Positions 1 through 45,599 of a DNA stretch of 45,599 nt are shown piece by piece. The notes below the pieces were generated by a model. It made no database searches and was not told the origin of the DNA. It worked only from the letters and a program-made list of their open reading frames with translations. The stretch is from Hellea sp. (GTDB taxonomy: Bacteria > Pseudomonadota > Alphaproteobacteria > Caulobacterales > Maricaulaceae): the NCBI GenBank assembly GCA_023300105.1, contig JALZWM010000065.1, forward strand, positions 1-45,599. The letters run 5' to 3'. The position numbers were made by a program, and so were the translations under genes. Position 1 is the first letter of the stretch, and the number at the start of each line of letters is the position of its first letter.

Positions 1-1231
1 TTTGCGTCCAAGTATGCTCAAGGGTAACCGCGCCCCAAAACCTTGATTTTGATGGCTTAACACTTAGAATAGGGTTTGCACTACGATATAAAAACTCAGG
101 ACCATCTGTAATTGACAAGTTAGACAGATACTCACCTGGATTGAACGCGAGATTTGGAACTTTCAGTATAAATTCTGCATGCTTATTTTTCTTTGCTGTG
201 AATTTCTGAGGCTGCAGATCTGTTGAAAACCCCGTTACATAAACGCTATTCTCATTCCATACAGGCACGCCCAAAATTAAATTCTTGGGCGTGTAATTAA
301 GTTTAAACTTTGCTTTCAAACAAAGAGACTGCCCGAATTTAATTTCGGTAATCTCGTTACCTTTTTCATCACACCAATAATGCTCAATCTCAGAAATAGA
401 GCTCTCATTATGAAATTGCGGATGCAAGGTTGCCGTGCGCTTAGCTTCAAGACTAACTTTTTCAGGGTATTTCATGTTTTCATAAACATCGACTGCTTCT
501 TTCGGCTCCCCCATAAAAACAACCTCACCCCCGCTTAAAACGACAACCTTGGTGCAAAATGACTTAACATCAGCCATAGAATGGGACACCAAAACAAACG
601 CAACGCGTTCACGCATGCTCCGAATTCTCGCAAGGCATTTTTGGCGGAAGCGAAAATCACCAACTGCCAAAATTTCATCAATGAACATGATATCAGGCTC
701 AGAAGCCATCATAATGGAAAACGCCAACCGCATCTTCATGCCAGAACTGTAAGTCCCAAAAGGCGCATCAATAGCATCACCAAGTTCAGAAAAATCGATA
801 ATATCATCGACGCTCGCCTCGATGTCTTTCCGCGTTCGCCCCAACATCGCGCCGCGTAGAAAAATATTGGCTCTCCCCGTGGATTTCAGACTAAACCCGG
901 CCTGCAAATCAATCATAGCAGCACTATTGCCAAGAATAGAAACTTCGCCTTTATCAGGCAATATTTGGCCTGCAAGAATTCTAAGCAGCGTTGTTTTTCC
1001 AGCGCCGTTCAACCCAATAATTCCGAGGGCCTCACCCCGGTCGAGGGTGAAATTAATATCTTGAAGACTCCAAAATTCCCCCTTACCCAATTGGCTTGGA
1101 ATTTTAGGCGCTTTTTTGAATAGAGCACGGCCAAATGCAGCCGCTTCTCTTCTCCGTGTCGATGCTGCGGCTCGGGAATAAAGCTTCCCAACACCACGAA
1201 CCTCTAAAATAGAACTTTCATTGACTATCAT
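1..1231 (-). CDS. Polysaccharide ABC exporter ATPase, Wzt/KpsT-like (partial, 3' end outside window)
   Basis: ATP-binding subunit of an ABC exporter that moves a lipid-linked O-antigen, capsule or similar glycan across the inner membrane. The frame reads about 410 codons from an ATG at 1231 to the left edge without a stop, so the C-terminus is missing. Walker A GLNGAGKTT lies at residues 73-81, the ABC signature YSSGMKMR near 161-168, Walker B FIDEIL near 184-189, and the switch His in LVSHSM near 215. After about residue 250 the chain continues as a beta-rich extension resembling the glycan-binding Wzt C-terminal domain, which suggests chain-length or end-cap recognition rather than a bare KpsT. 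The ATG overlaps the permease stop (TAATG), implying translational coupling. The substrate cannot be told from sequence. Family call is firm; the exact glycan is unknown. Confidence 0.88.
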   Translation of the reverse strand, partial: MIVNESSILEVRGVGKLYSRAAASTRRREAAAFGRALFKKAPKIPSQLGKGEFWSLQDINFTLDRGEALGIIGLNGAGKTTLLRILAGQILPDKGEVSILGNSAAMIDLQAGFSLKSTGRANIFLRGAMLGRTRKDIEASVDDIIDFSELGDAIDAPFGTYSSGMKMRLAFSIMMASEPDIMFIDEILAVGDFRFRQKCLARIRSMRERVAFVLVSHSMADVKSFCTKVVVLSGGEVVFMGEPKEAVDVYENMKYPEKVSLEAKRTATLHPQFHNESSISEIEHYWCDEKGNEITEIKFGQSLCLKAKFKLNYTPKNLILGVPVWNENSVYVTGFSTDLQPQKFTAKKNKHAEFILKVPNLAFNPGEYLSNLSITDGPEFLYRSANPILSVKPSKSRFWGAVTLEHTWTQ

Positions 1232-2139
1232 TATAAAATTCCGCGAATGCGATGTTCCATAACGTGAAACAAACGGCAGCCCAACAAAAAGACAAAGACG
1301 CCTATTACAACCCAAATGATAAGTGGCTGCATGAGAGCAGGCTCTAATCCGCCTTTAAAAACAATTTGCCGGCTTGATTCAACAAAGACGGCAAAGGGAT
1401 TAAGCTTACTAAACAATTGCACAAGCGGACTGTCGCCGAATGGAAAAATAACGCCGCTAAGGAATATTCCATATTGTAGCAAGATCGTAACAACACGTCC
1501 AACGTCACGATAGATCACATTCAAAATACCAAAAATCAAACCCACTCCAAAAAAAAGAAAAAAGGCTGCCATAAATACCAAAAAAAGCCCCGGCGCCGTC
1601 CATGCAGGCCAGCAACTCATAATAATCATAATGCTCAAAACGAGTAAAATTCTAACAAATGTTTCAAAAGTTAGTTCTGCAAAGCCAGAAACTATTGACG
1701 CGATTAAGGGCATAGATGTTTTCATGGCATCTTGGTTGCGTGAAGAAATGACATTGATGGGAGTAAGAACGAAACCTGCAAAGACAAACCAAGTCATAAC
1801 GCCAAATGTTAGATAGGTTGAGCTGTCAACACCATCGAAGCTTGGAATGACCCGAACTGTTGAGAGGAAAAGATAAACAGTAATTGGTACAAGTGGTAAA
1901 ACAAAATTCCAAAAAACACCCAACCCAGCGCCGTAATATGAATTTTTAAAGTTCTGTCGAAACACGCTCCAAATTTGGTCTTTAAAATTGAAGGCATCAT
2001 TGGAAAGCCGTTTTACCGCTGTGAATGCGCTATCGTAGGCACGGCTATCAGCTCTGATGGTTTTCACGACCCCTTGATTACCATTATTCACGACATTATC
2101 CATTACATATAAAGTGTGTTGCAATAACATATCACCCAA
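1231..2139 (-). CDS. Polysaccharide ABC exporter permease, Wzm/KpsM-like (ABC-2 type)
   Basis: Membrane subunit of the same exporter as the downstream ATPase. The 302-residue protein has a roughly 75-residue cytoplasmic N-terminus, then six hydrophobic segments typical of ABC-2 permeases. The first begins near FWNFVLPLVPITVYLFL, and the last ends just before a short basic tail (HVMEHRIRGIL). The family-typical NVIYRDVGR loop between helices 4 and 5 and the FNPFAVFVESSRQ-like stretch after it (read as LNPFAVFVESSRQ) are present. The N-terminus is longer than in KpsM, so a start at a later Met is possible. Its stop overlaps the ATPase start. The intergenic stretch upstream (2140-2245) probably holds divergent promoters for this operon and the SDR gene. 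Confidence 0.88.
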   Translation of the reverse strand: MGDMLLQHTLYVMDNVVNNGNQGVVKTIRADSRAYDSAFTAVKRLSNDAFNFKDQIWSVFRQNFKNSYYGAGLGVFWNFVLPLVPITVYLFLSTVRVIPSFDGVDSSTYLTFGVMTWFVFAGFVLTPINVISSRNQDAMKTSMPLIASIVSGFAELTFETFVRILLVLSIMIIMSCWPAWTAPGLFLVFMAAFFLFFGVGLIFGILNVIYRDVGRVVTILLQYGIFLSGVIFPFGDSPLVQLFSKLNPFAVFVESSRQIVFKGGLEPALMQPLIIWVVIGVFVFLLGCRLFHVMEHRIRGIL

Positions 2140-2245
2140 TGCTGTCTATATGCATTATAGCGCTACAGTAAGATGACGTATCACAAGCCCAATGAAACTA
2201 TAGATAATTGACTAATTCTAAAAATTCACATGAAGAGATTATATT

Positions 2246-2989
2246 ATGCAAAATGTTGTTATCATCACAGGAGCTTCAGGCGGTATTGGCCTCTCATTAT
2301 GCAAAAATTTTCGTCAATCGGGATGGTTTGTGCTCGGAACAAGTCGAGAAGCCCCCAAAGATCCTGAAGCTTGCAACGCATTTATACAACGAGACTTAAA
2401 TGTCTTAGCAACAGACCCTGACGCATTGCAGGCGTTTACAAAAGACGTTCATAAAATTATAGACGGGCGCCCTATAAAGTCCCTTATTAACAATGCCGCC
2501 ACACAAATATTAGGTAAAACGGCCGATTTAAAGGCTGAAGATTTTATACTAAGTTTCAGTGTAAACGTCATTGCGCCTTTTCTATTAACACAAGCTTTTC
2601 TCAAGGACCTTATCAAGAATAAAGGGAATGTGCTGAATATCGGGTCGGTTCACGCGCAGGCAACAAAACCAGAGTTTGTCGCTTATGCGACCACAAAAAC
2701 AGCCATTCATGGTCTTACTCGTTCACTTGCTGTTGATCTAGGGCCAGATGTTCGCGTGAATACTTTAGCGCCAGCCGCGACAGCAACGCCTATGCTAAAA
2801 GCAGGTTTTAAAGGTAATGAAGCGGGTTTAGCCGCCCTTGCATCGATACACCCATTACAGCGGATATCAGACGTGTCTGAGGTTGCTAAAGCCGCTTTAT
2901 TTCTATGCTCTGATAATGCCAGCTTTATGACAGGAGCAACAATCTTTACAGACGGTGGAATTTTGTCTCGTCTGCACGATCCAGCTTAA
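2246..2989 (+). CDS. SDR family NAD(P)-dependent oxidoreductase
   Basis: Classical short-chain dehydrogenase of 247 residues, near the usual 250. The N-terminal nucleotide-binding motif is TGASGGIG (residues 8-15). NNAA follows strand 4, and the catalytic Ser (NIGSVHAQ) is followed by the YATTK Tyr-Lys pair. The C-terminus has the family-typical GATIFTDGG. The start ATG is preceded by a purine-rich GAAGAG. The substrate cannot be assigned from sequence. The convergent SMP-30 lactonase next door suggests a sugar dehydrogenase/lactonase pair, but the two genes are on opposite strands, so this is weak inference. Its TAA stop shares bases with the stop of the convergent gene. Confidence 0.9.
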   Translation: MQNVVIITGASGGIGLSLCKNFRQSGWFVLGTSREAPKDPEACNAFIQRDLNVLATDPDALQAFTKDVHKIIDGRPIKSLINNAATQILGKTADLKAEDFILSFSVNVIAPFLLTQAFLKDLIKNKGNVLNIGSVHAQATKPEFVAYATTKTAIHGLTRSLAVDLGPDVRVNTLAPAATATPMLKAGFKGNEAGLAALASIHPLQRISDVSEVAKAALFLCSDNASFMTGATIFTDGGILSRLHDPA

Positions 2990-3873
2990 ATTTTAAAACG
3001 TTGTTCCTTCAGCCCCTTAGTAGGTGTCTTATAAATAAATAAATCACCAGAGTGTGGATAAGTTATAGCATCTGCGGGTGCCATATCTAAACGCGCCGAT
3101 GTAACAATCAAATGGTCAAGGTTCGCCCCTCCAAAACTTACGCAAGTCGGCTGTGGGCACGGTATATCCAACACATAATCTATCGTCCCGTTCGGTGCAT
3201 ATCGAACGACATGTCCCGCCCCCCATTGTGCATTCCATAAATAACCCTCGGCATCAACACATGAACCATCGGGATGTACGCCAGGCGGTGTGGTTGCAAA
3301 AATACGCTTATTTTTAATGTCTCCAGTCTCAAACGAAACATCATAAGCAAAAATCACATTTCTTGGAGAGTCTGCAAAATATAAAGTTAATCCATCGGGG
3401 CTCCAAGAAAGACTATTGGAAATTAGAATCCCCTTCTCCTTGACTGACAACCCTTTTTTTCCAGAATAACAAAAGAGGCTTGCCAATTCGGGGTGTTCAT
3501 TCTGCCCACCGCCTTCCAACATACCGCCAACCCAAAACTGCCCCTGACGATCTACTCGCCCATCATTCAGCCGGATTCCAGCCCCCTTCACATAAATTTT
3601 CTCTATCCACTCAAGAGACTGAGTGAGCGGGTCAAAACGCGCCAAACCTGTTTCAAATGCAGCGAGAAAATGTGAAGATTTTTCTATCAGCGCAAAGGAA
3701 CATAGCCGTTCTGGAAGCTCATGAAACTGTAAATTTTCAGTATTAAACCGATAAGAAAATAATTTCTTACCTTCTATATCTGTCCACCATATCGTCTCAG
3801 TAATATCATCCCACAATACTCCCTCGCCCAATGTATTAGCTACATTTAAAGTTTTGATGAGATCTAGATTCAT
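2986..3873 (-). CDS. SMP-30/gluconolactonase/LRE family protein
   Basis: Six-bladed beta-propeller lactonase of 295 residues that probably hydrolyses a sugar lactone. Family signatures are clear: LGEGVLW with the metal-ligand Glu near residue 17, RLNDGRVDRQGQFWVGGM, SNSLSWSPDG with the metal-ligand Asn, YFADS, and HPDGSCVDAEGYLWNAQWG with the metal-ligand Asp. QPTCVSFGG is near the C-terminus. No signal peptide is seen, so it is probably cytoplasmic. Related enzymes act on L-arabino-, L-fucono-, galactono- or gluconolactones; the exact substrate is not resolvable here. It converges on the SDR gene with overlapping stops and lies upstream of nothing obviously co-transcribed. Confidence 0.9.
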   Translation of the reverse strand: MNLDLIKTLNVANTLGEGVLWDDITETIWWTDIEGKKLFSYRFNTENLQFHELPERLCSFALIEKSSHFLAAFETGLARFDPLTQSLEWIEKIYVKGAGIRLNDGRVDRQGQFWVGGMLEGGGQNEHPELASLFCYSGKKGLSVKEKGILISNSLSWSPDGLTLYFADSPRNVIFAYDVSFETGDIKNKRIFATTPPGVHPDGSCVDAEGYLWNAQWGAGHVVRYAPNGTIDYVLDIPCPQPTCVSFGGANLDHLIVTSARLDMAPADAITYPHSGDLFIYKTPTKGLKEQRFKI

Positions 3874-3954
3874 TTTTTCTTCACCAGAACCTTCCTACTG
3901 TTCAATATCAATATATCATTTTGAGAACAAAGGCGATCCAAATCAGCCCTCACC

Positions 3955-4557
3955 TTAAAAAGGACGCCTACTTTTCATAGCGGCTGAAATGGTCCCATCA
4001 TCGAGGTAATCAAGTTCACCACCAACGGGAACACCTTGAGCTAATCGCGAAACGCTCACCTCTGCGCTTTCCAAATGATCCGTGATGTAATGCGCTGTTG
4101 TTTGGCCGTCGACTGTCGCGCTCATCGCTAAAATAACTTCTTTAACGTCGGCGAGTTTGGCGCGCTGAATAAGGCCTGCAATATTAAGGTCTTCTGGACG
4201 GATGCCATCAAGCGCAGACAAAGTTCCGCCCAGCACATGATATTGTCCTTTAAACGCCCCTGCCCGCTCCATAGCCCAAAGATCGCCAACATCTTGGACA
4301 ACGCAAATGAGGGTTTGGTCTCTCCCAGGCGCAGCGCAGATGTGACATGGGTTTTGCGCATCGACATTCCCGCATGTCCCGCAAGTAGATATCTTTGCGG
4401 CCGCGTCTGCGATTGCGTTGGCCAGCGGTAGCATTAAGGCCTCCCGTTTCTTTATGAGATCAAGCGCGGCGCGGCGGGCAGAACGCGGACCAAGGCCGGG
4501 CAGCTTAGACAGCAAGCTGATAAGCCGTTCTATTTCTGGGCTGATATTTGAGGCCAC
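3955..4557 (-). CDS. recR: Recombination mediator protein RecR
   Basis: RecR acts with RecF/RecO in loading RecA at gaps. Seen in order: an N-terminal helix-hairpin-helix ([17 protein letters not shown]), a four-cysteine zinc finger ([16 protein letters not shown]), a Toprim domain starting [17 protein letters not shown], and the C-terminal [19 protein letters not shown] signature. The frame is open to an ATG at 4611, but that start would lie inside ggt. A GTG at 4557, eight bases after the ggt stop and preceded by GGGGAG, gives 200 residues, the normal RecR length, and is preferred. It is the last gene of the dnaX-ybaB-ggt-recR run. Confidence 0.93.
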
Positions 4558-4564
4558 GCTAAAA

Positions 4565-6307
4565 CTACTCCCCGACAGCAGCTGATTTAGGACCGCGTGG
4601 GTCAGCCGCACCTAAGGTAAACCCATTATCTTGGCCAACCGTATTCACACGCCCCAAAACCGTATGAGCAAAGCCGCCTGTCTCATCTTTTGGCAGATTA
4701 TGTCCCATATCAGAAAGCGCATTTAATGTATCTTTTGATATGCCCGGCTCTGTAATGACAACATCGGGGAGCCATTGGTGATGAATGCGCGGACGGTGTG
4801 TCGCCTCGGCCAAGTTCATGTCCCACTCCATCACGTTAAGCGCAACTTGCATCACTGCCGTAATGATTGTTGAGCCTCCAGGGCTACCCGTCGCAAAAGT
4901 GACCTGCCCATTTTTTTTGACAATCATAGGCGTCATGGACGATAGCGGTCTTTTGCGCGGCTCAATTTTATTCGCCTCGCCGCCGATAAGCCCGTAACCA
5001 TTTGGCGACCCTGGCTTGGCTGAAAAATCGTCCATTTCATTGTTGAGAATAAACCCTGCCCCGTCGACGCTATAACCGCTGCCATAGGAAAAATTGAGCG
5101 TGTAAGTCACCGAGACCGCATTGCCGTCTTTATCAATCACAGAATAATGCGTGGTATTGACTGACTCATAAGGCAGCTTAGCGCCCGGTAAAATATCCGA
5201 TGATTTCGCTGCCGCGGTCAAATTAATCGCGCCTCGCAAATCATTGGCATAACTTTGCGCAGTTAACTCTGTCACGGGTACATCGACAAAATCTGGGTCA
5301 CCCAAATATTTAGACCGGTCCGCATAGGCGCGGCGCATCGACTCGATTAATTTATGTAAGTAAGCCGCTGAATTATGCCCGTCTGCTTTCAGGTCATAAC
5401 CTGATAAAATATTGAGCATCTGAACCACATGGACACCGCCTGAAGACGGCGGCGACATCGCGTAGACATCATGGCCTTTATAAGTGCCTTTAACTGGCTT
5501 TCTGATAACGGTTTTATAATTTTCCAAATCCTCATGGGTCATGACGCCTAGGCCTGTTTCCATTTCAGAGACAATTAAATCCGCCGTCTTACCTTTATAA
5601 AATCCATCCGCGCCGCCCTCGCGAATGCGGCGCAATGTGGCCGCGAGATCTTTTTGAACAAAGCGCGTGCCGGAGCTTCGGCCTAAGAAATAATCAATTG
5701 AACTGGGGTCAACAGAGAGTTGTTCACTGGCGTTTTCTAGGCTTTCGGCCAAGACGGGACTCATTTTAAACCCTTTAGATGCGAGACGAATGGCAGGTCC
5801 CATAACTTGGCGGCGGCTCATAGTTCCGTAAGTGTCTAGAGCGTCAAGCATGCCCATAACAGTTCCGGGAACACCCGCAGAGAGGTGAGAAAATTGCGCG
5901 CGCTGATTATCAACCTCGCCATCCGCGCCCAAATACATATCCCGCGTTGCGCCGGCTGGCGCCATTTCGCGAAAGTCAACGGCTATGACCTCTCCAGTCT
6001 TGGCTATATGGACAAGCATGAAACCACCGCCGCCAAGATTACCCGCTTGAGGATGGGTCACAGCAAGCGCGAATCCTGTGGCAACGGCGGCGTCAACGGC
6101 ATTCCCACCGCGCGTTAAAATATCTCGCCCAACTTCAGCGGCTATGCGGTCCTGCGCAGACACCATGCCGCCCTTAGATAAAATGGGATGATGCACAGAG
6201 CCATAATCCGTTAAGGCTCTCGCGCCAGCTGTATCTTTGGCATGAGACATAAGCGGCATCGCTAATAGCGCCGCAGAGGTTAAAAATGTCAGGGATATAC
6301 GATACAT
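4565..6307 (-). CDS. ggt: Gamma-glutamyltransferase (glutathione hydrolase)
   Basis: Periplasmic N-terminal-nucleophile enzyme that cleaves glutathione and other gamma-glutamyl compounds. The 580-residue precursor has a signal peptide (hydrophobic to about residue 20, cleavage after SHA). [19 protein letters not shown] and [11 protein letters not shown] are family hallmarks. The autocleavage site and nucleophile is the first Thr of TTHYSV (Thr385), followed by [10 protein letters not shown]. The small-subunit substrate loop includes NNEMDDF and PLSSMTP. A good ribosome site (GAGGATTCT) precedes the ATG. Length and motifs are normal, so it should be active. Its place between ybaB and recR is unusual. 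Confidence 0.95.
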
Positions 6308-6407
6308 AGAATCCTCACGAATTAATCCTTAACTTGTCAGAATTTCAGGACGGCGCAAGGCAGATTAAGTGAGTCAGCTAAAATATGTCCAAAACTGAAG
6401 TGTTGCG

Positions 6408-6740
6408 TTAAAGCGGCAGGTTCATTCCGGGCGGCAAAGGAATGTCCCCCACAGTATCTTTCATTGTGCGTGCTGTCGCTTCATCGAGTTTAATTTTAGC
6501 GTCTTGATAGGCTGCAACAATCAGGTCTTCCGCCATTTCGACGTCATCTTGTTCATTTGACCCAAAGAGACTTGGGTGAATTTTAAGTGTTTTCATATTC
6601 CCGCCGCCTGCAAGCTCAATCGTGACTAGTCCACTTCCAGAGCTACCTGCAACGACAATATCTGCGACTAAACCTTGCGCGATTTGCATTTTTTTTTGCA
6701 TCTCTTTTGCCTGTTTCATCAGGCCCATAAGGTCTTTCAT
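6408..6740 (-). CDS. ybaB: YbaB/EbfC family nucleoid-associated protein
   Basis: Small DNA-binding dimer of 110 residues. The sequence has the family layout: an N-terminal helix with LMKQAKEMQKKMQ, a central sheet with the gly-rich VTIELAGGGNMKTLKI, and a C-terminal helix ending in a GDIPLPPGMNLPL tail typical of alphaproteobacterial members. Its ATG overlaps the dnaX stop by four bases (ATGA), so translation is probably coupled. The dnaX-ybaB-recR association is widespread in bacteria. Confidence 0.94.
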   Translation of the reverse strand: MKDLMGLMKQAKEMQKKMQIAQGLVADIVVAGSSGSGLVTIELAGGGNMKTLKIHPSLFGSNEQDDVEMAEDLIVAAYQDAKIKLDEATARTMKDTVGDIPLPPGMNLPL

Positions 6741-8518
6741 TCATCTTCTCCGAAATTGCCGTCAATGACATTACTTGCTTCAGATGTGGGAGCATCTCTT
6801 GAAATTTCAATACTACGTATTTCAATGAGCTTAGCATTTGCCAGAAGTGGGTGAGAAAAAGCAGGATGAGCACGGTCTTTGGCGTCTTGCTCCGCCTTAA
6901 CCGATTTATTTACTTCATTGAGCGTTTGTCCGCCGCCGCTAGTCTCTGGTGAGACAATCCAAAGCTCGCCTGTAATATCTTTCAGGGCCGTCACGATTTT
7001 ACCCGTGAGCGTTACCGGCGCGCCTTCAGCAGGTTCAAAGTTCATAGATCCTTGCTTGAAACGAATGGGACGCACGTAGCGTTTTATATCTGACTTAAGC
7101 TGTATTTGGCGGTTAGGAATATGCGCGATAAAATCTTCAAGGGAGCTTAACAGCACAACGGGGTTGGAGGTTGTGACAGCTTGGGGTGCCATAATTGGCG
7201 CGCTGGCCTGAGCTGTTGGTCCAGAACTGCCAGATATTGAACTTCCAGATATTGAGCTCGCCGCTGGAGGCATAGCGCTTCCCTCCATAGGAGCTCCACC
7301 CTGCTCTGGTCTAGACGTCGCAGTAACAGCGGGCGTAAAGTTACCCTCTTTCAGTTGAGCGATAATTTGAGCTGCGAGTTCTGGCGGCGGCATTTGCCCT
7401 GCCACAGAGAGTTTAAGCAAAGCCATTTCAGCCGCAGCTAACGGCGCAGGCGCCATGCGGACATCATTATGAGCTTTCAGCAGCATTTGCCAGATACGTG
7501 TTAATTGTCCCAAAGACAAAGCTTCTGCCAAATCTTGTAGGCGTTTTATCTGATCAGGGGCAGCGTTGAAATCTGCATCCATTCCTAATGTTTTCGCGCG
7601 GCTAACTTCGTGGCAAATATCAAGCATATCGCGCATAACAATTTCAGGGGCAGCCCCGTCATCATATTGCGCGCGCATTTCAATTAGCGCGCCTTTGCCG
7701 TCCCCTGTCGCGGCCATGCTAAATAAATCAAGAATACGGACACGGTCAGCAAGGCCGAGCATTGTGCGCACTTGTTCACCGCTAACATCCGCGCCGTCCA
7801 AACCAGACTGGACAATCGCTTGATCAAGTAAAGATAAGCTATCTCTGACAGAGCCTTCTGCCGCTCTTGAAATAAGCGCAAGACCTTCATCTGAAACACT
7901 CGCGCCTTCTTTGACGCAAATTTTTGAGAGATGCTCTTGCAGAGCCCCAGCTTCAACGCGGCGTAGATCAAACCTTTGGCACCTAGATAGAACAGTAATG
8001 GGAACCTTACGAATTTCTGTCGTCGCGAAGATAAATTTCGCATGATCTGGCGGCTCTTCGAGCGTTTTCAGCAGCGCATTAAACGCACCCGCCGAGAGCA
8101 TATGCACTTCATCGATGATATAGACTTTATAGCGCGCCGTTGCAGGGGCATATCTCACACCGTCCAACATCTCGCGCATATTCTCTACGCCTGTACGAGA
8201 GGCCGCATCCATTTCAAGCACGTCCATATGGGACGAATTCATGATAAGGTCACAATGTTTGCCAAGCGTGCCGAGTTCAACGCTTGGACCTTTGACGCTA
8301 TCGCTTTCATAATTTAAGGCGCGCGCTAAAAGCCGCGCGGTCGTTGTCTTACCGATACCCCTCACGCCCGTAAGCATAAAGGCATGAGCAACCCGCCCCG
8401 CTTGAAAAGCATTTTGCAAGGTCGTGACCATCGCCTCTTGGCCAATCATATCCTCAAAGGTGGCAGGACGGTATTTCCGCGCCAGAACTTGATAATGTTG
8501 GTTGGGGCTCTCGCTCAT
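6737..8518 (-). CDS. dnaX: DNA polymerase III subunits gamma and tau
   Basis: Clamp-loader ATPase of 593 residues. ATPase motifs are intact: Walker A GVRGIGKTT (51-59), Walker B DEVHM (136-140), sensor 1 FATTE, SRC (arginine finger) in VLSRCQRFDL. Domain III follows, then a low-complexity Ala/Pro/Ser linker (about 385-450, with a repeated SSISG unit), and a C-terminal tau region that should contact DnaB and the polymerase. The zinc module is degenerate. In E. coli it has four Cys (64, 73, 76, 79); here the matching residues read Tyr70, Gly83, Gly86 and Cys89, so only one is left. The rest of the fold looks normal. Whether a shorter gamma form is made is not visible. Confidence 0.95.
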   Translation of the reverse strand: MSESPNQHYQVLARKYRPATFEDMIGQEAMVTTLQNAFQAGRVAHAFMLTGVRGIGKTTTARLLARALNYESDSVKGPSVELGTLGKHCDLIMNSSHMDVLEMDAASRTGVENMREMLDGVRYAPATARYKVYIIDEVHMLSAGAFNALLKTLEEPPDHAKFIFATTEIRKVPITVLSRCQRFDLRRVEAGALQEHLSKICVKEGASVSDEGLALISRAAEGSVRDSLSLLDQAIVQSGLDGADVSGEQVRTMLGLADRVRILDLFSMAATGDGKGALIEMRAQYDDGAAPEIVMRDMLDICHEVSRAKTLGMDADFNAAPDQIKRLQDLAEALSLGQLTRIWQMLLKAHNDVRMAPAPLAAAEMALLKLSVAGQMPPPELAAQIIAQLKEGNFTPAVTATSRPEQGGAPMEGSAMPPAASSISGSSISGSSGPTAQASAPIMAPQAVTTSNPVVLLSSLEDFIAHIPNRQIQLKSDIKRYVRPIRFKQGSMNFEPAEGAPVTLTGKIVTALKDITGELWIVSPETSGGGQTLNEVNKSVKAEQDAKDRAHPAFSHPLLANAKLIEIRSIEISRDAPTSEASNVIDGNFGEDE

Positions 8519-8649
8519 GCACTGCTTATAGGCACGATTCTAAAGCGGGGATAGTACTTCGACAAGAATTTGGTGGACAGTCTAGCCTTAATTGCCAGCG
8601 CTTAAGGCGCTTCACTGAAATTGATAATTAATTAATTTCGGGCGTTGCG

Positions 8650-8752
8650 CGAGTGGAAGACTGAACCTGACCCGACAAAAACTCGCATGCGGCTGCTTCG
8701 TTCCCGACCTGACCGGGTTAACAAGAGTGCCGTCCAAGCCAGCCTTCCGAGG
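8650..8752 (-). ncRNA. ffs: Signal recognition particle RNA (small bacterial type)
   Basis: The minus strand contains the conserved SRP apical domain, read as GGTCAGGTCGGGAACGAAGC followed by AGCC. It keeps the GGAA tetraloop, the GGTCAGGT and GAAGCAGCC internal-loop sides, and the ACCC/GGGT stem around them. The closing pair of the tetraloop is G-C instead of the usual C-G, a compensatory double change that supports a folded RNA. The ends pair as GGAAGgCTG near 8741-8749 with CAGtCTTCC near 8655-8663, giving about 100 nt. The 5' and 3' ends are estimated to within a few bases. It lies upstream of dnaX on the same strand, a frequent position in Alphaproteobacteria. Confidence 0.9.
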
Positions 8753-8758
8753 CGGTAG

Positions 8759-8785
8759 ATAGTAAAAACACTCCGAAGACGCAAG
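8759..8785 (-). promoter_or_regulatory. Candidate promoter of SRP RNA
   Basis: Upstream of the estimated SRP RNA 5' end the minus strand has CTTGCG (8780-8785) and TACTAT (8759-8764), separated by 15 bases, with the -10-like element about six bases before the predicted start. The elements are imperfect and the spacer is short, so this is a positional suggestion only. Confidence 0.3.
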
Positions 8786-8823
8786 AGCCCAATATAAAAA
8801 GAGTTGAGCACAAGAGTTGAGTA

Positions 8824-8857
8824 CAAACAAAAACACCCCGGTAAAAACCGAGGTGTT
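8824..8857 (-). terminator. Intrinsic terminator of the outer membrane barrel gene
   Basis: The stem AACACC/GGTGTT (8832-8837 with 8852-8857) continues as CGGT/ACCG across one mismatch, with an AAAA loop in plus-strand reading. On the minus strand it is followed at once by TTTTTGTTTG. It lies 25 bases past the stop of the 8882-9469 gene. The run of A on the other side makes it possibly bidirectional. Confidence 0.85.
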
Positions 8858-8881
8858 AAAAATCAAATTTCGTAAGTTAGA

Positions 8882-9469
8882 TTAAAATTTACGAACGTAG
8901 GAGAGTGAAAAAACATTTGCATTTCCGGAAACGTCTTCATCCAGATCAAGGTCATCTCCGTCAAAATCAGCGTCAAGGTATGTATACTCTAACCGAATAC
9001 CATTCGAACCATCAAACATGTATTGCCCGCCAAGTCCTAAAGCAAAACCATCTGTATCAACACCAACGTTTACGCCGTCTAACTCATCAGCACTCAGGCC
9101 AACTTCAGTAAAATGATAACCCGCACGGCCAAAAATTTCGATTTGGTCTGAAACAGGATATTTTACAACACCGAAAGCTGCAAAACTTGAATCAATACCA
9201 GCATCAACTCCACTATCAGTTCCATCTTCATTATCTAATTTTGAGTCTGAAAGCCCGAATGCGGCTTGACCTTCAACAGCGAAGTACTGGTTTACATTGT
9301 AACCGACTTTACCACCAATAGTGATGGGACTAACTGTATCTGCATCTTCAATATCTAGGCTAAATACATCTGCCCCTAGATTAACGTAAAAACCTGTGTC
9401 TTGCGCCGACGCAACTGAAGCAAATCCTGAGATCAAAATAGTTGTAGTTGCTAATTTAAGTAAATTCAT
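8882..9469 (-). CDS. Outer membrane beta-barrel protein (OmpA-like porin family, barrel only)
   Basis: Small outer membrane protein with an N-terminal signal peptide (MNLLKLATTTILISGF, cleavage after ASA) and alternating strands ending in a C-terminal aromatic (YVRKF), the signal for barrel insertion. Motifs such as GFYVNLGADVF, GGKVGYNVNQYFAVEGQ and LEYTYLD fit eight-stranded OmpA/Opa-type barrels. There is no peptidoglycan-binding OmpA domain. Loops are rich in Asp and Gly, giving an acidic protein. The frame opens at 9484, but AAAGGA six bases before the ATG at 9469 marks that as the start (195 residues). It is followed by a strong terminator, so it is monocistronic. The specific function is unknown. 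Confidence 0.85.
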   Translation of the reverse strand: MNLLKLATTTILISGFASVASAQDTGFYVNLGADVFSLDIEDADTVSPITIGGKVGYNVNQYFAVEGQAAFGLSDSKLDNEDGTDSGVDAGIDSSFAAFGVVKYPVSDQIEIFGRAGYHFTEVGLSADELDGVNVGVDTDGFALGLGGQYMFDGSNGIRLEYTYLDADFDGDDLDLDEDVSGNANVFSLSYVRKF

Positions 9470-9595
9470 TGTCATTCCTTTCAAATTAAAGACAGCGGCG
9501 TCGTAACAATCCCCTTGACGAAAACAACACTAAATAGCTGTAATTTATCTATTTAAACTCAAGGTGATGCAAAAAGGCAACATCTTATTAAAGTC

Positions 9596-9624
9596 ATGTA
9601 ATAATAGGTAATTTTATATTACAT
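9596..9624. repeat. Inverted repeat between omp and nudC
   Basis: A perfect 8-bp inverted repeat, ATGTAATA (9596-9603) and TATTACAT (9617-9624), separated by 13 bases, in the AT-rich 259-bp divergent intergenic region. It could be an operator or chance in AT-rich sequence. No other element is recognised in 9470-9728. Confidence 0.4.
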
Positions 9625-9728
9625 TTATGCACAAGACATACCCCCTTTTAAGGGTTGAACGATGCGCACTGGCTATTCCCCCATAAATCCGCTAACACCG
9701 CTTGACCAAACTCTAAGGACAAACATCA

Positions 9729-10619
9729 ATGAAGCCATCTTTCATAATGCCCTTTGCTGGCGGGACACTTGATCATGTTGAGACACGGCGCACGCCAGAA
9801 CATTTAAAAGCTTTCGTGACAGATAAACGGGCCCAATGCCTTGTCTTCTTTAAAGGCATGCCCGCCCTTAATGATGATGGCAGCCTGAAATTCATTCACC
9901 CCTCAGAGCTTATTGGACGGGACCTTCAAGACCCTGGCCCTATCTTTTTAGGTTTAAACGATAATATTCCCGTCTTCGCCGCAGGCGTGGCTCACCCTGA
10001 AGACCTCGCACCTATTGAGAGCTTTCAAAATATGCGCGCCATCGCAAGCGGTCTTGCCCCGACCGAACTCGCGCTAGCTGGCCGCGCTAAATCTATGCTC
10101 GACTGGCATTTTACTCACCGATTTTGCGCCAATTGCGGAACCCTCTCAAATGCTGATGAGGGCGGCGTGAAGCGCAATTGCCCAGAGTGCGAGGCGCAGC
10201 ACTTCCCCCGCGTCAATCCTGTTGTGATTATGCTTGTGCTCTCAGGTGACAAAGTTTTGCTCGGACGCGGTCCAGGTTGGCCAGAAGGTTTCATGTCAGC
10301 CCTCGCAGGCTTTATCTCACCCGGAGAAACAATCGAAGAAGCCACCGCGCGCGAGACCTTTGAAGAGGTCGGCATTAAGGTCAATAACGTTCAATATCTT
10401 TTTAGCCAACCGTGGCCATTCCCAAGTCAGTTGATGATGGGGGTCATGTGTGACGCCGAATCTGAGCACGTAACCTTAGATGAAGCTGAACTTGAGGCAG
10501 CTAAATGGTTCACCAAAGACGAGGTTAAAGCTGTCTTTGCCAAACAAAGTGACGCATTTGCACGTCCGCCGCGGTTTACGATTGCGCATCAATTATTACG
10601 GTATTGGATTGAAAGCTAA
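9729..10619 (+). CDS. nudC: NAD(+) diphosphatase / NADH pyrophosphatase NudC
   Basis: Nudix hydrolase of 296 residues that cleaves NAD(H) to NMN(H) and AMP and, in E. coli, removes NAD caps from RNA. Seen: a variable N-terminal domain, a zinc ribbon with two Cys pairs (CANC and CPEC around residues 134-160), the Nudix box GFISPGETIEEATARETFEE plus VGI, and the NudC-specific SQPWPFPSQLMMG motif downstream of it. Length and motif order match the family. It stands alone on the plus strand after the divergent omp gene. Confidence 0.95.
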   Translation: MKPSFIMPFAGGTLDHVETRRTPEHLKAFVTDKRAQCLVFFKGMPALNDDGSLKFIHPSELIGRDLQDPGPIFLGLNDNIPVFAAGVAHPEDLAPIESFQNMRAIASGLAPTELALAGRAKSMLDWHFTHRFCANCGTLSNADEGGVKRNCPECEAQHFPRVNPVVIMLVLSGDKVLLGRGPGWPEGFMSALAGFISPGETIEEATARETFEEVGIKVNNVQYLFSQPWPFPSQLMMGVMCDAESEHVTLDEAELEAAKWFTKDEVKAVFAKQSDAFARPPRFTIAHQLLRYWIES

Positions 10620-10654
10620 ACGTTCAATTTAGCCTGCTCAATAAATTACGATTT

Positions 10655-11098
10655 TTAATCTTTAAGAATTTTTGGCCATTTTTTATCTGCTTGCTCGATA
10701 AAATTAGACTTATCTTTTTCCCAACGGCGTTTAATCCGTGCGTTGTAGTTAAGGTATAACTTGCCATCTTCGACGGCCCAATGCTTCGGAGACCCTTTTG
10801 CCAATTTTCCTTCTGCAATAGCCCAAGCGCAATAACCACCATATTGCGGAAGAAAGGCACTAGGGTTTGTTTTGAAAAGTTCTAAATTCCCACGTGAGCT
10901 AAACTGCCATTCTGCGCCTTCATATGTATAACTCAGCTCAGCTTTACCTTCGATAGGTTTACCTGAAAAGAAACTCACAGGGTCATATCCGTTCACAGCG
11001 AGATTATTTTTCCATGACGTATAAATTGTTGGGCTATCCGCAAAGGCCGTCAAAGGGCTTGCAAATAGCAAAGCAAATATTAGAAATAATGTTCTCAT
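10655..11098 (-). CDS. YHS domain-containing exported protein
   Basis: 147-residue protein with a signal peptide (MRTLFLIFALLFASPLTAFA) and a YHS-like core: AVNGYDPVSFFSGKPIEG, then WQFSSRGNLELFKTNPSAFLPQYGGYCAWAIA. This resembles the secreted 'YHS domain protein' family found in many marine Proteobacteria, where the motif is thought to bind metal. The single Cys is in GGYCAWA. The biochemical role is not established. The gene sits alone on the minus strand, between nudC (convergent) and pheA. Confidence 0.82.
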   Translation of the reverse strand: MRTLFLIFALLFASPLTAFADSPTIYTSWKNNLAVNGYDPVSFFSGKPIEGKAELSYTYEGAEWQFSSRGNLELFKTNPSAFLPQYGGYCAWAIAEGKLAKGSPKHWAVEDGKLYLNYNARIKRRWEKDKSNFIEQADKKWPKILKD

Positions 11099-11186
11099 GT
11101 TTTAAAGATAAGCTTATTACAGCCAAAAATCAAATCACGGTCACGCGCAACCGTTTCACAGAGTTGTTATATTAAGTCCTTGGTAT

Positions 11187-12029
11187 TTAGCTTTGCTGTC
11201 TTCGTGAATTATCGGCGGGGTATGTCCCTAGCATAGTGACGCTTTCGGTGAAAAACGAAAGTTCTTCAAGGGCATGCTTCATAGCTGTGTCATCGGGATG
11301 CCCTTCCACGTCAGCATAAAATTGCGCGGCAGAAAATGAGCCTCCAACCATGTAACTCTCAAGCTTCGTCATATTCACGCCGTTCGTCGCGAAACCTCCG
11401 AGTGCCTTATACAAAGCAGATGGAACCGAACGCACTTTAAAGACAAAGCTCGTCACGACAGGTATATCGTTCGGCGCAATTTCAAGCGGCGTTCCAGATA
11501 AAATCAAAAAACGCGTTGTATTATGAGACGCGTCCTCAATATCTGCGGCAAGCACATCCAACCCATATGTCTGCCCCGCAACTGTTGACGCAATCGCCGC
11601 AACCGACATGTCACCTAGCTTCGCAACGGCTTTAGCAGCGCCCGCCGTATCCGTATCAACAACAGGACGTATACCCATATCAGATAAGCGTTTTCTGACC
11701 TGCCCCAAAGCCATAGGATGAGATCTTGCCGTTTTAATATCTTCAAGACGCGCGCCTTTAACCGCCAATAACTGATGATGAATAGGAAGGTAGTGCTCAC
11801 CTATGATATGCAAACCGCCCTCTGGAAGAAGGTGGTAGATATCAGACACCCGCCCAGCGACCGTATTCTCAACAGGGATCATGGCCAGCTTTGCCTGCTT
11901 AGATTGAACCGCCTTAAAGGCGTCAGCAAAACTCGCGCAGGGCTTTGACTCCATTGCGGGATAGAACTCTTGGCAGGCCAAATGAGAGTAAGCCCCAATT
12001 TCACCCTGAAAGACAATGACGTTAGACAT
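11187..12029 (-). CDS. pheA: Prephenate dehydratase (monofunctional, with ACT domain)
   Basis: Catalyses prephenate to phenylpyruvate in phenylalanine synthesis. The 280-residue protein has the N-terminal bilobed catalytic domain (FQGEIGAYSHLAC, PVENTVAGRVSDIYHLL, and the TRFLIL motif ending it with the catalytic Thr). A C-terminal ACT domain follows, with SALYKALGGFATNGVNMTKL then ESYM. The ACT motifs match the alphaproteobacterial form (SAL and ESYM where E. coli has GAL and ESRP), so Phe feedback is likely. No chorismate mutase domain is present. It is divergent from the cytochrome c gene, with 146 bp between the chosen starts. Confidence 0.95.
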   Translation of the reverse strand: MSNVIVFQGEIGAYSHLACQEFYPAMESKPCASFADAFKAVQSKQAKLAMIPVENTVAGRVSDIYHLLPEGGLHIIGEHYLPIHHQLLAVKGARLEDIKTARSHPMALGQVRKRLSDMGIRPVVDTDTAGAAKAVAKLGDMSVAAIASTVAGQTYGLDVLAADIEDASHNTTRFLILSGTPLEIAPNDIPVVTSFVFKVRSVPSALYKALGGFATNGVNMTKLESYMVGGSFSAAQFYADVEGHPDDTAMKHALEELSFFTESVTMLGTYPADNSRRQQS

Positions 12030-12175
12030 ATAAAGCTCGTTATTATTCGCGCCCTTAAAGCCTTTGCGACCCTTCGCCGCAAGCGGTTTTAAGTTTGCTT
12101 TTCCAAGATATGTTTATAAAAGGCCCAAGACTGCCGATTGTAAGAGTCGGCAAACAATACCCGAAGGACTGCCCG

Positions 12176-12922
12176 ATGGACGAGCTTGGTTTCAATAAAA
12201 TTGCAGGAGCCGTATTGGCGACAGCTTTAGGCTTCATGTTTATCCGTGAAGTGCCGCATTTAATGATGCACTCAAACGCGCCCGAAACGCCAATCTATCA
12301 AGTTGGCCCGATTGTCCAAGAGGACAGCGCGGACGCAATTGAGGTTCCATTCCCAAGCCCTGTTTTCATCGCCTCGATGGACGCAACACGCGGCGCAAAA
12401 GTTTTCAAAAAATGTCAATCTTGTCATAACACAGATAAAGGCGGTGCAGACGGCACAGGGCCGGCGCTATGGAATGTTGTTGGACGTAAATCTGGCTCTA
12501 AAACTGGATTTAAATACTCATCCGCTATGGCGAGCGCTGGTTATAATTGGGACTATGAGCAACTTGATGGTTTTTTGACAAAGCCGGCCAAATACCTCTC
12601 TGGGACAAAAATGGCTTTTATTGGCCTCAAAAAAGAAGCTGACCGAGCGGCCGTTATTGAATATCTGCGCATAGCGTCAGATACACCGCTTGTTAAGCCC
12701 GTCGCCGCTGAAGCAGCACCTGTTGACACTATGGAAGCTGACACTATGGAAGCTGAAATAATGGAAGATAAATCCTTGGAACTCAAAGACTTGGAACTCA
12801 AAGAAATGAAAACGGAGAGTCTTGAAGGTGTTACTGAAGATAGCATGTCAATAAAAATTGAGGCGCCAAAAATTGAGACGCCAAAAATTAAAGCGCCAGC
12901 TAAAGCTGATGGCGGCCATTAA
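12176..12922 (+). CDS. Membrane-anchored cytochrome c with acidic repeat tail
   Basis: Class I cytochrome c held by an uncleaved N-terminal helix (GAVLATALGFMFIREV), like CycM/cytochrome c552. The haem motif is CQSCH near residue 81. GTGPALWNVVGRKSG follows, and the sixth-ligand Met lies in LSGTKMAFIGL. The last 75 residues are low complexity: repeats of MEAD/E, LELKD and IE(A/T)PKI, very rich in Glu and Lys. The frame opens at 12095, but AAGGA seven bases before the ATG at 12176 and the membrane helix starting there make this the start. It probably carries electrons to a terminal oxidase. The stop overlaps the convergent NlpC gene. Confidence 0.88.
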   Translation: MDELGFNKIAGAVLATALGFMFIREVPHLMMHSNAPETPIYQVGPIVQEDSADAIEVPFPSPVFIASMDATRGAKVFKKCQSCHNTDKGGADGTGPALWNVVGRKSGSKTGFKYSSAMASAGYNWDYEQLDGFLTKPAKYLSGTKMAFIGLKKEADRAAVIEYLRIASDTPLVKPVAAEAAPVDTMEADTMEAEIMEDKSLELKDLELKEMKTESLEGVTEDSMSIKIEAPKIETPKIKAPAKADGGH

Positions 12923-13764
12923 AGCCTTTTAATTGCCGTTATAGAGCCGCCCCCGCTCTCAAAAATACGCTGCGCCGCATCTTTGAGCGGTTCCGTTTCT
13001 ACGCTCATATGAAACGCATTGGCATGTATCATCTCTAATGCAGAGATCATTATGGCCACATGACCTTTCCAGAAAATAAGATCACCCCGCTTTAAATTGC
13101 TTTGCTTAAGCGGCAGAGATTCCCCAAGTTCAGCTTGTTGCATATCGGCATCTCTTGGTCCGTCCTGGCCCGTGGCGCGTAGAGACGATAGCACGAGACC
13201 AGAGCAATCAAGCCCTTCGCTACTCAACCCGCCCCACACATATGGCAGTCCCGTATGCTGCTGCGCGATGTCTACGAAATCAGAAAGCGCAGGTTCTTCA
13301 CTGCGTTTGCGCACATGGTTTACGTGAATGAATTCGCCAGATATCAGCCGTAAAAACTTCCCGCCATTGGCCCTGTTTTTAAAAAGAGTATCATTGTTCA
13401 GAAGCGCCCCAAGCGGAAGGAACTTTCTTATCGGGCTTTTAATATCAGCTTTTGAAAACAACGGAGCCTTTAACGCCGTCACAACATAATCAGCTTGAGT
13501 GTTTGTGTCCTCAAGATACTTAAGCGGTACAAAGCCGACATAACCTTTTTGCTTTGATCCCTTTAAAGGTGAACGTGATTGTCCCCAAGCCCAACTCTTA
13601 TCTTTTTCAAAAACTGCGAATTGCTGCCCAAAAAGCAGTTGGGTCTCGAGGCCAGACTGACGGCTCCTCTTATGGTGCAAAGGTGCAACTGGTTCGCTGA
13701 CTGTATATATACCCAAACATGGGCCTTTTGTTTTCGGTATAAAGGTACGGGGGTCGCGCAGCAT
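12919..13764 (-). CDS. NlpC/P60 family peptidoglycan hydrolase with SH3-like domains
   Basis: Probable cell-wall gamma-D-Glu-diamino acid endopeptidase of 281 residues. The C-terminal NlpC/P60 domain has the catalytic Cys in GLDCSGLV, the His in KGHVAIMI, and a third polar residue in MIHANAFHM. The N-terminal 130 residues have two SH3-like stretches (WAWGQSRSPLKG, GYVGFVPLKYL). No signal peptide is obvious, as in other alphaproteobacterial members found beside leucyl aminopeptidase. The ATG overlaps the MarR gene stop (TAATG). The 3' end overlaps the convergent cytochrome c gene by four bases. Confidence 0.9.
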   Translation of the reverse strand: MLRDPRTFIPKTKGPCLGIYTVSEPVAPLHHKRSRQSGLETQLLFGQQFAVFEKDKSWAWGQSRSPLKGSKQKGYVGFVPLKYLEDTNTQADYVVTALKAPLFSKADIKSPIRKFLPLGALLNNDTLFKNRANGGKFLRLISGEFIHVNHVRKRSEEPALSDFVDIAQQHTGLPYVWGGLSSEGLDCSGLVLSSLRATGQDGPRDADMQQAELGESLPLKQSNLKRGDLIFWKGHVAIMISALEMIHANAFHMSVETEPLKDAAQRIFESGGGSITAIKRL

Positions 13765-14141
13765 TAAGCAGCGATTGAAATAATCTGCGTATCAGTTTCC
13801 GCGTGAATGATATCCGCAAACCGTTGCAGATGAAGAATGCCGCCTGTTGTGCGTTTAACGATTATAGAGCGCTTGTCCCTGAGATCAGGCGCGCGTTCAA
13901 CGAAGCCATACCTTGTAAGCGTGTCCAAAGCTCTTGTAATAACAGCCTTGGTCACATTTAATTTCTCAGCAAGGGATTTAACCGTATGCGCTTTATCCTC
14001 TAAATATACAGTCATAAGAATGGCCATTTGACGGGCAGAAAGATCTGGTCCCGACATCGCAACGGAGGCGAGCGTAACGCGGTGCCATAGCGCAAGGGAT
14101 TCTTTTCGAGTAGGTCTTGATGTGTTGGAATTCATCCGCAT
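13764..14141 (-). CDS. MarR family transcriptional regulator
   Basis: 125-residue winged-helix protein. The DNA-binding core is LSARQMAILMTVYLEDKAHT, then KSLAEKLNVTKAVITRALDTL (recognition helix), then a wing with RAPDLRDKRSIIVKRT, which contains the conserved D-x-R-D-K-R-S. It is shorter than classical MarR at both ends, so the dimerisation helices are small. It overlaps the NlpC gene start (TAATG) and follows the aminopeptidase after about 209 bases, so it may govern this cluster. Its target and ligand are unknown. An alternative start is the second Met (codon 3). Confidence 0.85.
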   Translation of the reverse strand: MRMNSNTSRPTRKESLALWHRVTLASVAMSGPDLSARQMAILMTVYLEDKAHTVKSLAEKLNVTKAVITRALDTLTRYGFVERAPDLRDKRSIIVKRTTGGILHLQRFADIIHAETDTQIISIAA

Positions 14142-14350
14142 TTCAACCTAATATTCCTCTTAAACAAATCATCTTTGAATTAAGAATCGCACAGAGGGAT
14201 TCATAGGGTCAAGGCTTGTTTTGGAATTAATTTTATTTTGAAGTTAAACAACTGATTTAAAAGGAAAGTTTTAAATAATTTTTTAATTAAGACTTGAAAG
14301 CTTCGCTTAAAAATTCAAACCAATAAGGCGTTTGTTAGCTCACCTAGGCT

Positions 14351-15763
14351 CTACTTGGAAAAATCACCATTTAAACCGCCAGCTTTGAGCCAATGATACA
14401 ATGCCCTAATAGCAAACATATCTCCGCCCTTAGGATGTCCAGGGCGCGCAATAGGCGTCCATCCGTAAACATCAAAATGCATCCAAGGGAGACCGCCAAC
14501 GAACCGTTCTAAAAACAGCGCTGCTGTAACTGAACCCGCAAAGCCTCCACCCGCATTTTTCATATCTGCGATCGGAGAACTGAGCATGGAATTATAAGAT
14601 TGCCACAGAGGCATAGGCCAGATCGGGTCCTCTTGACGCTGAGCATGTGAAACAACACCCGCTACAGGGTTGTCGCGGTTAGAAAAGAAAGGCGGCAATG
14701 TTGGGCCAAGCGCGACCCGTGCTGCGCCTGTTAGCGTTGCAAAATCTATCATTAAAGCAGGAGCCGACTCTGAGGCTTTTGTTAGCGCGTCACCTAAAAC
14801 AAGCCGTCCTTCAGCATCCGTATTATCAATCTCGACAGTTAGTCCCTTTCTAGATTTTAGAATATCACCCGGCCTATAGGCCCCTGCAGAAATCGCGTTC
14901 TCGGCAATAGCAACAAGACAGTGCAAACGTATGGGGAGCTTATTTGCCATAATCACTTTGGATAAAGCTAAAGCATGAGCGGCCCCGCCCATGTCTTTTT
15001 TCATGATACGCGCACCTGATGCACTTTTTATATTCAGCCCGCCCGTATCAAATGTAATGCCCTTACCAATTACGGCAAGGCGGGGATGGTCAGGATTTCC
15101 CCATTCAAATTCTACCAATCTAGGCGGTTCATGCGCGGCGCGGCCGACAGCGTGAATCATCGGGTAATTTTCAGAAAGCAAATCATTCCCAATAATGGCG
15201 GTTGTTTTAACGCCGTATTCTTCGGCTAAATCACTCGCAGCTTTATGAAGGGCCTCGGGCCCCATATCACCTGCAGGAATATTTATCAGGTTACGGCAAA
15301 GTTGACTGGCCTGCGTTAACGAAACAATTTCAGACATCCTATCATTATCATCTAGAACCAGTGTTGGAAATTCAGTTTCACTCGGCAAATAATGTTCAAA
15401 CTTATACGCGCCTAACCCCCAGCCAACGGCAGCTAAAACAGGTTCCCAATCTTCGGGCAAGCATCCGAAATTATAATACCCAGCCTGTAAAGTTCCAGAT
15501 ATTCCGCCAGCCTTAATTGCGCCTTCGTCATCCGTCTCGAGCAATCCCACCCCATATAAGACGCCGGATATCTGTCCGTCTGAATCAGGTAAAATCACCA
15601 TTTGGCCTGCAATCGCTGAGAACTTTTGGCCCTCGGCAAAAGACAACTGAACGTCCGTCAACAAACCTTTGCGGTTCTCCCATTCATTAGGCCTCACGAC
15701 AAAAATAGGAATAACCTTGGCGCTAGCCGTAATTTGGTCTTTTGATATGAAAATTACTGACAT
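14351..15763 (-). CDS. Leucyl aminopeptidase family protein (M17)
   Basis: Cytosolic two-metal aminopeptidase of 470 residues. The M17 core is complete: GKGITFDTGGLNIKSASG, then the metal-ligand KKDMGGAA, and the signature NTDAEGRL with metal ligands Asp and Glu. The active-site Lys and Arg are within these motifs. The N-terminal 150 residues form the regulatory domain typical of the alphaproteobacterial subgroup. Sequence near the C-terminus (HFDVYGWTP, GHPKGGDMFAIRALY) is also subgroup-specific. A GAGG five bases before the ATG supports the start. It is the first gene of a likely aminopeptidase-MarR-NlpC/P60 operon. Confidence 0.92.
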   Translation of the reverse strand: MSVIFISKDQITASAKVIPIFVVRPNEWENRKGLLTDVQLSFAEGQKFSAIAGQMVILPDSDGQISGVLYGVGLLETDDEGAIKAGGISGTLQAGYYNFGCLPEDWEPVLAAVGWGLGAYKFEHYLPSETEFPTLVLDDNDRMSEIVSLTQASQLCRNLINIPAGDMGPEALHKAASDLAEEYGVKTTAIIGNDLLSENYPMIHAVGRAAHEPPRLVEFEWGNPDHPRLAVIGKGITFDTGGLNIKSASGARIMKKDMGGAAHALALSKVIMANKLPIRLHCLVAIAENAISAGAYRPGDILKSRKGLTVEIDNTDAEGRLVLGDALTKASESAPALMIDFATLTGAARVALGPTLPPFFSNRDNPVAGVVSHAQRQEDPIWPMPLWQSYNSMLSSPIADMKNAGGGFAGSVTAALFLERFVGGLPWMHFDVYGWTPIARPGHPKGGDMFAIRALYHWLKAGGLNGDFSK

Positions 15764-15795
15764 TCAAACCTCAAAGCGACGAATTGCTAACGTAT

Positions 15796-15826
15796 CGTTA
15801 ACTGTCTCTGTTTACGAATGTTAACG
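15796..15826. promoter_or_regulatory. Candidate operator: CGTTAAC inverted repeat
   Basis: CGTTAAC (15796-15802) and GTTAACG (15820-15826) form a perfect 7-bp inverted repeat with 17 bases between, in the 110-bp divergent region between the aminopeptidase and tadD. The TTAAC half-sites recall CtrA boxes but the spacing (TTAA-N7-TTAA) is not met. It could be an operator for either gene. Confidence 0.3.
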
Positions 15827-15873
15827 AAATCTTGTGCGCGCGCAATATCAACGTGAGCAATGAAGGCTATTAT

Positions 15874-17280
15874 ATGTTTAAATACTCATCTTTACGCTCC
15901 TTTGCTTTAGTATCCGCCTGTGCTGCGATCATGGCCGGCTGCGCTGTCGCGCCCGGTTACTCAGACGCGGAGAAAGACATTAAAGCGTCTCTTGCTAATT
16001 CAAAGTTTCAACCTGCCTCGCGCGAAACAAGAGATAATATCGAAACACAAGAGTTATTTGCCCAAGCGGCTTTTTGGTCCCGAGAATATGAACTCAATCC
16101 AGCGGATCTTGAAACTGCCATAAAATTATCTGCTGCGGTACGCAAACTTGGGAACCCAAAACGTGCTGTAGAAATTGCTCAAACCTCACGCGCCCTTTAT
16201 CCTCGCGACCCTTATCTAACGGCGGAATTTGCGGCTGCACTCATTGCATCAGAGCAAGGTTATGAAGCCATGCAACCGCTAGACACAGCATTACGAACAA
16301 CGCCCGGATATGCACGGTTATGGTCATTAAAAGGGGCCGCTCTTGATCAACAAGAAGAATATGAAATCGCGCGCAAACATTATGCAAGAGCTCTAAAAAT
16401 TACGCCAAACGATCCTAATATAATGGCGAATATAGGATTAAACTTTGCGTTATCTGGTGACCCTCAAACTGCAGAAGGATGGTTAAGACGCGCTGTGTCA
16501 GTGCCAGGGGCAAGCCAAAGTGTCAGGCAAAACCTATCTCTTATTCTCCAGCTGCAAGGAAAAGAGGCTGAAGCCGCGAAATATTCAGGGCACCCTCAAC
16601 TTCGAGGCACAACAAAAGTTGGACAATCCGCACCTCAAAAAATAGCACAAAGACCACAGCAGAGAACACCCCAGCAAAGAACACCGCAGCAAAGAACACA
16701 ACAACAGAGAGTGCCACAACAGAGAGTACAACAAAGACCCCAACAACAGCGGGCTAATCAAACTCAAAAATCTTTTCAGCCCTCCCCGACTTCTGTAAGA
16801 CCAAATAATTATGCCCCGCGTTCATACCCACAAGCGAATACGGGCATTCCCGCGTCTGAACGCGGCAATGGATATCAGCCAAGTTACGCACAACCTACAT
16901 CAAATAAATACTCATCCAATCAAGCACCAAGAACGATAACGTCGCGTAATAACGCGCCATTAACAGCCTCAGATGCCGCGCGGCAAGCTTCGCAGCAATC
17001 ATCTCGGGGCAAAATCACTTTGCCTCTGGAAGAAAATCTTAATGCTCACACTGCAGAACAGCGTTCAGTGCTTGAGCAAATAGCTAAAACGATTGGCCCC
17101 CAAGCCAGCGGCCATCTACCTAAACGCTCGCTACAAGCCAATGCACAAACAAATTATCCGCAACAGCAGCCAGCCCCTTATACAAATGCAAGCCCTCAAT
17201 ATCCGAGCACTGTACAGACACCTCAATACGCAGCACCGAGCTATCCGCAAGGACGCCAAGCCGCCAGAACACGCCGTTAA
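15874..17280 (+). CDS. tadD: TadD-like TPR lipoprotein of the Tad pilus system
   Basis: 468-residue lipoprotein: hydrophobic signal, then lipobox MAGC. Residues about 40-230 contain TPR-like helices (ELNPADLETAIKLSAAVRKL, then TTPGYARLWSLKGAALDQQE, then ITPNDPNIMANIGLNFALSG), as in TadD pilotin-like proteins that help secretin assembly. After that comes a low-complexity Gln/Arg/Pro stretch with repeats of PQQRT (DNA about 16650-16760), then a Ser/Gln/Pro/Tyr-rich tail. The frame opens at 15832, but AAGG seven bases before the ATG at 15874 and the lipobox position fix the start. Unlike most loci it is separated from tadC and faces the other way. Confidence 0.82.
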   Translation: MFKYSSLRSFALVSACAAIMAGCAVAPGYSDAEKDIKASLANSKFQPASRETRDNIETQELFAQAAFWSREYELNPADLETAIKLSAAVRKLGNPKRAVEIAQTSRALYPRDPYLTAEFAAALIASEQGYEAMQPLDTALRTTPGYARLWSLKGAALDQQEEYEIARKHYARALKITPNDPNIMANIGLNFALSGDPQTAEGWLRRAVSVPGASQSVRQNLSLILQLQGKEAEAAKYSGHPQLRGTTKVGQSAPQKIAQRPQQRTPQQRTPQQRTQQQRVPQQRVQQRPQQQRANQTQKSFQPSPTSVRPNNYAPRSYPQANTGIPASERGNGYQPSYAQPTSNKYSSNQAPRTITSRNNAPLTASDAARQASQQSSRGKITLPLEENLNAHTAEQRSVLEQIAKTIGPQASGHLPKRSLQANAQTNYPQQQPAPYTNASPQYPSTVQTPQYAAPSYPQGRQAARTRR

Positions 17281-17303
17281 TTCGTCTTATTGAATACGGT
17301 AAA

Positions 17304-17326
17304 TGGGGCAGCTATTAACTGCCCCA
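17304..17326 (+). terminator. Hairpin downstream of tadD
   Basis: TGGGGCAG (17304-17311) pairs perfectly with CTGCCCCA (17319-17326) around a 7-base loop, 24 bases past the tadD stop. There is no T tract, only TAAATAT, so termination may be weak or the hairpin may stabilise the 3' end. Confidence 0.55.
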
Positions 17327-17446
17327 TAAATATCCAAAGCGTATTCGTTATAAATCTTTCATAAGACGAGCGCCTCATAGATTGAGGCATGGATGTGACG
17401 TGCGTAGGCATCACGAATTCGCAAGAACTCAAACGCGCCTTTTATT

Positions 17447-17533
17447 TCAGTTTATTGATGAGGCTAGTTTCGTTAAATCATCAATGGTAACCGCCCCGCT
17501 ATTAGAGCTAGCGGCTTGAGCGTAAAATACAGC
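17447..17533 (-). pseudogene. Possible coding remnant
   Basis: Between two stops the minus strand reads 28 residues of balanced, protein-like composition, including AQAASSNSGAVTIDDLTKLA and ending SSIN-stop. There is no start codon and no ribosome site. The parent gene is not recognised. A chance open stretch cannot be excluded. Confidence 0.2.
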
Positions 17534-17827
17534 TCATCTAATGGCAATGTACCAATAGTTTATGATCACTTGGTCCCTAAGTCTTCTTTTGGGAATAATG
17601 GCTGTAATCCGTGCCATTGTGGCGCTAAGCACAAACGCCGCGTCACGGTTAGAGGTGACACCTTCTCTTGAAGCGAGCGGAATATAAGGCACAAATTATG
17701 GCCACTGTGTCAGGTACAAAAGTACGATAAGACGTCATAATTTCAACTTTGGAACCTACGCAGCAAGCTATTGTAAGCAGCACTTCAATGCTTTCATAAA
17801 GCGTCGATTTTTAAGTGAACGCCTAAT

Positions 17828-17866
17828 CCAGATGTAATCACCAGATGTAATCACCAGATGTAATCA
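17828..17866. repeat. Three perfect tandem copies of a 13-bp unit
   Basis: CCAGATGTAATCA occurs three times head to tail (17828-17840, 17841-17853, 17854-17866) without a mismatch, in non-coding sequence about 50 bases downstream of the tadC stop. Perfect copies imply recent slippage or selection. Confidence 0.9.
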
Positions 17867-17897
17867 TATGAATGATGACGTTAGTTTAAACCCAATA

Positions 17898-17923
17898 TCT
17901 TAACCTAGGTATTCTTAACCTAG
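17898..17923. repeat. Tandem duplication of the tadC end
   Basis: TCTTAACCTAG is present at 17898-17908 and again at 17913-17923, a 15-bp period. On the minus strand the copy in tadC reads Leu-Gly-stop (CTA GGT TAA) and the second, five codons later, repeats the same three codons in frame, so the stop is doubled. Confidence 0.75.
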
Positions 17924-18877
17924 CGCTCCGGCCATTCTCATACCCGCAGGCGTTAGAACAACAATAAACAGAACTGGTAAGAAGAACAAAATCATAGGAA
18001 CTGTTAGTTTCGCTGGCAAGGCTGCAGCCTTTTTTTCAGCCGCCAAAACACGCATCTGTCTATTTTCATTCGCCATAGTCCGCAAGGTATCACCGAGGGG
18101 CGTACCATAACGTTCAGCTTGTATCAGGGCCGTCGAAACTGATCTGATACCTGGGTGATTATTGCGTCGGGCTAAATTTTCATAGGCCATACGGCGACTT
18201 GTAAGAAATGACAATTCAGCTGTCGTTAATGAAAATTCTTCTGCGAGCTCCACTGAATTTTCAGCCATTTCTTCAGAAACTTTAGCAAAGGCAAGTTCTA
18301 CAGACATGCCAGATTCAACACAAATCAAGAGTAAGTCTAGCGCATCGGGAAAAACGGGCATAATAGAGGCCATACGTTTCCCGCCCATATTTTTAACCCA
18401 AATGGCAGGCAAATAATATCCAATAGCCACCAAGAATATTGTGGCTCCAACGCGCTGGATAAAGTCCCACTGCATGGTGTTCAAACCAATAAAGAAGATT
18501 AAACCGACTAAAAGCCCAACAATAGGCAAGCTAAACCTGAAAAAATAGAATGTATAAATCGGTTTTTGCCCCCGCAAACCGGCTTGAGCCAGTTTATCTT
18601 TGAGGTCGGAAGCTTCGAGTAATTTTTCAAGACTCAGTTTATCCACAAGGTCACGTACGAGACCCTTGCTCTCTTTTCGTAGACCCGCATTTTGGTTTAA
18701 TTGATCCAAACGACTCTGACGTAACCCATCCCGAGTATCCGCAACAGAGTTCATCCGTTTTTTAAGTTTATCACCTTCAAGTAATGGACTTATAGTTACA
18801 TAAAGAGTCGCAATCACTAACCCCGTTACAAGGAGGTAAGCCATATTTTGGAACATCGCTACTGATTGTGGATCCAT
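17915..18877 (-). CDS. tadC: Tad pilus inner membrane platform protein TadC (T2SSF family)
   Basis: 320-residue platform protein that with TadB anchors the CpaF motor. It has a membrane segment near residues 10-28, two close segments around 108-155 (FRFSLPIVGLLVGLIFFIGL and ATIFLVAIGYYLPAIWV), and one at the C-terminus (LTVPMILFFLPVLFIVVL). The cytoplasmic T2SSF helical domain contains FPDALDLLLICVESGMSVEL and the conserved ERYGTPLGDTLRTMA. It lies 10 bases after tadB and is last in the cpa/tad minus-strand operon. The final codons are tandemly duplicated past the stop. Confidence 0.93.
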   Translation of the reverse strand: MDPQSVAMFQNMAYLLVTGLVIATLYVTISPLLEGDKLKKRMNSVADTRDGLRQSRLDQLNQNAGLRKESKGLVRDLVDKLSLEKLLEASDLKDKLAQAGLRGQKPIYTFYFFRFSLPIVGLLVGLIFFIGLNTMQWDFIQRVGATIFLVAIGYYLPAIWVKNMGGKRMASIMPVFPDALDLLLICVESGMSVELAFAKVSEEMAENSVELAEEFSLTTAELSFLTSRRMAYENLARRNNHPGIRSVSTALIQAERYGTPLGDTLRTMANENRQMRVLAAEKKAAALPAKLTVPMILFFLPVLFIVVLTPAGMRMAGALG

Positions 18878-18887
18878 ACTAAGCCTC

Positions 18888-19868
18888 CTAAAACTTAAAG
18901 TTCATCATTTTACGCATCATAAGAGTCCCCATAACCATCATGGTTGCACCAATCATTAGGTTCTGATGCCCCCGTGGGGTTGTATAAAGCTCTGTCATGT
19001 AATCAGGCGCCGCAATCGTCACAAGTCCCATAACAACGATCGGAAGAGCCCCGATAATCATTGCAGACATTTTTGCTTCAGCGGAGAGAGATTTAATTTT
19101 CTCTGCCAAGAGTTTACGGCCGCGAAGAACTGATGAAAGGTTTGCGAGACTTTCCCCCAAATTACCACCCGTTGTTTTTTGGATATTCAAAACAGTCGAG
19201 AAGAAGTTAACTTCTGAAATTGGCATTCTTTCATAGAGTTGTTCCAAACAAATTTCCAAAGGAATACCTAGGCTTTCACCTTCAACAACTTTTCGAAATT
19301 CTGCACCCAATGGGTCTGGAGACTCATGCGCAATAATTTTAAGACAATCTCCAAGAGGTAGACCCGTTCGTACACCCCTTACGATAATATCCATGGCATC
19401 CGCGAATGAAGATGTAAATTTTTTCTGCCGACGATTAATGGCTGCACCTAAAATATACCTAGGAAGTCCTACACCCAAAACAATTGCCATACCTAAACAA
19501 AATAAAGGCTTGAGACCCATAACAAATGGTACGCCACCTGCGAGTACAGTGATAACTGCTGAGATGACCAGAAAAGTCTGAGGGTTCATTTTCCAATCAG
19601 CTTGTGTAAGCCGCGCGGGTAAAGCTTTTGCTTTTTTCTTCTTACTCTTTTGTTGCTCTTCAAGCTTACCAATAGAGTCTTCAATCTGCTTTCGCCGCCC
19701 GCCATTGTCTTCGACTTTTAATTTTGAAAGAAAGTTTCCAGCTGCCGTCTGCTTGCCTGAAATTTTATTAACACGGGCAGTATTACTGGGCGCCCCGTCC
19801 AAGAGTAAAAAACCAAGACAAAAAACTCCGCCTGCAGCTGCAATAGCGATGATTGTATTTGGTTCCAT
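18888..19868 (-). CDS. tadB: Tad pilus inner membrane platform protein TadB (T2SSF family)
   Basis: 326-residue partner of TadC. An N-terminal helix is followed by a basic, Lys-rich linker (residues about 35-85), two membrane segments around 97-135 and a C-terminal one (AMIIGALPIVVMGLVTIA). The T2SSF domain has FADAMDIIVRGVRTGLPLGD, ESLGIPLEICLEQL and QKTTGGNLGESLANLS, all characteristic. It starts three bases after the cpaF stop and is followed 10 bases later by tadC, consistent with one transcript. Confidence 0.94.
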   Translation of the reverse strand: MEPNTIIAIAAAGGVFCLGFLLLDGAPSNTARVNKISGKQTAAGNFLSKLKVEDNGGRRKQIEDSIGKLEEQQKSKKKKAKALPARLTQADWKMNPQTFLVISAVITVLAGGVPFVMGLKPLFCLGMAIVLGVGLPRYILGAAINRRQKKFTSSFADAMDIIVRGVRTGLPLGDCLKIIAHESPDPLGAEFRKVVEGESLGIPLEICLEQLYERMPISEVNFFSTVLNIQKTTGGNLGESLANLSSVLRGRKLLAEKIKSLSAEAKMSAMIIGALPIVVMGLVTIAAPDYMTELYTTPRGHQNLMIGATMMVMGTLMMRKMMNFKF

Positions 19869-19871
19869 GTC

Positions 19872-21284
19872 TTAGCTACCTGCCGCATCAAGAGCTTCAG
19901 CAAGATCTTTCTCAAGGTTGAAGTAACGTGCGCGGTCCCAAAAGGCTGGACGCGCAATACCTGTTGATTTGTGCTCTCCGATAATATTGCCCTGAGCATC
20001 TTCGCCGTCCATTTCATAGACAATCAAATCTTGCGTAACAATTATATCACCTTCCATGCCAATGACTTCGGTAATTCTAGTTATACGGCGAGAGCCATCC
20101 CGAAGGCGCGTTGCCTGAATGATCACATCAACTGACCCAACAATCATTTCACGAATAGTCTTCGCAGGTAGGGAGAAACCTCCCATCGTAATCATTGATT
20201 CCAAACGAGACAAAGCTTCACGAGGTGAGTTAGCATGGAGCGTTCCCATGGAACCATCATGACCCGTATTCATAGCTTGCAAGAGATCAAAGGCTTCAGG
20301 TCCCCGGACCTCACCCACGATAATACGTTCAGGGCGCATCCGCAGACAGTTTTTTACGAGGTCAGCCATTGTGACCTTACCCTTACCTTCAAGGTTGGGC
20401 GGACGTGTTTCAAGGCGTACAACATGTGGCTGTTGTAGCTGCAATTCGGCCGCATCTTCGCAGGTAATGATACGCTCATCAGGGTGAATAAACCCAGTTA
20501 AGGCATTTAACAAAGTTGTCTTACCAGAACCCGTACCGCCTGATATAACAATATTACATTGGCATGCGCCAATGATTTGAAGAACTTGTGCGCCCGCTGG
20601 CGAAATTGACCCGAAATTCACGAGATCATCTAGGCGCAGCTTATCTTTCTTAAATTTCCGAATAGTGAGAGCTGGACCATCAATAGAGAGTGGCGGCGCG
20701 ATGACGTTAACCCGAGAGCCGTCTAAAAGACGCGCGTCACAAATCGGGCTAGACTCATCAACACGTCTACCCACTTGAGACACAATTCGCTGACAAATAT
20801 TCATGAGCTGTTGATTATCGCGAAAACGGATGTTTGTTTTCTGCATTTTGCCTTCGGTTTCAATGAAAACATGCTTTGCGCCATTGACCATTATATCGGC
20901 GATATCGTCTCGCGCCAATAAAGGTTCAAGGGGCCCATAACCTAAAATATCATCACAAATTTCTACAATTAACTGGTTTTGCTCAGCGACAGATAGGCGA
21001 ACATTGCGGATCGCAATAATTTCGTCCACAATCAGTCTAATTTCTTCTCGCGCTTTATCGGATTGCATGCCAGCGAGGGCTGTAACATCAATCGTTTCAA
21101 ATAACGCATTGAAGATAGTAGACTTAGTATCATAATACTCCTCAGAAGGCTCATTACGCTGTGCCCCCGATCCCGTATTGCGAGCAGGCGTAGCAACGGC
21201 AACAGCCTTAGGCACATCAGCCTCAACCTTTGGAGGGGCCTTTAATGCGGGGCCAGCATCAGTCTCTGAACGTTTTCCGAACAT
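19872..21284 (-). CDS. cpaF: Tad pilus secretion ATPase CpaF/TadA
   Basis: Hexameric ATPase that powers Flp pilus assembly, and in Caulobacter also retraction. 470 residues. After a variable, basic-acidic N-terminal 50 residues come the [20 protein letters not shown] region, Walker [10 protein letters not shown] (249-257), the Asp box with [12 protein letters not shown], Walker [10 protein letters not shown], and the His box [13 protein letters not shown]. The order and spacing are those of the CpaF/TadA branch of secretion ATPases. Six bases separate it from cpaE. Confidence 0.96.
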
Positions 21285-21290
21285 AAGCGG

Positions 21291-22883
21291 TTAAGCCTCT
21301 TTTTTCTTAAAGGAGAAACGGGGTTTTCCACCATCTGAGGAAGGGGCTTTTCCTTTGGATAATTTATCCATAAAGGAACGGCTTCGTCCTTCCATATCTG
21401 GCTGCTGACTCTCATACTGTCCCGTTTTTAATCGTCTTGCGATATATGAAAGGCCTTTTACGGCTTGGCTCGCGCCTTTAACATCCGCCAGCATTTTACC
21501 TTCATTCGCAGCTTCAAGGTAACTATCAGGGTCAAACCCAAGAACGAGAGCTGGCTCTAAACCAACAGCTACAGCAAAATCTTTTATTGATATTTCACCG
21601 GATTTACTCATCCCAGTTTTATTTAATATTAAAATGGGGTCACTATCGTTAGGGCGTTGTACCTTTAGAAAATCTATAAGATTTTTTGTATTCCTTAGAC
21701 TTGCCAAATCAGGCGTTGCTGTAACGACAACATCATCAACACTTGTGAGAATATTTGTCGTCCATTCCATCCACTGATGGGGCATGTCCAACAAAGACAA
21801 TGGGCTAATCCCTCTAACCGCATCGACCACAGCCTCGTAAGCCGATGAATCAAGAATAGGTTTCTGTTGTAAAGAACCTGCTGTTGGTAGAATTGAAAGT
21901 TTGGGCGTATGCCTAATCATAATACGGTCAAGCAAAGTTTCATCTAAACGTTCGGGTTCTGCAAGAGCTTCTTCAAGTCCCTGACTATTATCATAGGCAA
22001 AATCAAGACCCGTAGTACCCCAAGATGCGTCTAAATCAACCAATGCAGTTTCCTGATGGATATTTTCAGATAAACACCATGCAATATTATGTGCTAAAGT
22101 GGAGGAACCGACACCGCCTTTTGCACCAAAAAATGCAGCTACGCGTCCAATATATGGCTTGTCCGGATCTGAATAAAGTTCAGCAAGGGACCTAATTAAA
22201 TTTATGGGATGAAAAGGCGGGACAAGGTAATCACTAATACCTTTTTCCATCAGCTGACGATAGAGACGAATGTCATTCGTTGCTCCGATCATTACAACTT
22301 TTGTTCCAGCATCACAAACAGACGCAAGTTGTTCAAGTTGCGCAAAGAGCTCTTGTCCACGCATACCCGATTCAATCAAAATAAGGCCTGGCGTATTTTC
22401 CTTATGATAAAATTCAATCGCAGATGATAATCCGCCCATATAAATTTTAACATTCGTGCGCTTCATGCGCCAGTCGCGCGTTGTTTCATTGATAACGGCT
22501 GCCGTTTCTTGGCGGTCGCAAAATGCATGTATAGAAATCTGAGGAAGGGCTTTATCGCCACCTTCTTTTGCAATTTCTTCTCTATGCATGAGAGGCATAG
22601 GTGCGTGGGATGGCATAGGTGCGTGCATCGGAGCATGAGACGGCACAGCGTATTGTGCAACCTGCTGCATCGGCGGCATATGTTGCATTGGAGGCGCGAG
22701 TTGTTGCATCGGCGGAGCAGGCACCATCTGCGGTACAGCATGTTGAGCTGGATTTGGCATGTGTTGCTGTTGCTGTTGCGGTTGCTGTTGCGGCGCTGGC
22801 ATAGGCCGCATAGGCGCAGGGGAAGGAGTCGCCCTAGGCGTTGGTGAACTCATTTGCGGTGGTCTTTGTGTCATAGCATTCAT
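21291..22883 (-). CDS. cpaE: Pilus localisation ATPase CpaE/TadZ with long low-complexity N-terminus
   Basis: MinD/ParA-type protein that places the Tad machine, usually at a pole. The core has a receiver-like domain (about 115-240, ISIHAFCDRQETAAVINET and VVMIGATNDIRLYRQLMEKG) and an ATPase domain with the deviant Walker A GAKGGVGSST near residue 255 and VDLDASWGTTGLDF. The first 100 residues are made almost only of Met, Pro, Gln, His and Ala, with short repeats such as HAPM and PPMQ. This is far longer and more His/Met-rich than a usual N-terminal linker. The protein is 530 residues. A second Met four codons in is an alternative start. Confidence 0.93.
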   Translation of the reverse strand: MNAMTQRPPQMSSPTPRATPSPAPMRPMPAPQQQPQQQQQHMPNPAQHAVPQMVPAPPMQQLAPPMQHMPPMQQVAQYAVPSHAPMHAPMPSHAPMPLMHREEIAKEGGDKALPQISIHAFCDRQETAAVINETTRDWRMKRTNVKIYMGGLSSAIEFYHKENTPGLILIESGMRGQELFAQLEQLASVCDAGTKVVMIGATNDIRLYRQLMEKGISDYLVPPFHPINLIRSLAELYSDPDKPYIGRVAAFFGAKGGVGSSTLAHNIAWCLSENIHQETALVDLDASWGTTGLDFAYDNSQGLEEALAEPERLDETLLDRIMIRHTPKLSILPTAGSLQQKPILDSSAYEAVVDAVRGISPLSLLDMPHQWMEWTTNILTSVDDVVVTATPDLASLRNTKNLIDFLKVQRPNDSDPILILNKTGMSKSGEISIKDFAVAVGLEPALVLGFDPDSYLEAANEGKMLADVKGASQAVKGLSYIARRLKTGQYESQQPDMEGRSRSFMDKLSKGKAPSSDGGKPRFSFKKKEA

Positions 22884-22897
22884 CCGATAAGTTCTAT

Positions 22898-23572
22898 CTA
22901 TTCGTCTACTTTAATGTCTTGGCGATCAGGCAACTCAGAAGCAGTGTTCTCACCCTCAATATATTTGCCATAGACTGTTTGGCGTCTTTGAGAATCAGGC
23001 GCTCCTAAGTCATATGGTTGAATTAATTGTCTCGGGTCCTGGATCATTGCAGCCAGATTTGAAGACTGAGAACACCCATAACTAGAATAAGGTTGATTAT
23101 TATAAGTGTTGGACAAGTCACTGAAATCTCGACAATCTTGCGGCACTGTTTTCAGTGTACGATAGGATACGACTACGGGTGCTGGCGCACCATATGCTGT
23201 TTGATATTGCCCCATTTGAACAGGTGCTCCGTGGCTACCAATTTGTCTCAAACGCTGTCGAATTAAATTCCTTGCTTGTTGAGCCCCGATACCATTAGCT
23301 GATGAAGACGGAATATTAATATATACTGGGCCATCCCCTTTTTGCGAATAAGCCTGTAAAAATTGCGTTACAGCAACGTTGTCACGGGCTGAAAGCTCAA
23401 GGCCTGTAGGGCGCGTATAAAGTTCTAATCTTTCGATGGATTCAGCAATTTGTATTTTGTTACGAAATGGCGTCGGGCCAGTTGACGGCATTGGTGTTTG
23501 ACACCCCGACATTATAACAGATAAAAATCCAATTGAGATCAGAGTTTTAATTTTTCTATGTGATTTTTTCAC
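22898..23572 (-). CDS. cpaD: CpaD pilus assembly lipoprotein
   Basis: 224-residue lipoprotein, signal peptide then lipobox IMSGC (lipidated Cys near 23). The CpaD family pattern is seen: a strand rich region with ARDNVAVTQFLQAYSQKGDG, then GIGAQQARNLIRQRLRQIG, VVVSYRTLKTVPQDCRDFSD, and YGCSQSSNLAAMIQDPRQLI, followed by the PRQL-x-PYDLGAPDSQRRQ stretch. It probably assists the CpaC secretin at the outer membrane. It lies 10 bases after cpaC and 14 before cpaE. Confidence 0.92.
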   Translation of the reverse strand: MKKSHRKIKTLISIGFLSVIMSGCQTPMPSTGPTPFRNKIQIAESIERLELYTRPTGLELSARDNVAVTQFLQAYSQKGDGPVYINIPSSSANGIGAQQARNLIRQRLRQIGSHGAPVQMGQYQTAYGAPAPVVVSYRTLKTVPQDCRDFSDLSNTYNNQPYSSYGCSQSSNLAAMIQDPRQLIQPYDLGAPDSQRRQTVYGKYIEGENTASELPDRQDIKVDE

Positions 23573-23582
23573 GATATTCTCC

Positions 23583-25061
23583 CTAATCTACAACATGGCC
23601 AAACGGCCCGGACAAACTATCAGCCGCGATTTTAGGACGGCCATTCGCGGCATAAACTTTATTCAATTTACCAAAGAGTAGATTATCAAAGTCGTTCGCA
23701 GGTACGAATCCATCAAGTGGAGTTTGTAATTTATCGGGATGGGTTGGGTCTACAAGGTAAGGCGTTACAATAACGACAAGTTCACTTTGTGTCGTAATGT
23801 CATCGCGGTTTCTAAATAGAGCTCCAAATCCAGGGATATCCTTTGCTCCAGGAATACCATCCGAAGCCTGACGGCTTTCTTCACGAATAAGGCCCGCGAT
23901 TACGAGACTACCGCCAGCGGGTAATTCAACAACTGTATTTGCGCGGCGCACTCTCAAACCTAAAATGTCGGACGATAAACCGCCAGTCTCAAAAGAACCT
24001 TCTGTTGTTGGTTCAGAAACTTCAGTTGAAATATTTAATGAAATTCTATTTTCGCTTAGCACAACAGGTGTGAAACCAAGAGAAACACCATAAGGTCTGA
24101 ACTCAAATTCCTGCTGCAATCTTCCACTATCATCTACAAATACATCAGTCAAAAGTGGGAATTCACCCCCAGACAAGAAGTTTGCTGTTTCGCCAGAAAT
24201 AGCTGTCAAAGTGGGTTCAGCCAAAGTTCGAATTAAGCCGACCCGTTCAAGAGCCTGTAATGAACTTGAAAAAGACGTTAAATCCCCGCCGCCCGAATTA
24301 TTAAAGACATTTGACCCAGAAAGTCCCGCACCCGGGTTCAAACCCGCATTACTGACTAATGAAACCGTTGATTCGCCTAATTGACCAATTGCGCTAAGAT
24401 TTATACCTAATTGCTTCGTAACTGAACGCTGCATTTCGACAATACGAACTTTAAGAAGAACCTGATCTTTGCCCTCAATAGACATTAAGTTCACGATCTC
24501 GCCATCGTTTCCGCCTTCGGTTGTCTCATCTAACCAAAGAGACGCCAATTTTTCGATCCGGTTAGACATTGCGGCATTTTTGACTGACCCTGTCAGTAAT
24601 ATATTATTATTAACAGCTTGAACTTCTACAGTTCCATTATCGGCGTGTTGAGAAATGAGCGACTTCAAACCATTTATATCGCGTTCAACACGAATATCTA
24701 AACTTAAAAGCTCTTGCCCCCCATGTCCGTAAAAATAAGCATTCGTTTGACCCGGCTGCTTACCAATAAGGACTGCGCGGTGAGATGTATGAATAACGGA
24801 TTCAACAATATCCGGATTGGATACAATGACGTCCATCATCTCTTGTGGCAGTTCAATCACAGTTGATTTGGAATATGGAAGAACGATTGAACGTGTATTC
24901 GCGCCTTGACCAGGCGATTGAATACTAATTCCAGACGCTGACGCGTTTTGAATGTGGCTGTAAGAGCGTGTGCCCGCATCAGCAATGGGTGTCACCACTG
25001 AAGGTAGCATGAAAGCTGCAGCAACACCAAAGGCGACAGTATAAAGTAACTTACTTTTCAT
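23583..25061 (-). CDS. cpaC: Tad pilus secretin CpaC/RcpA
   Basis: Outer membrane channel for the Flp pilus. 492 residues with a signal peptide (cleavage after ADA). An N-terminal pilus domain (IELPQEMMDVIVSNPDIVES, then VLIGKQPGQTNAYFYG), a BON-like domain (LTGSVKNAAMSNRIEKLASL) and the C-terminal secretin domain (QVLLKVRIVEMQRSVTKQLG; LAEPTLTAISGETANFLSGG; VELPAGGSLVIAGLIREE) are in the normal order. A Gly/Ser/Asn-rich gate loop lies between (about 233-260). It begins one base after the cpaB stop. Confidence 0.95.
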   Translation of the reverse strand: MKSKLLYTVAFGVAAAFMLPSVVTPIADAGTRSYSHIQNASASGISIQSPGQGANTRSIVLPYSKSTVIELPQEMMDVIVSNPDIVESVIHTSHRAVLIGKQPGQTNAYFYGHGGQELLSLDIRVERDINGLKSLISQHADNGTVEVQAVNNNILLTGSVKNAAMSNRIEKLASLWLDETTEGGNDGEIVNLMSIEGKDQVLLKVRIVEMQRSVTKQLGINLSAIGQLGESTVSLVSNAGLNPGAGLSGSNVFNNSGGGDLTSFSSSLQALERVGLIRTLAEPTLTAISGETANFLSGGEFPLLTDVFVDDSGRLQQEFEFRPYGVSLGFTPVVLSENRISLNISTEVSEPTTEGSFETGGLSSDILGLRVRRANTVVELPAGGSLVIAGLIREESRQASDGIPGAKDIPGFGALFRNRDDITTQSELVVIVTPYLVDPTHPDKLQTPLDGFVPANDFDNLLFGKLNKVYAANGRPKIAADSLSGPFGHVVD

Positions 25062-25062
25062 A

Positions 25063-25905
25063 TTATTGACCTCTAACCGCTACTTGTTGAGGCTGGCCAC
25101 CCCGATAAACCGTCAATGATGATTCGGTTGCAACTACATCTTTTTGTTCTTTGGCACTGCTTCTTGCACGTGCGTGACTGCGTATAATGCCTCTTAATGT
25201 CAGGCTTAAATCACCTTTAGAGACTGATTGCTGAAGTAACTCAGAATCGTCTTGTGACATTTCAAAGGTTGCCGTTGAACCAATAACGGTAGCCCCGCCT
25301 TCAACGCCAGTTGAATAGGTTTGGTCAATCGCCAAAACATGTACATTTTCAAAAATCGTATCTGCGATAAAGATACGTTCATTTTGGGTAGAATTAGTTT
25401 GAATTGTGGGTGGCTGAATAGTCTGCGTCAAAATTATATCAACTCTATCGCCAGGCTGTATAAATCCACCGGCCGCAGTATCTACGGAAATTCGAGTTGT
25501 TACAGCCCGCATACCTGGCTTCAAAAGGGCCGCCATGACACCTGAACCACCTGCTTTAACAAGTTTGCTCTCGCTGATAGGCTCACCTTCTAGAATTGGA
25601 GACCTTACAATAGCTCGATCCAACTCATCAATCGCTTCAGGTCTTAAATCGTTAGAAATAAGTGAGGGCGTCAAGGCCTCTGCAGGCCATTGTTTCCACT
25701 TGACTGTTTGGCCTGATACTCGTGAACCGAGACTCATGTTCTGCGCGGCCACCAATACATCAACATATTCAACTTTTTCTATGATTGTTTCGGGCGTACC
25801 AACTGCCTCAATCACCGTAGGAGCACCTAGTTTTTTTACCTGCGTGAAAACTACGATTGCAGCAACGGCGAGTCCTGCAATTAAAAATGTTCGTCTCTTA
25901 TCCAT
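25063..25905 (-). CDS. cpaB: Tad pilus assembly protein CpaB/RcpC
   Basis: 280-residue periplasmic protein held by one N-terminal helix (TFLIAGLAVAAIVVFTQV). It carries an SAF domain (VDVLVAAQNMSLGSRVSGQT), then an RcpC-like region (MRAVTTRISVDTAAGGFIQP, GDRVDIILTQTI), and ends in a TLRGIIRSHARARSS segment. The family is thought to bind peptidoglycan and gate or stabilise the secretin. Upstream there are 123 bases to cpaA, so cpaB may begin its own transcript. Confidence 0.92.
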   Translation of the reverse strand: MDKRRTFLIAGLAVAAIVVFTQVKKLGAPTVIEAVGTPETIIEKVEYVDVLVAAQNMSLGSRVSGQTVKWKQWPAEALTPSLISNDLRPEAIDELDRAIVRSPILEGEPISESKLVKAGGSGVMAALLKPGMRAVTTRISVDTAAGGFIQPGDRVDIILTQTIQPPTIQTNSTQNERIFIADTIFENVHVLAIDQTYSTGVEGGATVIGSTATFEMSQDDSELLQQSVSKGDLSLTLRGIIRSHARARSSAKEQKDVVATESSLTVYRGGQPQQVAVRGQ

Positions 25906-26028
25906 TATTCCTCACAAGGTCATCATTCTCCACCATTTTGGAGGTGATTTGATAATTCATGGTTAATTTATAGAAAATGCTTACAAATAAAGTGTTAACA
26001 TAAGTCTTAATATAATGATTTAAACGTC

Positions 26029-26535
26029 TCATAGACCAACAGCTGTCAGAAAAATTTGACTTTGAGGCAATGTAATTAAAGCTCCAGCTGCCAATGCGAG
26101 ACCATAAGGCATTTTTTTTTCATCTTTGAACATTTTATATGCCCAAGGCGCCGTAAGGATTCGCACGGGTATGAATTTACGCCCAATAATCAAGCCTAGA
26201 GCAATGGCCGCCCCGATCAAAGTCGTGTTCAAAACGTAAACAGTGGCATCAGCCCATTGCCACCAAAGACCCGTTGCCGCCATAAGTTTTGCATCACCGC
26301 CGCCTAGCCAGCCAAATGCAAACATGGCGAAACCGCCTAAGAAAAAGGCTAGGCCAACTAAAATATGGGTGCCGAAGTCTGGCCAGCCAGGCCACACAAA
26401 CGGTATCACAACGAAAAAGCTGGCCGTTAATGCAAGGCTGATCCAATTAGGAATTGTCATTGTTGTTGCATCTTTAAATGCGGCTATAAACATAGCAGAT
26501 GCAAATATGACAACAATTATAAAAGCTAAAAACAT
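26029..26535 (-). CDS. cpaA: Prepilin peptidase CpaA/TadV
   Basis: Aspartic membrane protease that cleaves Flp and TadE-type prepilins. 168 residues with five or six hydrophobic segments. The two catalytic Asp are in FKDATTMTIPNW (near residue 22) and in the GGGDAK motif (variant of GxGD, near 75), spaced as in A24A peptidases lacking the methylase domain. TGGAGTGATAG precedes the ATG as ribosome site. It follows the flp genes and precedes cpaB, as in Caulobacter. Confidence 0.93.
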   Translation of the reverse strand: MFLAFIIVVIFASAMFIAAFKDATTMTIPNWISLALTASFFVVIPFVWPGWPDFGTHILVGLAFFLGGFAMFAFGWLGGGDAKLMAATGLWWQWADATVYVLNTTLIGAAIALGLIIGRKFIPVRILTAPWAYKMFKDEKKMPYGLALAAGALITLPQSQIFLTAVGL

Positions 26536-26664
26536 TCTATCACTCCAACATTTCTGTCAGTTGGATAATATGAATCTACTTAATATTTTGTTTCAATAAG
26601 ATGGAGTTTGTTCAAGAAATTATCCTCGTTTACATACAGGATATCAATTTCTTGTAAAAAATAT

Positions 26665-26820
26665 TTAGTTCATTGCGGTGTTAACTCGCTCGAACATAGT
26701 ATTGACTGAATCGGTTACAGCAATGGAACTGCTAACGAGAGCAAAAGCAATAACGGTTGCTATGAGGCCATATTCGATGGCGGTAGCACCAGAAATATCT
26801 TCGATATATGCCTTAAACAT
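26665..26820 (-). CDS. Flp family type IVb pilin (copy 1)
   Basis: 51-residue prepilin: MFKAYIEDISGATAIEYGLI then a hydrophobic helix (ATVIAFALVSSSIAV). CpaA should cleave at the Gly before ATAIEYG, leaving Ala or Thr first and Glu at position 5 in the usual counting. The C-terminus (DSVNTMFERVNTAMN) is short and has no Phe-rich end. It is shorter and less like the consensus than the second copy, and probably a minor or alternative pilin. It lies downstream of a hairpin that follows copy 2. Confidence 0.93.
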   Translation of the reverse strand: MFKAYIEDISGATAIEYGLIATVIAFALVSSSIAVTDSVNTMFERVNTAMN

Positions 26821-26874
26821 GGAACCTACCGCTAAAATAGTACGAAAAATATCGCCTTAAAAGGCAAAAGATAT

Positions 26875-26896
26875 GTAGGCCGCCTAAGCGGCCTAC
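26875..26896 (-). terminator. Hairpin between the two flp pilin genes
   Basis: GTAGGCCGC (26875-26883) pairs perfectly with GCGGCCTAC (26888-26896) with a CTAA loop, 18 bases after the stop of pilin copy 2. The minus strand shows only ATATCTTTTGCC after it, no clean T tract. It could act as partial terminator or as a 3' stabiliser, making copy 2 the more abundant message. Confidence 0.65.
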
Positions 26897-26913
26897 AAAT
26901 AAATCATTACAAT

Positions 26914-27087
26914 TTATGGTGCAGCGTCGATAGCATCAGACACTTCTGAGAACTTTGTTTGCACAGATTGACCGACAGCAGATGCGCCAGTGATCATTGC
27001 TACAGCAATTAGAGCCGCAATCAGACCATATTCAATAGCTGTTGCACCAGATTCGTCTTTGATAAAACGAGTTACAAGATTTTGCAT
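26914..27087 (-). CDS. Flp family type IVb pilin (copy 2, likely major pilin)
   Basis: 57-residue prepilin with the classical pattern: MQNLVTRFIKDESGATAIEY then GLIAALIAVAMITGASAVG and a short acidic-polar tail (QTKFSEVSDAIDAAP). Cleavage by CpaA would follow the Gly of SGATAIEYG. A strong ribosome site, GGGAG seven bases before the ATG, and the 280-bp free upstream region fit a highly expressed major pilin. It is first in the minus-strand Tad block. Confidence 0.96.
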   Translation of the reverse strand: MQNLVTRFIKDESGATAIEYGLIAALIAVAMITGASAVGQSVQTKFSEVSDAIDAAP

Positions 27088-27367
27088 AACTTACTCCCAC
27101 GTATGCTTATTTTAATTAAAGGATACACCTTCAACTAAACAGGATAATTCCTGTTGAGATGCTTATAGAGATGCCAACTTACCACTGGTTTAAATTACAT
27201 GGTAAATTTCTAGTAAAACCTCTTTTATTCGAAATAAATTCAAAGTCAGAGTTTCTTTTTTTTGTATATATATAATGTATAAAACTTATTTTTTTTAAAT
27301 CAGACCATTTTGTAAACTATTCGTTCACCACATCACGATATGAAATCAAAAAGTTTGGAGAACACTA

Positions 27368-27922
27368 ATGGCTTCTTTCGCATCAAAAACACTCTTTCGT
27401 GTTGGGATCGCCAATATCGCAGTCCTACTATCAGCTGTCACAGCAATGGCAGGTGGCAGTTACAGCGTAGATCTAAATAAGACAGAAATTGTTCGACTTC
27501 CGGAAAATGCCGGAGCCGTAGTGATTGGAAACCCTGAAATTGCTGATGTTACAGTACACTCAGCAAATACGCTTTTCGTTGTTGGCCGAGGTTACGGCGA
27601 AACAAATTTGATTGTTCTGAATACAGCAGGGCACACAATCATGAATGCAAACATACAAGTTATAAATACATTATCACGTCAAGGCGTGAGACTTTATAAT
27701 GGAAAATCGCGTGAGAGCTATAGCTGCTCGCCTTATTGCCTCCCTGCGCCTATTCTGGGTGATAACCCTGAATTTATCGGAAATAATACGGGTCAAGCAC
27801 AAAGCAATGAATCTCGCTCGATTACGGCTTTACCAACCCCATCTACATCAGCGTTATCAAGCACCTCAGCTTCAGCTTCTTCAAGTTCATTTGGTAGCGC
27901 TACATCATTTGATGATTTTTAA
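27368..27922 (+). CDS. Standalone pilus assembly N-terminal domain protein (secretin N-domain-like)
   Basis: 184-residue exported protein with a signal peptide (to ATAMA) and one domain resembling the N-terminal pilus domain of CpaC: LNKTEIVRLPENAGAVVIGN, PEIADVTVHSANTLFVVGRG, YGETNLIVLNTAGHTI. After residue 110 there is a short segment with two Cys (YSCSPYCLPAP), then a Ser/Thr/Ala-rich tail. It lacks BON and secretin domains. Similar small proteins accompany Tad loci in Alphaproteobacteria. It may bind the CpaC ring or replace a lost secretin part. GGAG precedes the ATG. Confidence 0.85.
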   Translation: MASFASKTLFRVGIANIAVLLSAVTAMAGGSYSVDLNKTEIVRLPENAGAVVIGNPEIADVTVHSANTLFVVGRGYGETNLIVLNTAGHTIMNANIQVINTLSRQGVRLYNGKSRESYSCSPYCLPAPILGDNPEFIGNNTGQAQSNESRSITALPTPSTSALSSTSASASSSSFGSATSFDDF

Positions 27923-28046
27923 GTCACGCTCTAGTCACAAATATTTAACCTTAAAGTTTACCTAAATTTTAAGGTCTTATCGTTAGACATAGTAAGTATA
28001 TCTCTTTCAGGGATGAAGGGGTGCTCGAGCGGTAATAGGATTAATA

Positions 28047-28640
28047 ATGCGTGAATTATGTAAATTGGCGTTCCGACGCATTAGGTTATATAAAAGCAAT
28101 CGAGATGGCGCGACTGCGATTGAATTTGCATTATTAGCAATTCCATTTTTCTCTCTCATATTTGCGATTTTAGAACTTTCTATTATATTTTTTATTTCAT
28201 CAACACTTAGCCATGCAGTCAGCGAGACTGGACGACAAATACGTGTAGGGAAATTTCAAAATTGCGGTCAAGCTGCTTTTAAAGCAGCCGTATGTGAAAA
28301 AATGAAAGGCGTGGGGAATTGCGACAGATTACGTATCGACGCGGTAACGCAACCCTCATTTAGCCAAATAACATTACCTGATATCCCGCCGCCACCGCCG
28401 CCACAACCTGGAACCCCAGATCCAGCAGTTCCAAATGGCGAATATTCTCCCGGTATTGATAGTACTTCAGGAATTCCTATCGTTGTGAGAGCCACATATT
28501 TTCACAAATTAATACTACCACCAGAATTAACACGGTTAGAAAGTTCTCCAGGTAGTGGTACGCACAATATTTTAAAGTCAACGGCATTTCGGAATGAACC
28601 ATTTCCGGCAGCGAGCTGCGCAACGCCTTCCGCCACTTAG
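28047..28640 (+). CDS. TadE-like minor pseudopilin
   Basis: 197-residue TadE family protein. The prepilin-like N-terminus is RDGATAIEFALLAIPFFSLI, with a hydrophobic helix of about 22 residues, then a periplasmic domain with three Cys spaced through residues 70-95 (NCGQAAFKAAVCEKMKGVGN then C) and a proline-rich stretch (PPPPPPQPGTPDPAVP). CpaA should cleave after the Gly of DGATAIEF. AGGA six bases before the ATG supports the start. It is first of a pair of such genes. Confidence 0.88.
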   Translation: MRELCKLAFRRIRLYKSNRDGATAIEFALLAIPFFSLIFAILELSIIFFISSTLSHAVSETGRQIRVGKFQNCGQAAFKAAVCEKMKGVGNCDRLRIDAVTQPSFSQITLPDIPPPPPPQPGTPDPAVPNGEYSPGIDSTSGIPIVVRATYFHKLILPPELTRLESSPGSGTHNILKSTAFRNEPFPAASCATPSAT

Positions 28641-28672
28641 AGAAATAAGTTAAAGATTAGAAGAAAATTGCT

Positions 28673-29311
28673 ATGACAAAACGCCTTACAGTTTCAAAAA
28701 AAAATATGATTGATCTCTTTAAACGCTACAAGATGGCCGAAGGCGGTATAGCCGCTATTGAATTTGTTTTTGTCGCTCCGATAATGATTGGGATGTATTT
28801 CGGCCTCGCTGAAATTTCAACAGCAATTTCTCAAGATCGCCAAATATCACACTCTACAAATGTCGCTGGAGATCTTACAACTCAAGAAGCAACAATCAAT
28901 GCGGAGTCTATGGCCGAGATCATGACTGCTGCAGCTTTGATTATGGGCGTTCCAACCTCAAGGCTTAATAGTATCAATATGGAGTTAGCTAGTTTTTCAC
29001 GCGATTCTTCTAATAATGTCGTCCCTTTGGGGACAGCTACATTAGGCGGCAGCTATCCTACAGCTTTCGATGCGAATGACTTAGACCAACTTATTCTAAG
29101 TCAATCCTCTGGCGTTGTTGTCGCAAGAGTATCATATGATTATGAGCCATTAAAATTGCGCTTTATGACAACTAATTTTACGATGAGCGAAACATTTTTA
29201 CTAAAACCAAGACAGTCGGCAAATATAGACTTTTTAAATGCCTCAGGAGACATCGTAGATTTCAACTGTGGGTTCCAGAGCGGCAAGAAGGTTTCTTGCA
29301 CAGCCGGTTGA
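28673..29311 (+). CDS. TadE/TadF-like minor pseudopilin
   Basis: 212-residue protein with a prepilin-like segment GGIAAIEFVFVAPIMIGMYF preceded by a basic N-terminus (about 30 residues), and a periplasmic part beginning ISQDRQISHSTNVAGDLTTQ. The conserved Glu after AAI is kept, so CpaA processing is likely. It resembles the second TadE-type gene or TadF of other loci. No TadG with its vWA domain is seen in the window. A later Met (codon 12) could be the true start. A strong terminator follows at 29353. Confidence 0.85.
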   Translation: MTKRLTVSKKNMIDLFKRYKMAEGGIAAIEFVFVAPIMIGMYFGLAEISTAISQDRQISHSTNVAGDLTTQEATINAESMAEIMTAAALIMGVPTSRLNSINMELASFSRDSSNNVVPLGTATLGGSYPTAFDANDLDQLILSQSSGVVVARVSYDYEPLKLRFMTTNFTMSETFLLKPRQSANIDFLNASGDIVDFNCGFQSGKKVSCTAG

Positions 29312-29340
29312 TCAAGCCAAAGATGGCAAAGACGGTTAAA

Positions 29341-30120
29341 TTAATCGAGATAAGCCGCTTTTAAAGCGGCTTTTTCTTTGTCTGAAAATTTTAATGCCTC
29401 ACGAATATAAATATCTATATCTTTAATCGCAGACAATGAGCTCTCCAGATATGCTGGTTCGACACTAAACATAGGCCGAATGGATTCAGGGTCAATTTCG
29501 CGGCCATATCTCTTGGTGAACATTTCTGCTGCTGGCTTAAGGAAGTCGTCAACTTGAATAGCTTTCATAGTGAGCATGAAGTCTTCCATTATTGTATCTT
29601 TATCGACCCCAAGAGCGCCTTTTATAAGCGCACAAAGTGTTCCTGTACGATCTTTGCCGGCAGCACAGTGCACGAGGATAGGGTCCCCTGTATTGGCCAT
29701 ATGGCGGAGTGTATCCCCAAATATTTGACGGTACCCAGCCTCATCAGGACGCGCCTTGTAAGAGCCCAACATATACTCACGAGCATCTTCAGGTTTATGC
29801 AGATCATGCTGCATGAAAGCTTCATGGGGGGCGACTTTTTCACTATCGTTGTCTATGGGATCTGGATAGGCAAGAATGCGTGTTTTTTGATGCTCAGGCC
29901 ATTTACTGGGCTGTCGCGCGCGCTCCGGCGCATAGCGCAAATCAACAACAAGGCCAATATTCAAATCAGCTAACTTAGCAAGATCACTTTCATTTGTATT
30001 ATTCAGATGGGCGGATCGAAATAATTTTCCTTCAGACAAACGGCGCCCATCTTGAGTTTCATAACCGCCAAAATCTCTAAAATTAAAGATGGTGTCGAAG
30101 GATTTAATACGGTCTTCCAT
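29341..30120 (-). CDS. Protein tyrosine/serine phosphatase (Y_phosphatase3 type)
   Basis: CX5R phosphatase of 259 residues. The catalytic loop HCAAGKDRTG lies near residue 158. FNFRDFGGYETQDG and LFRSAHLNN at the N-terminus, and DLRYAPER, are typical of the bacterial tyrosine-phosphatase/LipA-like group, which can also act on phosphoinositides. The frame is open to 30165, but that start falls inside the terminator of nrdB, so the ATG at 30120 is chosen. No signal peptide is seen. Its substrate is unknown. The 3' end carries the plus-strand terminator of the TadE-like operon. Confidence 0.85.
   Translation of the reverse strand: MEDRIKSFDTIFNFRDFGGYETQDGRRLSEGKLFRSAHLNNTNESDLAKLADLNIGLVVDLRYAPERARQPSKWPEHQKTRILAYPDPIDNDSEKVAPHEAFMQHDLHKPEDAREYMLGSYKARPDEAGYRQIFGDTLRHMANTGDPILVHCAAGKDRTGTLCALIKGALGVDKDTIMEDFMLTMKAIQVDDFLKPAAEMFTKRYGREIDPESIRPMFSVEPAYLESSLSAIKDIDIYIREALKFSDKEKAALKAAYLD
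29353..29380 (+). terminator. Intrinsic terminator of the TadE-like operon, inside an antisense gene
   Basis: AGCCGC (29353-29358) pairs with GCGGCT (29366-29371), extended by T-A pairs, then TTTTTCTTTG. It lies 42 bases past the second TadE-like gene stop, within the last codons of the convergent phosphatase gene, where it encodes Lys/Ala-rich sequence. Confidence 0.85.
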
Positions 30121-30152
30121 AAGAGCTCTATAACACTGTTTAATTGCGGCAG

Positions 30153-30190
30153 TAAAAAAGCGCACCTATAATTACATACGTAGGCGCGCT
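30153..30190 (-). terminator. Intrinsic terminator of nrdB
   Basis: The minus strand reads AGCGCGCCTA, 12-base loop, TAGGTGCGCT then TTTTTTAC. The stem (30181-30190 with 30159-30168) has one G-T pair. It is 34 bases past the nrdB stop and just upstream of the phosphatase start, which argues against a start of that gene at 30165. Confidence 0.9.
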
Positions 30191-30223
30191 TCTATTAGAC
30201 TGTTTAATGAGAATAATCTTTGA

Positions 30224-31270
30224 TTAATTTAAAATATCCTCGACAAGTTTACGAGTTTGGATTTGTTCAAATTTACCCCAAACGCCGTCATCACCGTGCC
30301 ACTCCCCGAGAGTTGCCCCTTTTGAGTATTCAGTTGAGCGCGCCTCAAAGAAGTTAGCATGCTCAACACCGTTCAAAATTTCCGTTAGCCAAGGTAGCGG
30401 ATGATGCTTAATCCCGTAAATTTTCGGCAGGCCAAGCTGCCCCAAACGCCAATCCGCAATGTAGCGAATGTAACGCTTGATATCTTCAGACGTCATACCT
30501 TCGACAGGTCCCATTTCAAATGCCAGATCTATAAATTTATCTTCCATCTTCACAACAGTCTTACAGCAATCAATAATATCATCCGCAACGGATTTAGTTA
30601 CGCAGCCCGTTTCTTGAGCGAAGGTGTGATAAAGTTTTATCATCCCTTCACAGTGAAGACTTTCATCACGAATGGACCACGTAATGATCTGCCCCATGCC
30701 CTTCATTTTATTCAGACGCGGGAAGTTCATAAGCATAGCAAACGACGCAAAGAGCTGTAGCCCTTCGGTAAAGCCGCCAAACATAGCAACGGTTCGCGCA
30801 ATATCAGCTTCAGACTCAACGCCAAATTCCTGCATGTAATTATGTTTATCTGCCATCGCCTCATAATCCATAAAGGCTGAAAATTCACTGTCAGGCATAC
30901 CAATAGTTTCAAGTAAAAGCGCATAGGCTGCAATATGAATCGTTTCCATATTAGAGAACGCAGAGAGCATCATCTTAACTTCGGTCGGCTTAAAGACCTG
31001 CGCATAGCGTTCCATATAATTATCGTTCACTTCAACATCAGATTGCGTGAAAAAGCGGAAAATTTGCGTGAGGAGGTTCTTTTCTGAATCAGTTAGATTA
31101 GTTGCCCAATCTTTACAATCTTCACCAAGAGGCACTTCTTCAGGCATCCAGTGAACCTGCTGCTGCTTTTTCCAAAAATCAAACGCCCATGGATAACGGA
31201 AGGGTTTATAACTATGACTTGGAACCAGAAGACCTGATTTCGGATTTTTCATAAATTCCATTTTGCCCAT
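30224..31270 (-). CDS. nrdB: Ribonucleoside-diphosphate reductase class Ia, beta subunit
   Basis: Supplies the diferric-tyrosyl radical for dNTP synthesis. 348 residues. Metal and radical residues are in place: Asp in TQSDVEV, ETIHIAAY with Glu, His and the radical Tyr in the class Ia ExxHxxxY spacing, a further Glu in GFTEGLQLF, and RDESLHCEG with Glu and His. Phe/Met rather than Phe radical substitution is not seen, so it is not class Ic. The alpha subunit is not in the window. The start is uncertain among codons 1, 4 and 7. It stands alone, with its own terminator. Confidence 0.95.
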   Translation of the reverse strand: MGKMEFMKNPKSGLLVPSHSYKPFRYPWAFDFWKKQQQVHWMPEEVPLGEDCKDWATNLTDSEKNLLTQIFRFFTQSDVEVNDNYMERYAQVFKPTEVKMMLSAFSNMETIHIAAYALLLETIGMPDSEFSAFMDYEAMADKHNYMQEFGVESEADIARTVAMFGGFTEGLQLFASFAMLMNFPRLNKMKGMGQIITWSIRDESLHCEGMIKLYHTFAQETGCVTKSVADDIIDCCKTVVKMEDKFIDLAFEMGPVEGMTSEDIKRYIRYIADWRLGQLGLPKIYGIKHHPLPWLTEILNGVEHANFFEARSTEYSKGATLGEWHGDDGVWGKFEQIQTRKLVEDILN

Positions 31271-31315
31271 GTTTTTAGCCCTGTCGCTTCGTATTAACTG
31301 TCAATATTGTGAAAA

Positions 31316-31332
31316 TAACCACATATGGGTTA
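31316..31332. promoter_or_regulatory. Candidate operator upstream of nrdB and kdsD
   Basis: TAACC (31316-31320) and GGTTA (31328-31332) flank ACATATG, a 5-bp perfect dyad about 45 bases upstream of the nrdB start. It does not match the NrdR box core well. It may serve nrdB or the divergent kdsD. Confidence 0.3.
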
Positions 31333-31493
31333 CTGATTTGTTCAGGCCACAATATGTAGTAGGTATAAAAGCGCAAGACCTTTTTAAGCCGAGACTTAAC
31401 TTTGTCAGTGAAATCACTGACTTTATATGGTGAGACAGGCCCGGCTTGGTTATACTGTGCTGAGCTTAGGCGATGAAAGGCCTTGGAGACACT

Positions 31494-32459
31494 ATGACGA
31501 AGACAATTCAAATTGCGAAAGACGTCATTTCCGCTGAAATTGCGGGACTTGAGGCCTTGAAGCGCTGTATTGATTCTAAATTCGGCGAGGCTGTTGATCT
31601 GATTCTCAATGCGCCCAATTATCTTATCGTCGTCGGCGTTGGTAAATCGGGTCACATTGGCCAAAAAATTGCCGCAAGCTTTGCGTCCACTGGTACGCCT
31701 AGCTTTTTCATGCACCCAACTGAGGCCAGCCATGGCGACCTCGGCATGGTGTCTGAAGGCTGCGTTATTCTGGCCATATCCAACTCCGGAGAAAGCCGCG
31801 AACTCAGAGATGTTCTACAATATGCGCAGCGCAATAAAATCCCCGTCATTAGCATAACCAAAAACGCAAACTCCACACTGGGACAATATAGCCAAACGGT
31901 TTTGCGTATCCCAGACACCTCCGGCGCGCCCGAGGCCTGCCCTAACGGTATTGCACCGACAACATCAACCACGAACACGCTTGCGCTTGGTGACGCTCTT
32001 GTCGTTGCGACAATGACCCAGCGCGGATTTACTTTAGAAGACTTTGCCAAGCGCCATCCCGGCGGGAAGATTGGACTGCGGTTGCAAACCGTTCGTGAAT
32101 GGCTTTTGACCCATACTGAAAACGTTCCAGCGGTTTCAGCAGGCACCAAGATGGACGAAACAATTTCAGTCATATCTAAAGGTGCGAAAGGCTGCGCTGC
32201 TGTCATTGACCACGACGGCAAAATGCTTGGGATGATTACGGATGGTGACCTACGCCGCGCACTCGATTCTCATTTCTCTCAAAAGACGGCCCGCGAAATT
32301 ATGACGCCCTCCCCGCGCGCTATATCCCCTGATATGCTGATGCGTGATGTTATTGAGCTCTTTACACAAAACCGCATCTCTAATGGCTTCATTATTGAAG
32401 ATGACTGTCCACTTGGCGTCATCGACATGAAAAGCTTGCTGGCAGAAGGTTATCTCTAG
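31494..32459 (+). CDS. kdsD: Arabinose-5-phosphate isomerase KdsD/KpsF
   Basis: First step of KDO synthesis: ribulose-5-phosphate to arabinose-5-phosphate. 321 residues. The SIS domain has VGVGKSGHIGQKIAASFAST, then HPTEASHGDLGM and SNSGESRELRDVL. PTTSTTNTLALGDAL follows, and then two CBS domains (about 205-260 and 270-320, with MITDGDLRRAL and VIDMKSLLAEG). The frame is open from 31473, but GGAG five bases before the ATG at 31494 decides the start. It is first in a plus-strand operon with kdsB. Confidence 0.95.
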   Translation: MTKTIQIAKDVISAEIAGLEALKRCIDSKFGEAVDLILNAPNYLIVVGVGKSGHIGQKIAASFASTGTPSFFMHPTEASHGDLGMVSEGCVILAISNSGESRELRDVLQYAQRNKIPVISITKNANSTLGQYSQTVLRIPDTSGAPEACPNGIAPTTSTTNTLALGDALVVATMTQRGFTLEDFAKRHPGGKIGLRLQTVREWLLTHTENVPAVSAGTKMDETISVISKGAKGCAAVIDHDGKMLGMITDGDLRRALDSHFSQKTAREIMTPSPRAISPDMLMRDVIELFTQNRISNGFIIEDDCPLGVIDMKSLLAEGYL

Positions 32460-32476
32460 ATGGGCTGTTTAAAAAG

Positions 32477-33292
32477 ATGAGCACACTTATCGTCGTCCCT
32501 GCCCGCTTTGATTCTGTGCGGTTTCCTGGCAAGCCGCTCGCTCTGATAAATGGTATCAGCATGGTGCGGCGGACAGCCCAAGCCGCGCAGAAAGCCGCCG
32601 CTCAGATTGAGGATTGCAACTACGTCGTCGCCACCGACAATGACGACATCAAAACGCATTGTATAAAGCACGGCATCCCGGCGATTATGACACCTCAAGA
32701 TTTAACAACAGGAAGTGACCGCGCCTTTGCCGCTGCAAAAGCCTTCGCACCAACTCTGGACTATACGGCGGAGTATATTGTCAACCTGCAAGGCGACGCG
32801 CCTTTTACACCCATAAATCAAATTGTTGCCGTCGCAAAAGCCCTTAAAAAAGGAGCTGATGTGGCCACGCCTTATATACAGCTCACATGGGATGCTTTGG
32901 ATCACCTCAGGGCGCACAAATTGAAAACACCATTTAGCGGTACATCTGTTATCGTTAGTGCTGACAATAAAGCCATATGGTTTTCAAAAAACATTATCCC
33001 TGCTATTCGCAAAGAAACCGCTCTTCGAAAGACAATAGAGCTCTCACCAATTTGCCGTCATGTAGGATTATATGCTTATACGCGCGGCGCCCTAGAAAAA
33101 TTTGTAAATTGGCCAGAGAGCCAGTTTGAAAACCTTGAAGGCTTGGAACAATTACGGCTCCTTGAAAATGGATTGACAATTGAATGCGTTCGAGTTGACC
33201 CGCCAAAAATTGCAACTCCAGGCATAGATACGCCAGAGGACTTAGAACTCGCAGAAGCGTTAATTGCCGCGCATGGAGACCCTTTTACGTGA
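32477..33292 (+). CDS. kdsB: CMP-KDO synthetase (3-deoxy-manno-octulosonate cytidylyltransferase)
   Basis: Activates KDO for lipopolysaccharide core assembly. 271 residues, slightly longer than the usual 245-255. Signature VVPARFDSVRFPGKPLALIN at the N-terminus, VVATDNDDI, DLTTGSDR, VNLQGDAPF, CRHVGLYAYTRGALEKFVNW and LEGLEQLRLLENG are in family order. It lies 17 bases after kdsD, and its TGA overlaps the GTG of the next gene. No change that would harm activity is seen. Confidence 0.94.
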   Translation: MSTLIVVPARFDSVRFPGKPLALINGISMVRRTAQAAQKAAAQIEDCNYVVATDNDDIKTHCIKHGIPAIMTPQDLTTGSDRAFAAAKAFAPTLDYTAEYIVNLQGDAPFTPINQIVAVAKALKKGADVATPYIQLTWDALDHLRAHKLKTPFSGTSVIVSADNKAIWFSKNIIPAIRKETALRKTIELSPICRHVGLYAYTRGALEKFVNWPESQFENLEGLEQLRLLENGLTIECVRVDPPKIATPGIDTPEDLELAEALIAAHGDPFT

Positions 33293-33882
33293 CCCGCATT
33301 GTTATCTGCCGCCACGGCAATACTTTTGACAAAGGCGATGTTGTGACCCGCGTTGGCGCGCGCACAGACCTGCCCCTCTCTAGCTCAGGACGAGAACAAG
33401 CTAAGAGATTAGCGGCGGATTTATCTGAGTATAATTTTTCTCACGCTTATTGTTCGCCGCTGATACGGACCCGCCAAACGGCCATCGCAATTATCAAACC
33501 CGAGATCGCCTTAGAGACTTTAGAGTTTCTGACTGAGATTGATTATGGCGTTGATGAGAACAAACCTGAGGCAGACGTTGTCGCCCGTCTGGGACAGGAC
33601 ATGATTGACCTTTGGGACTTAGACGCCATTGCCCCCGACGGCTGGCATGTGGATCCCGAATCTATCATCCAAGCATGGGAAGTATTCTTTGACGCCCAAC
33701 GTGGGGCAGATAAGGATATTCTTCTGGTCACCAGTAACGGTATCGCGCGCTTTGTGTTAGATGTTATCAGTAACCCCAATGCTGATCTGCCCCGCAAATT
33801 ACGCACAGCTGCTTATGGCGAAATTGATGTATCAGCAAATAAAATTGAGCTTAAATTTTGGGATAAACGGGCGCCAAAATAA
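33289..33882 (+). CDS. Histidine phosphatase family protein (atypical, second His absent)
   Basis: 197 residues beginning with GTG (GTGA overlap with kdsB). The phosphatase signature CRHGNTF has the nucleophile His. ARTDLPLSSSGREQAKRLA and SPLIRTRQTA have the expected phosphate-binding Arg. The second catalytic His of the superfamily, usually in a SHGG-type motif, is replaced: the site reads LVTSNGIARF. The protein may therefore be weakly active, or use another residue. Tight coupling to kdsD-kdsB suggests a role in KDO metabolism, possibly as the phosphatase that would otherwise be KdsC. This is inference. Confidence 0.85.
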   Translation: MTRIVICRHGNTFDKGDVVTRVGARTDLPLSSSGREQAKRLAADLSEYNFSHAYCSPLIRTRQTAIAIIKPEIALETLEFLTEIDYGVDENKPEADVVARLGQDMIDLWDLDAIAPDGWHVDPESIIQAWEVFFDAQRGADKDILLVTSNGIARFVLDVISNPNADLPRKLRTAAYGEIDVSANKIELKFWDKRAPK

Positions 33883-33909
33883 ATAAAGAATAGACGCTCC
33901 GATAGTGCC

Positions 33910-34464
33910 TTATAAAAACGCGACAGCGCAGATATAAAACAAAGTTCCTAACCCTAAGGCTGCGACTGTTTTACGGCGGTAAGCCTTGGACAATATACCA
34001 ATCATAATCCCGCCGAATATAACGAGAAAGAGCGTTAAAGCGACGAATTTATGGTAAGTCCGTAATATCTTCGGGCCGTGCCCTTTATGGACTTCCATCA
34101 TCGCTTTTTGAAAATTGGGTTTATTCAGCGTCGCTGTTAATCCATTAGGCGTAGGTTTAAATTTAACATGTGTACGGCTCGTGGGGCGGGTTTCAAAAGA
34201 TGTGCCGCGAATTTTCAGATACTCAAATTTCATATCAACATTCGCAGCTTTCAAAATTGCCCGCACATCATCTTCTGCAGTTTTACTTTTGAGGTCTACC
34301 GATGTACCAGCAGGTAAAGAAATTGACGACGTCGCAACTGACTCTCCGCCGCCAACCATATGCAGCCCGCCTGTAATCGCGACAAGCGCGAAAGCTGGCG
34401 CCATGAATGACGCTCCAAAAAGATGGAACAAAATAAGTAATTGTCTGATTTTTGGATTATTCAT
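33910..34464 (-). CDS. PepSY-associated membrane protein-like
   Basis: 184-residue membrane protein. An N-terminal segment (LLILFHLFGASFMAPAFALV) precedes a periplasmic part of about 100 residues. Then comes the PepSY-TM-like motif MEVHKGHGPKILRTYHKFVA, leading into two C-terminal helices (ALTLFLVIFGGIMIGILSKA; LGLGTLFYICAVAFL). The His-Lys-Gly-His motif and helix pattern resemble the short PepSY-associated TM family; function is unknown. It is convergent with the histidine phosphatase gene and divergent from ubiE. Confidence 0.72.
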   Translation of the reverse strand: MNNPKIRQLLILFHLFGASFMAPAFALVAITGGLHMVGGGESVATSSISLPAGTSVDLKSKTAEDDVRAILKAANVDMKFEYLKIRGTSFETRPTSRTHVKFKPTPNGLTATLNKPNFQKAMMEVHKGHGPKILRTYHKFVALTLFLVIFGGIMIGILSKAYRRKTVAALGLGTLFYICAVAFL

Positions 34465-34565
34465 CGCTGAGCGCTTTTCTTTGATCTATAATTTATAAGA
34501 CGATTACTTAAAATGCGCGACTCTGTCCACTGGCGGAATAATGTTTTACATGCCATTTAGCCTAC

Positions 34566-35330
34566 ATGAATGATAAAACCATAGACTTCGGATTTGAAGA
34601 AATCCCCACTGAGGAAAAAGCCTCGCGGGTTCGCGGCGTTTTTGATGCTGTGGCCAGCAAGTATGATCTCATGAATGATGCGATGTCGATGGGTGTCCAC
34701 CGCGTTTGGAAAGATTTGACGATTACGAAACTGAACCCGCAACCGGGCGAGCTCTTAATTGATGTCGCTGGCGGAACGGGTGACCTTGCCCGCAGGTTTA
34801 TTAAACGGGCGGATGAAGTCCGTCTGCGCCGCGGCGGTGACCCCGCCCGAGCGATTATCTGCGATATTAATGCAGAGATGCTGCTCGCGGGAATTGACGA
34901 TAAAAAAGATGCAGGCATGGATTTGACGCGAGTTTGCGGAAACGCGCAATATCTGCCCTTCCCTGATAATTATGCCGACGCGATTACAATTTCATTTGGC
35001 ATTCGAAATGTAACGGACCGCGATATGGCTCTCAGAGATTTCCTTCGCGTTCTAAAACCCGGAGGACGTTTGTTTGTTTTAGAATTTTCTACGCCGCCTG
35101 ACAAAATGCTGCGCAAAATTTACGACACATATTCGTTTAATGTAATTCCCAAGCTCGGCGGATTACTCGCTAATGACGAGGCCAGCTATCAGTACCTTGT
35201 AGAGTCCATCCGTAAGTTTCCAAGACAGGAAGCTTTCTTGGATATGATAAAGACAGCAGGCTTTAGCCGCGCGGGTTATCACGATTTTACAGGCGGGGTT
35301 GCCGCGCTGCATTGGGGCTGGAAAGTTTAA
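34566..35330 (+). CDS. ubiE: Bifunctional demethylmenaquinone/ubiquinol C-methyltransferase UbiE
   Basis: SAM-dependent C-methyltransferase of quinone synthesis, 254 residues. Motif I is LLIDVAGGTGDLARRF. FDAVASKYDLMNDAMSMGVH, DAITISFGIRNVTDRDMAL, KPGGRLFVLEFSTP and ADEASYQYLVESIRKFP (here NDEASYQYLVESIRKFP) are UbiE-specific. An insertion of about 15 residues, RADEVRLRRGGDPARAI, between motif I and the acidic loop CDINAEM is common in Alphaproteobacteria. It is not next to ubiB here. Confidence 0.95.
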   Translation: MNDKTIDFGFEEIPTEEKASRVRGVFDAVASKYDLMNDAMSMGVHRVWKDLTITKLNPQPGELLIDVAGGTGDLARRFIKRADEVRLRRGGDPARAIICDINAEMLLAGIDDKKDAGMDLTRVCGNAQYLPFPDNYADAITISFGIRNVTDRDMALRDFLRVLKPGGRLFVLEFSTPPDKMLRKIYDTYSFNVIPKLGGLLANDEASYQYLVESIRKFPRQEAFLDMIKTAGFSRAGYHDFTGGVAALHWGWKV

Positions 35331-35348
35331 GAGTAAACCTAAAGGTTT

Positions 35349-35696
35349 CTAACGGCGACCACGGCCGGCTTTACGCGCAGCATATTTAGCATCACGGCGA
35401 GCTTTAGCTGCACGCTCCATCTCAATTTTTGCTTTTTGAGCAGCTTCCTGTGCAAGCTTGTTCTTACGTTCTTGCTCAAGTTTTTCTTCAGCTGCTTTGG
35501 CTTCCTTAGCTTTGCGAAGTTCTTGCTTTTCTTGGTCACGTATCGCACGCTCAGCGTTACGCTTGGCACGCTCTTCCATAAGCTTAGCTTTTTGCTCTGG
35601 ATCAAGCTGTTTTTCTTTCGCCCGCTTCAACATAGCCAATTTGGCTTCTTTTTGTGATTTCAAACGGTCGTCGAAATTATGGCCAGTAAAACTCAT
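35349..35696 (-). CDS. Small basic coiled-coil protein, DUF6481-like
   Basis: 115 residues, about half Lys, Arg, Glu and Ala. After a short conserved-looking start (MSFTGHNFDDRLKSQKEAKL) it is one long charged helix and ends with AARKAGRGRR. It matches what I recall of DUF6481 alphaproteobacterial proteins; the low complexity weakens that match. It may bind nucleic acid. It is monocistronic on the minus strand and convergent with ubiE, with 18 bases between them. Confidence 0.75.
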   Translation of the reverse strand: MSFTGHNFDDRLKSQKEAKLAMLKRAKEKQLDPEQKAKLMEERAKRNAERAIRDQEKQELRKAKEAKAAEEKLEQERKNKLAQEAAQKAKIEMERAAKARRDAKYAARKAGRGRR

Positions 35697-35773
35697 TCAG
35701 TCTAATCCTTGATGTGTATCGCTATAAACAAATAAGGGCCCCCACGTGAGTGACAGCCTAAAAACCGTGTATC

Positions 35774-35809
35774 GCGGTTAAGCCTCAAAAAAGCAAGAGG
35801 CCTAACCGC
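35774..35809 (-). terminator. Long hairpin downstream of the TonB receptor
   Basis: GCGGTTAAGCCTC (35774-35786) and GAGGCCTAACCGC (35797-35809) form a 13-bp stem with one mismatch and a 10-base loop, about 20 bases past the receptor stop. No T tract follows on the minus strand, so it is a 3'-end hairpin or weak terminator. Confidence 0.6.
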
Positions 35810-35829
35810 TTAAAAATTAACTTATGTGC

Positions 35830-37998
35830 CTAAAATCGGCCTGAAACTGTAAAACGTGCGTTCAGCGGTGCTCCCACACTAATTTGATCGTCCGTATGCG
35901 CATTTGGGAAATATTCCGTATCAGTTAAATTTTCGATATTCACCTGCATACGAAGGCTTTCACTTACATCATAATATGCGGCCGCATCAACACGTGTGTA
36001 ACTTGGAAGAGTAGTGGTGTTATTGTTATCTGCAAAGCTTTGAGATTGATGCGTTACACCTAAGCCGAGGCCGAATTTATCAGTTAGCTGATAATTTCCC
36101 CAGACATTAAAGGTTGTGTCTGGGAGTTCGCGCGGATCAAGGTCAGAGCCATCACGGTCACCGTTTAGAAAACTTAAACCTGCACTAAGATAAAATTGAT
36201 CTGTTACATCTCCTGAAAGTTGAAACTCTGCGCCTTCAATAATATTTTGAACTTCTTCAATTTGATTATCCGTTGTGCCATCATCCGCACCATCTGTAGC
36301 CTCTATACGAAATATAGCCGCGGTAAAGCTGAGTGAGTCGGCAAAGTCCCATTTAACGCCAGCCTCAAGGTTTTCAAATACGTCAGGCGTAATAGCGGCT
36401 TCAGCACTGCTGATTTCGGCAAATTGTTCACCGGATTGCGGGATGAAGCTTTCGCTATAGCTGCCATAAATAGAAATGTTTTCTTTAGGCTTTAAGATAA
36501 GGCCTAGGCGTGGTGAAATTTCTTCGTCTTTGCGTGATAAAACGCGGCTATCAGCTCCTGCTTCGGCTGTTAGGTCTTCGACGGTGAAGTCAAAACTATC
36601 AAAACGCGCCCCGACAATAACATCAATATAATCATTAATTTCAATCTGGTCTTGAATATAAGCAGAGAAAACTTCAACCTCAGCTTCATCATTATCATTA
36701 AGACTTGTTATGAAATCATTAGTTGTCGCGACACCTGCTGCATTGACCCCGACACCATTGAGTAAATTGATAGGACGGTCTGCATTTCGGTCGATAGCGA
36801 AAATTTCAAGGTCATCATTTGTCGTGTCAAAGTTTGTGTTAAAACGATCATTATCATTTGATGTGTCAATATAGTCTGCGCCGGTTACAAGTGTATGCCC
36901 GATTGAACCAGTTAAATATTCTCCAACGAGATTACCTGCAAGTGTCAAAGTGGTTCGCTTTGTCGTATCTACATATCCATCAAGTGTAACAGTTTCTATC
37001 CCGCCGAAATCTGCGTTTGACGCGCTATATCCAACAGCGAAGATATTTTGATAAAGCTTATCGTAATCACCGTAAGACGCCGTGAAGTTACCTTTTAGAT
37101 TATCACTAAACTTATGCTGGAGGTTTGCTCGGAAAACATGCGCTTCAAATTCTGCCGTATTTAGCTCTTCATCGCCAAATGTAATACCGTCAAGCTCTTC
37201 AACAGGTCTGCGAAGTCCGCTATCAGTACTTGTTGTGCCATCGGGAGCAGCAGAAACGATACCACGGTCGATGAAACGTTCATTGTTATTATACTCATAT
37301 GACACATCTAATGTTGTCGACGGGGCAAGTTCAAAACGGGCTGTTGGATTAATTCCAAAGCGGTCACCGTCAAAGAAATCACGATGGTTATTGAGGCTCT
37401 CATAATAAGCATTTACACGGAAAGCAGATGTGTCAGAAATTGCAAAATTGCTATCAACGGCTACATCAAACGCACCAAACGTATTGAGGGAGGCTTTATA
37501 GCCTGTGAACTGTTCACCAGTGACGCCTTTTTTCGTTACGCGGTTAAGAAGACCGCCTGTACCGCCGCGCCCAAAGAGGAGCGCGTTAGGGCCACGTAAG
37601 ATTTCAACTTGCTCAAGATTATAAAGAGACCGATAATATTGAACGTCATCACGAACGCCGTCCAAATAAAAATCTGCTGTTGAGCGAACGCCCCTGAACA
37701 CAACAGCATCACGGTGACCTTCACCTTGAGATGTATTTACACCAGGTGTGTAATCAATGATTTGTCCAATACTGTTATAAGCCCGCTTTGTGATATCGTC
37801 AGCCGTGACGATAGAAAGCGATTGCGGGACATCTATAATTGACGTCGGTGTTTTAAGCGCATTAACCTGATCAGAATATAAATAACGTCCTGTCGTGATG
37901 ACCTCATCGTCTAAAACCTTCGGTCTCGTTTGAGCAAAAGTTATTTGAGGAATGACTAAAAGTAGAGCCGCAGTACAAGTGGATGCAAATAATTTCAT
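35830..37998 (-). CDS. TonB-dependent siderophore receptor
   Basis: Outer membrane iron-siderophore importer, 722 residues. Signal peptide ends at FAQ. The plug domain has VPQSLSIVTADDITKRAYNS, VFRGVRSTADFYLDGVRDDV and LEQVEILRGPNALLFGRGGT, matching the FhuA/FpvA-like group. The barrel follows, with a periodic strand pattern and NIENLTDTEYFPNAH near the end; the last residue is Phe (TVSGRF). The siderophore cannot be told. The ATG overlaps the stop of the small upstream gene (TAATG). A Fur-like site precedes that gene, so iron control is likely. Confidence 0.94.
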   Translation of the reverse strand: MKLFASTCTAALLLVIPQITFAQTRPKVLDDEVITTGRYLYSDQVNALKTPTSIIDVPQSLSIVTADDITKRAYNSIGQIIDYTPGVNTSQGEGHRDAVVFRGVRSTADFYLDGVRDDVQYYRSLYNLEQVEILRGPNALLFGRGGTGGLLNRVTKKGVTGEQFTGYKASLNTFGAFDVAVDSNFAISDTSAFRVNAYYESLNNHRDFFDGDRFGINPTARFELAPSTTLDVSYEYNNNERFIDRGIVSAAPDGTTSTDSGLRRPVEELDGITFGDEELNTAEFEAHVFRANLQHKFSDNLKGNFTASYGDYDKLYQNIFAVGYSASNADFGGIETVTLDGYVDTTKRTTLTLAGNLVGEYLTGSIGHTLVTGADYIDTSNDNDRFNTNFDTTNDDLEIFAIDRNADRPINLLNGVGVNAAGVATTNDFITSLNDNDEAEVEVFSAYIQDQIEINDYIDVIVGARFDSFDFTVEDLTAEAGADSRVLSRKDEEISPRLGLILKPKENISIYGSYSESFIPQSGEQFAEISSAEAAITPDVFENLEAGVKWDFADSLSFTAAIFRIEATDGADDGTTDNQIEEVQNIIEGAEFQLSGDVTDQFYLSAGLSFLNGDRDGSDLDPRELPDTTFNVWGNYQLTDKFGLGLGVTHQSQSFADNNNTTTLPSYTRVDAAAYYDVSESLRMQVNIENLTDTEYFPNAHTDDQISVGAPLNARFTVSGRF

Positions 37999-38204
37999 TA
38001 TATTAAAATATCTTTCTTTTTTTGAATTTCTAAAGTCGTGCGATCGTTACTTACGTCTGCATCACAAGGCAGGGGACCTGATACAATACGGGTTTCGTCA
38101 CGAGCCAATATAACGGCATCATGCAAGGCATTTAGATAGGGACATTTGCCGACATCCTTTGCCATAAGTACCGCCAAGGTTGAAGCTTTCGTCTGTAAAA
38201 TCAT
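37998..38204 (-). CDS. Small protein of unknown function, upstream of siderophore receptor
   Basis: 68 residues from the ATG at 38204, which has AAGGG four bases before it; the frame is also open to an ATG at 38231 with no good ribosome site. Sequence features are KCPYLNALHDAVILARDETR in the middle and two Cys. There is no signal peptide or membrane helix. The stop overlaps the receptor start, so the two are translated together. It is not recognised. Its position suggests a small iron-regulated accessory or leader protein. Confidence 0.65.
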   Translation of the reverse strand: MILQTKASTLAVLMAKDVGKCPYLNALHDAVILARDETRIVSGPLPCDADVSNDRTTLEIQKKKDILI

Positions 38205-38247
38205 AATGCCCTTGTTGCGAATGGTTCTCATTTACAGGTTACTTAAT

Positions 38248-38266
38248 GTTATTGAGAATGAGTTGC
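38248..38266 (-). promoter_or_regulatory. Candidate Fur box upstream of the receptor operon
   Basis: Plus-strand ATTGAGAATGAGTTGCAA resembles the Fur consensus built from GATAAT-type hexamers; the left half TGAGAAT differs from TGATAAT at one base. It lies 17 bases before the longer start of the small gene. A Fur gene is present in the window at 43519. Confidence 0.5.
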
Positions 38267-38356
38267 AAGTGAAAAAAGATAGCGTGAGCTATATTTTTTA
38301 TGGCAAGGTTAATTCTTATAAGCAGACGTCAAAACGGCGCAAATCGAGGGAATGAC

Positions 38357-40378
38357 ATGAGACTTACGCATCTATATTTAAGCGCTGCATTACTGACCGC
38401 GCTCACGGCCTGCAACAATCATACGCAAAGCCGCGCGCAAGAAAAACCGCAAGACCAAGCGATCTCTGTCAGTCATACAGACACACCATCACCTGAAATG
38501 CCATTTGTGTCAGAGCGGGTGAAATCAGAAAACGCCAGAGTCCGTAAATATCTCGACTTTTCAGATATGTCTGATTTTGAACGCGCAAAGCGCGGCTTCA
38601 TAGCAACTTTCGATGATGGGAAAGTAATTAAAGCTGATGGCTCCACCGCTTATGACTTTGGCGCCTATGACTTCCTAAAGGCCGACGCCCCTAATACCGT
38701 CAACCCAAGTTTATGGCGTCAAAGCCAACTCAATGCCATGCATGGCCTATTTAAAGTGAGCGACCACATTTACCAAGTTCGCGCCTATGATCTTTCTAAT
38801 ATCACCTTCATAGAGGGCGATAGCGGCTGGATTGTCATCGACCCTCTAATAAGCGCCCCGACAGCCGCGCGGGCAAAAGCCTTAATCGACCGCGAGCTTG
38901 GCGTAAAATCCATCAGCGCTGTTATCTTCACCCATTCTCACGTTGATCACTTCGGCGGCGTGAAGGGGTTAGTCACGCCCGAAGACATCAAGAACGGCGT
39001 TCAAATTATCGCACCAAAGGATTTCGTTTTTGAAGCCGTTAGCGAAAATATCTTAGCGGGCAATGCCATGTCGCGCCGCGCCAGCTATATGTTCGGCGGG
39101 CTCCTTCCCAAAGGCCCCGCCCATCAAGTCGGTGTTGGGTTAGGGCAAACAATTTCTAGCGGAGATATCGGTCTTTACCAGCCCACACTCGAAGTTGAGA
39201 AAACTGGTGAGACTCATGTCATTGACGGCGTAGAGATGGAGTTCATTATGGCGATGGGCGCAGAAGCGCCTTCCGAATTTATGTTCTACATGCCGGGTTT
39301 TAAAGCTTTTTGCCAAGCCGAAATTATAAACCATACGCTTCATAACATGTACACACCGCGCGGTGCCAAGGTGCGCGATGGCCGTCTCTGGAGCGGTTAC
39401 ATCGATGAAGCCGTTTATAAATATGCCAAAAAAACAGATATCTCTTTCGGGTCCCACCATTGGCCGATTTGGGGCTCTGATGAGGTGACAACGTTTTGGG
39501 AAGGCCAGCGTGATTTATACCGCTACATTCATGACCAAACCGTACGCTATGCCAATATGGGTTACACCCTGCATGAAATCCCAGAGAAGCTAAATATGCC
39601 AGATGGTATTGCCAAGCAATTTGCGAATAGAGATTATTACGGCACGTTGTCCCATAATTCGAAATCACAATACCAACTTTATTATGGATATTTTGATGGC
39701 AACCCCGCTAACCTTGACCCTCTTGCCCCGACCCCTGAAGCCAAAAAATTTATTGACTATATGGGCGGCGCAAATGCGGTTTTGAAAAAAGCGCAAGATG
39801 ATTTTGATGCAGGCGAGTTCCGTTTCGCCGCCACAGTGCTCAATAAATTAGTTTTCGCAGAGCCAAGTAATACAGCCGCCTCGAACCTGCTCGCGAAAAC
39901 CTATGACCAACTTGCCTATATGGCGGAGTCAGGCTCATGGCGGAACTTTTACCTCACAGGCGCGCAAGAACTGCGCGGCGGAGTCGCAGATTTAGCAACG
40001 ACACAAACCGCCAGTGCAGATATTGTCAAAGCTATACCTTTAAGCCTCTATTTTGATTTGCTCGCCGTGCGCCTGAACGCCGAAAAGGCGGCCAAGAAAG
40101 ACCGCGACCTAAATTTTGAAATCACAGATACAGGCCAAACCGCGCACCTCATTCTGTCTAATGGCACGCTACATCACCGCATGGGACAAACCCATCCCGA
40201 TGCGCCGACCATTAAAATAACCCGCGCAGCACTTGATCAATTAAATTTAAAAGAAAAAAAATTCGGTGAACTTGCTAAATCTGGCGACGCCTCAATCGAC
40301 GGCAACCCCCTCGCCGTCAGAGCCTTCTTTGGCTTAATTGAAGAACCAGAATTTTGGTTCGAGATTGTACGGCCATAA
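38357..40378 (+). CDS. Alkyl/aryl-sulfatase, metallo-beta-lactamase fold, lipoprotein
   Basis: SdsA1-type enzyme that releases sulfate from alkyl sulfates. 673 residues from the ATG at 38357, preceded by GAGGGAATGAC; a lipobox LTAC (Cys near 19) makes it a lipoprotein. The MBL core has FTHSHVDHFGGVKGL (metal site), AEAPSEFMFYMPGFKAFCQ, and NMYTPRGAKVRDGRLW. Then follow SFGSHHWPIWG, the helical dimerisation domain, and a C-terminal SCP2-like domain (TGQTAHLILSNGTLHHRMGQ). Length is normal for the family. It may allow use of sulfate esters from seaweed-type or surfactant sources; that is inference. Confidence 0.92.
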   Translation: MRLTHLYLSAALLTALTACNNHTQSRAQEKPQDQAISVSHTDTPSPEMPFVSERVKSENARVRKYLDFSDMSDFERAKRGFIATFDDGKVIKADGSTAYDFGAYDFLKADAPNTVNPSLWRQSQLNAMHGLFKVSDHIYQVRAYDLSNITFIEGDSGWIVIDPLISAPTAARAKALIDRELGVKSISAVIFTHSHVDHFGGVKGLVTPEDIKNGVQIIAPKDFVFEAVSENILAGNAMSRRASYMFGGLLPKGPAHQVGVGLGQTISSGDIGLYQPTLEVEKTGETHVIDGVEMEFIMAMGAEAPSEFMFYMPGFKAFCQAEIINHTLHNMYTPRGAKVRDGRLWSGYIDEAVYKYAKKTDISFGSHHWPIWGSDEVTTFWEGQRDLYRYIHDQTVRYANMGYTLHEIPEKLNMPDGIAKQFANRDYYGTLSHNSKSQYQLYYGYFDGNPANLDPLAPTPEAKKFIDYMGGANAVLKKAQDDFDAGEFRFAATVLNKLVFAEPSNTAASNLLAKTYDQLAYMAESGSWRNFYLTGAQELRGGVADLATTQTASADIVKAIPLSLYFDLLAVRLNAEKAAKKDRDLNFEITDTGQTAHLILSNGTLHHRMGQTHPDAPTIKITRAALDQLNLKEKKFGELAKSGDASIDGNPLAVRAFFGLIEEPEFWFEIVRP

Positions 40379-40515
40379 GCTTATACTGACTCACGAAGAA
40401 GCACGGAGCTATCAACTTCCCGATTAACCTAAATCGCTTAATAATTATCTACGTAGTAAACTTGGTGAAATTAAATCTAAGCTGAGCTTAACAGATTGAT
40501 ACCTAAATTTTGGGT

Positions 40516-40728
40516 TTATTCAGAGCGTATAATATTCTTAATCCGCTTTGATTGAGAAAAATTTATCGAGCCTAAAATTCTGAAGAGCCCAAAAGCTGAT
40601 ATTAAAATGAGCAGCCCCATCACGCAATCCTTTGCCATAACAGAAATCGTAGACGCCTCAAAGACAGGTAGCAAAAACCATAGAATAACAGGCGGGACAA
40701 TCACAAAAGCTATATTAACATTACGCAT
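40516..40728 (-). CDS. Small membrane protein, unknown
   Basis: 70 residues with two hydrophobic segments (IAFVIVPPVILWFLLPVF and CVMGLLILISAFGLFRIL) and a basic C-terminal tail (SQSKRIKNIIRS). It is not recognised. The two-helix pattern with a cytosolic tail and free intergenic sequence on both sides support a real gene; nothing beyond this shows its role. Confidence 0.5.
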   Translation of the reverse strand: MRNVNIAFVIVPPVILWFLLPVFEASTISVMAKDCVMGLLILISAFGLFRILGSINFSQSKRIKNIIRSE

Positions 40729-40806
40729 GAATTCTCTTTCTTCCTGTAGACTTCAACTCATGCAAATACTGTGCCTCTTTAACGCCTGTATCATCACTTA
40801 AGGACT

Positions 40807-42327
40807 TTACTCAACCAGTTCACCCGTAAGCGAATTTCGCCCTGCACCTGTTATCAACACAGGAACAATCTGTCCGACTAAGCTTTCGGGCGCCATAAAA
40901 TGCGTGCCTTGCAGATAAGGTGAGCGGCCAAAGAGTTGTCCGTCAGCGCGCGCGCCGTTTTCAACCAAAACATCAAGCGTGCGCCCAATGAGGGATTCGT
41001 TAAACGCCATTTGCTGTGTGTAGAGTAAATCTTGCAACCGCTTTAGGCGTTCGGACTTTACATCCTCTGGGACTTGGCGCGGCATAGACGCGCCGGGCGT
41101 TCCGGGACGGATTGAATACTTAAACGAAAACGAACTGGTATAACCAATTTCATCGACGCAGCGCATTGTCTGTTCAAAGTCAGCATCTGTCTCACCGGGG
41201 AAGCCTACAATAAAATCACCTGAAAGCGCCACATCAGGACGCGCGGCGCGAATTTTAGCAATCAACGTTTTATACTCTTCATAAGTATGACCGCGGTTCA
41301 TCGCGTGAAGAATTTTATTTGACCCCGCCTGTATCGGTAAATGCAGATACGGCATGAGCTTTGGTTCTTCGGCAAAAGTTTTAATTAAAGCATCATCCAT
41401 ATCGCGGGGATGTGATGTCGTGAAGCGCATACGGTCAATACCGCCAATAAGGGCTACGTGGCGGATAAGCTCGCCCAATCCCCATTCAGAATCACCCGAT
41501 GACCCTTCAGGCGCAGTATTTAGATGTGCGCCCTCCGGTGCGGGCGCATGATAAGCATCAACGTTTTGCCCAATCAGCGTAATTTCGCGCACGCCTTGCG
41601 AGGCAAGGTTGCGCGCTTCGGCGACGATTTGGTGAACAGGTCGAGAGACCTCCGCCCCGCGTGTATAAGGCACCACACAGAATGTGCAGAATTTATCACA
41701 GCCTTCTTGAATAGTTAGGTATGAAGAGAAACCTTTGGGTTGCCGCGTTTCTGGAAGGGCATCAAATTTCTCTAATGTATCAAATTCGGTCTCAAGGACA
41801 TCACCCGTGCCGCGATAAACTTTGGCAATCATCTCTGGTAGTTTATGATAAGTCTGCGGCCCCAGCACCATATCAACAATAGGGGCTCGGCGCATGATTT
41901 CTTCGCCTTCGGCTTGGGCGACGCATCCTGCAACAGCGACTTTCATATTAGGTTTGTTACGGTCTTTGTACTTACGAATACGGCCAAGTTCTGAATAGAC
42001 TTTCTCAGCGGCCTTTTCCCTAATGTGGCACGTATTGAGAATAATGAGGTCGGCATGATCGGGCGCCTCAACAGGGGCGTAACCAATCGGCGCAAGAACA
42101 TCCGCCATGCGCTCGCTATCATAGACATTCATCTGGCACCCGTAGGTCTTGATAAACACTTTTTTGGTGTTGACGTTTACCGCTATACCATCAGCCTTGG
42201 CGACGACAGGTACATTTATATCTCGGGTTTTGTTCGAGTTAACATTGCCGTCCTTGAGAGCCTGAGCCCGCTTCGGAGCGTCAACGTTACGAGACGCGTT
42301 TTCATCGCGGGGTAACAGGACGGTCAT
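40807..42327 (-). CDS. miaB: tRNA-2-methylthio-N6-dimethylallyladenosine synthase
   Basis: Radical SAM methylthiotransferase acting on A37 of tRNAs. 506 residues. The UPF0004 domain with [25 protein letters not shown] and [10 protein letters not shown] holds the three auxiliary-cluster Cys; the radical SAM CxxxCxxC is in [15 protein letters not shown]. The TRAM domain is at the end ([20 protein letters not shown]). The first 55 residues before VFIKTYGCQ are an unusual extension of charged character. The frame is open to a GTG at 42339, but GAG seven bases before the ATG at 42327 favours the shorter form. Confidence 0.95.
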
Positions 42328-42400
42328 ATATATGCTCACTTTGTGGTGAGCGGCCTATAGGCTGGAATGACGCTGTCTGCAAGTCTGTAAGGGAAGGCGC

Positions 42401-42796
42401 TTAGTAACGTCCACTTGTTGAAAACTTTCCAAGTAAAACAAAAACAGTACCGAAAACAAAAACAAGGATTAAGGCAGGCCAACTCATACGGCGCTCACCT
42501 TTTTCCACAGCCTGAAAACTTGGGCTTATTTTTGGTCCAACAGCCGAGGATATTTTTCGGCCCAGAGGCCTTGTTTTATGCTGAAGTTCGCCAACTTTAT
42601 CCTGAAAATCGTCCACTTTACCCTGAAGGTCCATTTTTTGAACCGCTTTTCGGGTGCTATCTGTACTCGTTTTGACTGTTTCGACAACGTGGTTAGCATC
42701 TCGAGTTTGTATATACTCATACCCAAGAAAAGCCGTTGCCGCTAAAACACCTATAAAGGCGGCAGTTCTTATAACTGTTATTATTGTACGAAACAT
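42401..42796 (-). CDS. Small membrane protein, HKTRPLG paralog family (member A)
   Basis: 131 residues, not recognised. It has an N-terminal helix (TAAFIGVLAATAFLGYEYIQ), a charged middle (about 40-75) that may form a coiled coil, the motif ELQHKTRPLGRKISS, and a C-terminal helix (PALILVFVFGTVFVLLG). The tail is short and basic/polar. The last 70 residues align closely with the gene at 42894-43322, so the two are tandem duplicates that have diverged in the N-terminus. They lie between fur and miaB, where Alphaproteobacteria usually have nothing. Function unknown. Confidence 0.78.
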   Translation of the reverse strand: MFRTIITVIRTAAFIGVLAATAFLGYEYIQTRDANHVVETVKTSTDSTRKAVQKMDLQGKVDDFQDKVGELQHKTRPLGRKISSAVGPKISPSFQAVEKGERRMSWPALILVFVFGTVFVLLGKFSTSGRY

Positions 42797-42893
42797 AATC
42801 TTACGCTCAATGACCTTAAAGTCATATTAAAACATAAAAATGTTAATAGATAAAAAATTAAAACCTAACGGATGATAAATTTAAAATGTCACT

Positions 42894-43322
42894 TTAGTGA
42901 CGCCCGCCCAGTCTTGATGACGGCCCAGACAGTCCCATGAGAACAAAAATGCCGCCAAAAACTAAAATCAAGAAAATAGCCGGAACACTCATACGCTGCT
43001 CGCCTTCATTAACTACTTTAAAAATAGGCTCAGTTTTAGGGCTAATTTTAGCGGATAGTTTTTGACCCAAAGGTCTTGTCTTATGCTGGAAAGCTTGGAC
43101 TTTACTGTCAATATCAGCACGTTGCCACTTTTTACGCGCAATATCAGTTTTACTGCCAACCCAGCTCATGGCGTCAGTTGTTTTTGTCTCTAACGTTTGT
43201 AGCACTGAATGAGCATTAGTATGTGCCGTTGTCTGTGCCTGTGTTGCCGCATAAGCCGCACTTCCGCAGATAAACGTAAATACAAAAACGGTTTTCAATA
43301 TCTTATTTTCAAAACGAGACAT
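42894..43322 (-). CDS. Small membrane protein, HKTRPLG paralog family (member B)
   Basis: 142 residues from ATG 43322 (AGG about eight bases before); a GTG three codons earlier is possible. A signal-peptide-like N-terminus (VFVFTFICGSAAYA) replaces the first helix of member A. Then come a Thr/Ala/Asp middle, the motif FQHKTRPLGQKLSAKISPK, VNEGEQRMS, and a C-terminal helix (PAIFLILVFGGIFVLMG), ending in GRH. Both members keep GE(R/Q)RMS-x-PA before the last helix. This suggests a periplasmic or linker domain joined to a membrane anchor. No known domain is recognised. Confidence 0.78.
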   Translation of the reverse strand: MSRFENKILKTVFVFTFICGSAAYAATQAQTTAHTNAHSVLQTLETKTTDAMSWVGSKTDIARKKWQRADIDSKVQAFQHKTRPLGQKLSAKISPKTEPIFKVVNEGEQRMSVPAIFLILVFGGIFVLMGLSGPSSRLGGRH

Positions 43323-43518
43323 AATTTGCACCTGTTAAACCACAAGGATGTCAAAGCAAAAAGAATACCAATATGCCCTATAAGGCGAAATTAAGTATGG
43401 AATAGTGTTTTAAGTGTTTTGTTGGATGAGCGCTGTTTGACGGAGTTCAGCTGATAATACCAACCCAAGTGACATAGGCACAGTTCATCAACTAGCCTTA
43501 TAAAAGATCAAATTAGGA

Positions 43519-43935
43519 TTATTTTATTTTACGTCCGTAGAGCTCTAAGCGGTGATCAACGAGCTCATAACCAAGTTTTTCGGCAATGCGCTTTTGTAGC
43601 TCTTCGATTTCATCATCGACGAATTCGATGACTTCGCCCGTAGTCACATCAATCAAATGATCATGATGTTCGTCATCCGCGGTTTCATAACGCGCACGCC
43701 CATCGCGAAAATCATGAGTTTCAATAATAGCCGCTTCTGTAAAGAGCCGCACTGTGCGGTAGACCGTGGCAAGTGAGATGTTTGAATCAATTGTAGACGC
43801 ACGCGCATAAAGTTCTTCCGCGTCAGGATGATCTTTTGCTTCTGAGAGAACTTTCGCAATAACTTTGCGTTGATCTGTCATACGCAAGCCGCGTTCCGCA
43901 CATTTTTTTTCAATCCAACTATCCATACGAATCAT
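43519..43935 (-). CDS. fur: Fur family transcriptional regulator
   Basis: 138-residue metal-responsive repressor. The winged helix starts RMTDQRKVIAKVLSEAKDHP, and the recognition helix is in NISLATVYRTVRLF. The metal and dimer region has ETADDEHHDHLIDVTTGEVI. It lacks the CxxC pair of E. coli Fur, as is usual in alphaproteobacterial Fur and Mur. Context (RimI upstream, miaB beyond) is that of the main alphaproteobacterial fur gene. Iron or manganese specificity cannot be settled. The first ATG or the Met at codon 4 may be used. Confidence 0.9.
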   Translation of the reverse strand: MIRMDSWIEKKCAERGLRMTDQRKVIAKVLSEAKDHPDAEELYARASTIDSNISLATVYRTVRLFTEAAIIETHDFRDGRARYETADDEHHDHLIDVTTGEVIEFVDDEIEELQKRIAEKLGYELVDHRLELYGRKIK

Positions 43936-43966
43936 TTACCGCGTAAGGTCTGCGCAGTCTAGTTTT

Positions 43967-44395
43967 TTAGGATAATCGTTTACGATAAGTCAGCGCTCCG
44001 ACGCGCCCCATCGCCCGTTTATAATAGGCAGGACGTTTGCCTATCGGCTCGAACCCACTGGCTTTATAAAATGCAATCGCCGCCGTATTATCTTCGGCAA
44101 CTTCAAGGAAGAGCGTATCAACACCGAGGTCGGCCAATTCAGTTTCGGCGATGTCCAAAAGTTTACGTGCGAGACCTTGCCGCCGAAGCGCAGGGTCGAT
44201 AGCGATGGTCAAGATTTCAGCTTGGTCCGCAGCGTGGCTAATAATGACAAAACCGTCTAGCGGACGTCCATGCCCAAAGCACAAATCTTTTTGGAGATGC
44301 GTGGCCATATCCTCCGCGTCCCAGCCCTTAAAAAAACTTTCGGTATGTATTTGCGCCATACGCGGCGCGTCCATCACATGAAGGCTACGGCTCAT
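43967..44395 (-). CDS. rimI: Ribosomal protein-alanine N-acetyltransferase RimI
   Basis: GNAT acetyltransferase, 142 residues. The acetyl-CoA site is RRQGLARKLLDIAE, the LEVAEDNTAAIAFYKASGFE motif is typical of RimI, and RPAYYKR lies near the end. Some RimI proteins act with TsaB neighbours; the ATG overlaps the tsaB stop by four bases (ATGA), so the genes are co-translated. The C-terminal residues YRKRLS are not conserved in the family. Confidence 0.9.
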   Translation of the reverse strand: MSRSLHVMDAPRMAQIHTESFFKGWDAEDMATHLQKDLCFGHGRPLDGFVIISHAADQAEILTIAIDPALRRQGLARKLLDIAETELADLGVDTLFLEVAEDNTAAIAFYKASGFEPIGKRPAYYKRAMGRVGALTYRKRLS

Positions 44396-45024
44396 TTGGG
44401 TGGTATACTGCCAGGGACTATACTGCCAGGGAGTTTACCGCCAGGGAGCTTTGCATCAGGGCCGCGTGAATATAACGGCTGTGCGGGATATTGGTCTGAA
44501 GACAAATCGGCGCCTAACCACGCGAGAACACGGCCATCAATAATGCCGTCTTCCACAACTATATCTGGCGAGAGTTTCGCAATGGCGCGGCGCGCCTCTT
44601 CTGCGGGCTGCGTTATGGGCGCTTGGATAAGCTTACCCTTAAAAGTCGCAGACCAACATAGTTCACTACGCCTCACATCAGCCACGCAGACAATTTTTTT
44701 TCGCCCTTCAGGATCATAATGGGCGGCTCGCACCTCAAGCGCGGAGATGCCCACAACAGGTAACTTGCGCGGCAGAGCAAAGCCTTTGGCAAAGGCCATC
44801 GCGACGCGCGTGCCTGTAAAACTCCCCGGTCCGCTACAGACAACAAGTTTATCAACATCCGTAGATATAAGCCCCGCGCAGGTTAAAACCTCTGCGGCCA
44901 TAGGCGCGAGGCGTTCGGCGTGACCGCGGCCTATATTTTCTGTTTTATAAGCCAACACCTTTGCCGTATCACAAAGCGCAACTGTGCAGTATGGGCCCGT
45001 CGTATCAAGACTTAGAATGCGCAT
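44392..45024 (-). CDS. tsaB: tRNA threonylcarbamoyladenosine synthesis protein TsaB
   Basis: Partner of TsaD in t6A synthesis. 210 residues, with the N-terminal ASKHA domain (ILSLDTTGPYCTVAL; HAERLAPMAAEVL; VVCSGPGSFTGTRVAMAFAK). The last 20 residues are a Pro/Gly/Lys tail of pentapeptide repeats (KLPGG, KLPGS, IVPGS) made by a 15-bp DNA repeat, not seen in ordinary TsaB. It starts four bases after the nfu stop and overlaps rimI by four bases. Confidence 0.9.
   Translation of the reverse strand: MRILSLDTTGPYCTVALCDTAKVLAYKTENIGRGHAERLAPMAAEVLTCAGLISTDVDKLVVCSGPGSFTGTRVAMAFAKGFALPRKLPVVGISALEVRAAHYDPEGRKKIVCVADVRRSELCWSATFKGKLIQAPITQPAEEARRAIAKLSPDIVVEDGIIDGRVLAWLGADLSSDQYPAQPLYSRGPDAKLPGGKLPGSIVPGSIPPK
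44404..44463. repeat. 15-bp tandem repeat in the 3' end of tsaB
   Basis: TATACTGCCAGGGAC (44404-44418), TATACTGCCAGGGAG (44419-44433) and TTTACCGCCAGGGAG (44434-44448) are three degenerate in-frame copies, with a fourth weak one after. They encode the Pro-Gly tail of TsaB. Confidence 0.85.
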
Positions 45025-45027
45025 GAG

Positions 45028-45599
45028 TTAAACGAATTGTTCCACGCGTGTTACTTCGGGAACATAATGTTTGAGAAGGTTCTCAATACCAGACTTCAGC
45101 GTCATCGTCGAACTTGGACAGCCCGCACAAGCGCCGCGCATCTCAAGATAAACTGCGCCGTCATCATCATCAAAATGTCTAAAGACAATATCGCCGCCAT
45201 CTTGCGCCACAGCAGGCCTGACCCGCAAATCAATGAGTTCTTTAATCTGCTCGACGATTTCAAGCGTTTCACCCTCATAGACACGTTCTTCGACATCGGC
45301 ATTTGCGATTTGATCCAAGAGCGGCACACCCCCTGCAACATAGAAATCCATAATTGCGCCAAGCACAGCAGGCTTTAAATGTTTCCAAAGCGCATCTTCA
45401 GCCTTGGTCACGGAAATATAATCGTTACCAAAAAAGACGCGCGTAACATCAGGTATCATAAATAGCATTTCAGCAAGAGGCGCCGCGCTCACATCCCCGC
45501 CGCGCTGAATATCAACAGGCGGTTGACCTTCTCCCGTGACATCTTTGCCGGGCAGGAATTTTAAAGTTGCCGGATTAGGCGTGTCTTCGGTTTGAATAA
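45028..45599 (-). CDS. NifU/Nfu family iron-sulfur scaffold protein (partial, 5' end outside window)
   Basis: Fe-S cluster carrier. The frame runs off the right edge; the first visible codons read IQTEDTPNPATLKFLPGKDV, the start of the Nfu N-terminal domain, so only one or two residues are missing (probably Met-Phe). An internal GTG at 45492 is not the start. The C-terminal NifU domain has RPAVAQDGGDI and the cluster-binding CxxC in MRGACAGCPSSTMTLKSGIE. It is the first gene of the nfu-tsaB-rimI-fur run, as in many Alphaproteobacteria. Confidence 0.93.
   Translation of the reverse strand, partial: IQTEDTPNPATLKFLPGKDVTGEGQPPVDIQRGGDVSAAPLAEMLFMIPDVTRVFFGNDYISVTKAEDALWKHLKPAVLGAIMDFYVAGGVPLLDQIANADVEERVYEGETLEIVEQIKELIDLRVRPAVAQDGGDIVFRHFDDDDGAVYLEMRGACAGCPSSTMTLKSGIENLLKHYVPEVTRVEQFV

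Follow-up and report, generated by a model that had tools for sequence, protein, structure and literature searches.

Two small genes beside miaB in Hellea sp. as putative stand-alone derivatives of a BcsB-like C-terminal tail

Introduction

The closest described systems to the two genes reported here are BcsB (PF03170), known as a cellulose synthase co-polymerase or periplasmic subunit, the BcsF-type accessory subunits, and a reduced system of BcsA plus the BcsB tail anchor. According to PMC11470070 and PMC6740014, BcsA together with only the C-terminal tail anchor of BcsB suffices for cellulose synthesis in vitro. PMC11470070 further reports up to six BcsB copies per one BcsA in E. coli, where the small single-pass subunit BcsF sits near the BcsB tail anchors. 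In the in vitro system (Omadjela et al. 2013, as cited in PMC11470070) the BcsB tail acts without its body, and the genes described here would be its natural counterpart; that system is a laboratory reduction of Bcs, whereas these are natural genes. Searching the open-access literature returned nothing relevant on stand-alone BcsB tails or on a link between DivJ and BcsB.

The whole stretch of DNA analysed, here called the window, comprises 45,599 nucleotides of a Hellea sp. contig (JALZWM010000065.1). Between fur and miaB it carries two genes, A and B, for which the most fitting label is stand-alone derivatives of a BcsB-like tail, outside BcsB as PF03170 defines it. What they resemble in the family's own BcsB-like protein is its C-terminal stalk and tail anchor, with the same implied topology, a signal-like N-terminus in B and a similar C-terminal end. 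Unlike BcsB, they lack carbohydrate-binding or flavodoxin-like domains, the proteins of this kind (mini-BcsBs) span 131 to 165 aa as compared to about 900, and the genes lie at a separate locus beside miaB with no bcsA neighbour. BcsF-type subunits are likewise small membrane proteins, and a position near BcsB tail anchors, as BcsF has in E. coli, is proposed for A and B, but neither A nor B matched the BcsF Pfam model at E ≤10 and their homology is to BcsB-like tails. Natural genes encoding essentially only the tail-anchor part of BcsB, apparently evolved at least twice, would make a separable in vivo role of the tail anchor directly testable. They also draw attention to a BcsB-like protein of prosthecate marine bacteria that is unstudied and whose gene lies near that of a DivJ-like cell-cycle kinase.

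Results

Two adjacent paralogs between fur and miaB

The initial annotation, made from the window alone, described two adjacent genes of 131 and 142 residues with similar C-terminal parts and differing N-termini. The open reading frames agreed exactly with those coordinates (Table 1), and fur, A, B and miaB are all on the same strand. A and B were 47% identical over 90 residues (BLASTP, E 4e-26) and had in common QHKTRPLG, GE-[QR]-RMS-x-PA and a C-terminal hydrophobic helix, confirming the C-terminal likeness. The N-termini did differ, as judged by hydropathy only, with B starting signal-like (...SAAYA/AT) and A starting with a hydrophobic anchor. Hydropathy also predicted one strong C-terminal transmembrane helix in every mini-BcsB member and a hydrophobic N-terminal signal or anchor in several. 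An AlphaFold model of B built from four sequences was of low confidence (mean pLDDT 57, pTM 0.23), showed only one long helix plus the transmembrane helix (H113-131), and was too poor for a fold search. Scans of positions 40000 to 45599 returned no Rfam family, and promoter and terminator predictions in the same interval were near chance level. As a separate observation, the 7-residue insert of A is missing from its ortholog in genome G048 (G048_A) and from B; its length of exactly one heptad together with its absence from G048_A suggests a coiled-coil register.

Table 1. Features of the fur-miaB interval, in window positions
Feature	Position	Strand	Basis or remark
Gene A, 131 aa, putative mini-BcsB paralog: N-terminal anchor, periplasmic helix, C-terminal TM tail (predicted)	42401..42796	-	
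Gene B, 142 aa, putative mini-BcsB paralog: signal-like N-terminus, periplasmic helix, C-terminal TM tail, SRLGGRH end (predicted)	42894..43322	-	
B signal-peptide-like N-terminus, residues 1-26	43245..43322	-	hydropathy; N-terminal match search
B motif QHKTRPLGQK, residues 79-88; counterpart of LQDKVKPVG in BcsB tails	43059..43088	-	
B C-terminal transmembrane helix, residues 113-131, homologous to BcsB-like tail anchor	42930..42986	-	hydropathy; profile comparison
B C-terminal end SGPSSRLGGRH	42897..42929	-	11/11 residues identical to G037 BcsB C-terminus
A N-terminal hydrophobic anchor, residues 5-23	42728..42784	-	hydropathy
A insert DKVGELQ, 7 residues (one heptad), ahead of HKTRPLG	42581..42601	-	alignments
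A motif QHKTRPLGRK, residues 72-81	42554..42583	-	
A C-terminal transmembrane helix, residues 104-122	42431..42487	-	hydropathy
miaB, fixed neighbour of mini-BcsB gene within genus	40807..42339	-	
fur, upstream neighbour; adjoins miaB directly in genomes without mini-BcsB	43519..43935	-	

Homology to the tail of a BcsB-like protein

Neither A nor B had a match above cut-off in Pfam, NCBIfam or PHROGs, and PF03170 itself did not match either of them at E ≤10, so A and B are not BcsB members in the sense of PF03170. When B was used as a query against 99 genomes of the same family, matches were found in 11. In genomes of the same genus these were small B-like genes, while in other genera the match often fell at the C-terminal end of reading frames of ~900-1000 aa. 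In this whole-genome search B by itself matched the C-termini of BcsBs with E values of 5e-12 to 3e-9. The long proteins with matching C-termini passed the Pfam cut-off for PF03170, including one of 877 aa encoded on contig C138 of the same genome as A and B (E 1.4e-13). The PF03170 match on that protein stops near residue 611 of 877 and the tail lies past its end, which is why the library models fail to cover the tail of A and B. The homologous tail is laid out as a helix, an LQ-x-K-x-x-P-x-G motif, a transmembrane helix and an SRLGGRH end.

The relation was evaluated further among 666 local proteins, those of the loci analysed plus the window. All matches of A and B below E 0.1 in this set were sister genes or BcsB-like proteins, with B matching the BcsB-like protein of its own genome at E 2.5e-4, and reversed and shuffled control queries gave only sporadic matches (best E 0.016). 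A profile built from A/B orthologs only matched a profile built from BcsB tails only with a probability of 99.5% (E 2.1e-22) over 99 columns. Together the local search with controls, the profile-profile match and the identical 11-residue end give good support for homology of A and B to the C-terminal ~100 residues of a BcsB-like protein of ~900 aa. The annotation had proposed an unrecognised, undescribed family; this stands insofar as no library model covers A or B, and falls insofar as the end of a larger BcsB-like protein, encoded elsewhere in this genome and in its relatives, is clearly related to them. A wholly unrelated new family was considered and is disfavoured by the profile match (E 2e-22) and by the failure of the reversed and shuffled controls. 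It is likewise very unlikely that the genes form an undescribed family whose resemblance to BcsB tails is convergent, driven by helix and transmembrane composition. The lack of any Pfam or NCBIfam match above cut-off would fit convergence, but the profile match covers a non-helical motif within its 99 columns, the C-terminus is identical over 11 residues, and the controls fail.

When 398 genomes of the order were searched with the small-protein profile, matches were confined to three genera of a single family. Seventeen of the long proteins, combined into a profile, weakly matched BcsB chains in the PDB (E 0.0025), and the A1 profile searched against the PDB found no BcsB, only generic helical proteins (apolipoprotein, vimentin). 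Any homology of this tail to the structurally studied BcsB tail anchors of E. coli or Rhodobacter is thus conjectural.

N-termini and direction of origin

To compare the other end of the proteins we used the first 32 residues as queries, those of B against about 654 local proteins. The best match was a BcsB N-terminus in 7 of 12 small proteins (A, B, G048_B, G068, G091_s, G098_s and G402_s). The match was strong for G098_s and G091_s and modest for A and B; G098_s was clearest, with BcsBs in all top five ranks. The N-termini of G048_A and of the G012, G094 and G058 genes had no recognisable BcsB likeness. In a tree of the tails, G098_s and G402_s fell in a clade with the BcsBs of their genus g9 (support 96/97), which points to at least two origins of mini-BcsBs. 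We read these data to mean that mini-BcsBs arose at least twice, each time from a duplicated bcsB that then lost its body, probably through internal deletion.

An improbable alternative is the reverse direction, in which this lineage gained its long BcsB tail when a small ancestral gene fused onto the C-terminal end. The motif is missing from the BcsB tails of other genera in the family, which could mean that the long tail was gained recently, and resolution of the tail tree is poor (11 of 18 inner branches open). A C-terminal fusion, however, does not explain why several stand-alone N-termini resemble BcsB N-termini, nor does it sit well with the nesting of G098_s and G402_s among the g9 BcsBs, and stand-alone genes occur in only two genera while the tail on BcsB occurs in three. 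Between the genome with the window (G000) and G048, A-A identity was 61% and B-B identity 53% as compared to 31-41% for A-B, so the A/B duplication predates the G000/G048 split.

Some BcsBs of these genomes have altered tails. The tails of the BcsBs of G000 and G048 are degenerate, and in G402 the BcsB tail lacks the motif, which is carried by a separate stand-alone gene. A complete cis BcsB tail plus a stand-alone gene was found in G091, G098 and G094, and a mini-BcsB is therefore not simply a replacement for the BcsB tail.

Synteny, co-occurrence and selection

The small gene adjoins or neighbours miaB in G000, G048, G058, G012, G094 and G068, and likewise in G091, which belongs to another genus. 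In G028, G040 and G078 fur directly adjoins miaB and mini-BcsB is absent. The annotation had taken the pair for an insertion in a conserved cluster, and these three genomes of the genus agree with that; elsewhere the slot between fur and miaB varies in related genomes and often holds an LpxH-like phosphoesterase gene. Recurrent tandem pairs with a conserved motif, which it named as support for a family, were also observed, with the same tandem pair in G048 and a separate tandem pair in G058. G094 has two distinct loci in which miaB accompanies a mini-BcsB gene, each on its own contig (L022, L023), perhaps reflecting mixed strains in the metagenome-assembled genome.

Within the genus, presence of the small gene followed presence of BcsB. 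With counts that depend on detection thresholds and incomplete assemblies, both genes were present in 6 genomes, one of which (G094) encodes a BcsB of 835 aa (L127), and neither was present in 3 (G028, G040 and G078, none with a PF03170 match). One further genome, G086, has BcsB, and its missing small gene is uninformative because the assembly lacks miaB. An exact test of six with both versus three with neither, excluding G086, gave 1/84 (~0.012; calculated by hand and not corrected for relatedness). The three genomes are small genomes of the genus in which mini-BcsB, the BcsB-like gene and the glycosyltransferase family 2 (GT2) gene of contig C18 are all missing; this joint loss may be general genome reduction.

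As compared to their G048 orthologs, dN/dS was 0.26 for B and 0.19 for A, and among sister genes of other genomes it was 0.06-0.12, all approximate values with dS near saturation. This purifying selection indicates that A and B are neither chance open reading frames nor decaying. Their accessory position in a variable slot could be taken to mean that they are decaying or non-coding frames left by the insertion, an explanation we regard as refuted by dN/dS values well below 1 and by the conserved synteny, with the same tandem pair in G048. The combination of frame decay and no homologs outside this genome, which the annotation held would count against a family, was not what we found: orthologs are present in other genomes and are under selection.

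The full-length bcsB-like locus and a proposed role

A and B are encoded apart from bcsB. Around the full-length bcsB-like genes, a gene for a DivJ-like histidine kinase, so named from a sub-threshold NCBIfam match (282 bits versus a cut-off of 1000), was present in 23 of 27 regions examined and mostly directly adjoining; two of the four regions without it are cut by contig ends. This recurrence was noted for loci L029-L035, L091-L110 and L127, and SufE-like, DUF1491 and MATE genes were frequent companions of the bcsB-like gene and kinase.

The reading we prefer, and hold at about even confidence, is that A and B are mini-BcsBs that act as separate tail-anchor subunits of a polysaccharide machinery, their body having been lost. 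After duplication of a bcsB-like gene, a carbohydrate-binding and flavodoxin-like body of ~700 residues would have been lost, and the parts kept would be an export signal (B) or N-terminal anchor (A), a periplasmic helical stalk, a C-terminal membrane anchor and a short cytoplasmic end. The proteins would reside in the inner membrane with the stalk in the periplasm and the tail in the cytoplasm, serve the envelope-polysaccharide machinery to which the full-length BcsB-like protein also belongs, and pack beside a synthase or beside full-length BcsB tails, supplying or supplementing the anchor, for example where the genome's own BcsB tail has degenerated. A separate subunit of this kind is favoured because BcsA with the BcsB tail anchor alone makes cellulose in vitro, and by analogy A and B could fill such a role. 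Weighing against it are the near-absence of BcsA-like GT2 genes around bcsB, the lack of a detected PilZ domain, the uneven co-distribution of the C18 GT2 with BcsB, the genomes that have a full BcsB tail as well as a stand-alone gene, the small proteins whose N-termini show no BcsB likeness, and a joint loss that may be general reduction. A more speculative and rather unlikely extension is a natural trans-acting tail anchor, with a polysaccharide co-polymerase divided between one full-length subunit and a set of mini-BcsBs without the core. These would tune the number or placement of synthase assemblies, perhaps coordinated with a DivJ-linked cell cycle in a stalked bacterium.

A different possibility, which we consider doubtful, is that stalk and anchor form a portable membrane module. 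A and B would then have inherited the BcsB tail, or have it in common with BcsB, but would now serve another envelope function, such as that of a scaffold or coiled-coil spacer, unlinked to polysaccharide export. Their place beside miaB, away from bcsB or any glycosyltransferase, the weak likeness of the helix region to generic amphipathic helices, and the three genomes in which a stand-alone copy accompanies a complete cis tail are consistent with such a module. Presence that follows BcsB within the genus argues against it, as does the retention of the motif and often of an SRLGGRH-like end.

Candidate synthase partners

No BcsA synthase gene lies beside A and B, whose neighbours are fur and miaB, and none is adjacent to full-length bcsB either. 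Across the 27 bcsB loci a BcsA-like GT2 gene was absent except in G402, where a relative of the C18 GT2 (L108:3-716, open at the region edge) lies ~6 kb from bcsB, the sole such case. The genome with the window encodes a BcsA-like GT2 on C18, with PDB matches to BcsA, and no PilZ domain was detected in that genome. The C18 GT2 was absent from the three small genomes without BcsB and also from several BcsB-bearing genomes, and it was present in many genomes without detected BcsB. This phyletic profile does not support it as an obligate or family-wide partner. Close relatives of a second GT2 (on C15) were confined to two other sampled genomes.

The BcsA-like GT2 gene was also found split at about the same codon, near GGTSN, in three genomes of different genera (L137 in G048, L138 in G083 and L139 in G029). 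The interrupting unit is ~3-4 kb long and carries an IS1595-type transposase gene, a gene for a conserved ~153-aa protein without a Pfam match, and a variable gene. The unit looks like a site-targeted element, and a search for Rfam introns was negative. The copy in the genome with the window is uninterrupted (L041:7617-9029, minus strand).
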